From Chitinophaga pinensis (GTDB lineage Bacteria; Bacteroidota; Bacteroidia; Chitinophagales; UBA10324): DNA of 57,633 nucleotides. This document shows, one piece after another, positions 1 to 57,633 of the stretch. Position numbers and translations under genes: made by a program. Every line of letters starts with the position of its first letter. Position 1 is the stretch's first letter. The DNA lies in contig CAMDOA010000011.1 in the NCBI GenBank assembly GCA_945903305.1, positions 1 to 57,633 of the forward strand, in the 5' to 3' direction. The notes under the pieces are model-generated. The model made no database searches, had not been told where the DNA came from, and saw only the letters and a program-made list of their open reading frames with translations.

Positions 1-1
1 T

Positions 2-460
2 GCACAATTGCTCGACAATGCCATTAACACAGCAAAAAAAGAAATTGTGAACCGTTATGATTTTCATGGCTCAAAAACCGAAATTGAATTTGATAAAAAG
101 GAAATGAAAATTACGGTGACTACCGAAAATGATATGCGGGTAAAAGCGATTGGTGATATTTTGATAGCACGGTCAATGAAGCAACATATTGATCCTCGAT
201 GTTTCGATTTCGGGAAAGACCAGTATGCTTCGGGCAACATGCTTCGAAAAGAAATTAAAATCAAACAGGGCATTGACCGCGATACCGCAAAAAAAATGGT
301 GAAGGATATAAAGGAAAATGGATTGAAAGTACAGGCAAGTATTATGGATGATCAATTGCGTGTAACCGGAAAAAAAATTGACGACCTGCAATCAGTCATA
401 TCATTTTTAAAGTTGAAAGATTATTCGGTGCCGCTCGATTTTGTGAATATGAAGAGTTGA
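2..460 (+). CDS. YajQ family nucleotide-binding protein (5' truncated by window edge)
   Basis: The reading frame is open to the left edge of the window and matches the YajQ/UPF0234 family from near its N-terminus: the edge codons give A-Q-L-L-DNAIN-TAKKEI, the family's first helix, so only about a dozen residues are missing. Later family hallmarks are YDFHGSKTEIEFD, the GKD-Y-SGN turn and the C-terminal VTGKKIDDLQ and SVPLDFVN stretches. Members elsewhere bind RNA or cyclic-di-GMP and are cytosolic two-domain proteins; the ligand here is unknown. A TTG at base 8 is in frame but lies inside the conserved first helix, so it is not the true start. The gene is separated by about 120 bases from the next gene on the same strand. 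Confidence 0.93.
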   Translation, partial: AQLLDNAINTAKKEIVNRYDFHGSKTEIEFDKKEMKITVTTENDMRVKAIGDILIARSMKQHIDPRCFDFGKDQYASGNMLRKEIKIKQGIDRDTAKKMVKDIKENGLKVQASIMDDQLRVTGKKIDDLQSVISFLKLKDYSVPLDFVNMKS

Positions 461-581
461 ACTCAGCACCCACTTAATTCCCAATATTTTTTTCTAAGTA
501 ACCTGAATTGTTAAAGGCTGTGAATCTTAAAAACATTTTTTTTAATTTAGTATATTTACTCTTACTTCAAATAGTGTAAAA

Positions 582-1520
582 ATGAAAACCAATTTAATCG
601 TCATTTTATTATTGCTTCCGTTAATGGATTATGCTCAGCAACTCACTGATAATAATTACAGAATCTATTCTGTAAAGCAGCAGAAAGAGGTTCCGCTCAG
701 TGCAATTATAACTGACATGGAAAATTACGATGTATTGATTTACGGCGAACAACACAACGATAGTGTAACTCATTATTTAGAGAAAACAATTTTTGAAATG
801 ATGTATGCACAATACAATTCAAATCTTGCATTGTCGATGGAAATGTTTGACCGTGATGTGCAACCGGTAATGAATGAGTACCTGGCCGGATACATTCGTG
901 AAAAGCATTTTAAAAAAGATGCGCGCGTATGGAGTAATTATTCCGACTACAGAGCAATGGTTGAATTTTCGAAAGAGAAAAACCTGCCAGTGATATGTGC
1001 CAATGCAGCAAGCCGTTATACCAACCTTGCAGGAAGAAAAGGAATTGCTGAATTGATGAAACTGCCAAAGGAGTCGAAAGCGAATTTTGCACCGCTGCCT
1101 TATGATACTGCAACCGGCGACTATCACAATAAACTTTGGGAACTGTCGGGGCATTCAATAACACCCGTTACTCAAATTAGCGACACTCTAAAAGTTCAAA
1201 CACCACCACCCATGATGATGGGCAACTTTAATCTTGTTGTAGCGCAATCATTATGGGATGCAACGATGGCTTTTTCGATAGCTGAATTCAAAAAGAAAAA
1301 TCCGGAGAAAAAAATTTTTCATATAAACGGGCGCTTTCATTCCGATGAAGGATTTGCTGTAGTTATGCAACTGAAAAAATACAGTCCTAAAACTAAACCA
1401 TTAATTATTTCATCCACCAGCGATGATTCTTTTCCGAATATTGATTGGTCGCCATTCAAAAAATTGGGCGATTATATTATTATCACTGACCCTAAAGTTC
1501 CGGTTACTTATGAAGAGTAA
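582..1520 (+). CDS. ChaN/DUF399-like (Tiki superfamily) secreted protein
   Basis: A 312-residue protein with an N-terminal signal-like hydrophobic segment (residues 4-17, ending YAQQ), followed by a ChaN-type haem-binding/Tiki fold. Visible family motifs are YGEQHNDSVTHYLE (about residues 56-69), SMEMFDRDVQPVMNEYL (about 86-102), the ICANAASRY stretch in mid-protein and FHINGRFHSDEGF near residue 250. The Glu and His residues in the first and last motifs are the usual ligand or catalytic positions of this superfamily. There is no clear lipobox Cys, so it is probably periplasmic rather than a lipoprotein. It stands alone between yajQ and a receiver-domain gene. Role in haem/iron handling is inferred from E. 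coli-type ChaN; a proteolytic (Tiki-like) role is the alternative. Confidence 0.85.
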   Translation: MKTNLIVILLLLPLMDYAQQLTDNNYRIYSVKQQKEVPLSAIITDMENYDVLIYGEQHNDSVTHYLEKTIFEMMYAQYNSNLALSMEMFDRDVQPVMNEYLAGYIREKHFKKDARVWSNYSDYRAMVEFSKEKNLPVICANAASRYTNLAGRKGIAELMKLPKESKANFAPLPYDTATGDYHNKLWELSGHSITPVTQISDTLKVQTPPPMMMGNFNLVVAQSLWDATMAFSIAEFKKKNPEKKIFHINGRFHSDEGFAVVMQLKKYSPKTKPLIISSTSDDSFPNIDWSPFKKLGDYIIITDPKVPVTYEE

Positions 1521-1588
1521 TTAGCTAATTCAAAATTGAATTCAGAAAATGATTTCATTTTAAATTTATTTTTAACTCAATAATTATC

Positions 1589-2002
1589 ATGAGCGTGAAT
1601 AATTCAAGAAATATTATTGTGGTGGATGATGATCCTGTAAGTGTGCAGATATGCAATATGGTTTTTAAGCGAACAATGCCGGCCGCAAAAATTCTCGTAT
1701 TTGAAAATGGATTTGTTGCTTTAAAATGGATAAATGGTGAACGAAGTATGCATTCAATAAATGATTATTATGTTTTACTGCTCGATTTAAATATGCCTGT
1801 AGTTGATGGTTGGGGTTTCTTAACTGATTTTGAAATTTTGGCAGAAGACATTCAAAAAAAATTTCACATTTATATTATGACTTCATCTGATGAAGATAAA
1901 GATATTGAGCGGGCAAAACAATTTCAGTCTATAAAAGGATTTCATTTAAAACCACTCACACATAAAATTATCAATCAGATTTTTGCTGAAGTTGGTGATT
2001 AA
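1589..2002 (+). CDS. Single-domain response regulator (receiver only)
   Basis: A 137-residue CheY-like receiver domain with no output domain. The acidic pocket is VVDDDP (residues 11-16), the phospho-acceptor is Asp66 in LLLDLNMPVVDGW, the switch Thr/Ser is in IMTSS (about 97-100) and the conserved Lys is Lys121 in HLKP. All expected catalytic residues are present, so it should be phosphorylatable. No histidine kinase lies next to it, so the partner is unknown. In Bacteroidota such stand-alone receivers are often phospho-relay intermediates; that is inference. A weak AT-rich inverted repeat (AATTCAA/TTGAATT, about 1527-1542) lies before it. Confidence 0.93.
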   Translation: MSVNNSRNIIVVDDDPVSVQICNMVFKRTMPAAKILVFENGFVALKWINGERSMHSINDYYVLLLDLNMPVVDGWGFLTDFEILAEDIQKKFHIYIMTSSDEDKDIERAKQFQSIKGFHLKPLTHKIINQIFAEVGD

Positions 2003-2017
2003 GATAAAAGTATTTTG

Positions 2018-2047
2018 TTGTAAATATTTTATTGAATAAAACTTTTG
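2018..2047 (+). promoter_or_regulatory. Predicted Bacteroidota-type promoter
   Basis: TTG (2018-2020), a 19-base spacer and AACTTTTG (2040-2047) fit the phylum consensus TTTG-N19-TAnnTTTG with one mismatch in the -7 box. The start codon of the membrane-protein gene is 25 bases further on. Confidence 0.5.
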
Positions 2048-2072
2048 CATCTTTCCGTCAATAAAAATCAAT

Positions 2073-2426
2073 ATGCGCTTCTTAATTAAAATTTTGGTAA
2101 CCGGTCTGTCAGTGTTGGTTTCATCTTACTTGTTGCCGGGGGTCGATGTTGAAAATATGCTGACAGCCATTGGTGTAGCAGCAGTGCTTGCCGTGTTGAA
2201 TGCATTTGTAAAACCTGTTCTTATCATTCTCACTTTACCGATAACTATTTTTTCGTTAGGCTTATTTCTATTAGTTATCAATGCATTCATGATTATGCTG
2301 GCCGGAAAATTTGTTCCCGGATTTACAGTTGAAGGATTCTGGTATGCATTGCTTTTTAGTATTGTACTTTCAATTATCAACTCCCTGTTTGAAGCAAGCA
2401 ACCCGGATAGGAGGAGAGACGAATAA
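2073..2426 (+). CDS. Phage-holin-4_2/YvlD-family small membrane protein
   Basis: A 117-residue protein made almost entirely of four hydrophobic segments (about residues 3-21, 30-52, 56-76 and 88-107), ending in a charged tail. The order of short motifs (SSYLLPGV, LAVLNAFVKPVL, LTLPITI-SLGLFLLVINAFM, FWYALLFSIVLSIIN) is that of the YvlD/DUF360 'phage holin family 4' membrane proteins. Despite the family name these are chromosomal inner-membrane proteins of unknown function and there is no phage context here. The gene converges with dnaE, 75 bases away. Confidence 0.87.
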   Translation: MRFLIKILVTGLSVLVSSYLLPGVDVENMLTAIGVAAVLAVLNAFVKPVLIILTLPITIFSLGLFLLVINAFMIMLAGKFVPGFTVEGFWYALLFSIVLSIINSLFEASNPDRRRDE

Positions 2427-2500
2427 TTTATTTTGACAGATTCAGTTTATCCGGAATCATTTTTTATGCCGATGAATATTTTATAATCGAATCAGAGTTT

Positions 2501-5500
2501 TTAATTCAACCCCAACTCAGCATCCTTTATATCACTGATGTATTTCAGAAAACTTTCATCGTACGATACATAGAGTTCCTTGCTGATGAAGTTAAGTTTT
2601 ATTTCATCTGTTAAATCATGAACCTGTAAATACAGTGGAACATTGCCTTTATAATTGTGCTGTATCACCATTATTTTTTTTATGAATTCATCATTAATGC
2701 TGTCCAGTTCAACTTTCATTACCAATTTTTTCACATACTTGCTTCGCACATCACTTAGCAGTTCTATGCTGTTTACATAAAATTCAAATTGATCCTGCAT
2801 GCCTCTGCGTTCAGTATATTTTCCACGAACCATCACCATCATATCGGGGTGCTGAAAATATTTATTGGTTTCAATGTAAGTTTTTCCGAAAACAGTAACA
2901 GTCATTTCACTTTCAAAATCTTCCAACTTAAATGAACCAAACGGGTTTCCGTTTTGAGCTGTTCGGTGATTCACTTCAGTAATTAATCCGATAAGCGTTA
3001 GATCCTGGTTTCGGTAATTATCTATTTGATTGATTGGGCAGGTTCTGAATTTTTCTACTTCGCGTAAATAATCTTCCAGCGGATGTCCACTTAAAAATAT
3101 TCCGGTTACTTCTTTTTCTTTCCGCAATTTTTCAAACTGATGCAATTGTTCTACCTGCGGAAACTCAGGCTCTTTAGGAGCATCATGAACAGCATCGCCA
3201 AAGAGGGAGGTTCCGGCAGGTTTTTTCCCATTCGTATTTCCATTCGCAAACCGGAATGCTTTTTCAATCATGTTTACTTTTTCTCCGGTAGGAGTAGCAA
3301 AGTATTGCGCACGATGCACATTGGTAAAACAATCAAAGGCTCCCGCATAAATTAATGCTTCCAGTAATTTTTTATTTACTCCCTTCCCACCAATTCTTTT
3401 TGCTAAATCAAAAATTCCTTTGAATGGTCCATTGAGATTTCGTTCTTCCATCAACGAATTAACAGCTGATTCTCCTACACCTTTCACAGCCGTTAAAGCA
3501 AATCGTATTGCTCCATTCTTCACTGAAAAAACTTCTTCGCTCTCATTAATATCCGGTCCAAGTGTTTTAATTCCGAGTCGCTTGCAATCACTCAAAAACT
3601 TTTGCATTTCTTCCACACTCGTCATGTTGTGTGTGAGTGCACTTGCCATAAACTCCGCAGGATAATGTGCTTTCAGGTAAGAAGTTTGAAATGCAATAAC
3701 TGCATAGGCCACCGAGTGCGAACGATTGAAACCATACTCGGCAAATTTTTCCATGGTATCATAAATATCGCTTGCCTCTTGCTCAGTGGTTCCGTTCTTT
3801 AGGGCGCCTTCACTGAAAATGGCGCGATGCTTCTGCATTTCATCTACATTCTTTTTTCCCATCGCCTTGCGTAACAAATCAGCAGAACCCAATGTGTAGT
3901 TCGCCATCTTTTGCGCCACTTGCATAATTTGTTCCTGATAAACCATAATACCAAAAGTTGGTTCCAGAATTTCTTTTATCATGACATGCGGATACACCAC
4001 CGGACTACGGCCATGCTTGCGCGCAATGTATTCCGGTATGTTTCCCATCGGGCCAGGGCGATACAAGGCATTCATCGCAATCAAATCTTCAATGTTGGTT
4101 GGCTTCAGCAACTTTAAATATTCGCGCATGCCCTTGCTTTCAAACTGAAATACGCCGGTCATTTCGCCACGCTGAAAAAGTTCTAAAGTTTTAGAATCGT
4201 CCAATGGAATTTTATCCAAATCAATTTCAACTCCGTGATTTTGTTTGATAAATCGAATGGCATCTTTCATAATTGAAAGTGTTTTCAACCCGAGAAAATC
4301 CATTTTTAACATGCCCGCACTTTCAATGTATTTTCCGGAATACTGCGTGACGAACAAATCAGAATCTTTGTTCTTCGATACCGGAATGTATTCGCGAATA
4401 TCACTTGGAGCAATAATGATTCCTGCTGCATGAACTCCTGTGTGGCGCGAACATCCTTCTAATGTTTCGGCCACGCGTAAAGTTTTTAAAATAAGTGGCG
4501 ATGCTTTTTCTTTCATCAACACTAAATCTTTATTCATTTCATAAGCGCGCGCGAAGGTCATTCCTGGATTTTCAGGAATAAGTTTAGCAATGGCGTTTGC
4601 TTCAATCAACGAAACTCCCAAGGCGCGCGACACATCTTTCACGGCCATCTTTGGCGCCATTGTTCCGAAGGTGATGATTTGCGCCACCTGATTGCGACCA
4701 TATTTCTGCACCACATAATCAATAACTTTCTGGCGGCCATTGTCATCAAAATCAATATCCATATCAGGCATGCTCACACGCTCCGGATTTAAAAACCGCT
4801 CGAACAGCAACCGATATTTTATGGGGTCAATATTGGTAATGCCAATGCAGTAAGCAACCGCAGAGCCCGCTGCCGAACCACGACCGGGGCCAACAGCCAC
4901 TCCTAAATCTTTTGCAGCAGTTATAAAATCCTGCACGATTAAAAAGTAGCCGGCGAACTTCATATTCTGTATCACCTTCAACTCATATTCCAGGCGCGAA
5001 CGAATTTCGTCATTTACTTCGCCATATCTTTTTATTGCTCCTTCAAATGTGAGATGTTCGAGGTATGATTGCTGATCCGCAAATTTTTCGGGAACCGTGT
5101 AAGCGGGCAATAAAATATCGCGCTCTAATTTTAAGTTGGTGATTTTTGAAACTACTTCGAGCGTGTTGTCGAGCGCCATTGGCAAATCGGCGAACAACTC
5201 ATTCATTTCACTTTGCGTTTTAAAATAAAATTCGTGCCCCTGAAAGCGCATACGATTCGGATCGTTGTAATCCTTACCTGTTTGTATGCACAACAAAATA
5301 TCCTGCGCTTCCGAATCCGAATCGTTTACATAGTGAGTGTCGTTGGTGGCAATCATTTTCACATTGTATTTTTTTGCCCAACGCACTAATACTTCATTCA
5401 CCTGATCCTGTTCAGGAATTCCATGTCGCTGTAATTCGATGTAATAATCATCTCCGAAATTATCGACCCACCAACGAAATTCTTTTTCTGCCTCTGCCTC

Positions 5501-5941
5501 TCCTTTTCTTAAGATTGTGCGGGGAACAATTCCTGCCAAGCAACAAGTGCTCGCAATTAATCCATCCTTGTGTTGCAGTAAAACTGCCTTATCAATTCGC
5601 GGTTTAAAATAAAATCCTTCCATGTAACCAAGCGAACTCAGCTTCATTAAATTTTTATAACCCACTTCATCCTTCGCCAATAACAATTGATGATACCGGG
5701 TTGAATCAGATTTATCAAAATGATTATCGCATAAATAAAATTCGCAACCAACAATCGGGATAATTCCTTTTTTGTGCGCCGTGCTTACAAACTGAAAAAC
5801 ACCAAACATATTTCCATGGTCAGTGATGGCAACTGCTTTCTGATTATCTGCAATGGCCTTGGTCATCATCTTATCAATGTTCGATGCGCCATCGAGCAAT
5901 GAATACTGAGTATGATTATGGAGGTGGGAATATTCGGGCAT
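2501..5941 (-). CDS. dnaE: DNA polymerase III alpha subunit
   Basis: The 1146-residue replicative polymerase. It opens with the PHP domain (HLHNHTQYSLLDG, residues 6-18, metal-site histidines), continues with the C-family polymerase core including GPGRGSAAGS and PDMDIDFDDNGR near residue 390, which carries the catalytic aspartates, then helix-hairpin-helix sequence (about 800-850) and an OB fold (LIGLITEVNHR onward, about 1000-1070). Length is normal for the short DnaE1 type of Bacteroidota. The ATG is the first codon of the conserved MPEYSHLHNHT start. Nothing is missing and no frameshift is visible. It is the last gene of a leftward run and may be transcribed alone, with about 120 bases between it and the next upstream gene. 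Confidence 0.98.
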   Translation of the reverse strand: MPEYSHLHNHTQYSLLDGASNIDKMMTKAIADNQKAVAITDHGNMFGVFQFVSTAHKKGIIPIVGCEFYLCDNHFDKSDSTRYHQLLLAKDEVGYKNLMKLSSLGYMEGFYFKPRIDKAVLLQHKDGLIASTCCLAGIVPRTILRKGEAEAEKEFRWWVDNFGDDYYIELQRHGIPEQDQVNEVLVRWAKKYNVKMIATNDTHYVNDSDSEAQDILLCIQTGKDYNDPNRMRFQGHEFYFKTQSEMNELFADLPMALDNTLEVVSKITNLKLERDILLPAYTVPEKFADQQSYLEHLTFEGAIKRYGEVNDEIRSRLEYELKVIQNMKFAGYFLIVQDFITAAKDLGVAVGPGRGSAAGSAVAYCIGITNIDPIKYRLLFERFLNPERVSMPDMDIDFDDNGRQKVIDYVVQKYGRNQVAQIITFGTMAPKMAVKDVSRALGVSLIEANAIAKLIPENPGMTFARAYEMNKDLVLMKEKASPLILKTLRVAETLEGCSRHTGVHAAGIIIAPSDIREYIPVSKNKDSDLFVTQYSGKYIESAGMLKMDFLGLKTLSIMKDAIRFIKQNHGVEIDLDKIPLDDSKTLELFQRGEMTGVFQFESKGMREYLKLLKPTNIEDLIAMNALYRPGPMGNIPEYIARKHGRSPVVYPHVMIKEILEPTFGIMVYQEQIMQVAQKMANYTLGSADLLRKAMGKKNVDEMQKHRAIFSEGALKNGTTEQEASDIYDTMEKFAEYGFNRSHSVAYAVIAFQTSYLKAHYPAEFMASALTHNMTSVEEMQKFLSDCKRLGIKTLGPDINESEEVFSVKNGAIRFALTAVKGVGESAVNSLMEERNLNGPFKGIFDLAKRIGGKGVNKKLLEALIYAGAFDCFTNVHRAQYFATPTGEKVNMIEKAFRFANGNTNGKKPAGTSLFGDAVHDAPKEPEFPQVEQLHQFEKLRKEKEVTGIFLSGHPLEDYLREVEKFRTCPINQIDNYRNQDLTLIGLITEVNHRTAQNGNPFGSFKLEDFESEMTVTVFGKTYIETNKYFQHPDMMVMVRGKYTERRGMQDQFEFYVNSIELLSDVRSKYVKKLVMKVELDSINDEFIKKIMVIQHNYKGNVPLYLQVHDLTDEIKLNFISKELYVSYDESFLKYISDIKDAELGLN

Positions 5942-6064
5942 TATAAATTGGTCTGTTTGGCAATAATAAAGTTAGCGCATCACTAACTCAATAATATGTT
6001 GGTTATAAAATGAAAATGTGGAGAAGTTTTGTTCTGAATTAATTTCTCAAAAATTCTGACTCAA

Positions 6065-6511
6065 TCAATTCTGAATCTTGCTGACTTTTAATTTAAGAAC
6101 AAAGTATTCATATGTATATTTTTTTCGATCAACCAAAAATCCCATCTACATAATTTTTTGCACTTGTTTTGAAATAAAATAGGTACATGAGATAAAGGGC
6201 CTGAGTGCATCAACCAAAGTGATTTTACCAATTGAATCTGCAAACACTCTGAAATAAAAACTGCCTTCAATTTCTTCCTCTCTACAAAATTCAGGATAGA
6301 CAAATTGTTTATTGAAATGCTTGCGAAGTTGAACTGTGTCATGATTGCTGTTGTGCCATTTGAACTCAAGATTGGACGATATGGAGTCATTGCTGATAAA
6401 GTAAATTTCTATCGGATACGAAAATGTTTTATTTCGATGGTATCGATAATCCTGCGAATGGCCAACATTAACAAGTAGAAAAAGCAAAACAAAGCCTAAA
6501 TATTTTTTCAT
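6065..6511 (-). pseudogene. TonB-C-terminal-like secreted protein interrupted by in-frame TAG
   Basis: The intact part starts at the ATG at 6511 (signal peptide MKKYLGFVLLFLLVNVGHSQ) and reads 121 residues to a TAG at 6146-6148. A longer frame to 6556 exists, but the signal peptide marks the start. Residues about 72-105 (YPEFCREEEIEG...FRVFADSIGKI) follow the TonB C-terminal pattern 'YP..a....IeG.v.v.f.v...G.v'. Reading through the TAG, the same frame continues MGFLVDRKKYTYEYFVLKLKV up to a TGA at 6065-6067, which supplies exactly the last strand that the domain needs. I therefore call one gene with a nonsense codon. It could be a pseudogene, a sequence error or a true short protein. It is short for a TonB, with no proline-rich span, so a stand-alone TonB-C-like protein is more likely than an energy transducer. 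Confidence 0.6.
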
Positions 6512-6589
6512 CTCACATTTAATATTTACGATTTGAATCCCAACGAGAATTGCCACTAAAAATTAAAATGAAAACAGAATAAATATTAT

Positions 6590-7765
6590 TTATAAATAAC
6601 TCAGCCACCATTTTTCTTTATGTTCTGTTTTATACTTATCAAACCATTTGCATAGTGGATAAAGCATGGCGATGACTGTTATCCATACAAGATAAACTAC
6701 CCAAAGACTAAACCCATATCCTTTCAACCCCAATAAAAAAGATTCATCATCAATGTAGATTTGATTATGCCAACTATAACCTGAAATCTCGGCAGCTATC
6801 ATGGATAAAAAATGTATGAGATAAAGGTGTAGGATGTAGTAAAAAAATGGAACTCTTCCAAAGACATTGAAGAAACCAACTATTTTTCCTTTGAAATTTT
6901 CAGTGTTAGCAAGGAACAGAAAAGCAATACCTAAAGTTATAAGTAAAAATAAAAGTGAAGGCGGGTATTTTGCGAGGTTTAAAAACGACATGAGTGTTTT
7001 TGAAAATGTTTCATAATAAATCCAATTCTCAGAGTCGCAATAAAAATTTGTAACATTCAGAATAAAGAAAAGCAGGATTGCTGAAATCCCGATACTGTTA
7101 AGAATTATTTTTCGTTTCGTATGATCAAACGAAGAATTATAAAGAGAACCAAAAATATATCCTAACGACATAACTGCTATCCATGGAACAATAGGATATC
7201 CAACATAAATTTTATAATTATTCCAAAATGAAAAATCACCACCTTCATGTAAAAGCGCCCATAAAAAATTATTGTCAAAATGCTGCCCATCAAAAAGATT
7301 GTGACCGAAAATCAACAGACAACTAAAAATTAAAATGAGTGGTTTAGGAAGATATATTAAGGCGGCTAAAAAAATCATGCTAATGCCTAAACACCATATA
7401 ACAGCTAAGCCGGTATTTCTGAATTGAATATCGAAGTTCCATCCAAAATTTACAATCGTTAACTCAATAAAAACCAACCATAGACCACGAGTAAATAAAA
7501 AGGTTGATAGCTCATTAATATTTTTTCTCCTTCCAACCATGTATGCAGATACACCAGCTAAAAAACTAAATGTTGGTGCGCAGAAATGGGTAATGAATCG
7601 TGTAAAAAAAATAGGAAGCGTTGATTTTGTGGAGTCAGTTGGGTCAAAAATTAGAACAGAAGCATGAAAAAAATCTCGGGTGTGGTCGAGTGCCATAATG
7701 ACCATGACCAATCCTTTTAGCAGATCAATAGATTCGATTCTGGTTTGAGTAATTGATAAAGTCAT
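6590..7765 (-). CDS. DUF1624 / heparan-alpha-glucosaminide acetyltransferase-like membrane protein
   Basis: A 391-residue polytopic inner-membrane protein with about ten hydrophobic segments. The N-terminus (R-I-ESIDLLKGLVMVIMALDHTRDFF, about residues 9-33) is the signature of the DUF1624/YeiB-like acyltransferase group, in which the DHTRD His is the presumed acyl-transfer residue, and FLAGVSAYM follows in the expected position. The gene is complete, starts at ATG and stands between a broken TonB-C-like gene and a SUI1 gene, with no operon partner that hints at a substrate. Transfer of an acyl group across the membrane to a sugar or glycolipid is inferred from the family. Confidence 0.85.
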   Translation of the reverse strand: MTLSITQTRIESIDLLKGLVMVIMALDHTRDFFHASVLIFDPTDSTKSTLPIFFTRFITHFCAPTFSFLAGVSAYMVGRRKNINELSTFLFTRGLWLVFIELTIVNFGWNFDIQFRNTGLAVIWCLGISMIFLAALIYLPKPLILIFSCLLIFGHNLFDGQHFDNNFLWALLHEGGDFSFWNNYKIYVGYPIVPWIAVMSLGYIFGSLYNSSFDHTKRKIILNSIGISAILLFFILNVTNFYCDSENWIYYETFSKTLMSFLNLAKYPPSLLFLLITLGIAFLFLANTENFKGKIVGFFNVFGRVPFFYYILHLYLIHFLSMIAAEISGYSWHNQIYIDDESFLLGLKGYGFSLWVVYLVWITVIAMLYPLCKWFDKYKTEHKEKWWLSYL

Positions 7766-7860
7766 GCTTTTTCATTTTTCATTGTAGAAAAAATATTTTT
7801 AAAGTTGGAAAGATGGTCAAATACTTTTATTAATACTTTGCATTTTCATTTTACAATTCT

Positions 7861-8190
7861 TTATCGTACTCCGTATCCAGCTGCTTTCAATATTGTGACC
7901 ACTCGGTCCTTTTGATTTCCTTGAATGATGATTTGTCCGTCCTTGGCTGAACCACCTGTTCCGACTTTTGTTTTCAATAATTTACAAAGTGCTTCAAGAG
8001 TATCTTCGCTTCCGATAAAGCCATCAATGAGTGTAACAGTTTTTCCGGCACGCATTTTCGAGTCGAGTTTTACAAACAGCTTTTGCATTTTCGGCGGAAA
8101 GGTTTGCTGCGCGGGTTTATTATTTTCCTGATAGTTGAAGTTTGTGTTGGTGGAGTAAACAACTCCGGTGCGGTTTTTATTTTTTGACAC
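7861..8190 (-). CDS. SUI1/eIF1-like translation factor (YciH family)
   Basis: 109 residues starting at GTG (8188-8190). The C-terminal 75 residues are a SUI1 domain: VKLDSKMRAGKTVTLIDGF, then LCKLLKTKVGTGGSAKDG and IIIQGNQKDRVVTILKAAGYGVR, matching the bacterial YciH/eIF1 pattern 'K..rgGK.vTvi.Gl.. K..cG.GGt.K.g.IeiQGd.r'. The first 35 residues are polar and likely disordered. YciH influences start-site fidelity in E. coli; its role here is inferred. It appears monocistronic. Confidence 0.93.
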   Translation of the reverse strand: MSKNKNRTGVVYSTNTNFNYQENNKPAQQTFPPKMQKLFVKLDSKMRAGKTVTLIDGFIGSEDTLEALCKLLKTKVGTGGSAKDGQIIIQGNQKDRVVTILKAAGYGVR

Positions 8191-8295
8191 GATAATTAAG
8201 ATTAGAAATTAAAGATTAAAAATGTGAATCATTCATGAACACAATTAAAACAAAAGTATGAAGTGAGTAAATTAAAAATGATTGAGTCGCAAATA

Positions 8296-9174
8296 TTATT
8301 CAGGCACAACAACATTCAAATACCCAGAAAGAATTTTAAAATATGCTTTGCTGTCAATGATTATCGGGTCACCATCAATGTGCGCCAGTAATTTTCCGGT
8401 GAAGTGAACGGTTGCTTCCTTTGATTTTATGTTTTGAAAAAAACTGCGGCTCATTCTTCCACTTGAAAGTGCAGTCAGTGCCAGAGCAGTACCAAACTGC
8501 AAACGATTTCTAAATGGAAGACAAAGTGCTTCTAAAATTCCATCCTGAACACTTGCTTCGGGTGTGAGTGTTACATTGTAACCAAACTGCGAAGCATTAA
8601 ATACATTGAGAAAAGCAAATTTTCCATTCAGCATTTTTCCTTCCGATTCAATTTGCATGGCTCCGGGTTTGTATAGTAGAAAATCACGAAACACATACCA
8701 GGCATACGCATAAAATCCACGCATCTTATTTCCGTGAAATGAATGAATCACTTCGCCGGTAAAACCAACTCCGGCATTGCTGAGAAATAAATGTTCATTC
8801 AGCAAACCTGCGTCCATACTGATTGTTTTTCCATTGAGCAATTGTTGCAAAGCTTTAGTTGGGTTCATTGAAATTTTTAAGTGTCGCGCCAAACCGTTTC
8901 CTGAACCAAGCGGAATAATTCCGAGAGCAGATTTTGTGCCTCCTAAACCTCGTGCGATTTCATTTAATGTTCCATCGCCACCAACCGCAACTACTACATC
9001 AGCATTTTTTTCTGCTTCATTTTTTGCCAATTCAATAGCATGACCTGCTCGTTCTGTCAGCAGAATTTTATATTCAACTTCAGCATTTTTAAATATCAAT
9101 TCAATTAATGCAGGAATATTTTTCTTGCGGCTCACTCCTGAAACAGGATTGATGATGAATGAATATTTTTTCAT
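8296..9174 (-). CDS. Diacylglycerol kinase family lipid kinase
   Basis: A 292-residue DAGK-catalytic-domain protein of the YegS/DgkB type. The nucleotide site is VVAVGGDGTLNEIARGL (about residues 60-76) and GTKSALGIIPLGSGNGLARHL follows; the N-terminal INPVSG is also typical. It probably phosphorylates a membrane lipid (diacylglycerol or sphingoid base) at the cytosolic face. Its ATG overlaps the stop of the upstream LTA-synthase-like gene by four bases, so the two are translationally coupled, which suggests that the kinase recycles a lipid product of that enzyme. The coupling is seen; the recycling role is inference based on Gram-positive LtaS/DgkB pairs. Confidence 0.92.
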   Translation of the reverse strand: MKKYSFIINPVSGVSRKKNIPALIELIFKNAEVEYKILLTERAGHAIELAKNEAEKNADVVVAVGGDGTLNEIARGLGGTKSALGIIPLGSGNGLARHLKISMNPTKALQQLLNGKTISMDAGLLNEHLFLSNAGVGFTGEVIHSFHGNKMRGFYAYAWYVFRDFLLYKPGAMQIESEGKMLNGKFAFLNVFNASQFGYNVTLTPEASVQDGILEALCLPFRNRLQFGTALALTALSSGRMSRSFFQNIKSKEATVHFTGKLLAHIDGDPIIIDSKAYFKILSGYLNVVVPE

Positions 9175-11081
9175 CTCTTCGATAAAGTATTGTGAATAAT
9201 ATTGGAATTGAAAACCTGAATGTATGCTTCGATTTGAGTGGTCAGTTTTTCAGCAATCTGTTTTTGCTCGTTCACTAAATTATTTTTCAGGAGCGGGTCA
9301 CGAATGTAATCATAGAGTTCAACCGGCTTTTCTCCATCGTACAGCAAACTGTAACGGTCATTCATAATCTGAAAAATATTTCCAAGAGAGTTCACTGTCA
9401 CTCTTTCCTTTTCATTTGAAAACATGTCGTGCCCGAAGGAAACAAATAGTTTATCGTATCCGACATAATTCAAAACAGTTGGCAGAATATCTGTTTGTTG
9501 AACCACTTCATCATTTCTTCCTTTCAATAAATTATTTCCGGGTTGAAATAAAATAATCGGAATGCGATACATGCCCACTCTAGTTTTATAAAACTCATCA
9601 GCTGTTGGACCTGTGTGGTCTGAAGTGATAACAAACAAAGTATTGTTGTACCACGATTGCTTTGAAGCCGTTTTAAAAAATTCTCGCAATGAGTAATCAG
9701 TGTACCGAATCACTTCTTCAATAGGTTCTTTCCCTTGCTTGAATTTTCCGTGATACTTTTCGGGAATGGTGAATGGATGATGTGAAGTCAACGAAAAGAT
9801 TGCTCCGAGAAAAGGTTGCTGCATTTCATCCAGCTTTCCACTGAAGTATTGAAAAAACGGTTCATCAAAAATTCCCCACACTTTATCATCATCTGCAAGA
9901 TTCGGATATTCATTCTTCCCGAAATATTTATCGAAGCCTGAACCCAAAATATATTTATTAAAATTCATTGTGCCATTTGAACCACCATGAAAAAAAGCTG
10001 TGCTGTATCCATCTTCATTCAGATAAGTTGCAATCGTGTTCATCTTCAAATCGGGATAACTACCATAATTTAAAAGCGGTTCATTCACTAATCCAGGAAC
10101 AGAAGAAAGCACCGCTGGAATTCCTTCAATTGATTTTTTACCATTTGCCCAGCCATTTGTAAATGCCATTCCTTGGTGCATCAATGAATCAAGAAACGGC
10201 ATGCAGCCTTGATTGCTATTAATAAATCCGCTGTACTCCCGCGAAAAACTTTCGAGAATAATAACCACCACATTTAATTTTTTCTTTTCCGGATTATAAA
10301 TACTCGGCGGTTTTCCGTTGAACGATTGAATGATATTGCAGTACTGTTTTGCTTTTTCTTCTGTCAGGTATTTTTTCTCTTCCAGTTTTTTATGCTCCAG
10401 TGAATACAACAAAGTGAAAGAAGTGTTTTGCGCCAGGGCATTCATTGAAGCAGGAAAATGAGAATCACCGCTGTTTGGAGTTAAAGATTGCTTCGAGATA
10501 TTTCCTCTCGCTGCAATAAATAAAAATGAAACAATCATTAAAGTTGAAATCAGTTTTGATTTATTGAATGAGTTGAAATTAAAATTCAATTCATTCCATC
10601 GAAAAGTTTTACGATACAAAAATTCGGCGAACAAAAACATTACCACAATCATTAACAACAAGTACCAGAAATCGCGGATGAAGGCGGGCATGAGTGTTGG
10701 CGCATCGTGCTGCATGAATACAATGTCGCTGGTGATTCGCTTGAAGGAATATTTGAAGTAGGCGAAATCAGATGCTTCGAAAATCAGCGCCACACTATTT
10801 ACCAAGTAGAAAAGTATTTTCTGAATGGCTTGATAAAAATTTGTTTCCCAGAATTTATTCGGCAACAGGTGCAACACAATGAACAAACTGTTCAATACCA
10901 CAATGGCTGAAACATCGAATCGGATTCCATAAATAAAAATCCAGCATCCTTCAGAAAAAGAAATGGGTGGAAACAAATCCGCATTGAAAAAATAAAATAA
11001 CACTCTGCAAATCGAAAACAGCAACAGCAAAATGGCGAGTCGCTTCAGCAGAATAATAATATGTTGAATCTCTTTGAACAC
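9171..11081 (-). CDS. LTA-synthase family sulfatase-fold phosphotransferase
   Basis: A 636-residue membrane protein with about five N-terminal membrane segments (to about residue 190) and a periplasmic alkaline-phosphatase-superfamily domain. The metal-binding ILESFSREYSG is followed by the nucleophile region NGKKSIEGIPAVL, where Ser takes the place of the Thr of Gram-positive LtaS, as is usual in Bacteroidota. Later metal ligands are in FFHGGSNG and ITSDHTGP. It likely transfers phosphoglycerol or a similar head group to an envelope glycan or lipid. The start is GTG (11079-11081), which sits in the 3' arm of a small hairpin (CACTTT/AAAGTG on the minus strand). Its stop overlaps the lipid kinase gene. 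Confidence 0.9.
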   Translation of the reverse strand: MFKEIQHIIILLKRLAILLLLFSICRVLFYFFNADLFPPISFSEGCWIFIYGIRFDVSAIVVLNSLFIVLHLLPNKFWETNFYQAIQKILFYLVNSVALIFEASDFAYFKYSFKRITSDIVFMQHDAPTLMPAFIRDFWYLLLMIVVMFLFAEFLYRKTFRWNELNFNFNSFNKSKLISTLMIVSFLFIAARGNISKQSLTPNSGDSHFPASMNALAQNTSFTLLYSLEHKKLEEKKYLTEEKAKQYCNIIQSFNGKPPSIYNPEKKKLNVVVIILESFSREYSGFINSNQGCMPFLDSLMHQGMAFTNGWANGKKSIEGIPAVLSSVPGLVNEPLLNYGSYPDLKMNTIATYLNEDGYSTAFFHGGSNGTMNFNKYILGSGFDKYFGKNEYPNLADDDKVWGIFDEPFFQYFSGKLDEMQQPFLGAIFSLTSHHPFTIPEKYHGKFKQGKEPIEEVIRYTDYSLREFFKTASKQSWYNNTLFVITSDHTGPTADEFYKTRVGMYRIPIILFQPGNNLLKGRNDEVVQQTDILPTVLNYVGYDKLFVSFGHDMFSNEKERVTVNSLGNIFQIMNDRYSLLYDGEKPVELYDYIRDPLLKNNLVNEQKQIAEKLTTQIEAYIQVFNSNIIHNTLSKR

Positions 11082-11129
11082 TTTCAGTTTTGAAAAGTGA
11101 AACTAATGGAGAAAAATGGCAGCGTGAAT

Positions 11130-11966
11130 TTACTTCACCGCTTTCAAACTCAAATCCAGACTGGTGTAACTGTGCGTGAGCGCACCGACCGAAATAAAAT
11201 CAACTCCGGTTTCGGCATACGCACGAATGGTTTCTAAAGTTATTCCACCGGAAACTTCTGTTTCAAATTTCTTGTCAATCAGTTTCAAAGCTTCACGAAT
11301 CAATTCGGGCGCGAAATTGTCGAGCATAATTCGATTCACATTTCCGGTTGCTAAAACCTGTTTGACTTCATCCAGATTTCTGGTTTCAATTTCAATCGGA
11401 ATCTTTAAATTATTTTCCTTCAGATAAATATTGGCTTTTTCTATTGCCGGTTTAATTCCTCCTGCGTAATCAACATGATTGTCTTTTATCAGAATCATAT
11501 CATACAAACCAAAGCGATGATTTTCGCCGCCACCAATTTTCACTGCCCACTTTTCTGCTGCGCGAAAAAGAGGAGTTGTTTTTCTGGTATCTAAAATTTT
11601 TGTTTGAGTAGCTTCAACTGCATCTACATATTTTTTGGTGAGTGTAGCAATACCGCTCATCCGCTGCATGCAATTCAACACCAATCGCTCGCACGAAAGA
11701 ATATTTCTTTCTGCTCCCTGCACTTCTAAAATTTTATCGCCTGATTTTATTGCAGCACCATCATTTATAAAAACGGTTACATCCAGTGTTGCATCAAAGT
11801 ACCAGAAGATCATTTGTGCTAATTCAACACCCGCAACAATGCCATCGGCTTTCGCCCACAGAATAGCTTTTCCATTTTGTCCTTCGGGAATTGTTGAAAG
11901 TGAAGTGTGGTCGCCTTCGCGAATATCTTCTTCAAAAGCGGCGGTGATAAATTCTTTCCAGTCCAT
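11130..11966 (-). CDS. nadC: Nicotinate-nucleotide pyrophosphorylase (carboxylating)
   Basis: A 278-residue quinolinate phosphoribosyltransferase that makes nicotinate mononucleotide from quinolinate and PRPP in de novo NAD synthesis. Typical motifs are EDIREGDHTS at residues 14-23, ERLVLNCMQRMSGIAT, LDTRKTTPLFRAAEKWAVKIGGGENHRFGL split over the middle of the protein, IKDNH, and the C-terminal VSGGIT and FISVGALTHS phosphate-binding loops. Length is standard. Its ATG directly follows the stop of the upstream DUF4783 gene (no gap), so the two are co-transcribed. Confidence 0.97.
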   Translation of the reverse strand: MDWKEFITAAFEEDIREGDHTSLSTIPEGQNGKAILWAKADGIVAGVELAQMIFWYFDATLDVTVFINDGAAIKSGDKILEVQGAERNILSCERLVLNCMQRMSGIATLTKKYVDAVEATQTKILDTRKTTPLFRAAEKWAVKIGGGENHRFGLYDMILIKDNHVDYAGGIKPAIEKANIYLKENNLKIPIEIETRNLDEVKQVLATGNVNRIMLDNFAPELIREALKLIDKKFETEVSGGITLETIRAYAETGVDFISVGALTHSYTSLDLSLKAVK

Positions 11967-12362
11967 TTATTGTTTTTCGAAACGAAGTTCTTTTATCAGG
12001 CTCGCACCTGTTTTATTACGCACTAAAAAATAAACCCGGAACGAACCGCCTGTGCTGGTCATGGTTCCGATTCCATATTGAGAACCTTCGGATGAAGTGC
12101 CGCGGTGAATTAAAGAAAATGACCTCACCGGATATTTTAAAAAGAAATCGCGTACAACCATTTGCGCCTGTGCCTTGCTGTAAACTGATTCCTTATCGAG
12201 TATAGTAATATCAACGCTTGCATCAAAATATTGTGAAAGTGTTGCCGCATTTCCACTTTTGATGGCTGATGCAATTGTATCTAACACATCTGCTGAACTG
12301 ACCAATTTTAATGATGACACCAAAATTGTAAGTGTTAATGCGATGGAGATTGTTTTTTTCAT
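11967..12362 (-). CDS. DUF4783 secreted protein
   Basis: 131 residues from the ATG at 12362, chosen because it opens a good signal peptide (MKKTISIALTLTILVSSLKLVSSADV); the frame extends upstream to 12419 without a signal-like start. The mature part (IASAIKSGNAATLSQYFDASVDITI, VYSKAQAQMVVRDFF, HRGTSSEGSQYGIGTM, then GGSFRVYF and KTGASLIKELRFE) fits DUF4783, an NTF2-like small domain of Bacteroidota. Function is unknown. The placement immediately before nadC recurs in the phylum, but no NAD role is established. Confidence 0.88.
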   Translation of the reverse strand: MKKTISIALTLTILVSSLKLVSSADVLDTIASAIKSGNAATLSQYFDASVDITILDKESVYSKAQAQMVVRDFFLKYPVRSFSLIHRGTSSEGSQYGIGTMTSTGGSFRVYFLVRNKTGASLIKELRFEKQ

Positions 12363-12494
12363 TTGTTTGGAGAGAGCGTTTTGATTTTCCAGAATCCTTA
12401 AAGCCAAATTCTTTGCCAACTATTCGATACTTCAAAAATAAGGTGCAATTGATAAAAACCGCAATTGAATTTTACGGTTCTTTCCAACATCGCA

Positions 12495-12523
12495 TTCAGC
12501 TTTGAATTTTCAGCATAGTTTTG
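12495..12523 (+). promoter_or_regulatory. Predicted promoter of gpmI with very short leader
   Basis: TAGTTTTG (12516-12523) is a full match to TAnnTTTG, and TTC at 12495-12497 lies 18 bases upstream as a weak -33 element. Only six bases separate the -7 box from the gpmI ATG (12530), so transcription should begin at or within a few bases of the start codon. Confidence 0.5.
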
Positions 12524-12529
12524 CGCGCA

Positions 12530-14053
12530 ATGAAAAAAGCGATATTGATTATAATGGATGGTTTGGGCCATGGAAAAGTTCCAGCGGCTGATGCAATTCA
12601 ACAATCTAAGGCCACTTATGTAAAAAGTTTGTATAGCCGGTTTTCAAATACAGAATTACGAACCGATGGTGAGGCAGTTGGTTTGCCTGATGGCCAAATG
12701 GGAAATTCGGAAGTCGGTCATTTAAATATTGGTGCAGGGCGAGTGGTGTTTCAGGAACTGGTTCGCATCAACAAAGCAATTCGCGAAAAAACCTTGAACA
12801 CAAATTCGGAATTGCTCAGCACTTTAAATTATGCTATAACAAACAACTGCAATCTTCATTTGATGGGATTGGTTTCAAATGGTGGTGTGCATTCTTCCAT
12901 CGAACATTTAAAAGCGTTGCTCGATATTGCAAAAGAGAGTGGTGTAAAAAAAGTTTTCGTTCATGTGTTTACTGATGGAAGAGATACTGACCCTAAAAGC
13001 GGTTTTGGTTTTGTTGAAGAATTGCAAAATCATTTATCAAAATCAACAGGAACAATTGCTTCATTGATTGGAAGATATTATGCCATGGACAGGGATAACA
13101 GATGGGAACGCGTGAAACAGGCTTATGATTTATTGGTGAATGGAGAAGGAGAACCAAGTAAAAATATTTTGCAATCCATTACAGATTCATACAACAAAGG
13201 AGTGACTGATGAATTTATAGAACCAATTATTAGTGTTGATGAAAATGGAAAACCATTGGCAATTATAAAAGAAGATGACGCAGTTGTCTGTTTCAATTTC
13301 AGAACTGATCGTTGTCGGGAAATAACCAAGGCTCTGACTCAACAGGAATTTCCGGAGCAGGAAATGAAGCCGTTGAAATTGAATTACACCACTATGACCA
13401 TTTACGATCATTCATTTAAAAATGTACACAACATTTTTACGAATGAAGATATGAGCATGACCTTGGGTGAAGTGATTGCAAATAATGGTTTGAAACAAAT
13501 TCGGATTGCAGAGACAGAAAAATATCCGCATGTATCTTTTTTCTTTTCAGGTGGAAGAGAAAAACCTTTTGATGGCGAAAAGCGAATGATGATTCCATCG
13601 CCTAAAGTTGCGACTTATGATTTACAACCCGAGATGAGTGCTTTTGAAGTGAAGAATGCAATTGTTGCGGAACTGAATAACAAAAGCGCCGATTTTATTT
13701 GTTTGAATTTTGCGAATGCAGATATGGTTGGTCACACCGGAGTTTTTACCGCTGTGATGAAAGCTGTTGAAACAGTTGACCAATGTGTAAACGAAGTGGT
13801 TGAAACTGCTTTGGATAATGATTACACTGTTTTTCTCACTGCCGACCATGGCAATGCTGATTACATGATTAATGAAGATGGAACACCGAACACGGTGCAC
13901 ACAAGAAATCCGGTTCCATTTTTTCTGATTGACAGAAACTATAAACCAACACTAAAGCCCGGAAAACTTTCGGATCTTGCTCCAACCATATTAAAAATTA
14001 TGGGGTTGGTACAACCAAAAGAAATGACTGGCGAAATATTAATTACACAATGA
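12530..14053 (+). CDS. gpmI: 2,3-bisphosphoglycerate-independent phosphoglycerate mutase
   Basis: 507 residues from the ATG at 12530; an in-frame TTG at 12521 lies inside the -7 box and is unlikely to be used. The enzyme interconverts 3- and 2-phosphoglycerate in glycolysis using two Mn ions. Seen motifs: IIMDGLGHG (metal Asp), the nucleophile serine in MGNSEVGHLNIGAGR (about residues 57-71), HVFTDGRDTDP, IGRYYAMDRDNRWER, NFRTDR, and the metal ligands of NFANADMVGHTG and TADHGNADYM. Full length for the family. Its stop overlaps the following lipoprotein ATG by four bases (14050-14053). Confidence 0.97.
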   Translation: MKKAILIIMDGLGHGKVPAADAIQQSKATYVKSLYSRFSNTELRTDGEAVGLPDGQMGNSEVGHLNIGAGRVVFQELVRINKAIREKTLNTNSELLSTLNYAITNNCNLHLMGLVSNGGVHSSIEHLKALLDIAKESGVKKVFVHVFTDGRDTDPKSGFGFVEELQNHLSKSTGTIASLIGRYYAMDRDNRWERVKQAYDLLVNGEGEPSKNILQSITDSYNKGVTDEFIEPIISVDENGKPLAIIKEDDAVVCFNFRTDRCREITKALTQQEFPEQEMKPLKLNYTTMTIYDHSFKNVHNIFTNEDMSMTLGEVIANNGLKQIRIAETEKYPHVSFFFSGGREKPFDGEKRMMIPSPKVATYDLQPEMSAFEVKNAIVAELNNKSADFICLNFANADMVGHTGVFTAVMKAVETVDQCVNEVVETALDNDYTVFLTADHGNADYMINEDGTPNTVHTRNPVPFFLIDRNYKPTLKPGKLSDLAPTILKIMGLVQPKEMTGEILITQ

Positions 14054-14619
14054 AAAAAATACTTGTTGCATTATTGATTATTACTTTTTTCAATTCGTGT
14101 TCTGATAATAAAAAAGATGCGATTCAAAATTCTTATTTTGATCTCAGTACTTTTATGAATAGCGAAATTGAAAAATTATATCAACACCAATTATCTGTTT
14201 TAAAAACGGCCATTGTAAATGGAGAATCAGAACAGCACCGTTACCCGGCCATTAATTGGAAACGGGAATTCGAAAGTTTTTATGCAGCTGACATTTATAA
14301 AACTTCTTTGAATGAAAAATACATGGTTGACACACTTGTTCATTCAACCGACAGTTCTAAAACTTTTATTATTCGGTATGTCGCAAAGGAGGAGGAATTA
14401 AAAACCAGAGTTATTGAAGTTTATTTCGATGCACAAAAAAATGTAACCTCAATAAAAGTGGAAATGTTTACAAAAAATTTTGTCGCTGTTTTGAGTGAAA
14501 GCTTGCTCTATTATCCAGGAAAATTTTACAGAATTGCCAATCAGGAAGAATCGCGCTGGTTTGGTAATGCAGAGTTTGTTATTGAAGGTCAAATAGAAAA
14601 ATGGAAGCCTGAAGAATAA
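14050..14619 (+). CDS. Predicted lipoprotein of unknown function
   Basis: 189 residues with a lipoprotein signal (MKKILVALLIITFFNSC, Cys at residue 17) and a soluble domain rich in charged residues; there is no family I recognise. The body has alternating strands after a long helix (SEIEKLYQHQLSVLKTAI), suggesting a helix plus beta-sheet module. It is translationally coupled to gpmI, and an inverted-repeat terminator follows 13 bases after its stop. The glycolytic neighbour probably reflects only co-transcription. Confidence 0.75.
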   Translation: MKKILVALLIITFFNSCSDNKKDAIQNSYFDLSTFMNSEIEKLYQHQLSVLKTAIVNGESEQHRYPAINWKREFESFYAADIYKTSLNEKYMVDTLVHSTDSSKTFIIRYVAKEEELKTRVIEVYFDAQKNVTSIKVEMFTKNFVAVLSESLLYYPGKFYRIANQEESRWFGNAEFVIEGQIEKWKPEE

Positions 14620-14631
14620 TCTGCAAATACA

Positions 14632-14660
14632 AAAGCCATCTGATAATCTCAGATGGCTTT
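14632..14660. terminator. Bidirectional intrinsic terminator
   Basis: A perfect 12-bp stem (AAAGCCATCTGA / TCAGATGGCTTT, 14632-14643 and 14649-14660) with a 5-base loop, A-rich on the left and T-rich on the right. It lies between convergent genes (lipoprotein + and HMA protein -) and can serve both. Confidence 0.88.
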
Positions 14661-14686
14661 CATAATACTTTCAGGAAGAAATATCA

Positions 14687-15046
14687 TCAGTGTCCGCCTT
14701 TCTGGCAACACTTCGGAAGCTGATTGTATGCTTCTTCATTAGCCAAAACCTCGTCGGCATCGTAACCCGTATTGCTAATGGCAGTTTTAATTTGAGCAAG
14801 CGTAATTATGGCCGGATCAAAAACAACCGTTAATTTATTGTTGTCAAGATTCAGGTCGTGCGATTTAATTCCATCTAATTTATTCAGTGCAGCTTCAATT
14901 CGTTCCTTGCACTCACCGCATTGCGATGATGTAAGAATCACTGCTTTTTCTTTTCCGCCTGCAAGTGAGGCAAAAGTTTTTGTTGTAAATAAGCTTGCAA
15001 ATCCTGCAAATAAAAATGCGATGATGATGAATTTGTTTTTGTTCAT
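14687..15046 (-). CDS. Secreted heavy-metal-associated (HMA) domain protein
   Basis: 119 residues from the ATG at 15046, which opens a signal peptide (to about residue 26, TTKTFA-S); the frame reaches further upstream but without a signal-like start. The mature protein is one HMA ferredoxin-like domain with the metal site SQCGECKERIEAALNKL (Cys43 and Cys46; GEC-type CxxC) and the fold's VVFDPAIITLAQIKTAISNTGYDAD. The tail adds KCCQKGGH, a second potential thiol/His metal site. It lies 74 bases downstream of a TonB-dependent receptor gene on the same strand. Binding of Cu or another soft metal in the periplasm is inferred. Confidence 0.9.
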   Translation of the reverse strand: MNKNKFIIIAFLFAGFASLFTTKTFASLAGGKEKAVILTSSQCGECKERIEAALNKLDGIKSHDLNLDNNKLTVVFDPAIITLAQIKTAISNTGYDADEVLANEEAYNQLPKCCQKGGH

Positions 15047-15120
15047 GATTATTTTTTTATTGGTTTTTAAAATCTGTGATTTCATTTTGTTTTGAATTTA
15101 AATTTTAATTAAAATTAATT

Positions 15121-17313
15121 TTATTTAAGTGTAAATCTGATTCCAGCATAAAACATTCTGCCAGTTAAAGGCCCCCACACCAATGACGAATCAAAATAGG
15201 GACCAAAAGGTTCATCGGCACTGATGATTGCATCTTTTTGGCGGAAATCATTCAGATTTTCTCCGCCAATATAAAATTCCCACCGATGCTTGATATAAGT
15301 TATTTGTCCGAGTGCTCTGAAATAAGATGGCGAATTCTGAGGCAAGCGGAATTCCTCCGGATTGTTTAAAGTAGAAGGTATGCGCTGTTCACCGACCCAC
15401 TGAACAGTAGCATCAAACTTCCAGTGGTTTTTTAAAGCGTATGCCGCATTAAACAAAGCGCGATGACGGGGTGTTAATGGTTTTTGAAGAAGTTGGTTAT
15501 TTAATGTTTGTTGCACATCGTTGAATTTATAAGCCAATCTGATTTCTAATTTTTCAATTAGAAAAAAATTGAAGGCAGCCTGAAAACTATTGGCAAACGA
15601 TTGACCATGCAGATTGCTCACATAAATAATTTGCGGCGATTGGTCGTAATCAAGCACCACCTGATTTACAAATTGAGTTCGGTAAAAATCAAGACTGAAA
15701 GTTGCTTCTCTGTTTTTTATATAAAAGCACTTAGTAAAATTTAATCCTCCGTTCCACGCACTTTCCAGATTTAGTTTTTCTTTAAAAATAATTGCTCTGG
15801 ATGTAGCCATGATTGCAGGATTTTCAGCAAACAAATTCACTGACCTGAATCCTCTTCCAACCGACATTCTTAATGTAGCATTTTTTGTAACTGCATACCT
15901 GATGTGCAGGCGAGGAGTTAAATTAATGTTCTCATTTACATAGTCAGTTCGTAAACCAAGTACTGCAGAAAAATTTTTCAAATCGTCATAAGTGTATTCG
16001 AAAAATGCACCCGGAATATTGTTTTTATACCCTGCATAAGTGGTATCAAAAACTTCTGAAGTATGATCAGCTAAAAATGTTCCGCCCAATCGGTAATTGT
16101 GTTTTGTATTTCCAATGATAGATTGCCAGATAAGATTAGCATAAAGTGTTTGCTCATTACCCGAATAATTTTTCAATCCGAAAAAACCTTTCTGCTCATG
16201 ATTAATGCCTGACAATTGAAGTCCGATACTCTGATAAACTTTATTGGGATTAAAACTCGTTTTGATAAATGCTTCCTGACGATTAACATCCATTTGAGTT
16301 TGAAATAAACCTGAGCCATTGTGTGCATGACCAGGCATTTGCCCGCCGTTTCGCGTATCATAAACCCATTTAGCACCAAACATTCCTTCAATGTGCTTGC
16401 CTGCTAAAAACTTCCAGCGATTCATTAATTGCAATTGTTGGTAGTCGGGTTGATCCATAAAAGTATCACCATTTTTATCCTGTGCATTTTTCATCTGGCT
16501 GCCACTTGCTAATAATAAAGTACTCAGTTTTTTATTGAATCGGTGGGCAAACTGCAAATTCAATTCGCCTCTTTCTTCTGAACTTCCATACATATTTATA
16601 AAAAACCGTTCTGCAGTTTCAGGTTTCTTTAATTCTACATTAATCTGTCCGGTGATGGATTCAAAACCGTTCGCGACACTTCCGGTTCCTTTGTTCAATT
16701 GAATAGATTCAACCCACGGGCCGGGTATCCAATTCATTCCGTTGTTTATGGCAAGGCCTCGAACCGTTGGCAGCACATCAGTCATTGTTTGAACATAAAT
16801 GCCTGACAAACCAAGCATCTGAATTTTTTTTGCACCTGTAACCGCATCAGTAAATGACACATCAATTGTTGGGTTCGATTCAAAACTTTCTGCCAGATTG
16901 CAACAAGCATTTTTTCTTAATTCAGTTGAAGTCAGTACTTCTGTTTTCAAAGTATTCAATGAACTGATGTAGGAATCAGATTTTTGCCCTTGAACAATCA
17001 CCTCATTCAATGTAACAGATTTTATAAGCACAATTTTAAAATCTGTGCCTTCGGTATTAATGGTGTCATTCACATAACCGATGTATGAAACAACAATTTT
17101 GTTTATTTTATTATCAGGCTTGAATAATTGAAATTTCCCGGCTTCATCAGTCACTGTTCCGGTATTGGTACCGGGAAAGAAAACATTGGCACCAATGATT
17201 GGAATTTCTTTTGCATCTGTATTTTTTTCGACTACTTTTCCTGTTAATTGTTGTGCCCGCGCCATTGAATAAGCACTGAACAGCACAAACAAGATTATAC
17301 TTATTGTTTTCAT
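15121..17313 (-). CDS. TonB-dependent receptor, probable metal-related
   Basis: A 730-residue outer-membrane receptor. It has a signal peptide (to about residue 20, ARAQ), a carboxypeptidase-regulatory-like beta-sandwich (QLTGKVVEKN...IGANVFFPGTNTGTVTDEAGKF, about 22-105), a plug domain (about 110-230) with a Cys pair in RKNACCNLAESFE and the TITGQ-like SVANGFESITGQINV, and then a 22-strand-type barrel ending ...MFYAGIRFTLK with a terminal aromatic-Leu-Lys. It sits between a secreted HMA-domain gene and a Cys-rich HYC_CC_PP-type gene, all on the same strand, so a heavy-metal complex is the likely substrate. The substrate is inferred only from context. Confidence 0.93.
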   Translation of the reverse strand: MKTISIILFVLFSAYSMARAQQLTGKVVEKNTDAKEIPIIGANVFFPGTNTGTVTDEAGKFQLFKPDNKINKIVVSYIGYVNDTINTEGTDFKIVLIKSVTLNEVIVQGQKSDSYISSLNTLKTEVLTSTELRKNACCNLAESFESNPTIDVSFTDAVTGAKKIQMLGLSGIYVQTMTDVLPTVRGLAINNGMNWIPGPWVESIQLNKGTGSVANGFESITGQINVELKKPETAERFFINMYGSSEERGELNLQFAHRFNKKLSTLLLASGSQMKNAQDKNGDTFMDQPDYQQLQLMNRWKFLAGKHIEGMFGAKWVYDTRNGGQMPGHAHNGSGLFQTQMDVNRQEAFIKTSFNPNKVYQSIGLQLSGINHEQKGFFGLKNYSGNEQTLYANLIWQSIIGNTKHNYRLGGTFLADHTSEVFDTTYAGYKNNIPGAFFEYTYDDLKNFSAVLGLRTDYVNENINLTPRLHIRYAVTKNATLRMSVGRGFRSVNLFAENPAIMATSRAIIFKEKLNLESAWNGGLNFTKCFYIKNREATFSLDFYRTQFVNQVVLDYDQSPQIIYVSNLHGQSFANSFQAAFNFFLIEKLEIRLAYKFNDVQQTLNNQLLQKPLTPRHRALFNAAYALKNHWKFDATVQWVGEQRIPSTLNNPEEFRLPQNSPSYFRALGQITYIKHRWEFYIGGENLNDFRQKDAIISADEPFGPYFDSSLVWGPLTGRMFYAGIRFTLK

Positions 17314-17394
17314 TGAAAATTAATTTGTTGATTAAATAGATTGGATGACTAAGCGCCTCACCACAAAATATATGTGGTTACAATAATGAAAATA

Positions 17395-17748
17395 TCAGAT
17401 TCGATAAGTTTGAAGGAAAGAAAAATCAGCTATTAATAGGGGAGGTGAAGAATCAATAAATTTATTCTTTATTGATACATAATTTATAGGTGAGAAAATA
17501 ATTTTTGCAATTAGTACAGCAATGTTTGTTGATGGGATTTCAACTTTCTGATTTTCAGCTGATCGGAAATCATTATTCAATTTTAAAAATACAGAAACCG
17601 ATGTGCAACAATCATTCTCTTCATTGCCGCAACAATTTGATTCACTTTTACATTTGCGCATATCGCAATTGTGTGATGTAATAATTACACCAGTAATGGC
17701 GACAGTGAAAATTAAAAGAAAGAAAATTGTTAAAACTCTTTTTATCAC
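17395..17748 (-). CDS. HYC_CC_PP-type small Cys-rich protein
   Basis: 117 residues starting at GTG (17746-17748). An N-terminal hydrophobic segment (residues 4-24) is followed by SHNCDMRKC, SNCCGNEENDCC and, near the end, SPPLL, the ordered H-x-C / C-C / P-P signature of a small Bacteroidota family. Seven cysteines within about 25 residues suggest metal or disulfide chemistry outside the cytoplasm. It is the first gene of the presumed metal set (with the TonB receptor and HMA protein). The promoter -7 box ends only four bases before the GTG. Confidence 0.75.
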   Translation of the reverse strand: MIKRVLTIFFLLIFTVAITGVIITSHNCDMRKCKSESNCCGNEENDCCTSVSVFLKLNNDFRSAENQKVEIPSTNIAVLIAKIIFSPINYVSIKNKFIDSSPPLLIADFSFLQTYRI

Positions 17749-17752
17749 GCCA

Positions 17753-17781
17753 CAAATTTAAGCTAATCTTGTCGAAAACAA
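17753..17781 (-). promoter_or_regulatory. Canonical promoter for the HYC_CC_PP gene, leaderless geometry
   Basis: On the minus strand TTG (17779-17781), an 18-base spacer and TAAATTTG (17753-17760) match the Bacteroidota consensus exactly. Four bases separate the box from the GTG start codon, so the mRNA should start at or next to the GTG. Confidence 0.65.
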
Positions 17782-17821
17782 CAAAACTGCAAAAAGGTTT
17801 TGCGCATTAAACATTTTATAA

Positions 17822-18004
17822 TTGGAAACAGCATACACCCCAAACGAAGATTATTACATTGATGAATCCGGATTACTGGTATTCACTGCCAAATATCACT
17901 TGAAACGCGGGTTTTGCTGTTTGAATGGTTGTAAACATTGTCCATATATTAAAAAAAATGAAAATGAAGCAGCATTCGACAATGATAAAAAGGAAGAAAC
18001 CTGA
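17822..18004 (+). CDS. DUF5522 small Cys-rich protein
   Basis: 60 residues, with the family core YYIDESGLLVFTAKYHLKRG followed by FCCLNGCKHCPY, four cysteines and a His that could hold a metal. The start must be TTG (17822): the preceding in-frame codon is a TAA and there is no ATG before the conserved region. The tail is acidic/basic. Function is unknown; the gene precedes queA by 126 bases and has its own upstream region shared with the divergent HYC_CC_PP gene. Confidence 0.85.
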   Translation: METAYTPNEDYYIDESGLLVFTAKYHLKRGFCCLNGCKHCPYIKKNENEAAFDNDKKEET

Positions 18005-18086
18005 TTGGTTTTTTGCTTTGATTTAGCTATAAAAACACAAAAGCAATTGAATTGAAAATAAATAATTTATAAGCCAAAGTTGCCAT

Positions 18087-18094
18087 TATATTTG
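18087..18094 (+). promoter_or_regulatory. Predicted -7 box upstream of queA
   Basis: TATATTTG matches TAnnTTTG exactly and is followed by GC, a frequent extension. The queA ATG is 36 bases downstream. The -33 element is weak (TTT at 18066-18068). Confidence 0.45.
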
Positions 18095-18130
18095 CGCACT
18101 CAAAAATAAAAAGCCGTAACTTTTTACATT

Positions 18131-19180
18131 ATGAAACTTTCTCAATTCCGTTTTGACATTCCCCCCAGTCTTATTGCACAAACACCCGCTAAAAATCGTG
18201 AAGATGCCAAGCTTATGGTGATTGAAAGAAAAACGGGGAAAATCAGACATAAAAAAATTAAAGACTTGCTCACCATTTTTAATGAAGGTGATGTGTTTGT
18301 TATGAATAACACCAAGGTTTTTCCGGCCCGCATGTATGGCCGCAAAGAAAAAACCGGAGCTAAAATTGAAGTCTTTTTAATGCGTGAGCTTAATAAGCAA
18401 ATGCGATTGTGGGATGTGTTGGTTGATCCTGCCCGAAAAATTAGAGTAGGAAATAAACTTTATTTTGGTAACGATAATTCGTTGGTTGCCGAAGTAGTGG
18501 ATAACACAACTAGCCGTGGAAGAACCATTCGGTTTTTGTTTGATGGAACCGATGATGAATTGAAAGAAACCCTTTACACTTTAGGCGAAACGCCGATACC
18601 AAAATATATTAAGCGGAAGCCCGATGAGTTAGATAAAGAGCGCTACCAAACCACTTTTGCAAAAATTGAAGGAGCTGTGGCTGCTCCATCATCCGGATTG
18701 CATTTCAGCCGCGAAATGTTAAAGCGACTGGAAATTGCCGGGATAAATCTTGCAGAAGTTACACTGCACACCAGTTTGGGAACTTTCAGACAAATAGAAG
18801 TGGAAGATTTATCGAAGCACAAAATGGATGCTGAGTTTTTTATGCTTAACGCTGAGGCTGCTAAAACTGTGAACAAAGCCATTGACGATAAAAAAAGAAT
18901 TTGTTCAATTGGTACTACTTCCATGCGTGTACTGGAAAGTTCTGTTAGCGCGGGTAAGTATGTGACTCCTCAAGATGGCTGGACCAATATTTTTGTTCAC
19001 CCACCTTTCGAATTTTCGGTGGCTGATAGTTTGCTCACCAATTTTCATCTAGAAAAAACAAGCCTGCTAATTATGGCTTGTGCTTTTGGCGGATACGATA
19101 TGATTATGGATGCATACAAGTTAGCGGTGAAAGAAAAATATCGTTTCGCTACTTACGGAGATGCAATGCTCATCATGTAA
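18131..19180 (+). CDS. queA: tRNA preQ1(34) S-adenosylmethionine ribosyltransferase-isomerase
   Basis: 349 residues, the usual length. QueA moves the ribosyl moiety of SAM onto preQ1 in tRNA, giving epoxyqueuosine at wobble position 34. Motifs seen: N-terminal [23 protein letters not shown]-like sequence (here ...REDAKLMV), [39 protein letters not shown], and the C-terminal [19 protein letters not shown]. The start ATG is the first codon of the conserved N-terminus. ispD follows after 12 bases, so the two are probably co-transcribed. Confidence 0.97.
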
Positions 19181-19192
19181 TTTGATAAGTTT

Positions 19193-19873
19193 ATGAGCGC
19201 AACAATTAAGCGCTTTGTAGTTATTCCGGCCGGTGGAATTGGTTTGCGCATGCGAGCCAACTTGCCCAAACAGTTTTTATTACTGAACGAAGTTCCGGTT
19301 ATTGTTCACACACTCCGGTTGTTTTTAGCGGTAGATGGAATTGAAAAAATAATTGTTGCGGTTGCTGCTGAGTGGAAACTTTTTTTCAATGAACTGAAAC
19401 TGAAATATTCGTTACCCGATATAATTGAAACAGTTGAAGGTAGTGAAACAAGATTTCATTCTGTAAGAAATGCGTTGGATATTTTGCCTTGCGGTGGAAT
19501 AGTTTCTATTCACGATGCCGCTCGACCTTTAGCAACAATCGGGTTAATTGAAAAGTGTTTTTCAGAAGCCGAATTGAAAGGAAGTGCTGTTGCATCAGTT
19601 GCATTGAAAGATTCTGTTTATGAATTGAAAAGCGGAGAATATAAAAGTGCGAACAGAAATAATTATCGGTTTGCGCAAACTCCACAGTGTTTTAAATTAT
19701 CAGAAATAAAAAAGGCATTTCAAAACGAATATCACGAAAGTTTTACTGACGATGCTTCGGTGTATGAAGCCGCAGGATTTAAACTGAATTTAGTTGCAGG
19801 TGAATCCACCAATATCAAAATCACCACGCCTGAAGATTTATTATTTGCAGAAATTATTCTGAAGAGCACGTAA
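19193..19873 (+). CDS. ispD: 2-C-methyl-D-erythritol 4-phosphate cytidylyltransferase
   Basis: 226 residues. It transfers CMP to methylerythritol phosphate in the non-mevalonate isoprenoid pathway. The CTP-binding loop is VIPAGGIGLRMRANLPKQFL (about residues 9-28); VHDAARP-type IHDAARPLA (about 103) and the KIT.PEDL-type NIKITTPEDLLFAE at the end are diagnostic. It implies that this organism uses the MEP pathway. A strong terminator follows within ten bases. Confidence 0.96.
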   Translation: MSATIKRFVVIPAGGIGLRMRANLPKQFLLLNEVPVIVHTLRLFLAVDGIEKIIVAVAAEWKLFFNELKLKYSLPDIIETVEGSETRFHSVRNALDILPCGGIVSIHDAARPLATIGLIEKCFSEAELKGSAVASVALKDSVYELKSGEYKSANRNNYRFAQTPQCFKLSEIKKAFQNEYHESFTDDASVYEAAGFKLNLVAGESTNIKITTPEDLLFAEIILKST

Positions 19874-19877
19874 TAAA

Positions 19878-19906
19878 AAAGCGCTCCAAGAATATCGGAG
19901 CGCTTT
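19878..19906. terminator. Bidirectional intrinsic terminator
   Basis: A 10-bp perfect stem (AAAGCGCTCC 19878-19887, GGAGCGCTTT 19897-19906) with a 9-base loop, preceded by an A-run, between convergent ispD (+) and the DUF2795 gene (-). Confidence 0.87.
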
Positions 19907-19931
19907 AGTTCAATTGAAATTTTTTATTCAT

Positions 19932-20153
19932 TCAGTATTCGTCTTCGTTGAAGAAGAAATCGTCGTGAGTGGGGTAATCGGGCCAAATATCTTCAATGCC
20001 TTCGTACAATTCACCTTCGTCTTCCAACTCCTGTAAATTCTCTATCACTTCCTGCGGTGAACCACTTCGTATCGCATAATCAATCAATTCATCCTTGCTG
20101 GCAGGCCACGGTGCTTCTTCCAGATAAGATGCTAATTCAAGACTCCAAAACAT
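19932..20153 (-). CDS. DUF2795 small acidic protein
   Basis: 73 residues, strongly acidic. It matches the Bacteroidota form of DUF2795 nearly throughout (MFWSLELASYLEEAPWP, then SKDELIDYAIRSGSP, EVIENLQELEDEGE, IWPDYPTHDDFFF-NEDEY). Helical, cytosolic, function unknown; such proteins are highly conserved and probably abundant. It has its own well-matched promoter and a terminator, so it is an independent unit. Confidence 0.93.
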   Translation of the reverse strand: MFWSLELASYLEEAPWPASKDELIDYAIRSGSPQEVIENLQELEDEGELYEGIEDIWPDYPTHDDFFFNEDEY

Positions 20154-20180
20154 AAACTTTCAAGTGTTTTTAACTTTGCG

Positions 20181-20211
20181 CAAAAGTATCTTTATTCTTT
20201 AGACCTCAAAA
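20181..20211 (-). promoter_or_regulatory. Canonical promoter of the DUF2795 gene
   Basis: Minus strand: TTTTG (20207-20211), 18-base spacer, TACTTTTG (20181-20188), followed by CGC. This is a near-perfect Bacteroidota sigma-A-type promoter with a 27-base leader to the ATG. Confidence 0.7.
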
Positions 20212-20259
20212 TGTTTTTTTTATTGGAAAATAAGGTGGTGTGGAAAAGGCTGAAACCTA

Positions 20260-20808
20260 TTACAGTCGAGGTTTCCAGGGTATTTCATCTGTTCCGGCAT
20301 CCATAGAAATTTTGCGCGAGAGAACAAACAGGTAGTCAGAAAGTCGGTTCAGATACTTAATAACGAGTGGCTCAACCGGTTCGTTTTCTGAAAGCGCAAC
20401 GGCTAATCTTTCGGCACGGCGACAAACACAACGAGCAATGTGACAGATAGAATTAGCAGCCAATCCGCCCGGAAGAATAAATGATTTCATTTCGGGTAAT
20501 CGTTCATTCATATTATCCATTTCATTTTCGAGCAGCACCACATCTTCTTCTTTCAGGTCAGGAATTTTCATTCTTGATTTCTCAGGGTCACTGGCGAGCG
20601 TTGAACCAATGGTGAACAATCGGTCTTGTATTTCTTTCAATAAATCTTTGACTTTATTATCATCAATACTGTCACTTGCTAAACCGATAAAAGAATTCAA
20701 CTCATCTATTGTTCCATAAGCTTCAATACGGATATGGTTTTTAGGCACACGAGTTCCTCCAATTAATTGTGTGGTTCCGGTGTCGCCTTTTTTAGTATAG
20801 ATTTTCAT
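20260..20808 (-). CDS. Cob(I)yrinic acid a,c-diamide adenosyltransferase (PduO-type)
   Basis: 182 residues of the PduO/ATR family, which adds the 5'-deoxyadenosyl group to cobalamin. The ATP site is YTKKGDTGTTQLIGGTRV (residues 4-21), and the other hallmarks are EAYGTIDELNSFIGLA, LPGG and the arginine helix RCVCRRAERLAVAL (about 129-142). It implies use of adenosylcobalamin by some enzyme elsewhere in the genome. It is separated from the next upstream gene by about 130 bases. Confidence 0.95.
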   Translation of the reverse strand: MKIYTKKGDTGTTQLIGGTRVPKNHIRIEAYGTIDELNSFIGLASDSIDDNKVKDLLKEIQDRLFTIGSTLASDPEKSRMKIPDLKEEDVVLLENEMDNMNERLPEMKSFILPGGLAANSICHIARCVCRRAERLAVALSENEPVEPLVIKYLNRLSDYLFVLSRKISMDAGTDEIPWKPRL

Positions 20809-20936
20809 TTGAAGAATAGTTTATTGGTTTATTTTTTCATTAGTTGATTAGTTCATTTGTTCTTTGGTTGCTTATACATATATATCCCTGCCCGAAAAGC
20901 AGGAGGGGCACACTGATTTCTGAATTTAGAAAGTAG

Positions 20937-21644
20937 TTAACTTGCAATTGTCCGATGCTCATTTACTTCATCTGAATAAACCTCTCCATCCTTCATTCGA
21001 ATGATTCGATGCGCGAATCTTGAAATGTCTTCTTCATGCGTTACAATTATTACTGTGTTGCCTTCTTTATGAATCTTATCAAGTATCGACATGATTTCAT
21101 ATGAAGTTTTGCTATCCAGATTTCCGGTTGGTTCGTCGGCTAGAATAATTGATGGAGAATTTATTAGCGCCCGGGCAATGGCAACTCGTTGTTTTTGTCC
21201 GCCACTCATTTCGTTTGGCTTGTGTTTCATTCGATCTGCTAACCCAACAGCATCGAGCATTAGAGAAGCTTTATTGGTTCTGTTGGTGCGATTGGTTCCG
21301 TTATAAACCAGCGGCAAGGCCACATTTTCCAACGCGGTCATTCGTGGCAACAGATTAAATGTTTGAAAAACAAAACCAATTTCTTTATTCCGTATCACAG
21401 CTAATTCATCGTCGGTTCTGTGACTGATATCGGTTCCATTCAAAAAATATTTTCCTGACGAAAGTGTATCGAGGCAACCCAACACATTCATGAGTGTTGA
21501 CTTACCTGAACCCGAAGGGCCCATTAATGCAACATATTCATTTTTACAAACGCTGAGCGTTACATTTTTTAATGCTGGAATCACTACTCGTTCCAGTACA
21601 TAATTTTTCGAAACATTTGTTAACCGGATAATCTCCTGAGCCAT
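20937..21644 (-). CDS. ABC transporter ATP-binding protein (LolD/MacB-like)
   Basis: 235 residues with all NBD motifs: Walker [10 protein letters not shown] (about 42-50), Q-loop [12 protein letters not shown], signature [15 protein letters not shown], Walker [12 protein letters not shown] and switch HEED. The [14 protein letters not shown] sequence places it with LolD/MacB/FtsE-like type VII systems that extract lipoproteins or drive envelope machines. No permease gene is adjacent; the partner must lie elsewhere. Its ATG overlaps the last base of the gatC stop (TAATG), indicating co-translation. Confidence 0.94.
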
Positions 21645-21937
21645 TATTTTACTTTTAAAACTTTTGGTACTTTAATATAATCGCTGTCTTTCACAGGCAC
21701 ATTCATCATCGCTTCTTCGTGTGAAATGGTTTGTTTCACTGCATCATCTCGCAACACATTTACTTCATCGGTTATGTAGATGAGTGGTTCCACCTTATCG
21801 AGTTGCAATTCATTTATTTTTTCTACAAACCCTAAAATGTTTTGTAAATCTTTTTTAATGGCATCTCGAGAAGTTGCATCAAACTCCAATCGCGCGAGTA
21901 AGGCAAGCTTATCAATTAATTCGTTATTTACTTCCAT
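21644..21937 (-). CDS. gatC: Asp-tRNA(Asn)/Glu-tRNA(Gln) amidotransferase subunit C
   Basis: 97 residues, the small wrapping subunit of the GatCAB complex that converts Glu-tRNA(Gln) or Asp-tRNA(Asn). The pattern [34 protein letters not shown], then LRDDAV and the C-terminal VPKVLK is typical. gatA and gatB are not in the window. Overlaps plsC-like upstream by 14 bases and abuts the ABC gene downstream. Confidence 0.93.
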
Positions 21938-22667
21938 TTTGTTTTAATGCGTTTTCAATTATGTCGTGAACTTTTTTCTGCAACATGTCAATATCATCCA
22001 AAGTTAATCCGGTTGTTGTAATTGGTTGGTGTACGATTGCTCTTGCAATTCCGGGACGACCCCAGATTTTTTTATCTACAAACAGCATGTTCCAGTTATC
22101 TAAAAAAGTAACCGGCACAACAGGTACTTGTTTTTCAATGGCTAAGCGAAACGGACCGGCTTTAAATTTTTCGAGTTTCGGTGGATGATGCGCAACTTTT
22201 CCTTCTGGAAAAATAACCAAACTGTCGCCATTGTCAATACTCTCTGCTGCTAAGCGCAATGCTTTATAACTCTCGGTAATACTTCCGCGGTTAACTGAAA
22301 TATCAACGGTGCGAAAAAAAATATTGAACAGCGGAATATTACTCAACTCCAGTTTCGCCATGAAACGAAAGTGCCCTTGGTAACACATTGCAAACAATGG
22401 AATGTCGAGATAAGAAGTATGATTGGGACAAAATATATAGGCCTGATTCTTTTTAAGTTTTGATTCGCGCCTGATGCAATAAATAATTCCGGTGAAAAGA
22501 AAAATTAACCACGCCCAAACCCTTCGAAGATTATTTGCAGCGGGATACCATTTTTTATTGCTGAGCAGAATCAAAAAGAAGGGAAATAATAAAAGAAACA
22601 CCATCACAAAAACAAAGAAGTACCAGTAGGCCCACATCACTTTTAAAAAGTACCCTGTTTTTTTCAC
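21924..22667 (-). CDS. 1-acyl-sn-glycerol-3-phosphate acyltransferase family protein
   Basis: 247 residues from GTG (22665-22667). Two N-terminal membrane segments (about residues 8-32 and 44-62) lead into an acyltransferase domain with the catalytic NHTSYLD (HX4D motif, about residue 82), RGSITESY, and FPEGKVAHHPP. It likely acylates lysophosphatidic acid (PlsC) or a related lysolipid at the inner membrane. Overlap with gatC shows tight operon packing. Confidence 0.93.
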   Translation of the reverse strand: MKKTGYFLKVMWAYWYFFVFVMVFLLLFPFFLILLSNKKWYPAANNLRRVWAWLIFLFTGIIYCIRRESKLKKNQAYIFCPNHTSYLDIPLFAMCYQGHFRFMAKLELSNIPLFNIFFRTVDISVNRGSITESYKALRLAAESIDNGDSLVIFPEGKVAHHPPKLEKFKAGPFRLAIEKQVPVVPVTFLDNWNMLFVDKKIWGRPGIARAIVHQPITTTGLTLDDIDMLQKKVHDIIENALKQNGSK

Positions 22668-22779
22668 GCGGTGAAAATATCATTTCAATTGTGTTGTGAA
22701 AAGCAATAGGGTGAAAGCATCATGATTTTTTTTGAAATAGGCAATCAGCCGGTTAAAGCGGTAAAATATTTAACAAAAA

Positions 22780-23373
22780 TCAGGAAATGAATTGCTGTAA
22801 TATTGACTGGTGTATTTTCATTATTTGCGGAATTATGGCGCTGCTTTCGTCATTAACAATTAAATAATCGGCGCGGGCAATTTTTTTTTCTTCAGCCATT
22901 TGATTTTTCATTCGATCAATAATTTGAGCTTTCGAAGTTTTATCTCGTTTAATAATTCGTTCTATTCGTAATTCTTCCGGAGCAGTTACTACAATAATTG
23001 CATCTAACCCTTTATGCGATTCCGATTCAAATAAAACGGCGGCTTCTTTTAAAATGTAGGGTTTGTCAATATAATTTTCTTTCCACTTATTAAATTCATT
23101 TATAGTGGCCGGATGAATTATCTGATTTAGTTGTGATAATAAATTTTTATCGACAAAAACTTTTTCAGCAACCAGTTTTCTGTTAAGAACATCGTTCGTA
23201 AATATTTCTTTTCCCAATAAAGCAGTCATTTTTTCACGAACTTGAACATCCGTATCTTGTAATTTTCTGGCCACATCATCGGCATAAAAAACAGGTACTT
23301 CGAGCAATTCAAACACACGGCACACAGTGGATTTTCCACTGCCTATGCCGCCTGTTATTCCAACAGATAACAT
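22780..23373 (-). CDS. coaE: Dephospho-CoA kinase
   Basis: 197 residues. Last step of CoA synthesis. P-loop VGITGGIGSGKSTV (residues 4-17), ADDVARKL, the LVAEKVF lid region and RI-KRD...K motifs are all present. Close behind yajC (eight bases), so part of the DUF1573-yajC-coaE unit. Confidence 0.96.
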   Translation of the reverse strand: MLSVGITGGIGSGKSTVCRVFELLEVPVFYADDVARKLQDTDVQVREKMTALLGKEIFTNDVLNRKLVAEKVFVDKNLLSQLNQIIHPATINEFNKWKENYIDKPYILKEAAVLFESESHKGLDAIIVVTAPEELRIERIIKRDKTSKAQIIDRMKNQMAEEKKIARADYLIVNDESSAIIPQIMKIHQSILQQFIS

Positions 23374-23381
23374 ACTGAATT

Positions 23382-23720
23382 TTAAGCTTGCTTTTTCTCT
23401 ATTCGCGCCTTTGTCATTTCCATTGAAATGCCGCTTCGCTCCATAATAATTTTTGTGTTGGTGTCAATTTCCACTTCCAATGTTCCATTTTCATTTACTT
23501 TGGATATACGACCATGAACACCTGAAACCGTTACGATTTTGGTTCCCTTTTCTATTGTTTCAATAAAATTTTTCTGATCCTTGGCTTTTTTTGTTTGCGG
23601 CCGAATCATAAAAAAATACATTACTGCGAATATTCCGACTAAGAATACCATGTTAAACCAACCGCCTGTTGAATCGTCGCTGCCACCTGCGGGCTGCGAC
23701 ATTAATAAAAATTGTATCAT
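23382..23720 (-). CDS. yajC: Preprotein translocase subunit YajC
   Basis: 112 residues with one membrane segment (about 20-38), the diagnostic MYFFMIRPQTKKAKDQKNF, then TKIVTVSGVHGRI and the small beta domain. It associates with SecDF at the inner membrane. Standard length and context (DUF1573 upstream, coaE downstream). Confidence 0.96.
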   Translation of the reverse strand: MIQFLLMSQPAGGSDDSTGGWFNMVFLVGIFAVMYFFMIRPQTKKAKDQKNFIETIEKGTKIVTVSGVHGRISKVNENGTLEVEIDTNTKIIMERSGISMEMTKARIEKKQA

Positions 23721-23750
23721 TTTATTTAGTTGTTTAAAATTTTAATTGTT

Positions 23751-24203
23751 TCAAAAGTTGTTAGGAATTACTTCACCGGTTATTTTAATGGTTGTGTTGT
23801 TAGGATAAGCATTGCTGTAAACTGTAATGCCCTTATTAAATTTTCCTTCGCGACCTTCACTATCATATTTTATTATAATTGTGTTTGAGCCATTTTTTTT
23901 TATTATTTCTTTTGGCCATGATGGCGATGTGCACCCACATGAAGCTCGAACATCGGTAATAACCAAATTTGCGGTGCCAATGTTGCGAAAATTAAAATTG
24001 TGCGAAACCACATCACCTTCTGTAATTTTTCCGAAATTATATTCTAGTGTATCAAAACTAATAATCGGGAAGTCGCCTTTCGGTGTATTATTCATTGAAG
24101 CCGGATTATTAACTAAGTTTCCTGGTAATCGGGAAGGGTCTGAATTGCTCTTGCAAGCTGAAAGAATTATGCAGAAAATTACAGGTACAAAAAGCGGTTT
24201 CAT
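23751..24203 (-). CDS. DUF1573 lipoprotein
   Basis: 150 residues. A lipoprotein signal (FCIILSACKS, Cys17) precedes an Ig-like ASPM/DUF1573 domain: FDTLEYNFGKITEGDVVSHNF, FRNIGTANLVITDVRASCGCTSPSWP, IIIKYDSEGREGKF and the C-terminal strands. The ASCGCT motif is the family's hallmark. Periplasmic or outer-membrane attached, function unknown. The predicted promoter -7 box lies seven bases before the ATG. Confidence 0.93.
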   Translation of the reverse strand: MKPLFVPVIFCIILSACKSNSDPSRLPGNLVNNPASMNNTPKGDFPIISFDTLEYNFGKITEGDVVSHNFNFRNIGTANLVITDVRASCGCTSPSWPKEIIKKNGSNTIIIKYDSEGREGKFNKGITVYSNAYPNNTTIKITGEVIPNNF

Positions 24204-24210
24204 CGGGCGG

Positions 24211-24239
24211 CAAATTTATATGAAGAATTGAGCAATCAA
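24211..24239 (-). promoter_or_regulatory. Canonical promoter of the DUF1573 gene, very short leader
   Basis: Minus strand: TTG (24237-24239), 18-base spacer, TAAATTTG (24211-24218). Seven bases separate the box from the ATG at 24203, predicting a leaderless or 1-2-base-leader mRNA for the DUF1573-yajC-coaE unit. Confidence 0.65.
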
Positions 24240-24270
24240 CTATTTTATGCAGATATTAATTCCATCATTC

Positions 24271-24278
24271 TATATTTG
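24271..24278 (+). promoter_or_regulatory. Predicted -7 box for the membrane-anchored unknown gene
   Basis: TATATTTG is an exact TAnnTTTG match, 17 bases before the ATG at 24296. No good -33 element is visible. Confidence 0.4.
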
Positions 24279-24295
24279 ATTTTTCTAAAATAAAA

Positions 24296-24850
24296 ATGGA
24301 CGAAAAAATTATTTACTTTCTGCTTTTTATCGCGTATGGAATTTATTCGACATATGCCAAGAGTAAGAAGGAAGCAGAAAAGAAGAGATTGTTGGAGGAA
24401 AAAAAATTGAATCCTAGCAGCAGTGGCACACCTCAAACCATTGTTGATACGACCGAAAAACCGACTCCTAACTCCTGGGAAGAATTAATTCGAACGATTT
24501 CGCAGGAAACTCAGGTGAAAAAACAAGTGGTAAAAAAGCAGGTTGTTAAAGTGCAAACTGCCTCTCAAAAATCGCAGGCAGCATATAATAAAAAGAAAAA
24601 ATTGGTGCAGGAAAAAGTTTTTGTTCCGATGAATGTGGATGAGGCAACTATGAGTGAACGAAGCGCTGATGAATTAATTATTGATGAGATGAAGGGAATT
24701 CCGGATGAAGGAATATCAACCACAACCAATGCACCGGCAAGTTTGTATGAAATAAAACCTTATGACTTTAAAGAGGAGGACTTGCATTACCAGATTAATG
24801 CACGGGAAGCATTAATTCAAACAGTAATACTCACCAGACCAAATTATTAG
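24296..24850 (+). CDS. Membrane-anchored protein of unknown function
   Basis: 184 residues: one N-terminal membrane segment (residues 4-20), a charged, probably coiled or disordered middle with a basic repeat (KKQVVKKQVVK, about 76-86), and a short conserved-looking C-terminal helix ending REALIQTVILTRPNY. This tail resembles the '...A-IYSEIL-RP-' ending of many short Bacteroidota hypothetical proteins. Most likely an inner-membrane protein with a cytosolic tail. No function can be assigned. Confidence 0.75.
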   Translation: MDEKIIYFLLFIAYGIYSTYAKSKKEAEKKRLLEEKKLNPSSSGTPQTIVDTTEKPTPNSWEELIRTISQETQVKKQVVKKQVVKVQTASQKSQAAYNKKKKLVQEKVFVPMNVDEATMSERSADELIIDEMKGIPDEGISTTTNAPASLYEIKPYDFKEEDLHYQINAREALIQTVILTRPNY

Positions 24851-24948
24851 TTTATTGCCGAAAAGGAAAAATGGCTTATTGCTGATTATTGTGGTAAGAA
24901 ATTTTATTTCGAATATTTTTGTTAAATAATTTTATCTGAAATTATATA

Positions 24949-25671
24949 TCAAACAATTTTCAAAGCCAAAAAATAATAATTATTGGCTGCACCTATTACT
25001 TCATACTTGAAATAATAAGAATCAATAAAATTGGTGAAAGCCAGAAACTCATGGGTTGGCACAGCAAACTGATCGAAAAAAATGACATCGCCTTTTTTTA
25101 AGTAAGGTGCAAATGAAGTTAAAACATACAATGTGCTGCTGTATAAATCAGCATCCATCATGAGCACATTTTTTTTTGATGCATCAAAGCTTTTTAAAAA
25201 GTCAGGCACCGTTTCCTGAAACAATCCTTCTAAAAATTTTGCACGGTCATCATTCACAACCGGAAAATTTCCTTTTGCCGACATAGCTCCTTTATTAAAA
25301 CCGCCCCAATCTTCGGGCAATCCGGTGAAAGTATCGAAGCCATAAAATTTCGCATCGGCATTTTTTATATTTTCCAGCCACCACTTGAATGAATATCCTT
25401 GCGATACACCAAACTCCATGTAATTAACCGGTGCATTTAAACTTTCTTCCTGCAGAATAAATTTATATAAATCATAACGCGCGTTGTAATTCCATTTACC
25501 GGAATAAAAATCATTGAATTTCAAATCCGCATGTTTTTTTCTCCATGCCGAAAGTTTTGTCAAATAGGCCGCATTCAAAAAAAAGGAAACGAACGGATTG
25601 AATAATACATGCAAATTCAGCTTTAAAAAAAGCCCCTTTATTCTTCTGAAAAAAAAAAGTTTTATGCTCAT
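24949..25671 (-). CDS. TylF/macrocin-O-methyltransferase-like SAM methyltransferase
   Basis: 240 residues from the ATG at 25671 (an in-frame TTG two codons upstream is less likely). A class I SAM-dependent methyltransferase: VNYMEFGVSQGYSFKWW is motif I, AKFYGFDTFTGLPEDWGG the second-strand acidic motif, NVLMMDADLYSST motif IV, and KGDVIFFDQF the last. The FDTF-GLPE-W pattern is that of the TylF/MycF group, which methylates sugars. It stands alone and diverges from the GlmU-like gene, so a role in surface-polysaccharide modification is a guess from the family. Confidence 0.85.
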   Translation of the reverse strand: MSIKLFFFRRIKGLFLKLNLHVLFNPFVSFFLNAAYLTKLSAWRKKHADLKFNDFYSGKWNYNARYDLYKFILQEESLNAPVNYMEFGVSQGYSFKWWLENIKNADAKFYGFDTFTGLPEDWGGFNKGAMSAKGNFPVVNDDRAKFLEGLFQETVPDFLKSFDASKKNVLMMDADLYSSTLYVLTSFAPYLKKGDVIFFDQFAVPTHEFLAFTNFIDSYYFKYEVIGAANNYYFLALKIV

Positions 25672-25756
25672 TTTCAAATGGTATAAAAAATATTTTGGCG
25701 CAAGATATATATTCTGAAGACTTTCAATTTAAAATCTGTTACTGCCTTCTGTTTTT

Positions 25757-25764
25757 TATTTTTG
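25757..25764 (+). promoter_or_regulatory. Predicted -7 box upstream of the GlmU-like gene
   Basis: TATTTTTG matches TAnnTTTG, with TCTG 18 bases before it as a possible -33 element and the ATG 22 bases after it. It would serve the GlmU-like/tpiA pair. Confidence 0.45.
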
Positions 25765-25786
25765 CCTCACTTAAAAAATCAGCTAC

Positions 25787-26974
25787 ATGTTTTCAGGTTC
25801 GGTGATTTTGTTCGACCATGCAGAAAGAAATAATTTATTACCGTTCACTTTTACAAGAACAGTAAGTGATATCCGAATCGGCATAATGACTATTCGTGAA
25901 AAATGGGAGAAAAGATTACAGACAAAAACATTTTCATTCACTCAGGATTATTTACAGAAAAAATTCCCAATAGAAATTGCTGATGATAATTTATTTATAT
26001 GCGGCGGATTAATTCCATCGGAAAACGAAATCAAACTATTTTCTTCCATAAAAAAAGGCGATGCTGTTTCAAGTGATGGAAGATTAATTGCGTTCAGAGT
26101 GGATGCAAGTGATGCCAATAAATTTTTAGGCGGAGAAAACCTATCAGGACTTTCAACCAAAGAAATTTCATTAACACATAGAATCCTTACACAGAAATGG
26201 CAAATTTTCAAATGGAACGATTGGGCCATTGAGGAGGATTTTCAATTTCTGACTTCAGGTAGAAAATCTGCAATGCCATCAACAACCAATACAATTATTT
26301 CTCCTGATAATTTTTTTATGGAAGAAGGAGCGCGAATGGAATGCACAATAATAAATGCTTCTCATGGAAAAATTTATTTAGGAAAAAATTCGGAAGTAAT
26401 GGAAGGAGCAACCATTCGCGGTGCGTTTGCTTTATGCGATAACAGTGAAGTGAAAATGCAGGCGAAAATTTATGGCGCCACTACTATTGGTCCGCATTGT
26501 AAAGTGGGAGGCGAAATAACCAACTCAGTAATTTTTGGCTACAGCAATAAAGCCCATGATGGATACTTAGGAAATTCTGTAATTGGCGAATGGTGCAATT
26601 TGGGTGCTGACACCAACACCAGCAATTTAAAAAATGATTACAGCGATGTGAAGCAATGGAATTATGCATCGCAAAGTTTTGAAAACACCAACCAGCAGTT
26701 TTGCGGTTTGATGATGGGCGACCACAGTAAGTGCGGCATCAACAGCATGTTCAACACCGGAACTGTTGTAGGAATAAGTGCAAATGTTTTTGGTGATGGT
26801 TTTCCACGCCAGATCATTCCATCATTCAGTTGGGGTGGCGTGGGTGGTTTTACTGATTATCAAATTAATAAAGCATTGAAAGTGGCGAAGCTGGTTATGC
26901 AGCGCAGAAATTTGGAACTCACACCAACCGACATTGAAATTTTAACACACATTTACAATTTAAAAGAAAGATAA
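25787..26974 (+). CDS. GlmU-like sugar nucleotidyltransferase/acetyltransferase (Bacteroidota type)
   Basis: 395 residues. The N-terminus (SVILFDHAERNNLLPFTFTRTVSDIRIGI) is the divergent nucleotidyltransferase start of the alternative GlmU family (TIGR03991 type) and the C-terminal half is a left-handed beta helix of hexapeptide repeats (from about residue 185; TIINASHGKIYLG, KIYGATTIGPHCKVGGEI, SVIGEWCNLGADTNTSNLKNDY). It probably makes UDP-GlcNAc from GlcN-1-P; classical GlmU active-site residues are changed in this family. tpiA follows after seven bases. Confidence 0.92.
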   Translation: MFSGSVILFDHAERNNLLPFTFTRTVSDIRIGIMTIREKWEKRLQTKTFSFTQDYLQKKFPIEIADDNLFICGGLIPSENEIKLFSSIKKGDAVSSDGRLIAFRVDASDANKFLGGENLSGLSTKEISLTHRILTQKWQIFKWNDWAIEEDFQFLTSGRKSAMPSTTNTIISPDNFFMEEGARMECTIINASHGKIYLGKNSEVMEGATIRGAFALCDNSEVKMQAKIYGATTIGPHCKVGGEITNSVIFGYSNKAHDGYLGNSVIGEWCNLGADTNTSNLKNDYSDVKQWNYASQSFENTNQQFCGLMMGDHSKCGINSMFNTGTVVGISANVFGDGFPRQIIPSFSWGGVGGFTDYQINKALKVAKLVMQRRNLELTPTDIEILTHIYNLKER

Positions 26975-26981
26975 AAACCGA

Positions 26982-27743
26982 ATGAGAAAAAAAATAGTTG
27001 CCGGAAACTGGAAGATGCACAAAACCATTAAAGAGGGAATTGACTTAGCTGAAGATTGTATCAAATTAGCTGAGAAGGAAAAAATAAAAGAGGTGGAAAT
27101 TATTTTTTGCACACCGTTTATTCATTTACGAAAGGTATCGAAACTCACCGCAGATTTTCAGAATATTAATACCGGAGCACAAAATTGCCATTGGGAAATG
27201 CAAGGTGCTTACACCGGAGAAACTTCGTGCAGCATGATTGAAAGTTGCGGTGCATCGTATGTTATTGTTGGTCATTCGGAGCGCCGGCAGTATTTTAATG
27301 AAACGCATGAACAGCTGGCGAAAAAAGTGGATGCTGTTTTAAAACAAAATCTCACACCGATATTTTGTTGCGGCGAACCACTTGAAATTCGTGAAGCAAA
27401 CACTCACATTGAATTAATCGGAAAACAAATTCGCGAAAGTTTGTTTCATCTTGATAAAGAAACTATTTCAAAAGTGGTAATTGCCTACGAACCTGTGTGG
27501 GCAATTGGTACAGGTAAAACTGCAAGCACCGAACAGGCGCAGGAGATGCATGCATTTATTCGCAAAACACTGGCGCATCAATATGATTTCGAAACTGCTG
27601 AAAGCATTTCTATTTTATATGGTGGCAGTTGCAAGCCATCCAACTCAAAAGAATTATTTTCTCAACCGGATGTGGATGGCGGATTAATTGGTGGTGCAGC
27701 TTTAATGGCAGAAGATTTTATTGCTATTGCCGGAAGCTTTTAA
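26982..27743 (+). CDS. tpiA: Triosephosphate isomerase
   Basis: 253 residues, complete TIM barrel. N-terminal KIVAGNWKMHK (catalytic Lys), VIVGHSERRQYF (catalytic His), AYEPVWAIGTGKTA (catalytic Glu and the flexible lid) and ILYGGSCKPSN plus GGLIGGAAL phosphate-binding loops are all intact. Co-transcribed with the GlmU-like gene. Confidence 0.98.
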   Translation: MRKKIVAGNWKMHKTIKEGIDLAEDCIKLAEKEKIKEVEIIFCTPFIHLRKVSKLTADFQNINTGAQNCHWEMQGAYTGETSCSMIESCGASYVIVGHSERRQYFNETHEQLAKKVDAVLKQNLTPIFCCGEPLEIREANTHIELIGKQIRESLFHLDKETISKVVIAYEPVWAIGTGKTASTEQAQEMHAFIRKTLAHQYDFETAESISILYGGSCKPSNSKELFSQPDVDGGLIGGAALMAEDFIAIAGSF

Positions 27744-27843
27744 GTAAAATAAAAAATAGAGTGTGGCTTTAATCTGTGCGAGTTATGCAATGGAATATTG
27801 AATTGAAAAGGAAAAAGAATTTATTGCCAACCGGAGTTCAGCA

Positions 27844-28494
27844 TCACATGCCGCCCATTTTCATAATCTGATCTAAACTCATTTCAGTATAACCTGAAGT
27901 TGGAATCGCAAATACATCGTCACTAATAGAATTTAAGTTGATTTCAGTGCAACTCATCGTCATTGTTGCTCCGTTCTTTTCCATTGAATACTCCATCATT
28001 AAACCGTCAATTTTATTGTAAGGACCGTTATAATCTGATTTTCCACCCATCGAAAGTTCGTTTGTGAAATAGGCAAAAAATGATTTTCCATCCTTGGTTT
28101 TAATAATTGCCTTCTTGCAATTATATCCGGCAATTATTTTTTTATCAGCAGTAATAGTTACTTCATAGCTGTCGTCTTTTAATTTTTTATCTTCAAATTG
28201 TTTTTCATCCATAGTATATTTTATTTTTTGGCCCATCATATCCATCAGTGTTACAAATTTGTTGTCAGTAGTTTTTATTGTTTTCGTTTTCATCATACCC
28301 ATATCCATTTCAGTAGCAAACTTTTCATTTTTTACAAAAATGCTCATCTTCATATTCTGCATCATGGCCTGTGCTTGCGGATCGCTGATGCCGCTCATTT
28401 CTACATTATATTTAATGGTTCCTTCTGTAACTATTTTTTGTGCAACTACTGAATGTGTTACAACTAAAAATATAATAGCGATTACGTTTTTCAT
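27844..28494 (-). CDS. DUF4412-like secreted protein
   Basis: 216 residues with a signal peptide (to about residue 18, VVAQ). The body is beta-rich (EGTIKYNVEMSGI, YEVTITADKKIIAGYNCKKAII, then KTKDGKSFFAYFTNEL) with very Met-rich segments (QAQAMMQNMKM, TEMDMGMMKTK, SLDQIMKMGGM). The layout 'G.I.Y.v.m...kg.k.r.e...I.Gy.ckka......' is that of DUF4412/GLPGLI-like periplasmic proteins. The Met clusters might bind copper, but this is speculation. Single gene. Confidence 0.78.
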   Translation of the reverse strand: MKNVIAIIFLVVTHSVVAQKIVTEGTIKYNVEMSGISDPQAQAMMQNMKMSIFVKNEKFATEMDMGMMKTKTIKTTDNKFVTLMDMMGQKIKYTMDEKQFEDKKLKDDSYEVTITADKKIIAGYNCKKAIIKTKDGKSFFAYFTNELSMGGKSDYNGPYNKIDGLMMEYSMEKNGATMTMSCTEINLNSISDDVFAIPTSGYTEMSLDQIMKMGGM

Positions 28495-28541
28495 GATTTA
28501 TTAATTTTTTTTTATTGATGAACGAAATTAAGAAATAGTAT

Positions 28542-29321
28542 TTACCAATTTATAGGTTCCTTATTTAAAAAGGCCTTTATTCCTTTTTTACATTCTGCAG
28601 ATGATCTTGTGCGGGCATTCATTTCTGCAGCATAATCCAAAGCATTTTCAAATGAAAGTTCCTGCACTTTGCCAATCATTTCTTTGGTAATTGAAAGCGA
28701 ATGTGAAGCGACTTTATTGCAAATGGCAGTAGCAAATTCAACTACCTTATTAGAAATTTCATTCTTTGAAAAAACTGAATTTATTAAACCGATTGATACC
28801 GCCTCTGTCGCTGAAATAAGTTTTCCGGTTAGTAACAATTCTTTCGCTTTTGTTTCACCGATTTTATGAATCAAAAAAATCATCACAATTGCAGGAACAA
28901 AACCAATTTTTACTTCGGGGTATCCAAATTTTGATTCAGTATCTGCAAAGGCAAAATCACAAACTGTTACTAAGCCGCATCCACCGGCAATGGCATCACC
29001 TTCAACTTGAGCAATAATAATTTTAGGGTGGATATAGATTTGTTGAAAAAGATTTTTTAGTAACAGACTATCCGCTAAATTTTCTTCGTAGGTGTAGTTC
29101 TGAAGTTTTTGTAAGTGAGATAAATCGGCACCTCCACTGAAAACTGTTCCGCTGTTTTTTATAATTACTATTTTAACCTGCTTGTCGTTTTTGGCTTTAT
29201 TCAGCGCCTCAGTTAATTCAATAATTAATTCCGGATTTAACGCATTTCGTTTTTCAGCCCGGTTGAGTGTGAGCAATGCAATTCGGCTTTCTACTTCATA
29301 TAAAACTAATTGACTCATCAT
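28542..29321 (-). CDS. Enoyl-CoA hydratase/isomerase family protein
   Basis: 259 residues of the crotonase fold: LTLNRAEKRNALN at the start, oxyanion-hole SGGADLSHLQKL (about residues 64-75), and DAIAGGCGLVTVCDFAFAD (about 108-126). The position of the second catalytic Glu usual in hydratases appears as KFGYPEVKIGF, so hydratase activity is plausible. Likely a branched acyl-CoA or methylglutaconyl-CoA-type enzyme by resemblance; the substrate is uncertain. Two tandem ATGs (29321 and 29318); the first overlaps the comEC stop by one base. Confidence 0.92.
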   Translation of the reverse strand: MMSQLVLYEVESRIALLTLNRAEKRNALNPELIIELTEALNKAKNDKQVKIVIIKNSGTVFSGGADLSHLQKLQNYTYEENLADSLLLKNLFQQIYIHPKIIIAQVEGDAIAGGCGLVTVCDFAFADTESKFGYPEVKIGFVPAIVMIFLIHKIGETKAKELLLTGKLISATEAVSIGLINSVFSKNEISNKVVEFATAICNKVASHSLSITKEMIGKVQELSFENALDYAAEMNARTRSSAECKKGIKAFLNKEPINW

Positions 29322-31423
29322 TAAAAATGTTTAATCCAGGGTCCGTCAATTGAAAGATTATGGAGCGGTAAACTTAATTCAGCACATTGATTCTTTAACA
29401 ATTTGAAATTATAATTATTAGGTTCAGCAGTGGTTATCCACTGTTTTGAAATAAGTATATTTTGATTGTCCTGCATTTTTGTATCCGTCGTTTTCCCAAT
29501 AATAAAATCTAACTTCATATTCATTACCGCATAATTAATTTGGTTTTTACTTATGATTCCTTTTATGTTTTCAAAGGAAATAAAATTTCCAACTGTCGAA
29601 AAATTTTTCCAGGAATGAGTTACGGAATCATTAATGCTACTTAAAGGCAGAACCTGAATGTTGGATACCGGTGTGAGTTTTAGAAAGCTACTTGTATATT
29701 GATGGAAGTAATTATCATTAATAAGTGAATCATCAGCAATCAGTAAAGCATAATCTTTTGATCTGAAAATATATAAATCTCCTTTTCCAAAGTGTGTAAA
29801 CAATAACTCATTTCTTGATAAATAGTTAATGCTGGCAAAAGTGTTAATCATTATTACCAAGAGAAATGCATATAAACAGTAAATGATTTTCCGGGGGTTT
29901 TTACTTTCAGTATAATTAGAAAAATAGTAAAGAGCAATAACAACAAGCAGAAAACTTATAAATCCAAATGTTGGAATATTGAGAGTGGAAAAGGAAAATG
30001 ATTGCACCCACAGGATATACTTATTTAAAAAGAAAGTTGCGAATTTTAATAACAGACCAATAAACTCAGCGGCATAGGAAAAAGACGAAACGGCAAACAA
30101 ACCTAACCCACCAAATAAAATGCCTGTTGAAAGCGGTACTCCGATAACATTAGCAACTAAAAATAAGGTTGGAAACTGATTAAAGTAATAAAGTGTAAGC
30201 GGCAACACACCCAACTGTGCGGCCATACTTACACTGCACATTCGCCATATAAAATGCAAAACCGGATTTGTCCATTCAATTGAATTACTAAAATATTTTT
30301 CCCACACGGCAATACCAATCAATGCGGAAAATGATAATTGAAATCCGGCATCTATTAATGTAAAAGGAGTGATGAGTAATATTAAAAAGGCGGAGGAGCA
30401 TAAAGAGTCAATAATATCCATACGGCGTTTTAAATTGCGGCCAATGATTAGTAAACTAATCATGGATGATGCTCTCACTATGGAACCACCTAATCCGGTA
30501 ATCATGGCAAACATCCAGATACAACACAGTAGAATAATCATTTTTAAAATTCGTGCAGCTAAATTTCTATTCAGGAATTTTAAAAAAAACTCTAAGGTGA
30601 AATATAAAAGACCTACATGCATACCTGATACAGCCAGTATATGAATGACACCTGCCGAAGAATAGGATTGCACTATTTCAGTAGAAATTTCATCGCGATA
30701 ACCAACAGTTAAAGCCGAAACCACTGCAGCTTCGTCAGGAGAATTGACATATTTTTTAATGCATAACGCACACCAATCGCGAAAAGCAAAGGCAATTTGT
30801 AAAAGTTTAAACCCATTATTTTCATTTGTCGGAACAAATTCATGTTGTTTAAGAAATAGGGTATAATAAATATTTCGTTTGGCCAGATACCCTTTGTAAT
30901 CATATTGATATGGAATAACAGGTGCATCCAGAAACGAAGGTTTGTTTTTTACCAAAACCAAATCGCCGTATTTAAAATTTAGCGACGATTCATTAATACT
31001 AAAGTAGGCAACCGCATTTCCACTAGCATCTGTAAAATTATTGTTGATACTGACTGATTCTGTTTTAATAATGCATCGGACAAATTTTTCTTTAAATACA
31101 GGAGGTTCACTAATTCGAACAAGCAACAGTTCGGCATTAGGCCGATGCCTGAAATGATTAGCCTGATGCATATCATGCGCATTCGAAAACAGGGTGAATC
31201 CGGCAAAAAATAAAAATAAATTTGCGCTTAATCCATAAACCCAACTATACCGGATTATATACAGATATTTTTTTTGAATAAAAATATATACGATTGATTG
31301 AAGCAATAAAAAGAATAAAACAAACCATGCTGAAATTTTAATATCGAAAATATAGGCGGCAAAAAGACCGGCAGCAAGCGGCAATAATAATTTAATAAAT
31401 ACCCTTTCTTTTTTTGAATGCAC
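29321..31423 (-). CDS. ComEC/Rec2-family DNA-uptake channel protein
   Basis: 700 residues from GTG (31421-31423). Two or three N-terminal membrane segments and a DUF4131-like OB domain (about 1-190) lead into the competence membrane core, recognisable from the AVVSALTVGYRDEIS stretch, YSSAGVIHILAVSGMHVGLLYF (about 245-266) and the GLGGSIVRASSMISLLIIGR helix. The C-terminal metallo-beta-lactamase domain of Bacillus ComEC is absent; only a short remnant of about 180 residues follows the last helices, which is common in Bacteroidota. It would pass single-stranded DNA across the inner membrane. Confidence 0.92.
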   Translation of the reverse strand: MHSKKERVFIKLLLPLAAGLFAAYIFDIKISAWFVLFFLLLQSIVYIFIQKKYLYIIRYSWVYGLSANLFLFFAGFTLFSNAHDMHQANHFRHRPNAELLLVRISEPPVFKEKFVRCIIKTESVSINNNFTDASGNAVAYFSINESSLNFKYGDLVLVKNKPSFLDAPVIPYQYDYKGYLAKRNIYYTLFLKQHEFVPTNENNGFKLLQIAFAFRDWCALCIKKYVNSPDEAAVVSALTVGYRDEISTEIVQSYSSAGVIHILAVSGMHVGLLYFTLEFFLKFLNRNLAARILKMIILLCCIWMFAMITGLGGSIVRASSMISLLIIGRNLKRRMDIIDSLCSSAFLILLITPFTLIDAGFQLSFSALIGIAVWEKYFSNSIEWTNPVLHFIWRMCSVSMAAQLGVLPLTLYYFNQFPTLFLVANVIGVPLSTGILFGGLGLFAVSSFSYAAEFIGLLLKFATFFLNKYILWVQSFSFSTLNIPTFGFISFLLVVIALYYFSNYTESKNPRKIIYCLYAFLLVIMINTFASINYLSRNELLFTHFGKGDLYIFRSKDYALLIADDSLINDNYFHQYTSSFLKLTPVSNIQVLPLSSINDSVTHSWKNFSTVGNFISFENIKGIISKNQINYAVMNMKLDFIIGKTTDTKMQDNQNILISKQWITTAEPNNYNFKLLKNQCAELSLPLHNLSIDGPWIKHF

Positions 31424-31664
31424 CTATAGTATTAATTAGTGTCATGTAAAATAAATAAAATTGATGTTGAATTTTAATAACGAGCCTGAGAAATAATACT
31501 TTTTAGATTATTTGATAAAACGAACCGTTTGTTTTTAAAAGCTGCTGGAGTTTTACTTTTTTTATAAATAATAATTTCTATAAACAGATGCCGATTTTAT
31601 TTCAATTTTATAGAAAAAAAAGCTAATCAGAAAAATTTATTTATAAATAAATTCACATACTGTT

Positions 31665-32090
31665 TTATTTCTTTTTATCCAGAATGGCGTTCGTGATTCG
31701 GCTGATACACGAAAGTTTTCCTGCATCATCATAAATTTTTATTTCCCATATCATAGTTGATCTCCCTATGTGAACGGGCCGGGTAATGCCATGAACAAAA
31801 CCGGATTTTACAGCGCGAATGTGATTGGCATTTATTTCTAACCCGACACAGTTTTTTTCTTCCAGATTCAGGCATAGAACAGAGGCAATGCTGCCAAGCG
31901 ATTCGGCTAAAACCACATTTGCACCTCCGTGCAGCAATCCATGTGGTTGTTTAGTTCGCTCATTTACAGGCATCGTTGCTTTTATGTAATCATCGCCTAC
32001 TTCAGTAAATTCAATTCCGAGAAATTGCTGCATGGTGTTTTTATGGTAATCGTTCAGCAATTTTAAATCAACAGGTTTGTGCCAAATCAT
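31665..32090 (-). CDS. PaaI-type hotdog-fold thioesterase
   Basis: 141 residues of the 4HBT/PaaI family. EFTEVGDDYIKATMPV, then QPHGLLHGGANVVLAESLGS with the catalytic Asp position taken by Glu68-type ESLGS, and NANHIRAVKSGFVHG are typical. It hydrolyses an acyl- or aryl-CoA; 1,4-dihydroxy-2-naphthoyl-CoA (menaquinone synthesis) is a known substrate of close relatives, but that is inference here. Followed by an AT-only palindrome at 31634-31653. Confidence 0.92.
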   Translation of the reverse strand: MIWHKPVDLKLLNDYHKNTMQQFLGIEFTEVGDDYIKATMPVNERTKQPHGLLHGGANVVLAESLGSIASVLCLNLEEKNCVGLEINANHIRAVKSGFVHGITRPVHIGRSTMIWEIKIYDDAGKLSCISRITNAILDKKK

Positions 32091-32118
32091 AATTTATTGA
32101 TTGTTGAGGGATGTAAGT

Positions 32119-32541
32119 TTAAAGAATAAAGCGCTCCGAAATTTCAGGTGTAGGCATCAGGCAACTATCTGATTTGCCAAACCATTGGTATCGATTTCGT
32201 GCAATGATATTATAAATTCCATTGCGAATAAATTTTGGAAACAAATACAAAGGATAAAACATTTTCCATTTTCCGCCGAGCAGCATGGTGATTTTTAATG
32301 CAGCATCAGCACGGTTATAAAATTTCCCATTGTGAATTATGATAATTGTATCACCGATAATTTCTGATTCAGTATTTTCATTCAATATTTTTTTTGCAAA
32401 AGCACTTTGAAAAGGAGTGAAGCGGAATATTTTTTTGCGGTCGTGTTTCAAAATAAAATTCACACTGCGATTGCATAAATAACAAACACCATCATAAATA
32501 ATTATTGGTGAAGAAGAACTCTGATTATCGGAATTTATCAA
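32119..32541 (-). CDS. DCC-family thiol-disulfide oxidoreductase-like protein
   Basis: 140 residues. The signature YDGVCYLCNRSVNFILKHD (about residues 16-34, CxxC) with FTPFQSAFAKKIL and the DAALKITMLLGG and GIYNIIARNRYQWFGK stretches identifies DUF393/DCC proteins. The start is TTG (32539-32541); there is no ATG before the domain and a stop lies in frame just upstream. Redox partner unknown. It is 15 bases downstream of the rhodanese gene. Confidence 0.9.
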   Translation of the reverse strand: MINSDNQSSSSPIIIYDGVCYLCNRSVNFILKHDRKKIFRFTPFQSAFAKKILNENTESEIIGDTIIIIHNGKFYNRADAALKITMLLGGKWKMFYPLYLFPKFIRNGIYNIIARNRYQWFGKSDSCLMPTPEISERFIL

Positions 32542-32556
32542 ATTGAAATTTATAAA

Positions 32557-32859
32557 TCAATAACCAAATTTCGCTTTCCAGGCCTCTACACCACCAATCA
32601 GGTTGCGCACATTAGTGAATCCCTGCTGCTTCATATAAGCCTGTGCGTTAGCACTTCTTTTTCCTGATTTACAATGAACAATTATTTCATCATTCGTATG
32701 ACTTGATAATTCTTCCAGTGCTCCCGGTAAAGTGGCAAGCGGAATTAATTTTCCGCCAATATTAAATTCATCAAACTCCCATTCTTCCCGCACATCGAGT
32801 ACAATGAGGTTTTCGTTTTTATCTTTTCTTTCTTTTAATTCATCAACCGTAATATCCAT
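32557..32859 (-). CDS. Single-domain rhodanese-like protein
   Basis: 100 residues. LIVLDVREEWEFDEFNIGG and the active-site loop VHCKSGKRSANA (catalytic Cys in the 63-65 region) form a complete rhodanese domain, ending GGVEAWKAKFGY. A cytosolic sulfur carrier or transferase. It begins two bases after the stop of a T9SS-sorted protein gene and probably shares its transcript with the DCC gene. Confidence 0.95.
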   Translation of the reverse strand: MDITVDELKERKDKNENLIVLDVREEWEFDEFNIGGKLIPLATLPGALEELSSHTNDEIIVHCKSGKRSANAQAYMKQQGFTNVRNLIGGVEAWKAKFGY

Positions 32860-32861
32860 TA

Positions 32862-34724
32862 TTACATTTTTATGAAACGAGTGGTTAAAGTTTGTTTTCC
32901 CGCTTTGTCTTTCACAGTAAGCAAGTACATGCCCTGTACAAGATTTCCAACAAAAATATTCTTTACGGTTCCTTCAGAAGTTTGTATTACTCTACCTGAC
33001 AAGTCAGTAATATTTAGTTCAGCATACTTCACCCCTTGAACATTTACATGCAAAATTTCAGAAGTCGGATTCGGAAAACATTGAACTGAAATTGTATTGG
33101 CTGAAATATTTTGAGCGGAAGTAAATGGAAGTTTAGCTCCAACCACCGGCCGTATCATTGGCGAACCGATTAATTGTGATTGTGTGAATGAAAGATTTAC
33201 TGAAGTTTTATAATAAACTGATTCATGTGAATCGATGTTTTTATCAAAACCAATATTTAAATAATCCGGATAGGTTTGAAGCCAGCCCACATAAAATGTA
33301 TCGGAAATGGCAACCGGAGTCGATAAAATATAAGTGGTAAATCCATTAATACTGTCGATATAACTCGGGTGTAAAAAATCTTCTTCATATAATATTTGTT
33401 CTGATGGTAAAACCGAATTCCATACCATTAAAGATAAAAATTTATTGGTTACATCGGCATTGAGGTGCGAAAAATGGTATTGTATGGCTCTTAATGTATC
33501 AGGAATATTTGCGTAAAATTTATATGCGAGTTTTGAGCCAGATCCATACAATGCATATGCTTTTTCAGCGCTACCATCATCGTGTGCATAGTAATTAAAG
33601 AATGGTTGAATGCGATTTGAAGTATCATTTCTAGTATTAATATCAAACACATCAGAAATGATTTTGCATTTTATAAGCAATGATGCTGAATCTCCATTTA
33701 TTGTGGCTGTGTCATAGCCAGTAGAATTGTTTAGTGTTTGAAAAGTCTGAGAGAAAAAATTGAATGAATTTCCAGTAGGTAAATTTGAAAACATAGTGTC
33801 AAGAATATATGGACTAAAGGTTTCTATTGCAGAATATTTAAAATTAGCATTTATAGAATTCGATGAAATATTATGTATTACAAATGAAAAAGTAGCAGCC
33901 AATTCAGTTGTCTGATTATTTTTAAACTGTGTCCATGGCATGAACTGGTAATTTTTAAGTATAGTACCCGGAGTATAAACTGCCGCCACATCCTGCAAAA
34001 TAACATCTGCAAAATTTCTGTTTTTATCCAATCGAATATAGTCAACATGCCAGTGATCATTATTACCCGATGTGGTAGCTAAATTCCGGAATCGAAACTG
34101 AAAATCCGGATAGAAATAATCAGTTTCGTTCAGTAAAATCATCACCTGTATGAACTCAACAACAGGTGTTGAGGCATCCCCATCCATTTTCCAAACACTA
34201 TTCCAGTCACCATTTGCTTTTTTAAATTCCAATATCAATGAATCACCGGCATTTGGATAATCGCCAATGCCCATTTTCTGATAGAAAAAACTAAAATAAA
34301 CGGAATCAGCTACTGTGAGCGAATTAGTATTTATTGGCATTGATGTTAATGAATCAGCACTATAGTTTTCAGATAAATCTATCTGAACTGCTGTATCATG
34401 TGGAATTCCATATTCATCCAATCCATCAAAAGTTGCCACACCAATAGAAGGAGGCAGAATGGGATAAGTGGTGTTCACAAAACAATCTTTATCCATCCAC
34501 AAATTCTGATCAGGGTATTTATGATTCGGATCTAAAAGCGAGTAAGAAAAATCATCAATGAACGGAAGTTCTAAAGTATCAAGTGAACGCAATTGCGAAT
34601 GATGTTTGTCAAAAATTAATGCGCTGTTATATTTTAATTCACTGATAATTTCCTGTGCTGATGAATGAAGATGCAGAAAAAAAAGAAAGGTGAAGAGTGA
34701 AATGTGAAAAGTGAATTTTTGCAT
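32862..34724 (-). CDS. Secreted protein with type IX sorting domain
   Basis: 620 residues from the ATG at 34724, which begins a signal peptide (MQKFTFHISLFTFLFFLHL, cleavage near SSAQ); the frame runs to 34817 without one. The body contains beta-sandwich sequence (DDFSYSLLDPNHKYPDQNLW..., YFSFFYQKMGIGDYPNAGDSL, FRFRNLATTSGNNDHWHVDYI), resembling MAM/jelly-roll domains of gliding-motility-associated proteins. The last about 80 residues are a Por secretion tail (VQCFPNPTSEILHVNVQG... GRVIQT ... MYLLTVKDKAGKQTLTTRFIKM), which directs export by the T9SS and surface anchoring. Ligand unknown. Confidence 0.88.
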   Translation of the reverse strand: MQKFTFHISLFTFLFFLHLHSSAQEIISELKYNSALIFDKHHSQLRSLDTLELPFIDDFSYSLLDPNHKYPDQNLWMDKDCFVNTTYPILPPSIGVATFDGLDEYGIPHDTAVQIDLSENYSADSLTSMPINTNSLTVADSVYFSFFYQKMGIGDYPNAGDSLILEFKKANGDWNSVWKMDGDASTPVVEFIQVMILLNETDYFYPDFQFRFRNLATTSGNNDHWHVDYIRLDKNRNFADVILQDVAAVYTPGTILKNYQFMPWTQFKNNQTTELAATFSFVIHNISSNSINANFKYSAIETFSPYILDTMFSNLPTGNSFNFFSQTFQTLNNSTGYDTATINGDSASLLIKCKIISDVFDINTRNDTSNRIQPFFNYYAHDDGSAEKAYALYGSGSKLAYKFYANIPDTLRAIQYHFSHLNADVTNKFLSLMVWNSVLPSEQILYEEDFLHPSYIDSINGFTTYILSTPVAISDTFYVGWLQTYPDYLNIGFDKNIDSHESVYYKTSVNLSFTQSQLIGSPMIRPVVGAKLPFTSAQNISANTISVQCFPNPTSEILHVNVQGVKYAELNITDLSGRVIQTSEGTVKNIFVGNLVQGMYLLTVKDKAGKQTLTTRFIKM

Positions 34725-34828
34725 TCTGAATTTATTTATTGAATCGGTTGTGCAGCTATGAAACTCAAATGTGTTTAAAAAATTGTTTGTGGCGCAAAAG
34801 AAATATCCACGATTCATTTGGCAGTGAA

Positions 34829-35626
34829 CTACCTCGGTTCTTCTTCAGGAGTATCCAATTTAAACTGATCCAATGTGATATAGACATCTACGGCTTCTCC
34901 TAAATTTAATTTATTGTCGGCATCATTCGGCGAGGGTGTTTGCTTGTAAACTATTGCATTCAACGAATCGCCTCGCACAGTATTATCAGCTATTACTGCT
35001 CCGAGATTTAGCGATGATGCATCCAGAATAAATTTTACTTCGCGCAAAGTATGACCAATCAGTTCCGGAACTTCCACTTCCGTATTTCCTAATCCGTCAC
35101 CTAAAATCAAGTCAATGGTGGATCCTTTTTTTATGTTATCGCCAATGGTGATGTGGCGACCTCTTACCATCCAATCGAGTACCACATTCTGTGCTAAATC
35201 CGGTTTATAAATTAACTGGCCAACACGCAAACCAATATTTTCTAAAATCATTTGTGCCTGCTTCAACGAGTTGTCGGTAAGGTCGGGCATTTTTACCTGT
35301 GGAGGTATAATTGCGTTAACAGTCAGGTAAATGGTTCTTCCTTCTTTTACTTTCGAATTGGCAACGGGGATTTGTTCCAGCACAGCCAGTTTTGGTTTTT
35401 TATCATTGAAGGAAGAATCGGCAATGGCTATTTCTAAATTCCGATCTGATAATATTTGTTTTGCTTTTTCAAAACTCATTCCTGACAAATCGGGAACCGT
35501 AATAGTTTCGCCGTGTCGGGTGTAGCTGTTGAGAGCCGAAGTACCGAGCCAGAATACAATGATGAACAAGGCGATGGCGCCGAGCAAGTTGTATAGAAAA
35601 ATTCTGCTTTTAAGAAATTGCCACAT
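34829..35626 (-). CDS. Membrane-anchored protein with three PASTA domains
   Basis: 265 residues: a membrane segment (about 9-31) followed by three PASTA repeats (ITVPDLSGMSFEKAKQIL about 42; MPDLTDNSLKQAQMIL about 118; VPELIGHTLREVKFIL about 192), each closing with a '...v...v...G..I.l.v' strand. PASTA modules bind peptidoglycan fragments in Ser/Thr kinases and PBPs; here there is no kinase domain. It probably faces the periplasm and senses or binds muropeptides. It diverges from katG. Confidence 0.9.
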   Translation of the reverse strand: MWQFLKSRIFLYNLLGAIALFIIVFWLGTSALNSYTRHGETITVPDLSGMSFEKAKQILSDRNLEIAIADSSFNDKKPKLAVLEQIPVANSKVKEGRTIYLTVNAIIPPQVKMPDLTDNSLKQAQMILENIGLRVGQLIYKPDLAQNVVLDWMVRGRHITIGDNIKKGSTIDLILGDGLGNTEVEVPELIGHTLREVKFILDASSLNLGAVIADNTVRGDSLNAIVYKQTPSPNDADNKLNLGEAVDVYITLDQFKLDTPEEEPR

Positions 35627-35752
35627 ATTGATGTCGGCGGCTAAAGTCTGAAATTTTATTTAATAAAATAATTTGGGTTATGCTTGGGAGTGTTTGGAGT
35701 TGTTTAAAAAAAAATAAAGTCTGTAAAAATGATTTCTATCAGCAATGGAACA

Positions 35753-35783
35753 TTTCGGATAAAAAAATTGCTTAGTACTTTTG
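35753..35783 (+). promoter_or_regulatory. katG: Predicted katG promoter
   Basis: TTTC (35753-35756), a 19-base spacer and TACTTTTG (35776-35783, exact TAnnTTTG). The katG ATG is 36 bases downstream. I did not find a clear OxyR/PerR/Fur palindrome. Confidence 0.6.
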
Positions 35784-35804
35784 TAAACAGTTTTAGAAAA
35801 ATAA

Positions 35805-38027
<2,223 letters not shown>

Positions 38028-38114
38028 TTTTAAAATTATTTTTTGTTCTGAAAGAAATATTTGATGCAAATGATTGCAGTTGCATAAATGCGACTTCAAT
38101 TTTTTTTACTTCTG

Positions 38115-38242
38115 CAGTGTCTTACCTCAACTGTGCGATAAGCGCAGATTGGAAACAGTGGTTGGCGCATTAAATTCCACCGTGTCCTCGCTCAACTCAA
38201 GGCAATACTTGCAGAGACATAGCTGTGGAGAAGAAGAATAAA
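38115..38242 (+). repeat. Left copy of a ~120-bp diverged direct repeat
   Basis: Within the 338-base spacer after katG. The best-conserved stretch is 38172-38242, which aligns over its full 71 bases with 39105-39176 (shared blocks AAATTCC, CCGTGTCCT, CAACTCAAGG, AATACTTG, AGAGACA). An upstream subunit starting CAGTGTC at 38115 aligns more weakly with the one starting CAGTGTT at 39056. Inside the core CAAG/CTTG can pair around a six-base loop. The rest of this spacer (38243-38365) holds nothing I recognise beyond AT-rich leader sequence. Confidence 0.7.
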
Positions 38243-38365
38243 CTGGATTTTGCCTAAGGAATAAAAAAATGCTAAAGATTCTTTCCGGGCATTTCGTTTT
38301 AATAATTTTGGGGACTCGTTGTTACGGTTTGGAACGAACCGTGGTAAAAAAAATACTGAAACAAT

Positions 38366-39031
38366 ATGGCCATTAAGCTTACTGAACTTAAACAGCACAC
38401 GCGGCAAACTTTTGTTAAACCGGCAGTTAAGGAAATTGATATCACCACTAAAATAATTGATGCAATCTATAATTACATTCCGAAGGAATGTTACTGTCTT
38501 GCTGGTTATCTCGATAACAGCGATCAGTTTTGGAAAGTAAATTACCACTTTGATATACTGGCGATGAAGCTTGATGAGTTCTTTGAAATTGAAGGATTAG
38601 ATGACAAGTATTACAGAGCCGCAACCGCAATTGAAAATGCGCTTTATTCAAACATGCCTATTCCGCTAACAGGTTACAGATTAGATAAAAAGGTAGGGCA
38701 GACAAAAGATTTTAGTTCGGAAACGCAGATTATTGCGAGGCATAAAATTATTAAGCAGGTAAAAAAAGATTTCGAAATAGTTATTACAAAATCAAAGGTG
38801 GTAACCGCATCAAAAAAATCGAATCCGCCAAAGGATGAAAAAATGTGGTGGCTCGCTGTTGCTCCACTGGCAGCTCCGGGCACCAGCAAGCACGGAACCG
38901 GTTATGCCCTTGATATAGGAGGAAACAATTTAGAAACCACACGAATAAGCAAGGAACTTGGCGCAACATTGGTTTTTAACGAAGCATCGCATGTGCATGT
39001 TGAGTTTCAAAACTGGAAAGATTTGCTTTAA
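38366..39031 (+). CDS. Putative M15-like (VanY/endolysin-type) metallopeptidase
   Basis: 221 residues with no signal peptide. The C-terminal part carries SKHGTGYALD (Ser174-Asp183), an exact S-x-H-x-x-G-x-A-x-D zinc motif of M15 D,D-/L,D-peptidases, followed 26 residues later by SHVHVEF (His209, His211), the position of the third ligand and catalytic pair. The N-terminal 160 residues (YIPKECYCLAGYLDN..., then a basic linker) match nothing I know. It may cleave peptidoglycan stem peptides, but a way out of the cytosol is not evident. It is flanked on both sides by diverged copies of a ~120-bp direct repeat. Confidence 0.65.
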   Translation: MAIKLTELKQHTRQTFVKPAVKEIDITTKIIDAIYNYIPKECYCLAGYLDNSDQFWKVNYHFDILAMKLDEFFEIEGLDDKYYRAATAIENALYSNMPIPLTGYRLDKKVGQTKDFSSETQIIARHKIIKQVKKDFEIVITKSKVVTASKKSNPPKDEKMWWLAVAPLAAPGTSKHGTGYALDIGGNNLETTRISKELGATLVFNEASHVHVEFQNWKDLL

Positions 39032-39055
39032 CTTTTATTGGTGCGTTTTATCCCA

Positions 39056-39176
39056 CAGTGTTCATGCTAAAATCAAGGTAATGCATGGTGAGATATAGCG
39101 AAGGAAATTCCTCCGTGTCCTAGCACAACTCAAGGTAATACTTGTAGAGACACGGATTCGGCGAAAAGGAAATAAA
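39056..39176 (+). repeat. Right copy of the ~120-bp diverged direct repeat
   Basis: Begins 25 bases after the M15-like gene. Contains two ~43-base units (39056-39098 and 39112-39154) that align with each other without gaps at roughly two thirds identity and with the left copy. The second unit can fold: CCGTGTC (39112 onward) pairs with GACACGG and CAAG with CTTG around GTAATA. The left copy has lost part of the outer stem. Confidence 0.7.
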
Positions 39177-39220
39177 ATTTATTTTAAACACTAATACTTA
39201 TAGTACTGTTTTATTATTTT

Positions 39221-41911
39221 TTACAAATCAACCTCTATCTTCTTAGTTCTCCCGAATTCTAATATTTGATCAATAAACTCGTAGGGCTTGTAATGATTAA
39301 TGGCGGCCTGGTGAAAAATGCAGGTGGCAGGTGTCATGCCGGGAAGCGAGTTCACTTCAATCACCACTGTTTCGGCATTGTTGTTTGCATCAATGCGCAC
39401 GAATGCATCAATGCGGCAGTAGCCCTGTACATTTAAAAGTCGTGCTGCTTTTTCCAAATCTGTTTTTACCTGCGTTGCAATTTTTGTGTATTCCTCTTTT
39501 GATTTTCCGAATCGCGCCGGAGTAATGTTTTGTCCTTCGCCGGCTAAAAATTTTTCTTCGAGCGAAAGCACATCAGCAGTAGCAAGCGTTTCACTGGGTT
39601 CGAATACTTCATAAGAAATTGTTCCATCAGCATTATAATGTGTGAGCATTCCGCAGGTGATTTCTAAAAAATGTTTGGCGCCATTTGCAGCTATTAAATC
39701 CTCTACCAAGAATTGTTCTTTCCGTGGAAACTCTTCTTTTGATTTTAAGTGAAGTGTAACAGCTTCGTTTGCATTCAGCAATTCCTGTTCGCGAAACATA
39801 AGGCGACTGAAAGCAATTAACTCATCGCGCGTTTTTATTTTTTTTACGGCACTGCTGCAACCATCATCAACCGGCTTAGTGATGATGGGTAATTTATGTT
39901 TTGTAAGAATGGAATCAGTAAATTTTTCTTCGCTCGCCTTCCAATCTTTTTTATAAACTAAGGATTGCTGTGCTTCATGAAAACCATGCTGTAACAGTAA
40001 TTGGTTCGTGTTAAATTTATTAATAGTGATTTGCGAAGACGAAACTCCACTGCCATTGTATGGCAATCCGACTTTTTCTAACTGATGCTGCACACTGCCA
40101 TCTTCGCCGGGGCGACCGTGCAAGGCAATGAAAACTCCTTCCACTTCATTTGGTAATTCAACATATGAAAGTTGTTTGGGAACAAATAAATAATTGCTGG
40201 AAGAAAATTTCTGTGTGATGTTTTTGCACTGCGCTTTTATTTTTTCAATCACCGGATGAAAACTGAAGTGTTTTATTTTTTCGCGAATGTCATCGGCATT
40301 ATCTTTCAGTAAAAGATTAATCGGAATCTGATACAGTTCGTGTTGCTCGTTGTTTCCGGTGAGGAAAACAGGAATGGGCTGGTACTTATCAGAGCTGGCG
40401 AGCTTCTCAAAAATATTTCGGCCGCTCTCCACGCTGATGTGTCGTTCAGTAGAGTAGCCGCCGAGAATAACTGCGATGCGAATTTTGTTTTCAGTATGTT
40501 GCTGTAGTTTATCAATTCCATTGTTGAGTCGCTGTAAGAGTGGCTCGTAAATCGCAGGGCGCACATTGGTTCGCATCCGTTCGCGCACACTTGTATGTAT
40601 GATGAACGAAAGAAACTGAGAAGGATTTAAACCAATCTCTGCTGCCTGATGAAAGAAGAACGAAGACGGCAACATACCGCTCGTAGTGTTTGGGTCGTTG
40701 AGAATAATTTTTCCGTCGGGGCGTATGAACCCATCAATTCGTGCATACACATGAAACCCAAAGAAGGAAAATAATTTCTCGCACTCTTTTCGAATCGCTT
40801 CAATCTGTTCGTCGGGAATTTGTATCGGGGTTATTTTGCGCGAAAGTCCGGCGAGGTATTTTGAACGATAATCGAAAACCTCTTTTCCTTTTACAATTTC
40901 GGTGGGTGGAAGAGCAATGGGATTATTTTTTTCGTCAACCACAACGATGCACGAAAATTCTTTTCCTTCAATAAATTCTTCAATCAGAATTTCTATCTCA
41001 GCATCATCGGCTTCGAGAATTAATTGTGGAATATTTTTCGCTGCAGATTTTTCAAACAACTGAAATAATTCTTCAGGATGGTAATATGTTTTTCCATTTA
41101 CTCTCAATGGCAATCCAACATTTTCCCGTATGTCACAGAGGTTATTTAGGAAAGTGATTTTTTCTTCTTCGTTTTTATTTTTCCATTCGGCAGCTTTCCA
41201 TTCGAAAAAGAAAAATGCTTTGTCAATTGCTTTAGTAATTGCTGTAATATCTTTTTCGTGAATGATTGAAACACCAATGGATGAACCCTGATTCGCAGGT
41301 CGAATAACCAACGGCAATCCGACTGCTGTAACACTTTTTTCAATCAATGAATTTTTATCTGCATGCAACCACTCGTCGCGTGTAACAGTTTTGAAACGGG
41401 TTGGAGTAAAGCCACCTGCATTCATCATACGCTTTTGAAAAGCTTTATTGATACCTATTGCCGAGGGAAGAATGCCTGAACCTGAATACGGAATCTGATA
41501 AAAATCAAGAATGCCTTGAATACTTCCATCTTCACCGTACGAACCGTGCAGCGCGAGAAAAGCAAAATCAATAATTGAGTTGAGTTCGTTGGGAAGAATT
41601 TTTTTTCCTACAGTAGAAATTATTTCTTCTTGTTTTTCAATAGATAGTTTTCCCAATGATTCAATATATACCTGAAAAGGATGAGCAGTATTTTGAATGA
41701 AATTAACAGATGGATAAAAATCGCGGATGCTGCCTTTATAAATGTATTGCCAGTCGAGCAAAATCAGGTTGTGAAAGCTGTCAATGAAAATCGGAAAAGG
41801 TTCGAAAATTGTTTTATTGAGGTTGTCATAAACTGTTCTGCCTCCGGCAAAAGATATTTCGCGCTCGCGCGAACTGCCGCCAAAAAAAATTCCGATTCTG
41901 ATTTTATTCAT
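39221..41911 (-). CDS. Tandem D-alanine--D-alanine ligase (two fused Ddl modules)
   Basis: 896 residues, about 2.7 times a normal Ddl. Module 1 (about 1-440): GGSSREREIS (11-20), LHGSYGEDGS, ATP loop RPANQGSSIGVS (204-215), omega-loop FDYRSKYLAG, RIDGF (391-395) and the Mg site LNDPNTTSGM (404-413); it has an extra ~70-residue insert (about 230-300). Module 2 (about 475-896): GGYSTERHIS, LHGRPGEDGS, KPVDDGCSSAV, SLEEKFLAG, RIDAF (833-837) and canonical IEVNSLPGMT. Both keep the ATP-grasp scaffold, so both may be active on dipeptide synthesis for peptidoglycan. Differences: module 1 has Asp where Ddl has the Mg-binding Glu; module 2 has Phe where DdlB has Tyr216. There is no sign of a frameshifted fusion: the linker is in frame. 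Confidence 0.9.
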   Translation of the reverse strand: MNKIRIGIFFGGSSREREISFAGGRTVYDNLNKTIFEPFPIFIDSFHNLILLDWQYIYKGSIRDFYPSVNFIQNTAHPFQVYIESLGKLSIEKQEEIISTVGKKILPNELNSIIDFAFLALHGSYGEDGSIQGILDFYQIPYSGSGILPSAIGINKAFQKRMMNAGGFTPTRFKTVTRDEWLHADKNSLIEKSVTAVGLPLVIRPANQGSSIGVSIIHEKDITAITKAIDKAFFFFEWKAAEWKNKNEEEKITFLNNLCDIRENVGLPLRVNGKTYYHPEELFQLFEKSAAKNIPQLILEADDAEIEILIEEFIEGKEFSCIVVVDEKNNPIALPPTEIVKGKEVFDYRSKYLAGLSRKITPIQIPDEQIEAIRKECEKLFSFFGFHVYARIDGFIRPDGKIILNDPNTTSGMLPSSFFFHQAAEIGLNPSQFLSFIIHTSVRERMRTNVRPAIYEPLLQRLNNGIDKLQQHTENKIRIAVILGGYSTERHISVESGRNIFEKLASSDKYQPIPVFLTGNNEQHELYQIPINLLLKDNADDIREKIKHFSFHPVIEKIKAQCKNITQKFSSSNYLFVPKQLSYVELPNEVEGVFIALHGRPGEDGSVQHQLEKVGLPYNGSGVSSSQITINKFNTNQLLLQHGFHEAQQSLVYKKDWKASEEKFTDSILTKHKLPIITKPVDDGCSSAVKKIKTRDELIAFSRLMFREQELLNANEAVTLHLKSKEEFPRKEQFLVEDLIAANGAKHFLEITCGMLTHYNADGTISYEVFEPSETLATADVLSLEEKFLAGEGQNITPARFGKSKEEYTKIATQVKTDLEKAARLLNVQGYCRIDAFVRIDANNNAETVVIEVNSLPGMTPATCIFHQAAINHYKPYEFIDQILEFGRTKKIEVDL

Positions 41912-42039
41912 CGCAGTAAAATTATCTGAACGAACAACACAACACGAAAAGTGTATTCAAGTTTGGGTGTGGATATTCCGCTTGTGGTTATTGAAGGCTG
42001 GAAGATGGGAGAAGGAAGTCAGGAGTGGTTTGACGCTAT

Positions 42040-42654
42040 TTATTTTTCTTCTGGAATTTGCGCTACCAATTCCAACCTTTTCACAATTGAATTTTTCGGA
42101 AGAATAGTTCCCGGAGATAGAACTGCATTTGCTCCAACTTTGGAATTATCGCCAACCAATGCTCCGAATTTTTCGGTGTTGGTTTCTATAATTTTCCCAA
42201 AGAAGAAAACAGAAATTTGTTTATCGGTTCGTTCGTTGTAATGATTGGCGGTGTGTGCTCCGGCTTCGAAGTTTACTTAATTGCCGATTATGCTGTGACC
42301 GATAAAATTAAAATGCGCGATGACGGTGTTCGAGAAAATGATGCTCGATTTTATTTCGCAACCCGGACCAACTGTAACAGATTTAGCTAAATAATCCCCT
42401 GCTCTCAAGTATGCATTCGCACCAACAAAACAATTTTCAGAAATAATAATTGCTGCTTTTAAAACAACTCCCTGTTCAATAATTGCGGATTGGTGAATGG
42501 CAATTCCATTCTCGATTTTATAATTTGCCTTCAACTTCAAAATATATTTTTCTAAAATCAGTTTCAGATTGCTTGTTATTTCCCAAGGAAATAATTTTGA
42601 CTCGCCAGGAAATAATTCTGCGAAACCATTTATAAATTCATTTAGGTTGTTCAT
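42040..42654 (-). pseudogene. LpxA-like left-handed beta-helix acyltransferase interrupted by in-frame TAA
   Basis: The open part (ATG at 42654, 125 residues) covers an N-terminal helix region (FPWEITSNLKLIL) and hexapeptide repeats (NGIAIHQSAIIEQGVVLKA, FVGANAYLRAG, VGPGCEIKSSIIF, AHFNFIGHSIIGN), then stops at TAA 42277-42279. The same frame continues without another stop for 78 codons to TAA 42040-42042, with VNFEAGAHTANHYNERTDK, KFGALVGDNSKVGANAVL and SPGTILPKNSIVKRLELV, which is exactly the rest of the 'LpxA family transferase' of Bacteroidota. The stop falls mid-helix, so the 125-residue product would lack its last coils. A nonsense allele, a base-call error or readthrough are possible. 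The start overlaps the upstream gene's stop by four bases. Confidence 0.75.
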
Positions 42655-43226
42655 TCAACTGCGTAATTATTTTCTTTTAATAATCGTACCGCTTTTTCAG
42701 TTTCTGCAATATCGTTACTCCAAACTCCGGGTAGCATTAAAATGGATTTCTTTTCTTTTCCATTATGCAAATAACGAATCGAAAAGTATCCTTTTGAAAA
42801 AAAACGAAGGGCCATCAATTGTTTAATTCTGATGATGGAATTCCGTTCAATAAAAATTTTCGGAGGGCGCAACGCAATTCGTATAAAAAAAACATACAGC
42901 ACCCAACAACAAATCGTAACATACAAACTGATGCTTTCGTTGTTTGCAAATGCTTTATAAGCCAGCAAACCATTTCCTATTATCAAAATAACCGGCAGTA
43001 TTACACCGAATAACCATTGAAGAATTCCTGCTTTATGTTTTGTTGAAAATGAAAACCGGTTATTGCGGATATCCAAACCGGTGGGAGTGAAGTAGCAAAA
43101 TCCCTGATCTAATCTGAATCCGGTTTCTTTAGACAGTGATTCGTCAAGTATGTGAGATTCATCCATTTTGAATGCAGATAAATTTTTTCGGGATAAACAT
43201 ACTTTGATTGAATCTTTATTCGGCAT
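42651..43226 (-). CDS. Two-TM membrane protein of unknown function
   Basis: 191 residues. Two hydrophobic segments (about 88-108 and 112-132) are followed by a C-terminal half with PPKIFIERNSIIRIKQLMALRFFSKGYFSIRYL, which reads like a PH-like (bPH) small beta domain after a membrane hairpin. N-terminal 70 residues are soluble. No named family recognised. Its TGA overlaps the LpxA-like ATG (ATGA), so the two are translationally coupled and the pair probably serves the envelope. Confidence 0.72.
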   Translation of the reverse strand: MPNKDSIKVCLSRKNLSAFKMDESHILDESLSKETGFRLDQGFCYFTPTGLDIRNNRFSFSTKHKAGILQWLFGVILPVILIIGNGLLAYKAFANNESISLYVTICCWVLYVFFIRIALRPPKIFIERNSIIRIKQLMALRFFSKGYFSIRYLHNGKEKKSILMLPGVWSNDIAETEKAVRLLKENNYAVE

Positions 43227-43318
43227 TGGTTTCAGGAGTATGAAATTTTTATTAAATTTTTAAACATTTATTTTATCAATCTACGAAAGAATTATTTTAG
43301 CCAACTTTAATACAAATC

Positions 43319-46159
43319 ATGAAGAAAATAACTTTAGTCGTTTCCGTTTTTCTGTTTTCATTTTCGTTCTTCAGTCAATCGCAGCCGTATCAAACAAATG
43401 GTAGTTGTGTTCAGGTTACACCCCGAACATTTCGATTAACCGACTCGACCACAGGACAAGGCGGTAATTTTTTTGCCACTACACAAATTAATCTTAACAA
43501 TCCATTCGATTTAACTTTTTTTATAAATCTGGGTTGCATTAATAATAATGGAGCCGATGGAATTGCCTTCCTGTTTCACAATTCTGTTTACGGAGCCGGT
43601 GCGTTGGGTGGTAATGGTGGCGGAATGGGTTACACAAGCACTTCTATAATTACCCCTTCGCTTGCTGTTGAGTTTGATACTAACCCGAATACTTTTGAAG
43701 GTTGGCCCGATCCGGCTTACGATCATATTGCCATTATTAAAGATGGTGACTTAACAGTAAATCAGGCAGGGCCTGTTCAGATTTCGGCCACGCAAGCAAA
43801 TGTGGAAGATTGTGTTTGTCATACAGGAAGAATTCAGTGGACTCCATCGCTCAACCGATTGCGGATTTATTTTGATGGAGTTTTAAGATTGTCGTATAAC
43901 AATAATATTATCGCAAATTATTTTGCAGGAAATCCGAATGTGTACTGGGGTTTTGGAGGCGGAACCGGCGTGTATTACAATATTCAAACCGTGAGTATTG
44001 ATTTTGCCAATGCAGGAAATAATTTATCTGTTTGCCAGGGAAGTGGTGTTCAACTGAATGGAACCGGTGGAACAACTTATGCGTGGTCGCCATCAACCGG
44101 ATTATCAAATTCAACTATAGCCAATCCAATTGCTTCGCCTACTGTGAATACTACTTACACTTTAACTGCCACTAACAGTTCAGGTTGTACGGATACTTCT
44201 ATTGTAAAAGTTTTGGTTAATGCAATGCCAATTGTTAATGCAGGCGGCGATAAATTTATTTGTCCCGGAACTTCAACAACTTTAAGCGGAACAGGAACAG
44301 GCAGCACTTATTTATGGTCGCCATCAACCGGATTAAATAATAATACTTCACTCACTCCAACGGCTTCACCAACTGCAACAACAACTTATACCATTGTTGC
44401 CAGTTCAGCACTTGGATGTACTGTTAGCGATGTGGTAGTTGTAAATGTTTATGCGACTCCCAACGCAAATGCAGGTGCGAGTCAAAGTGTTTGTGCCGGA
44501 AATTCAGTTCAGTTAAATGCAAGCGGAGGTTTATCTTATTCGTGGTCGCCATCAACGGGATTATCAAATACAACAATCAGTAATCCAACAGCTACAGTTT
44601 CGATGAACACCACTTTTACTGTTACAGTAACTGATGATCACAGTTGTTTGGCAAGCGATACAGTTTCTGTTCATATACTTTCAGCACCAATTGCCAATGC
44701 CGGAATTGATATGATGAAATGCAGCAACAACGCAGTTACATTAAATGGCAGTGGCGGAATCAGTTATTCATGGTCGCCGGTTTCAGGGTTATCGAATGCC
44801 ACCATTAGTAATCCAATTTGTTTTAGTGCATCAACTACAACTTATACACTAACAGTAATCAATGCTGTAGGATGCAGTTCTTCTGATCAGATTGTAGTTA
44901 CTGTTTATCCACCAACCATTCCTCCAGATATTATTCCAATTCAGCCAACTATATGTGCAGGTTCAGCAGTTACAATTACTGCTAACGGATCTATTAATTA
45001 CAGCTGGTTTCCTTCCACCGGATTAAATACAACTTCCGGAGCAGTGGTTGTTGCATCGCCAACTATCACCACAAATTATACTGTTGCCGGAACTGATATT
45101 AACGGGTGTGTTGCCAGTCGATTCTTTTCAGTAATTGTAAATGGAATACCGGCAATCGCATCAGAATCTATAACTGATGCGCAATGCCCCGGAACAGGTG
45201 CCATTGATATTGGAATGAATTTAGGCGTGTATTCTTTTTTATGGAATACAGGATTAACCGCAGAAGATATTTCAGGATTGAATGCCGGAACTTATGTAGT
45301 AACTGTAACAGGAAACGGTTGCAGTTCAGTAAATTCTTTTATAGTAGCGCAGGCCTTATTGGCTAAACCACAAAATCTTTTAGTCAGCAATTTAACTTCA
45401 TGCAGTGCAAGATTAAACTGGAGTTCGGTTGCTAATATGAGTTATTACAAAGTCAGATTTCGGCAGACAGGAACTACAACTTGGTCGGTTGCCGTAAATG
45501 TTGGCTCTAATTTATTTTATGATTTTGCAGGATTGAATCCGGCAATCAATTATCAGTTCCAGGTTTCAGCTTATTGTGCCAGCAATGCAACCGGCGGATG
45601 GATGACAAAAACTGCAACGACAAAAGTTTGTACTACACCTGCCAGTATCACTGTTACTATAATTAATTCAACATCAGTTTCTGTTTCATGGTCGGCTTTA
45701 TGTGCGTCAAATAGTTTTCAGTTGATTTATAAAAAAGTGGGAACCACACAATGGCAGCAGGTAAACACGGCATTAACCAGTGCCACATTAATTAATCTTC
45801 TGGCATCTACTACCTACGAATTTAAAATAAAAGCCATTTGTTCGGGTGGATCATCCACTTTCAGTTCACTTCAGAATTTCACTACTCCTGTTGTTAGAAA
45901 TGAATATGTAGCTGATAATTTATTTAGCATGATGGTATTCCCGAATCCGACATTCGGAATAATAAATGTTGAATTATTATTTCCGGTAAATAATTTTTCT
46001 ATTGAACTGACTAATGTTTTGGGCGAAATATTATGGCGGAATGAAACCAGTGATACAAACATGAATATTGATTTAAGTAATAAAGCTGCAGGAATTTATT
46101 TCTTGGTTTACCGTGATGAAAACAGAGTAGAAACAAAAAGAGTAATTGTTGAAAGATAA
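43319..46159 (+). CDS. Lectin/Ig-repeat/FN3 surface adhesin with type IX sorting domain
   Basis: 946 residues: signal peptide (to about residue 20), a legume-type lectin domain (about 25-240; NNGADGIAFLFHNS, SLAVEFDTN, YDHIAIIKDG, LRIYFDG), five tandem Ig/PKD-like repeats of 76-78 residues (about 240-605), a SprB-like short repeat (SITDAQCPGTGAIDI...), two fibronectin III domains (about 680-860) and a Por secretion tail (MMVFPNPTFGIINVELL... GIYFLVYRDENRVETKRVIVER). It should be exported by the T9SS and bind glycans on surfaces or substrates. Single gene, diverging from the envelope pair at 42040-43226. The GC-rich patch at about 46203-46238 follows it. Confidence 0.9.
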   Translation: MKKITLVVSVFLFSFSFFSQSQPYQTNGSCVQVTPRTFRLTDSTTGQGGNFFATTQINLNNPFDLTFFINLGCINNNGADGIAFLFHNSVYGAGALGGNGGGMGYTSTSIITPSLAVEFDTNPNTFEGWPDPAYDHIAIIKDGDLTVNQAGPVQISATQANVEDCVCHTGRIQWTPSLNRLRIYFDGVLRLSYNNNIIANYFAGNPNVYWGFGGGTGVYYNIQTVSIDFANAGNNLSVCQGSGVQLNGTGGTTYAWSPSTGLSNSTIANPIASPTVNTTYTLTATNSSGCTDTSIVKVLVNAMPIVNAGGDKFICPGTSTTLSGTGTGSTYLWSPSTGLNNNTSLTPTASPTATTTYTIVASSALGCTVSDVVVVNVYATPNANAGASQSVCAGNSVQLNASGGLSYSWSPSTGLSNTTISNPTATVSMNTTFTVTVTDDHSCLASDTVSVHILSAPIANAGIDMMKCSNNAVTLNGSGGISYSWSPVSGLSNATISNPICFSASTTTYTLTVINAVGCSSSDQIVVTVYPPTIPPDIIPIQPTICAGSAVTITANGSINYSWFPSTGLNTTSGAVVVASPTITTNYTVAGTDINGCVASRFFSVIVNGIPAIASESITDAQCPGTGAIDIGMNLGVYSFLWNTGLTAEDISGLNAGTYVVTVTGNGCSSVNSFIVAQALLAKPQNLLVSNLTSCSARLNWSSVANMSYYKVRFRQTGTTTWSVAVNVGSNLFYDFAGLNPAINYQFQVSAYCASNATGGWMTKTATTKVCTTPASITVTIINSTSVSVSWSALCASNSFQLIYKKVGTTQWQQVNTALTSATLINLLASTTYEFKIKAICSGGSSTFSSLQNFTTPVVRNEYVADNLFSMMVFPNPTFGIINVELLFPVNNFSIELTNVLGEILWRNETSDTNMNIDLSNKAAGIYFLVYRDENRVETKRVIVER
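44017..45135 (+). repeat. Five in-gene tandem repeats (Ig/PKD-like modules)
   Basis: The motif W-S-P-x-S/T-G-L recurs at DNA positions 44084, 44315, 44543, 44771 and 45005, i.e. with periods of 231, 228, 228 and 234 bases. Each unit reads '...VC.G.s..L.g.Gg..Y.WSPstGLsn.ti.nP.a.p..tTtYT.t.t...gC...d...V.V..'. The first three units share TGGTCGCCATCAAC at the DNA level, so recent expansion or recombination is likely. Confidence 0.88.
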
Positions 46160-46321
46160 CTAACGGAAAATGTTTAACGATTGCTGAACTTATGCATTTT
46201 AAAAGCGGGGCGGTGCAACCCAAACAGCACGCGAAAATTAATTCATTGAATTTTTAATAATTCAAACTATAAATGTCATAGGTGATTTATATCCGCAAAA
46301 TAGCAGTCTGTGATTTTATTA

Positions 46322-47626
46322 TTAAAGTATGTTTCTGATTACAGCTGATTTCAATTGTATTTCTTCCAATTCTGCTTGTGCATTTGAATCAATGGTAATT
46401 GCTCCACCGGCAGAAAATGATAAATATTTTTTTTCGGAATCATATTGAATACTTCTGATAACGACATTGAAATCAAAATCATTTTCATTGTTTATGTATC
46501 CCACAGTTCCTGAAAATAATCCGCGTTTTGAATTTTCGAGTTCATCAATCAGCTGCATGGCTCTTATTTTCGGAGCACCGGTCATGCTGCCCATTGGAAA
46601 TGCATTTTTTATGGCTTCGGAAATTGTTGATTCATTTCTTAACTCACCGCTCACAGTAGAAACCATTTGATGAATTCGTGGATAAGAATAAATACCAAAC
46701 AATTCATCAACTTGCACGGTTCCGGCCATGCAGCTTCTCGATAAATCATTTCGAACCAGATCAACAATCATTACATTTTCGGCCCTGTCTTTTTCACTGT
46801 TGAATAATTGTTCGCGCAAATTTTTATCGGCTGATGCTTCTTCGCTTCTTCTGCTTGTTCCCTTCATGGGCTGCGAGGTAATTATATTTCCTTGTTTCAA
46901 TAAAAACCGTTCCGGACTGGCGCATAACAAATATTTATTTTCCAGTTTATAAAATGCAGAAAACGGTGCCGGTGATATTTCATTCAGTACAAAATACAAT
47001 GACAGTGGATTGCATTGATAGTGCTGGCAATAAAATTGCCGGCACAAATTCAGTTCATACACATTACCTTGACGAATATGTTCTTTTACATTTTCTACCT
47101 TCGATAAATATTCATCATCTGTCATATTCGTTTTTACTTCGGGAAAGGAGGGAAGATGTGCATCAATAATTTCTGTATTATTTATCGCATGAAAAATTTC
47201 CGATTCATTTTTTACTGATGAAATGATTTCTACTCCTTCATCTTTTATTCTGATTAAAATTTCAGGGATAAAAAAATGCAGCAACGGAAAGTTTAAATGC
47301 TCTGTATTTTTTGAAAGCAGATTTTCGATTTCATTTTTAGCATCGTAGCTGATGAAGCCGAATTTCCAACCTGCATTTTCAGTTATAAAATTCTGAAGTT
47401 TAGAAAAACAATTTTCCGAAGTAAAAATTTCATTTTTTTTACCAACAGCAAGTAAGTAAGTTTCTTTTTGATGCAAATGACTTGTGTAGTCATTATTATC
47501 AAGAGCGACTATGGTTGAATATTGTTGCGCCCACTGTATGGATTTTCGTTTGAATATTTTTTTATCGGATAGATAAAAAAAAACGGCAGTCCGTTTAGTA
47601 TCAGTACTGCCGCTTGGTTGTATCAT
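46322..47626 (-). CDS. pabB: Chorismate-binding enzyme, aminodeoxychorismate synthase component I
   Basis: 434 residues. The N-terminal 170 residues are diverged, but the chorismate-binding core is clear: GNVYELNLCRQF, LLCASPERFL, the QPMKGTSRR loop, NVMIVDLVRNDLSRSC, HQMVSTVSGEL, MGSMTGAPKIRAMQLIDELE and the C-terminal SAGGAITIDSNAQAE. The KGT and no Trp-feedback site suggest the PabB (p-aminobenzoate/folate) branch rather than TrpE. No glutaminase partner is adjacent. It starts 18 bases after the stop of a disordered acidic protein gene. Confidence 0.88.
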   Translation of the reverse strand: MIQPSGSTDTKRTAVFFYLSDKKIFKRKSIQWAQQYSTIVALDNNDYTSHLHQKETYLLAVGKKNEIFTSENCFSKLQNFITENAGWKFGFISYDAKNEIENLLSKNTEHLNFPLLHFFIPEILIRIKDEGVEIISSVKNESEIFHAINNTEIIDAHLPSFPEVKTNMTDDEYLSKVENVKEHIRQGNVYELNLCRQFYCQHYQCNPLSLYFVLNEISPAPFSAFYKLENKYLLCASPERFLLKQGNIITSQPMKGTSRRSEEASADKNLREQLFNSEKDRAENVMIVDLVRNDLSRSCMAGTVQVDELFGIYSYPRIHQMVSTVSGELRNESTISEAIKNAFPMGSMTGAPKIRAMQLIDELENSKRGLFSGTVGYINNENDFDFNVVIRSIQYDSEKKYLSFSAGGAITIDSNAQAELEEIQLKSAVIRNIL

Positions 47627-47644
47627 TGAAATAATTATTGACGA

Positions 47645-47893
47645 CTAATAATCGTCGTCTTCATCTTCATCATCAGATAATTTTGTAAAGTCATCATCCA
47701 AATCAAAATCCTCTTCGATTTCAAGATTTGATTCATCTAAATCTTCATCATCGTCTTGCTTCTTTTTGGTCGAAGGTTTTGGAGAATCTCCGGAGTTTTT
47801 CTTTCCGGCTGCAGCAAATGGTTTGGCCGCTTTCTTTGGCGCAGAACTCTTGACGGAAGGTTTGCCTGTTGATTTGGTGGAAGGTTTTTTCAT
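47645..47893 (-). CDS. Small charge-segregated disordered protein
   Basis: 82 residues from the ATG at 47893 (the frame reaches 47956; the shorter start has a lysine-rich opening typical of such proteins). First half: Lys/Ser/Pro/Ala-rich (KKPSTKSTGKPSVKSS, PKKAAKPFAAAGKK); second half: almost all Asp/Glu (DDDEDLDESNLEIEEDFDL, DDEDEDDDY). No hydrophobic core. It resembles histone-tail- or nucleoplasmin-like tails and could bind nucleic acid or basic partners. It lies between purA and pabB on the same strand. Function unknown. Confidence 0.7.
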   Translation of the reverse strand: MKKPSTKSTGKPSVKSSAPKKAAKPFAAAGKKNSGDSPKPSTKKKQDDDEDLDESNLEIEEDFDLDDDFTKLSDDEDEDDDY

Positions 47894-47964
47894 GAGTGTT
47901 GATGAATGGACTGTAAATTTTGAAACTGTTTTTGAATGTTCAAAATTTTTTTTCAATTATTTTT

Positions 47965-49248
<1,284 letters not shown>

Positions 49249-49530
49249 TCACTGAATTTTTTTGTATTGATAATTTGAGCCGCCAAAATTGATGTTGAAC
49301 ATTGAGAAAACAAAACTTTAGTTACAAACAAATTAGTTCATTTGTTAATTGGTTCATCAGTTCATTCGGTCCTTCGGAATTGAAATATTGTTCGCTTAAA
49401 TTTTTTCCGGAATATTTCGCACCCCGACTTCATCGAGATCAAATCCGAAAACAGGTAGAATACATACAGTTGGATAAAGAGAATATATTTTGAAAATATT
49501 TTTACAAGACAAAATGCTAATCGCTAAAAG
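49249..49530. other. Spacer between fur and purA with repeated GTTCATT units
   Basis: No convincing gene. From 49331 to 49372 the spacer consists of imperfect 'GTTCATT(t/c)' units; ATTAGTTCATTTGTT (49332-49346) is identical to 20847-20861 in another spacer of this window. A 63-codon plus-strand frame here has no homology features. Confidence 0.4.
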
Positions 49531-49998
49531 CTAACTGCTGATATCTTTTCTCTTTTTCTCACAACTCTCACACAACCCATATAAAATCAAAGTGTGATTG
49601 TCAATTTTAAATTTCAGCAATTCGCCCATCTTGGTTGTGATTTGATGAATGCGCGGATCGCAGAACTCAACTACTTTATGACAGTCTTTACAAATTATAT
49701 GGTCGTGCTGTTTATAACCAAACGATTTTTCGTAGAGCGCCTGATTGTTATCGAACTGATGTTTTTTTACCAACTGACAACTCAACAATAAATCAAGTGT
49801 GTTATACACTGTTGCACGACTGATGTGGTGTTCTTTTTTATTTAAATCCTGAAATAATTTTTCAGCATCAAAGTGATCATTGCGCTTATAAATTTCCTCG
49901 AGTATGGTATACCGCTCCGGAGTTTTTCGTTGCTTTTTTTCTTCAAGGTATTGAGTAAAAAACTGTCGTACCTGTTTTAATAATTCGACTTGTTTCAT
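49531..49998 (-). CDS. Fur family transcriptional regulator
   Basis: 155 residues. Winged helix (RYTILEEIYKRNDHFDAEKLFQDLNKK...ISRATVYNTLDLLLSCQLV) then the metal-binding dimer domain KQHDHIICKDCHKVVEFCD with CxxC, and a terminal CESCEKK second CxxC. The structural zinc site is therefore complete. Whether it senses Fe, Zn, Mn or peroxide (Fur, Zur, Mur, PerR) is not decidable from sequence. It lies 18 bases after the relA/spoT stop, so it is probably co-transcribed. Confidence 0.95.
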   Translation of the reverse strand: MKQVELLKQVRQFFTQYLEEKKQRKTPERYTILEEIYKRNDHFDAEKLFQDLNKKEHHISRATVYNTLDLLLSCQLVKKHQFDNNQALYEKSFGYKQHDHIICKDCHKVVEFCDPRIHQITTKMGELLKFKIDNHTLILYGLCESCEKKRKDISS

Positions 49999-50016
49999 AA
50001 TTTATTTAAGAAATAA

Positions 50017-52347
50017 TTATACGACTTTTTCATTTTCTGAAATTTCCTCGAATCTCGTAACAGTTAAAATTCCTTCCAAGTCTTTCATACTACCCATCAG
50101 ATCTTGTAGTTGCTGAGTGTCTTTCACAAACACTTTAATTATCCCTTCAAACAATCCATCCTTTGTTTCAATGGTGATGGATTGCATATTAATTTTTGCT
50201 TCGCCCGAAATGACATTGGTGATTTTATACATCACTCCCACATCATCAATACCTGTAATTTTAATTCCGGTTAGAAAAGTTATCTGGTGCTGCTTGGTCC
50301 ACTTGGTGCGCACTATTTTATATCCATACTTTGAAATAGAATTTATCGCTTTCGGACAATTGGGTCGGTGAATTTCTACTTCACCATTTTTCCCAATGAA
50401 ACCAAACACATCATCACCTGGAATTGGTTTACAACATTCAGCCAAATTGTAGTCAACAGTTTCAGAACCTTCGCCAAACACAAATAGGTTTGCATTGTGT
50501 TGCAATTTATTTTTTATAGCCAATTCTACATCTACACTGTTTTTCTTCTCCTTATTCCGCAATTCAATTTCGTCGCCCTGTTTCACAAAATTCTGAATCT
50601 CGCTGATGTGAAAATTCCCCACACCAATGCTGTAATACAAATCGTTCAGGTTGGTGAGTTTATAAAATCCCAATAATTTATTCAGGTTCGGGTTATTAAA
50701 ATTTACCTTGTATTCCCTGAAAATATTTTCCAATGCTTTTTTTCCAATAGAAATTATGCGTCGGCGCTCTTCACGAAAAATATCTTTGAGTTTTGATTTT
50801 GCTTTTGCCGCTACTACATAATTCATCCAGTCTTCTGAAGGTTTCATTTTTTTTGAAGTCAGAATTTCCACCTGATCTCCATTGTTCAATCGGTGACTGA
50901 TGGGAACAATTTTCTGATTCAGTTTTGCACCAATGCATCGGTATCCGACATCAGAATGAATTTCAAAAGCGAAATCGAGAATGGTAGAATTTTTTGGCAA
51001 TACCTTCATGTCGCCCTTTGGAGTGAATACATAAATTTCATCAGCAAACAAATTCAGTTTAAAATCATCAATGAAATCAAGTGTGTTTGTATCCGGATTT
51101 TCCAACAGTTCGCGAATGCTTCGCAGCCAATCATCCACCGCAGATTCGCCGGTTTGATTTTCTTTATCCTTCTCTTTGTATTTCCAGTGAGCGGCATAAC
51201 CTTTCTCGGCAATTTCATTCATTCGATTGGTGCGAATCTGAACCTCCACCCATTTGCCTTTTGGCCCCATAACGGTAGTATGCAAGGCTTCGTACCCATT
51301 TGCTTTCGGTGTTGAAATCCAATCGCGCAGCCGATCAGGATTCGGGTGATAAAAATCGGTGACAATGGAATACACCCGCCAGCAATCAGCTTTTTCATTT
51401 TCAATATCTGAATCAACAATAATCCGGATGGCAAACTTATCATACACTTCATCGAACGGAACTCCTTGCTCCTTCATCTTTCGCCAGATTGAAGAAATGG
51501 ATTTCGGGCGCCCGAATATTTCAAACTTTTTTATTCCATGTTCGGGAATAACTTCTTTTACCGGCTTTATAAATTCATTGATGTATTTATCTCTTTCCTT
51601 TTTCGAATCGGCAAGTTTTAGCGTTATCTGCTTATAAATTTTAGGCTCTGAATATTTAAGTGATAAATCTTCCAATTCAGTTTTAATAGCATACAACCCT
51701 AATCGATGTGCGAGCGGAACATAGAGATAAACTGTTTCGGAAGCAATTTTCAATTGCTTGTTGCGCGGCATTGAATCCATGGTGCGCATATTATGTAACC
51801 GATCGCCCAACTTTATTAAAATAACCCGAACATCTTTTGCCAGTGTAAGTAAAATCTTCCGGATGTTTTCGGCCTGCACAAAACCATGCTGATCAAAAAT
51901 CACGGCAATTTTTGTAAGGCCGTCAATAATTTCTTTTACTTTTTTTCCGAACTCGCGCTCAACATCTTCCAATGTAATTTCTGTATCTTCCACTACATCG
52001 TGAAGTAATGCGCATATCACACCAACCGGCCCAAGCCCAATTTCTTTTGCCACAATTTGTGCCACGGCAAGCGGATGTAAAATGTAGGGCTCTCCACTTC
52101 GGCGGCGCATTTCTTTGTGCGCATCCAATGCCATTTCAAAAGCGAGGCGAATTTGTTTGTGATCGCCTTTTTGCATTTGTGGTTTCAGCGACAACAATAA
52201 ATTCCGATACTGTTTTAAAATCTCTTTTCGCTCAAGATTAGTGATAGAATCTTCGGCTTCCTTTTGAACAGGATGATTTTCTGCATAAGCAGATGGATTT
52301 TTTTCAACCACAATCATTTCCTTCTTTGTGTCTTTAAACTCACTCAT
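50017..52347 (-). CDS. Bifunctional (p)ppGpp synthetase/hydrolase (RelA/SpoT)
   Basis: 776 residues in the Rel order: HD hydrolase (YILHPLAVAQIV, ALLHDVVEDTEI, about residues 80-125), synthetase (FGRPKSISSIWRKM, YDKFAIRIIVDS, WVEVQIRTNRMNEIAEKGYAAHWKYKE, about 280-395), TGS (IYVFTPKGDMKVLPKNST, about 430-490), helical/zinc-finger region (NLAECCKPIPGDDVFGFI) and C-terminal ACT. The HDxxED motif is intact, so it can degrade the alarmone; both activities are expected. It controls the stringent response. Just downstream of a large T9SS gene and before fur. Confidence 0.96.
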   Translation of the reverse strand: MSEFKDTKKEMIVVEKNPSAYAENHPVQKEAEDSITNLERKEILKQYRNLLLSLKPQMQKGDHKQIRLAFEMALDAHKEMRRRSGEPYILHPLAVAQIVAKEIGLGPVGVICALLHDVVEDTEITLEDVEREFGKKVKEIIDGLTKIAVIFDQHGFVQAENIRKILLTLAKDVRVILIKLGDRLHNMRTMDSMPRNKQLKIASETVYLYVPLAHRLGLYAIKTELEDLSLKYSEPKIYKQITLKLADSKKERDKYINEFIKPVKEVIPEHGIKKFEIFGRPKSISSIWRKMKEQGVPFDEVYDKFAIRIIVDSDIENEKADCWRVYSIVTDFYHPNPDRLRDWISTPKANGYEALHTTVMGPKGKWVEVQIRTNRMNEIAEKGYAAHWKYKEKDKENQTGESAVDDWLRSIRELLENPDTNTLDFIDDFKLNLFADEIYVFTPKGDMKVLPKNSTILDFAFEIHSDVGYRCIGAKLNQKIVPISHRLNNGDQVEILTSKKMKPSEDWMNYVVAAKAKSKLKDIFREERRRIISIGKKALENIFREYKVNFNNPNLNKLLGFYKLTNLNDLYYSIGVGNFHISEIQNFVKQGDEIELRNKEKKNSVDVELAIKNKLQHNANLFVFGEGSETVDYNLAECCKPIPGDDVFGFIGKNGEVEIHRPNCPKAINSISKYGYKIVRTKWTKQHQITFLTGIKITGIDDVGVMYKITNVISGEAKINMQSITIETKDGLFEGIIKVFVKDTQQLQDLMGSMKDLEGILTVTRFEEISENEKVV

Positions 52348-52354
52348 AAGTCCC

Positions 52355-55066
52355 TCAATTTACAACAACTATTTTTTGATGCCATACTTTATTGTCGGAG
52401 CGAATGGATAAAATATACATTCCTGCTGAAGCATTCTTCATTGAAAAAGCATTAATGGTCGAACCTGAAAATTTTCCGGATAAAAATTTCCGTCCGGTTA
52501 AATCATAAACTTCATAGTCATATTTATTTTCATCGGGCAGTTGAACAGTTATTTTTCCGTTGGTTGCCTGAACCGGATTTGGAAAAACATGTATTGAATT
52601 TTGTTTTTGAATTTCTTTTACCGTAATCAGATGCAGTGGCGAATCTAAAACCAATACATAGGAAGAATAAGGATTCAATAGATAAGAACCTGTAACAATG
52701 TTTCCATCCAGATCGCGAAAAACAGAATCGGCACCGAGCGGAATTGATACCGTATTGGGTGAATAATTCATCAGCAAAACCGACATTAGTATGGAGTCGT
52801 GTTTGAAAACAGAAACTGGAAACAGGTGAATGTTATCGAAGTAAACAAGAGAATCGGGTTGGTGCAATTCGAAACTCAGCGCAAGAGGAGTAATATATTG
52901 TGTAGATTGAAAAAAATAATTGTAATCCGTGCGGCTTGTTTCAATTGGGAAATATTTGTTAAACCCCACACTGCCGTAAGGCGAAACCTGATAAGTAATA
53001 TCTGAGCGCACTATGCTTTCATTGGAACCTGAAACAGAAAATGACATTTCATAGTATTGATTGTTTTGAAAAGGAAACTGATTTGAAACAATTTTAGCAG
53101 TTGCGGTTGAATCGGTTGCGGTAATTTCAAATTTTATACATCCACCATCCATCATGGTTAAGTTATCGAGTAGAAGCGAATTATTATTTAAAGGAATTGT
53201 GCTCCAGTCATCATAATTGTTTGTGAAATTTCCATTGGAAATTAAATCATTTCCGGTAGTATCAGTTGCATACTGATTTTTCCATTCCACATTAGAAACA
53301 TGACTGTTTGAATCCTGTAAAGTGTTTTGATTCCAACTTGAAAGGGAGAATACTTTTTTTTCTATGATTGTGTCTGAATTTATTTCTTCATAGATGGGAA
53401 AATAGTCATACGGATTGCAATAGTAATTGCTGTCGGAATTTAAGGGAAGAAAATTTTCACTCTTGGCATTTAATTGAACCACTTTCTGATTATGGTTTAA
53501 TGAATAAAGAATATTGTTTTTCAATTCAATTTGATTGGTCGAATTTTGGGTGGCGCCATCTGTAATAAAAACCTGTCCTGCTTGATTATTATAAAGCACA
53601 TTTCCTTTTATAAAATGATGATGATTGAATTGCCCAACATAAATGCCATAAGAATCGGAATTTATTATGGTGTTGTTGATTATGGAATCGTGATGGCAGT
53701 AATCGTTTAAAAAAATTCCAAATGAAAAAGGTTTTTGGAATTTTAAACCGGTTACATCACCCCGTGTGTTTAAAATAAAATTATCTTTTATTAAAACGCT
53801 ATTTGATTCATTTCCAAAAAGGGTAATTCCTCCACCGAAATTTAAATTCAGAGAAGAATGATTTATAAAATTTCGTTCAATTCTGTTACCTAAATTATAA
53901 AGGCTAATTGCGTTGTAACAAGTACTATCAATATAATTATCAATAATTGTATCATGAATTCCTGATTCAAGGTGAATAGCAATTGCCTGATAAATTTTAT
54001 CGTAACCGAAGCCAATGTTTATACCGGTTCGCCTTATTTCATTGCCTGCTATTTTTCCGTTAAATAAAAAGAAACTGGATATCGCATCACCTCCAGTGTC
54101 GCTAATTTTATTATTTAAAATTTTTACATGGTTTGAAGTCTGAAAAAATCGCAATGCTTGTTGTTTAATTTTTTTAAAGGATGAATTTTTAATTTCAATA
54201 TTATTGATTGATTTAGAAAACCGAATCGCATCAATAGATTGACCTGTAAAACTTAAACTATCAAAAATCAGATGGCTTACAATTTCATTGCAAAGTATTC
54301 CATATTCAAGCACAGACCCTTCAATAGTTGCATTAGAAATGTTTGAAAATTGAGGTGGTATTATAAAGATAAGTTGATTTAAAGTATCGCAATACCATTC
54401 GTTTAATGTATCAAGTGCTCCCAAATGATTTTGTAAATAGAATCCATGAAATTGTGGAATAATTTGTGAAATAGGACCTGCAAAAGTTAAGAATCCTTGA
54501 TCAAAATTTATTATTTCAGCGATATCATATTGAAATTCATTGGCACGAATTACTGCACTTGAATTATTCCAATAGCCGGTTGATTGAATTAGGTCAGGTG
54601 AAAATATACCGGTACTAAGGAATGAACTATAAACACTCAGCAAACCCGAATTCGGATAACGAGCAGGTTGCATCCATTTATCATTAAACCAAATACTTTT
54701 TATATGGTTAGTATCATTCAATGAAAACACATTTCCGTTGTTATTCCAACCGGTTAATTTCTTGAAACCGGTTATAATTGGTAATGCACCAATACCATAT
54801 TTTCCAAAATAGATTGGGGAATTTATGCTTCCGGAATTTTGAATAATAAGAGTTCCATAAAATTCATCATTACATTTTAATAAAACTGAATCTCCGGGAA
54901 GTAAGGTAATAGAATTTATCTTCCCTATTGTTTCCCAAGCTGAATCTGGAAATATCCCTGAAAAATTATCGTTGCCTGAACTGGATGATAAATAATAAGT
55001 TGAAGCATTTACATCAGAAGAGCAAATACATAACAATAAACCAATCGTTAAAAAAAACTTTTTCAT
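52355..55066 (-). CDS. Right-handed beta-helix surface protein with type IX sorting domain
   Basis: 903 residues: signal peptide (to about 21, VNA-ST), then YYLSSSSGNDNFSGIFPDSAWETIGKI, the usual N-cap of pectate-lyase/parallel-beta-helix proteins, followed by PbH1 repeats (about 220-520; e.g. IRFSKSINNIEIKNSSFKKI, NHVKILNNKISDTGGDAIS, NRIERNFINHSS, SNSVLIKDNFIL). A beta-sandwich (NGNFTNNYDDWSTIPL..., about 600-730) may bind carbohydrate. The last 75 residues are a Por tail (IHVFPNPVQATNGKITVQLP... GMYILSIRSDNKVWHQKIVVVN). Probably a secreted polysaccharide lyase or binding protein; catalytic residues were not identified. Confidence 0.88.
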   Translation of the reverse strand: MKKFFLTIGLLLCICSSDVNASTYYLSSSSGNDNFSGIFPDSAWETIGKINSITLLPGDSVLLKCNDEFYGTLIIQNSGSINSPIYFGKYGIGALPIITGFKKLTGWNNNGNVFSLNDTNHIKSIWFNDKWMQPARYPNSGLLSVYSSFLSTGIFSPDLIQSTGYWNNSSAVIRANEFQYDIAEIINFDQGFLTFAGPISQIIPQFHGFYLQNHLGALDTLNEWYCDTLNQLIFIIPPQFSNISNATIEGSVLEYGILCNEIVSHLIFDSLSFTGQSIDAIRFSKSINNIEIKNSSFKKIKQQALRFFQTSNHVKILNNKISDTGGDAISSFFLFNGKIAGNEIRRTGINIGFGYDKIYQAIAIHLESGIHDTIIDNYIDSTCYNAISLYNLGNRIERNFINHSSLNLNFGGGITLFGNESNSVLIKDNFILNTRGDVTGLKFQKPFSFGIFLNDYCHHDSIINNTIINSDSYGIYVGQFNHHHFIKGNVLYNNQAGQVFITDGATQNSTNQIELKNNILYSLNHNQKVVQLNAKSENFLPLNSDSNYYCNPYDYFPIYEEINSDTIIEKKVFSLSSWNQNTLQDSNSHVSNVEWKNQYATDTTGNDLISNGNFTNNYDDWSTIPLNNNSLLLDNLTMMDGGCIKFEITATDSTATAKIVSNQFPFQNNQYYEMSFSVSGSNESIVRSDITYQVSPYGSVGFNKYFPIETSRTDYNYFFQSTQYITPLALSFELHQPDSLVYFDNIHLFPVSVFKHDSILMSVLLMNYSPNTVSIPLGADSVFRDLDGNIVTGSYLLNPYSSYVLVLDSPLHLITVKEIQKQNSIHVFPNPVQATNGKITVQLPDENKYDYEVYDLTGRKFLSGKFSGSTINAFSMKNASAGMYILSIRSDNKVWHQKIVVVN

Positions 55067-55211
55067 CAGGGCTGAAATGTAGTGTAAACTCGGTGTGTCA
55101 ACTTTGTAAAAATATCAACGAAGGCAATGTGTATCATTTTAATTTTCATTTCGGCTGCCACCAATTGCAACATTTACATTCACAAAATTTCAATTCAAAA
55201 ATAATTCATCA

Positions 55212-55976
55212 ATGGCAGCAACCACGCAATCAGGTAAGGAAATGAATGAAGAAAAAACTTCTTCATTAAAAAAATTACTTGAAGCAGGTCGCATGTTGCA
55301 ACAGGCGGGTAACCATCATCACCCGTTTAACGAAAAATTAGAATGGATTGAAACACTCATTCATACTGAAGAATTAGAACGAAGAAGATTTGCTGAATAC
55401 CTCAATGATGAGTTAGGTGCTATGCTTGCCGGTATCAAATTAAAATTTTCGTCGATTGAAAAGGAAACAAGCAATCTTTCACCTGAATCAAAAGAATCAT
55501 TTAATGGCGGAGTTAATTTATTAGATGAGGCAATAGAACAAATCAGAAACCTGGCACATCATGAAATGCCAATGAATATGGATTTTGGTTTAACTAATGC
55601 CATTAACAATCTCGTGAACCGAATTAATGATTCGGCTTTGTTGGCAATACAAATTCACATTATAAATTCAGAAATAAGTTTACCCATTGCGCTGGAAACC
55701 ACAGCATACAGAATTTTACAGGAACTGCTTAAAAATATTATGTATCACTCTAAAGCAGTGAACTCAAAAATTTTTATTTACCAACACGGTTCTACATTGT
55801 TGATAGAAATTTCAGATGATGGAATAGGATTTAATTACCAGAAGGAATTGCATCATCCGCGTGGGTTGGGTTTGAAAAAAATATTTCAACGGGTGCAAAT
55901 GTTGGGTGGGAAAATTGATGTGCTATCCACTCAAAAAATCGGAACCAAGTTCAGTATTGAACTTCCGCTTAAATAA
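55212..55976 (+). CDS. NarL-type sensor histidine kinase with Asn in place of the phospho-acceptor His
   Basis: 254 residues, no membrane segment. A helical DHp region with ERRRFAEYLNDELGAMLAGIKL (split here as ERRRFAEYLN-DELGAML-AGIKL) corresponds to the HisKA_3 motif 'RiA.eLHDelGa.Ls.ik', but residue 65 is Asn (codon AAT at 55404-55406) instead of His; one base change from CAT. The DxxxQ phosphatase motif is also altered (DELGA). The ATPase domain is intact: N box QELLKNIMYHSKA (Asn175), DDGIGF (202-207) and GLGLKKI (218-224). A response regulator follows after 108 bases. Either the ATG at 55212 or that at 55242 may be used. It may be a non-phosphorylating scaffold, or the window carries a variant. 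Confidence 0.88.
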   Translation: MAATTQSGKEMNEEKTSSLKKLLEAGRMLQQAGNHHHPFNEKLEWIETLIHTEELERRRFAEYLNDELGAMLAGIKLKFSSIEKETSNLSPESKESFNGGVNLLDEAIEQIRNLAHHEMPMNMDFGLTNAINNLVNRINDSALLAIQIHIINSEISLPIALETTAYRILQELLKNIMYHSKAVNSKIFIYQHGSTLLIEISDDGIGFNYQKELHHPRGLGLKKIFQRVQMLGGKIDVLSTQKIGTKFSIELPLK

Positions 55977-56084
55977 TTCCGAAGTTATTATTCACAAATA
56001 GTAGTTAGCAATAACTAACTAACCATTCCGTTGGTTGTATATTCACCTGATAATTTTGATTCACAAATTCATTAAGAAATAATT

Positions 56085-56771
56085 ATGGAACTAATTAAAA
56101 TTTTTGTTGCCGACGATCACCAGCTTTTTATTGAAGGAATTAAAGCGCTCACCCGCGATAGTCAGGAAGTAAAGTTGATAGGTGAAGCTGAAAACGGTGA
56201 AGATTTATTGGAGCAATTAAAAACTAATGTGCCCGATGTTATTTTAATGGATATTAATATGCCTAAGATAAATGGCATTGAAGCCACAAAAAAAATCCGC
56301 CAGCTATATCCCGATGTAAAAATTCTTGCTCTTACTATGTTCGACGATACATTATATGTATCGGAAATGATTAAGGCCGGAGCATCAGGATACTTATTAA
56401 AGAATGCGGGAAGAGCCGAACTGATTACTGCAATTTCAACCGTATTTAAAGGTGAACGATATGTAAGTAGCGAAGTATCACTCAGAATGATTGATAAAAT
56501 GAATGCCGGCGATCATACTTCATCTGAAAACAAAATGCCTCCGGTTCGCAAATCAGAAGTCACAAAAAAGGAATTGGAAATTTTAAAACTGATTGCAACA
56601 GAGTTAACCAATGCAGAAATTGCAGTGAAGTTGAATAATAGTCCCATGACCATAATTACTCACCGGAAAAATTTATTGCGCAAACTTGGCGTGAAAAATA
56701 CTGCCGGACTTATTAAGTATGCAATGGAAAACGGAATGCTGAACGATGATTATCAAGCTGGTAAGCATTAA
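56085..56771 (+). CDS. NarL/LuxR-type response regulator
   Basis: 228 residues. Receiver (ADDHQLF at 9-15, Asp56 in ILMDINMPKINGIEA, switch Thr in ALTMFDD, Lys in SGYLLKNAG) with all catalytic residues intact, then a LuxR-type HTH (KSEVTKKELEILKLIATELTNAEIA split over about 161-186, MTIITHRKNLLRKLGVKNTAGLIKYA). It should be a phosphorylation-dependent DNA-binding regulator. It follows a kinase gene that lacks the phospho-accepting His, so another phosphodonor must act or the pair works unconventionally. Confidence 0.95.
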   Translation: MELIKIFVADDHQLFIEGIKALTRDSQEVKLIGEAENGEDLLEQLKTNVPDVILMDINMPKINGIEATKKIRQLYPDVKILALTMFDDTLYVSEMIKAGASGYLLKNAGRAELITAISTVFKGERYVSSEVSLRMIDKMNAGDHTSSENKMPPVRKSEVTKKELEILKLIATELTNAEIAVKLNNSPMTIITHRKNLLRKLGVKNTAGLIKYAMENGMLNDDYQAGKH

Positions 56772-56952
56772 ATTCATTCGCTAATTAGTACTGTATTTTT
56801 CTTGCTTGGGTAAAAGGAATATTTCCTTTTATAAAAATTATTCGAAAATATTTTATTCTGTGTAACCTATTTTCAATTCGTTTGTAGAAGACCTCAAACA
56901 CAGAAGAAAACACAAAGGGAAATTCGTTCAAACCGAAAATCTTTCAAGATTT

Positions 56953-57021
56953 AACCGCCTTCTTCCACGCTCACTTTAGGTTTGGTGTTTTACCTGACGG
57001 GAGATTTGAAGGCGGTTTTTT
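56953..57021 (+). terminator. Long-loop intrinsic terminator or small structured RNA
   Basis: AACCGCCTTC (56953-56962) pairs perfectly with GAAGGCGGTT (57008-57017), followed by a T-run. The 45-base interior contains further pairing (AGGT/ACCT around 56978-56994), which is unusual for a simple terminator. It could end the two-component transcript or be the end of a small RNA. Confidence 0.65.
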
Positions 57022-57060
57022 ATTTCCATTATTCCCGATAATATTTTTTTTCTATCACAC

Positions 57061-57088
57061 TTTCCATCTCCATTCTGTATTACATTTG
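57061..57088 (+). promoter_or_regulatory. Predicted promoter of the tRNA-Leu region
   Basis: TACATTTG (57081-57088) is an exact TAnnTTTG box followed by CC; TTTC at 57061-57064 is a possible -33 element (spacer 16). It lies 19 bases before the decayed tRNA-Leu copy and would transcribe through it into the intact tRNA. Confidence 0.5.
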
Positions 57089-57107
57089 CCGTCCCTGAAA
57101 AATAAAT

Positions 57108-57161
57108 GCGGGAATGGCGAAATTGGCAGATGCGTCCCGACTGAAGTCGGGATACCGCAAG
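57108..57161 (+). pseudogene. Decayed 5' half of a tRNA-Leu
   Basis: GCGGGAATGGCGAAATTGGC and the following AGATGCG repeat the acceptor 5' strand and D arm of the intact tRNA-Leu at 57207 with four differences in the first 31 bases. Where the anticodon arm should be there is the palindrome TCCCGAC-TGAA-GTCGGGA (57135-57152), with a 4-base loop and no valid 7-base anticodon loop. The T arm and 3' acceptor strand are absent. Confidence 0.75.
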
Positions 57162-57206
57162 TCACTTTGAGTACTTAGATTTTTGAAATACTGAAATTAA
57201 AACAAT

Positions 57207-57288
57207 GCGGGTATGGCGAAATTGGCAGACGCGCCAGACTTAGGATCTGGTGCCGCAAGGCATGTGGGTTCGACCCCCTCTACCCGCA
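57207..57288 (+). tRNA. tRNA-Leu (anticodon TAG)
   Basis: Complete 82-base class II-like tRNA: acceptor GCGGGTA/TACCCGC with discriminator A, D arm GGCGAAATTGGCAGACGC, anticodon stem CCAGA/TCTGG with loop CTTAGGA (anticodon TAG at 57241-57243), variable arm TGCCGCAAGGCA and T arm GTGGGTTCGACCCCC. CCA is not encoded. It reads CUN (mainly CUA/CUG) leucine codons. Confidence 0.96.
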
Positions 57289-57427
57289 CTTTGTTTTAGT
57301 AATCAGGTGAATTAATCATTAAGATATTTTGTAGCAAAAGCACTTCAAACAACCTGTCAACTTAAATTAATCAGCTTTTCTGAAAAATTACAAACTCTTT
57401 ACGAATTAATAATCCGAAATTTTTAGC

Positions 57428-57633
57428 ATGATCATTACAAAAGAAAATCTCAACGACCTTCATGTACAGGTCAACATCAACATTGCTCCTGATGATTACT
57501 TGCCGAAAGTGGAAGAAGCAATAAAAGTTTACAGCAAGAAATTAAATATGCCCGGTTTCAGAAAGGGACATGTTCCGCTTGGAATGGCAAAAAAAATGGT
57601 GGGTAACGAAATGCTCGCCGAAGAACTGAACAA
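57428..57633 (+). CDS. tig: Trigger factor (3' truncated by window edge)
   Basis: The first 68 residues of the ribosome-associated chaperone: MIITKENLNDLHVQVNINI, then APDDYLPKVEEAIKVYSKK and the ribosome-docking signature MPGFRKGHVP (canonical GFRxGxxP). The frame is open to the window end. It sits 139 bases behind tRNA-Leu; in many bacteria clpP/clpX follow tig, which cannot be checked here. Confidence 0.95.
   Translation, partial: MIITKENLNDLHVQVNINIAPDDYLPKVEEAIKVYSKKLNMPGFRKGHVPLGMAKKMVGNEMLAEELN

Follow-up and report, generated by a model that had tools for sequence, protein, structure and literature searches.

A gene predicted to encode a tandem D-Ala-D-Ala ligase (Ddl) occupies positions 39221..41911 on the minus strand of the window, by which we mean the whole stretch of 57,633 nucleotides that was analysed. 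The gene is a single open frame that begins with an ATG at 41911 and ends at 39221, encoding a protein of 896 amino acids; the plus strand of the same interval carries many stops throughout. A gene predicted to encode a PASTA protein of 265 amino acids is located at 34829..35626, also on the minus strand; the protein contains three PASTA domains, and residues 9-27 are predicted to form its one transmembrane helix. Between these two genes, the window contains two genes on the plus strand: a catalase-peroxidase-like gene (35820-38027; katG, recognized by eye) and an M15/VanY-like gene (38366-39031), whose Pfam match is below the cut-off.

Pfam identified PF01820 (Dala_Dala_lig_N) in two stretches of the 896-aa chain and PF07478 (Dala_Dala_lig_C) in four, and the whole chain scored 359 against the NCBIfam model TIGR01205 (cut-off 246), a score that sums over both halves. 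Aligned to each other, the halves share 25% aa identity over 463 columns. The predicted structure of the whole chain, a model built from 37 sequences (mean pLDDT 86.4, pTM 0.85), consists of an N-module (residues 1-451; 40559..41911, minus strand) and a C-module (residues 476-896; 39224..40486, minus strand), joined by a linker helix (residues 452-475; 40487..40558, minus strand). The best alignments of the N-half and the C-half to solved Ddl structures, which extend over the length of each half, had Z scores of 36.1 and 37.2, respectively, and the Ddl N-domain and ATP-grasp C-domain that define the family are present in both. The original prediction had placed two complete Ddl folds on one chain and had proposed structure prediction of the whole chain and of each half as checks; the Pfam matches, the structural matches of each half and the Ddl motifs as it named them bear it out. 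It described the tandem correctly and gave no strand, which we can now assign as minus; neither the PASTA partner nor the lack of a stand-alone Ddl in the genome was visible to it. Its suggestion of a covalent pseudo-dimer is compatible with the confident overall placement of the halves in the model, as judged by pTM.

The genome has no Ddl besides the tandem. For the 3.12-Mb assembly (138 contigs, 99.2% complete), a genome-wide search with PF01820 returned exactly two matches, both within the tandem frame (41477-41899, E = 2.2e-24; 40049-40480, E = 6.5e-22). A search of the genome for a stand-alone ddl had been suggested alongside the original prediction; none was identified elsewhere in the genome by PF01820. 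Further PF07478 matches fall in frames of 398-971 aa, all of which are devoid of a PF01820 match, and their length and repeats suggest that they may encode different ATP-grasp enzymes, for example biotin carboxylase or carbamoyl-phosphate synthase. Across the order, exactly two PF01820 matches, as two halves predict, were counted in each of the 80 genomes whose tandem scored high, with the positions of the matches seen for part of these genomes. Two genomes with family code f20 (G128 and G271) have zero PF01820 matches despite completeness of 99-100%. On contig C62 of the window's genome (15238-15906; L318), an 852-aa frame combines a Mur ligase domain with an alanine racemase domain, the arrangement of a MurF-Alr fusion; thus, the enzymes before and after Ddl seem to be fused as well.

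A tandem gene in a single assembly could be a collapsed or mis-joined gene or one that lost a stop codon, which the original prediction had named as an outcome that would overturn it, and the only point in favour of such an artefact is the fragmentation of the window's genome into 138 contigs. The original prediction had also called for a search for how widespread the double-Ddl architecture is. Using the tandem profile at E ≤ 1e-100, we sampled 396 genomes of the class Bacteroidia and identified matches in 165 of them, in 84 of 199 genera. Among the matches listed in the class, four of the 165 are of a shortened type from the family with code f86, and all but these four span both halves or run off a contig; the carriers include genomes assembled in one to four contigs. 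Within the order, the profile at E ≤ 1e-60 matched 84 of 298 genomes that are ≥90% complete, with four of the 84 being degenerate. Among 40 relatives, a match over most of the chain was present in each of the five that belong to the window's genus and in nine of 10 others of the family; the sole family genome without a match is 72% complete, and the matches in G002 and G015 run off contigs. A phylum-wide draw, class members included, gave matches in five of 247 genomes, each being the window's own genome or one of the same order or class, and one of the five is an f86 genome. Named carriers comprise isolate assemblies of Pontibacter, Rufibacter and Rhodocytophaga together with metagenome assemblies whose names include Saprospiraceae, Chitinophagaceae and Cytophaga; for 38 of 80, the name gives no family. 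Single stops were flagged within a few matches, and in the two that were inspected (G006 and G427) the stop is the gene's own end. Because the tandem is conserved across the class, named isolates included, we conclude that it is not an assembly error, and we regard a mis-joined gene or a lost stop as vanishingly improbable.

We used E. coli DdlB as the reference, and for residue numbering, in a comparison of the active sites. Tandems in which both halves scored >150 bits and were near full length numbered 177, or 163 after deduplication; four degenerate loci were set apart, leaving 159. In all 159, the N-module contains Glu15, Ser150, Lys215, Tyr216, Arg255, Asp257, Asn272, Gly276 and Ser281, while Glu270 is replaced with Asp and Pro275 with Ser. 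The position of Lys144 is occupied by Lys in 110 and by Arg in 49. Across the positions Glu15, Lys97, Lys144, Glu180, Glu187, Lys215, Arg255, Asp257, Glu270 and Asn272, the N-module retains the reference residue except at Glu270 (159/159) and Lys144 (49/159). Based on alignment and structure, the corresponding N-module residues in the window are Ser210 and Tyr352 (DdlB Ser150 and Tyr216), Arg204 (Lys144), Asp406 (Glu270) and Ser411 (Pro275).

The C-module has the reference residue at Glu15, His63, Lys97, Lys144, Glu180, Glu187, Lys215, Arg255, Asp257, Glu270 and Asn272, each in 159/159 tandems. In the same 159, Ser150 is replaced with Cys, Tyr216 with Phe and Ser281 with Thr. The C-module of the window, which has the full Ddl fold, retains all of the catalytic residues that were checked, and its altered substrate site consists of Cys685 (codon 39857..39859, minus strand), Phe788 (codon 39548..39550, minus strand) and Thr863, which align to Ser150, Tyr216 and Ser281, respectively. 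One contig collection, in which 75 of 80 loci passed a two-motif filter, had been scanned with N-module motifs; because the scan relied on these motifs, the count was repeated without this collection, and the same pattern was found in 83/83 tandems from 43 family codes (for the C-module, at the catalytic positions His63 to Asn272). The catalytic roles of the listed residues, those of Ser150 and Tyr216 excepted, are assumed here.

According to an excerpt of one report, ligases whose sole product is D-Ala-D-Ala conserve Ser150 and Tyr216; the excerpt attributes a gain of weak D-Ala-D-Lac activity to E. coli DdlB in which Tyr216 and Ser150 were replaced with the Phe and Ala of Leuconostoc LmDdl2 (PMC7691350). 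This Ser150/Tyr216 pair of strict D-Ala-D-Ala ligases is present in all 58 stand-alone Ddl rows of our alignment (duplicates kept) and in 159/159 N-modules, and it is absent from the C-module. As read from the alignment, the C-module probably combines an intact ATP/Mg and acyl-phosphate site with a re-specified substrate site, Glu15-Cys150-Phe216 rather than Glu15-Ser150-Tyr216.

A Ddl tree was built from 67 sequences, which came from 17 of the 163 tandems, from E. coli (DdlA and DdlB), from 27 rows of stand-alone Ddl and from four rows of f86; tandems L236 and L237 failed the filter and were left out. In this tree, which was made with a quick method that infers no root and in which the long branches of DdlB and L035 join each other, all N-modules together with f86 form one group (support 99), all C-modules form another (100), and the stand-alone sequences lie apart with DdlA and DdlB (86). 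The simplest reading is that the N and C halves diverged once, early, and were then inherited jointly.

The four f86 genomes among the matches listed in the class have one PF01820 match each, in an ORF of 558-590 aa that comprises the N-module followed by the initial portion of the C-module. At the two f86 loci inspected, only opposite-strand frames follow the ddl ORF. Shortening by a frameshift was rejected in L228, as no open remnant of the C-module is present in the three forward frames after the stop. In the Ddl tree, f86 nests within the N-module group beside Rhodocytophaga, indicating that the loss of most of the C-module is derived. The f86 proteins keep Asp270, have Lys144, and have Pro275 back. 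None of the other PF07478 matches in f86 genomes has a PF01820 match, which leaves f86 with this one canonical Ddl; a genome can thus depend on an N-module with Asp270 as its sole canonical Ddl. One f86 genome also encodes a 328-aa Ddl-like ATP-grasp protein that is devoid of the Ddl N domain (L296; G514 contig 1, 363538-363933).

A PASTA gene accompanies most of the tandems. Across 192 tandem loci (duplicates between collections kept), the PASTA gene lies directly downstream on the same strand, at -200 to +400 bases, in 113; the tandem is fused to PASTA in 18, and PASTA is found at other distances in eight. A further 35 loci show no PASTA in a flank of >900 bases, and 18 are too close to a contig end. 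The fused chains scanned with Pfam contain Ddl domains and PASTA, and in 7/7 fused chains examined a transmembrane helix is predicted just ahead of the PASTA domains. Pfam identified no kinase domain in the PASTA protein of the window or in the fused chains scanned. On a PASTA tree of 38 hand-chosen rows, the fusion requires one change, and the named fused rows are Saprospiraceae. PASTA proteins also exist in f86 genomes, where they are unlinked to ddl; physical linkage is thus not required everywhere.

Within the genus of the window, the PASTA gene is directly downstream of the tandem in L010 and L013, and neither of the plus-strand genes is present there. L011 and L092 have the M15-like insertion in common with the window and have no katG-like gene. 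The VanY/M15-like gene was considered as a functional partner and rejected, given its Pfam match below the cut-off and its absence at this site in L010 and L013; because it is missing at the same place in these two loci, we treat it as an insertion.

Six genomes encode a stand-alone Ddl and also retain a fused chain (L222-L227). All six of these chains are damaged, yet each is a single open frame of 1041-1280 aa with PASTA, and a membrane helix was seen in all four that were checked. In the four chains that could be aligned, both halves are damaged, and the other two are more degenerate. In three of the four aligned N-modules, Lys97, Arg255, Asp257 and more have been lost; damage to the N-module of L225 is milder, with Glu68, Lys215 and Gly276 gone and Arg255, Asp257 and Tyr216 remaining. 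All four aligned C-modules have lost His63, Lys215 and Arg255. Decay of the N-module only, beside a stand-alone Ddl, was therefore rejected.

On the PASTA tree, the six damaged chains require at least three separate changes, and L225 is placed beside L235, an intact chain of its own genus. The stand-alone Ddls of these genomes (five of the six were included) fall in two separate groups of the Ddl tree. Among the degenerate pairs, only L222/L223, which belong to one genus, were usable for dN/dS, both L224 pairs having given infinite dS. For L222 and L223, dN/dS was 0.06 in the N-module, 0.03 in the C-module and 0.04 in PASTA, with dS of 2.3-3.1, which is near saturation. These ratios suggest that the damaged chains are under purifying selection in one genus and that the protein body may be useful without catalysis. 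The idea of the C-module as a wholly independent enzyme is weakened by the joint damage of the halves together with the at least three changes on the PASTA tree. The original prediction had offered two enzymes of different specificity as an alternative to a pseudo-dimer; the difference in the C-module substrate site (Cys150/Phe216/Thr281, 159/159) would fit one part of this proposal, whereas the joint damage of both sites beside a stand-alone Ddl argues for one task.

Ddl, the target of D-cycloserine, is an essential enzyme that textbooks present as one small protein forming homodimers. The tandem resembles the stand-alone DdlA and DdlB (TIGR01205, PF01820 and PF07478) in the fold of both halves, in most or all of the checked catalytic residues, and in its TIGR01205 score; it differs in having two modules with a fixed asymmetry, a C-module without Ser150 and Tyr216, an N-module with Asp270 and Ser275, and a link to PASTA. 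None of the Van-type ligase models was over its cut-off among the 25 of 33 families covered (D_ala_D_lac, 195 against a cut-off of 550; VanG, 239 against 495). The nearest known joinings are the MurC-Ddl fusion and the PASTA kinases. Like the MurC-Ddl fusion (NF011171), which we take to be chlamydial, the tandem joins a Ddl to another peptidoglycan-precursor protein; however, Pfam identified no Mur ligase domain in it, and it scored 176 bits against a cut-off of 1015. The fused forms share with PASTA Ser/Thr kinases (NF033483) the arrangement of a cytosolic enzyme, one transmembrane helix and PASTA on one chain, but the enzyme is a Ddl pair and no kinase, and the PASTA protein of the window scored 87 bits against a cut-off of 450. 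The DDL of plant and moss chloroplasts is a fusion of two Ddl domains. In part of one publication, moss Ddl is described as closest to homologues in the Fibrobacteres-Chlorobi-Bacteroidetes group (PMC9434261). The C-module shares with Leuconostoc LmDdl2 a Phe at the place of Tyr216, according to the excerpt cited above (PMC7691350), but at position 150 it has Cys where LmDdl2 has Ala. A literature search of titles and abstract openings, in which few subscription papers were covered, found no bacterial tandem Ddl or Ddl-PASTA fusion.

We propose that, in much of Bacteroidia, the bimodular chain would take the place of a stand-alone Ddl. Its N-module would be the working D-Ala-D-Ala ligase and the Ddl that the cell needs, and the C-module would be a second ATP-grasp ligase unit, re-specified as a partner in the same task and acting with the N-module to supply dipeptide to MurF. 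The C-module might be either a second ligase that differs in kinetics or in preferred acceptor, or a partner that binds substrate and thereby sets how active the N-module is. PASTA domains have a known role in the envelope. Gene order, fusion and this role point to a PASTA membrane protein that, whether adjoining or on the same chain, would place the cytosolic ligase at the inner membrane, forming a link to the envelope, and that may report on the peptidoglycan outside. That both halves are damaged together when another Ddl is present makes a shared task for the two modules more likely than a second, independent product, and the retention of the chain without catalysis, along with the PASTA linkage, suggests a role at the membrane. 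We give this explanation an even chance of being right.

Several points can be raised against it. The N-module has Asp in place of Glu270, the usual Mg ligand, and Ser in place of Pro275, so catalysis may be slower in this half, and intact tandems may depend mainly on the C-module for ligation; in f86, Pro275 could have restored competence. Relaxed constraint acting on a single chain, and not a shared task, could also account for the damage of both sites. In addition, 35 of the 192 loci have no PASTA in the flank, PASTA is unlinked in f86, and the N-module of L225 is only partly damaged.

The substrate-site replacements could instead mean that the chain makes two products, the N-module forming D-Ala-D-Ala and the C-module forming D-Ala-D-X, for example D-Ala-D-Lac, since Ser150 and Tyr216 are both replaced. 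The invariance of Cys150/Phe216/Thr281 in 159/159 C-modules is in keeping with this proposal, as is the weak D-Ala-D-Lac activity gained by DdlB with the Phe and Ala of LmDdl2 (PMC7691350, as excerpted). LmDdl2 (1ehi) is also among the top structural matches of the C-half; however, it is tied there with D-Ala-D-Ala ligases, and the Van ligase models remained far below their cut-offs (among 25 of 33 families). Moreover, f86 lives without most of the C-module, and damage to both halves beside a stand-alone Ddl in at least three lineages would not be expected if the product of the C-module were needed. We therefore consider two products unlikely. The loss of most of the C-module in f86 would be accommodated if the C-module were instead a catalytically silent regulatory or structural unit, a built-in half of the Ddl dimer, and both the confident single arrangement of the halves in the predicted structure (pTM 0.85) and the probable purifying selection on damaged chains in one genus, whose body would be useful without catalysis, fit such a unit. 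Yet the checked catalytic residues, including Arg255 and the Mg ligands, are identical in 159/159 C-modules; by contrast, His63, Lys215 and Arg255 were lost in the four aligned C-modules beside a stand-alone Ddl. Silence of the C-module in intact tandems accordingly seems to us quite improbable.

The explanation that we prefer, a working N-module with a re-specified partner and a PASTA link, can be extended in a tentative and rather doubtful form. The chain might be a membrane-tethered, envelope-sensing Ddl with two unequal sites, in which the Cys/Phe site would take another acceptor or gauge substrate, and control by PASTA would tune the dipeptide supply to the state of the wall; after takeover by a stand-alone Ddl, the chain would persist as a pseudo-ligase PASTA receptor.

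In a substantial fraction of one bacterial class, then, Ddl is a two-site chain in which the second active site has been naturally rebuilt and which is tied to PASTA. The tandem offers a direct test case for the role of Ser150 and Tyr216, for control of the dipeptide supply exerted from outside the membrane, and for the passage from an enzyme to a pseudo-enzyme receptor. If the two-domain DDL of plants has the same signatures, the origin of a wall gene of the chloroplast could be traced.
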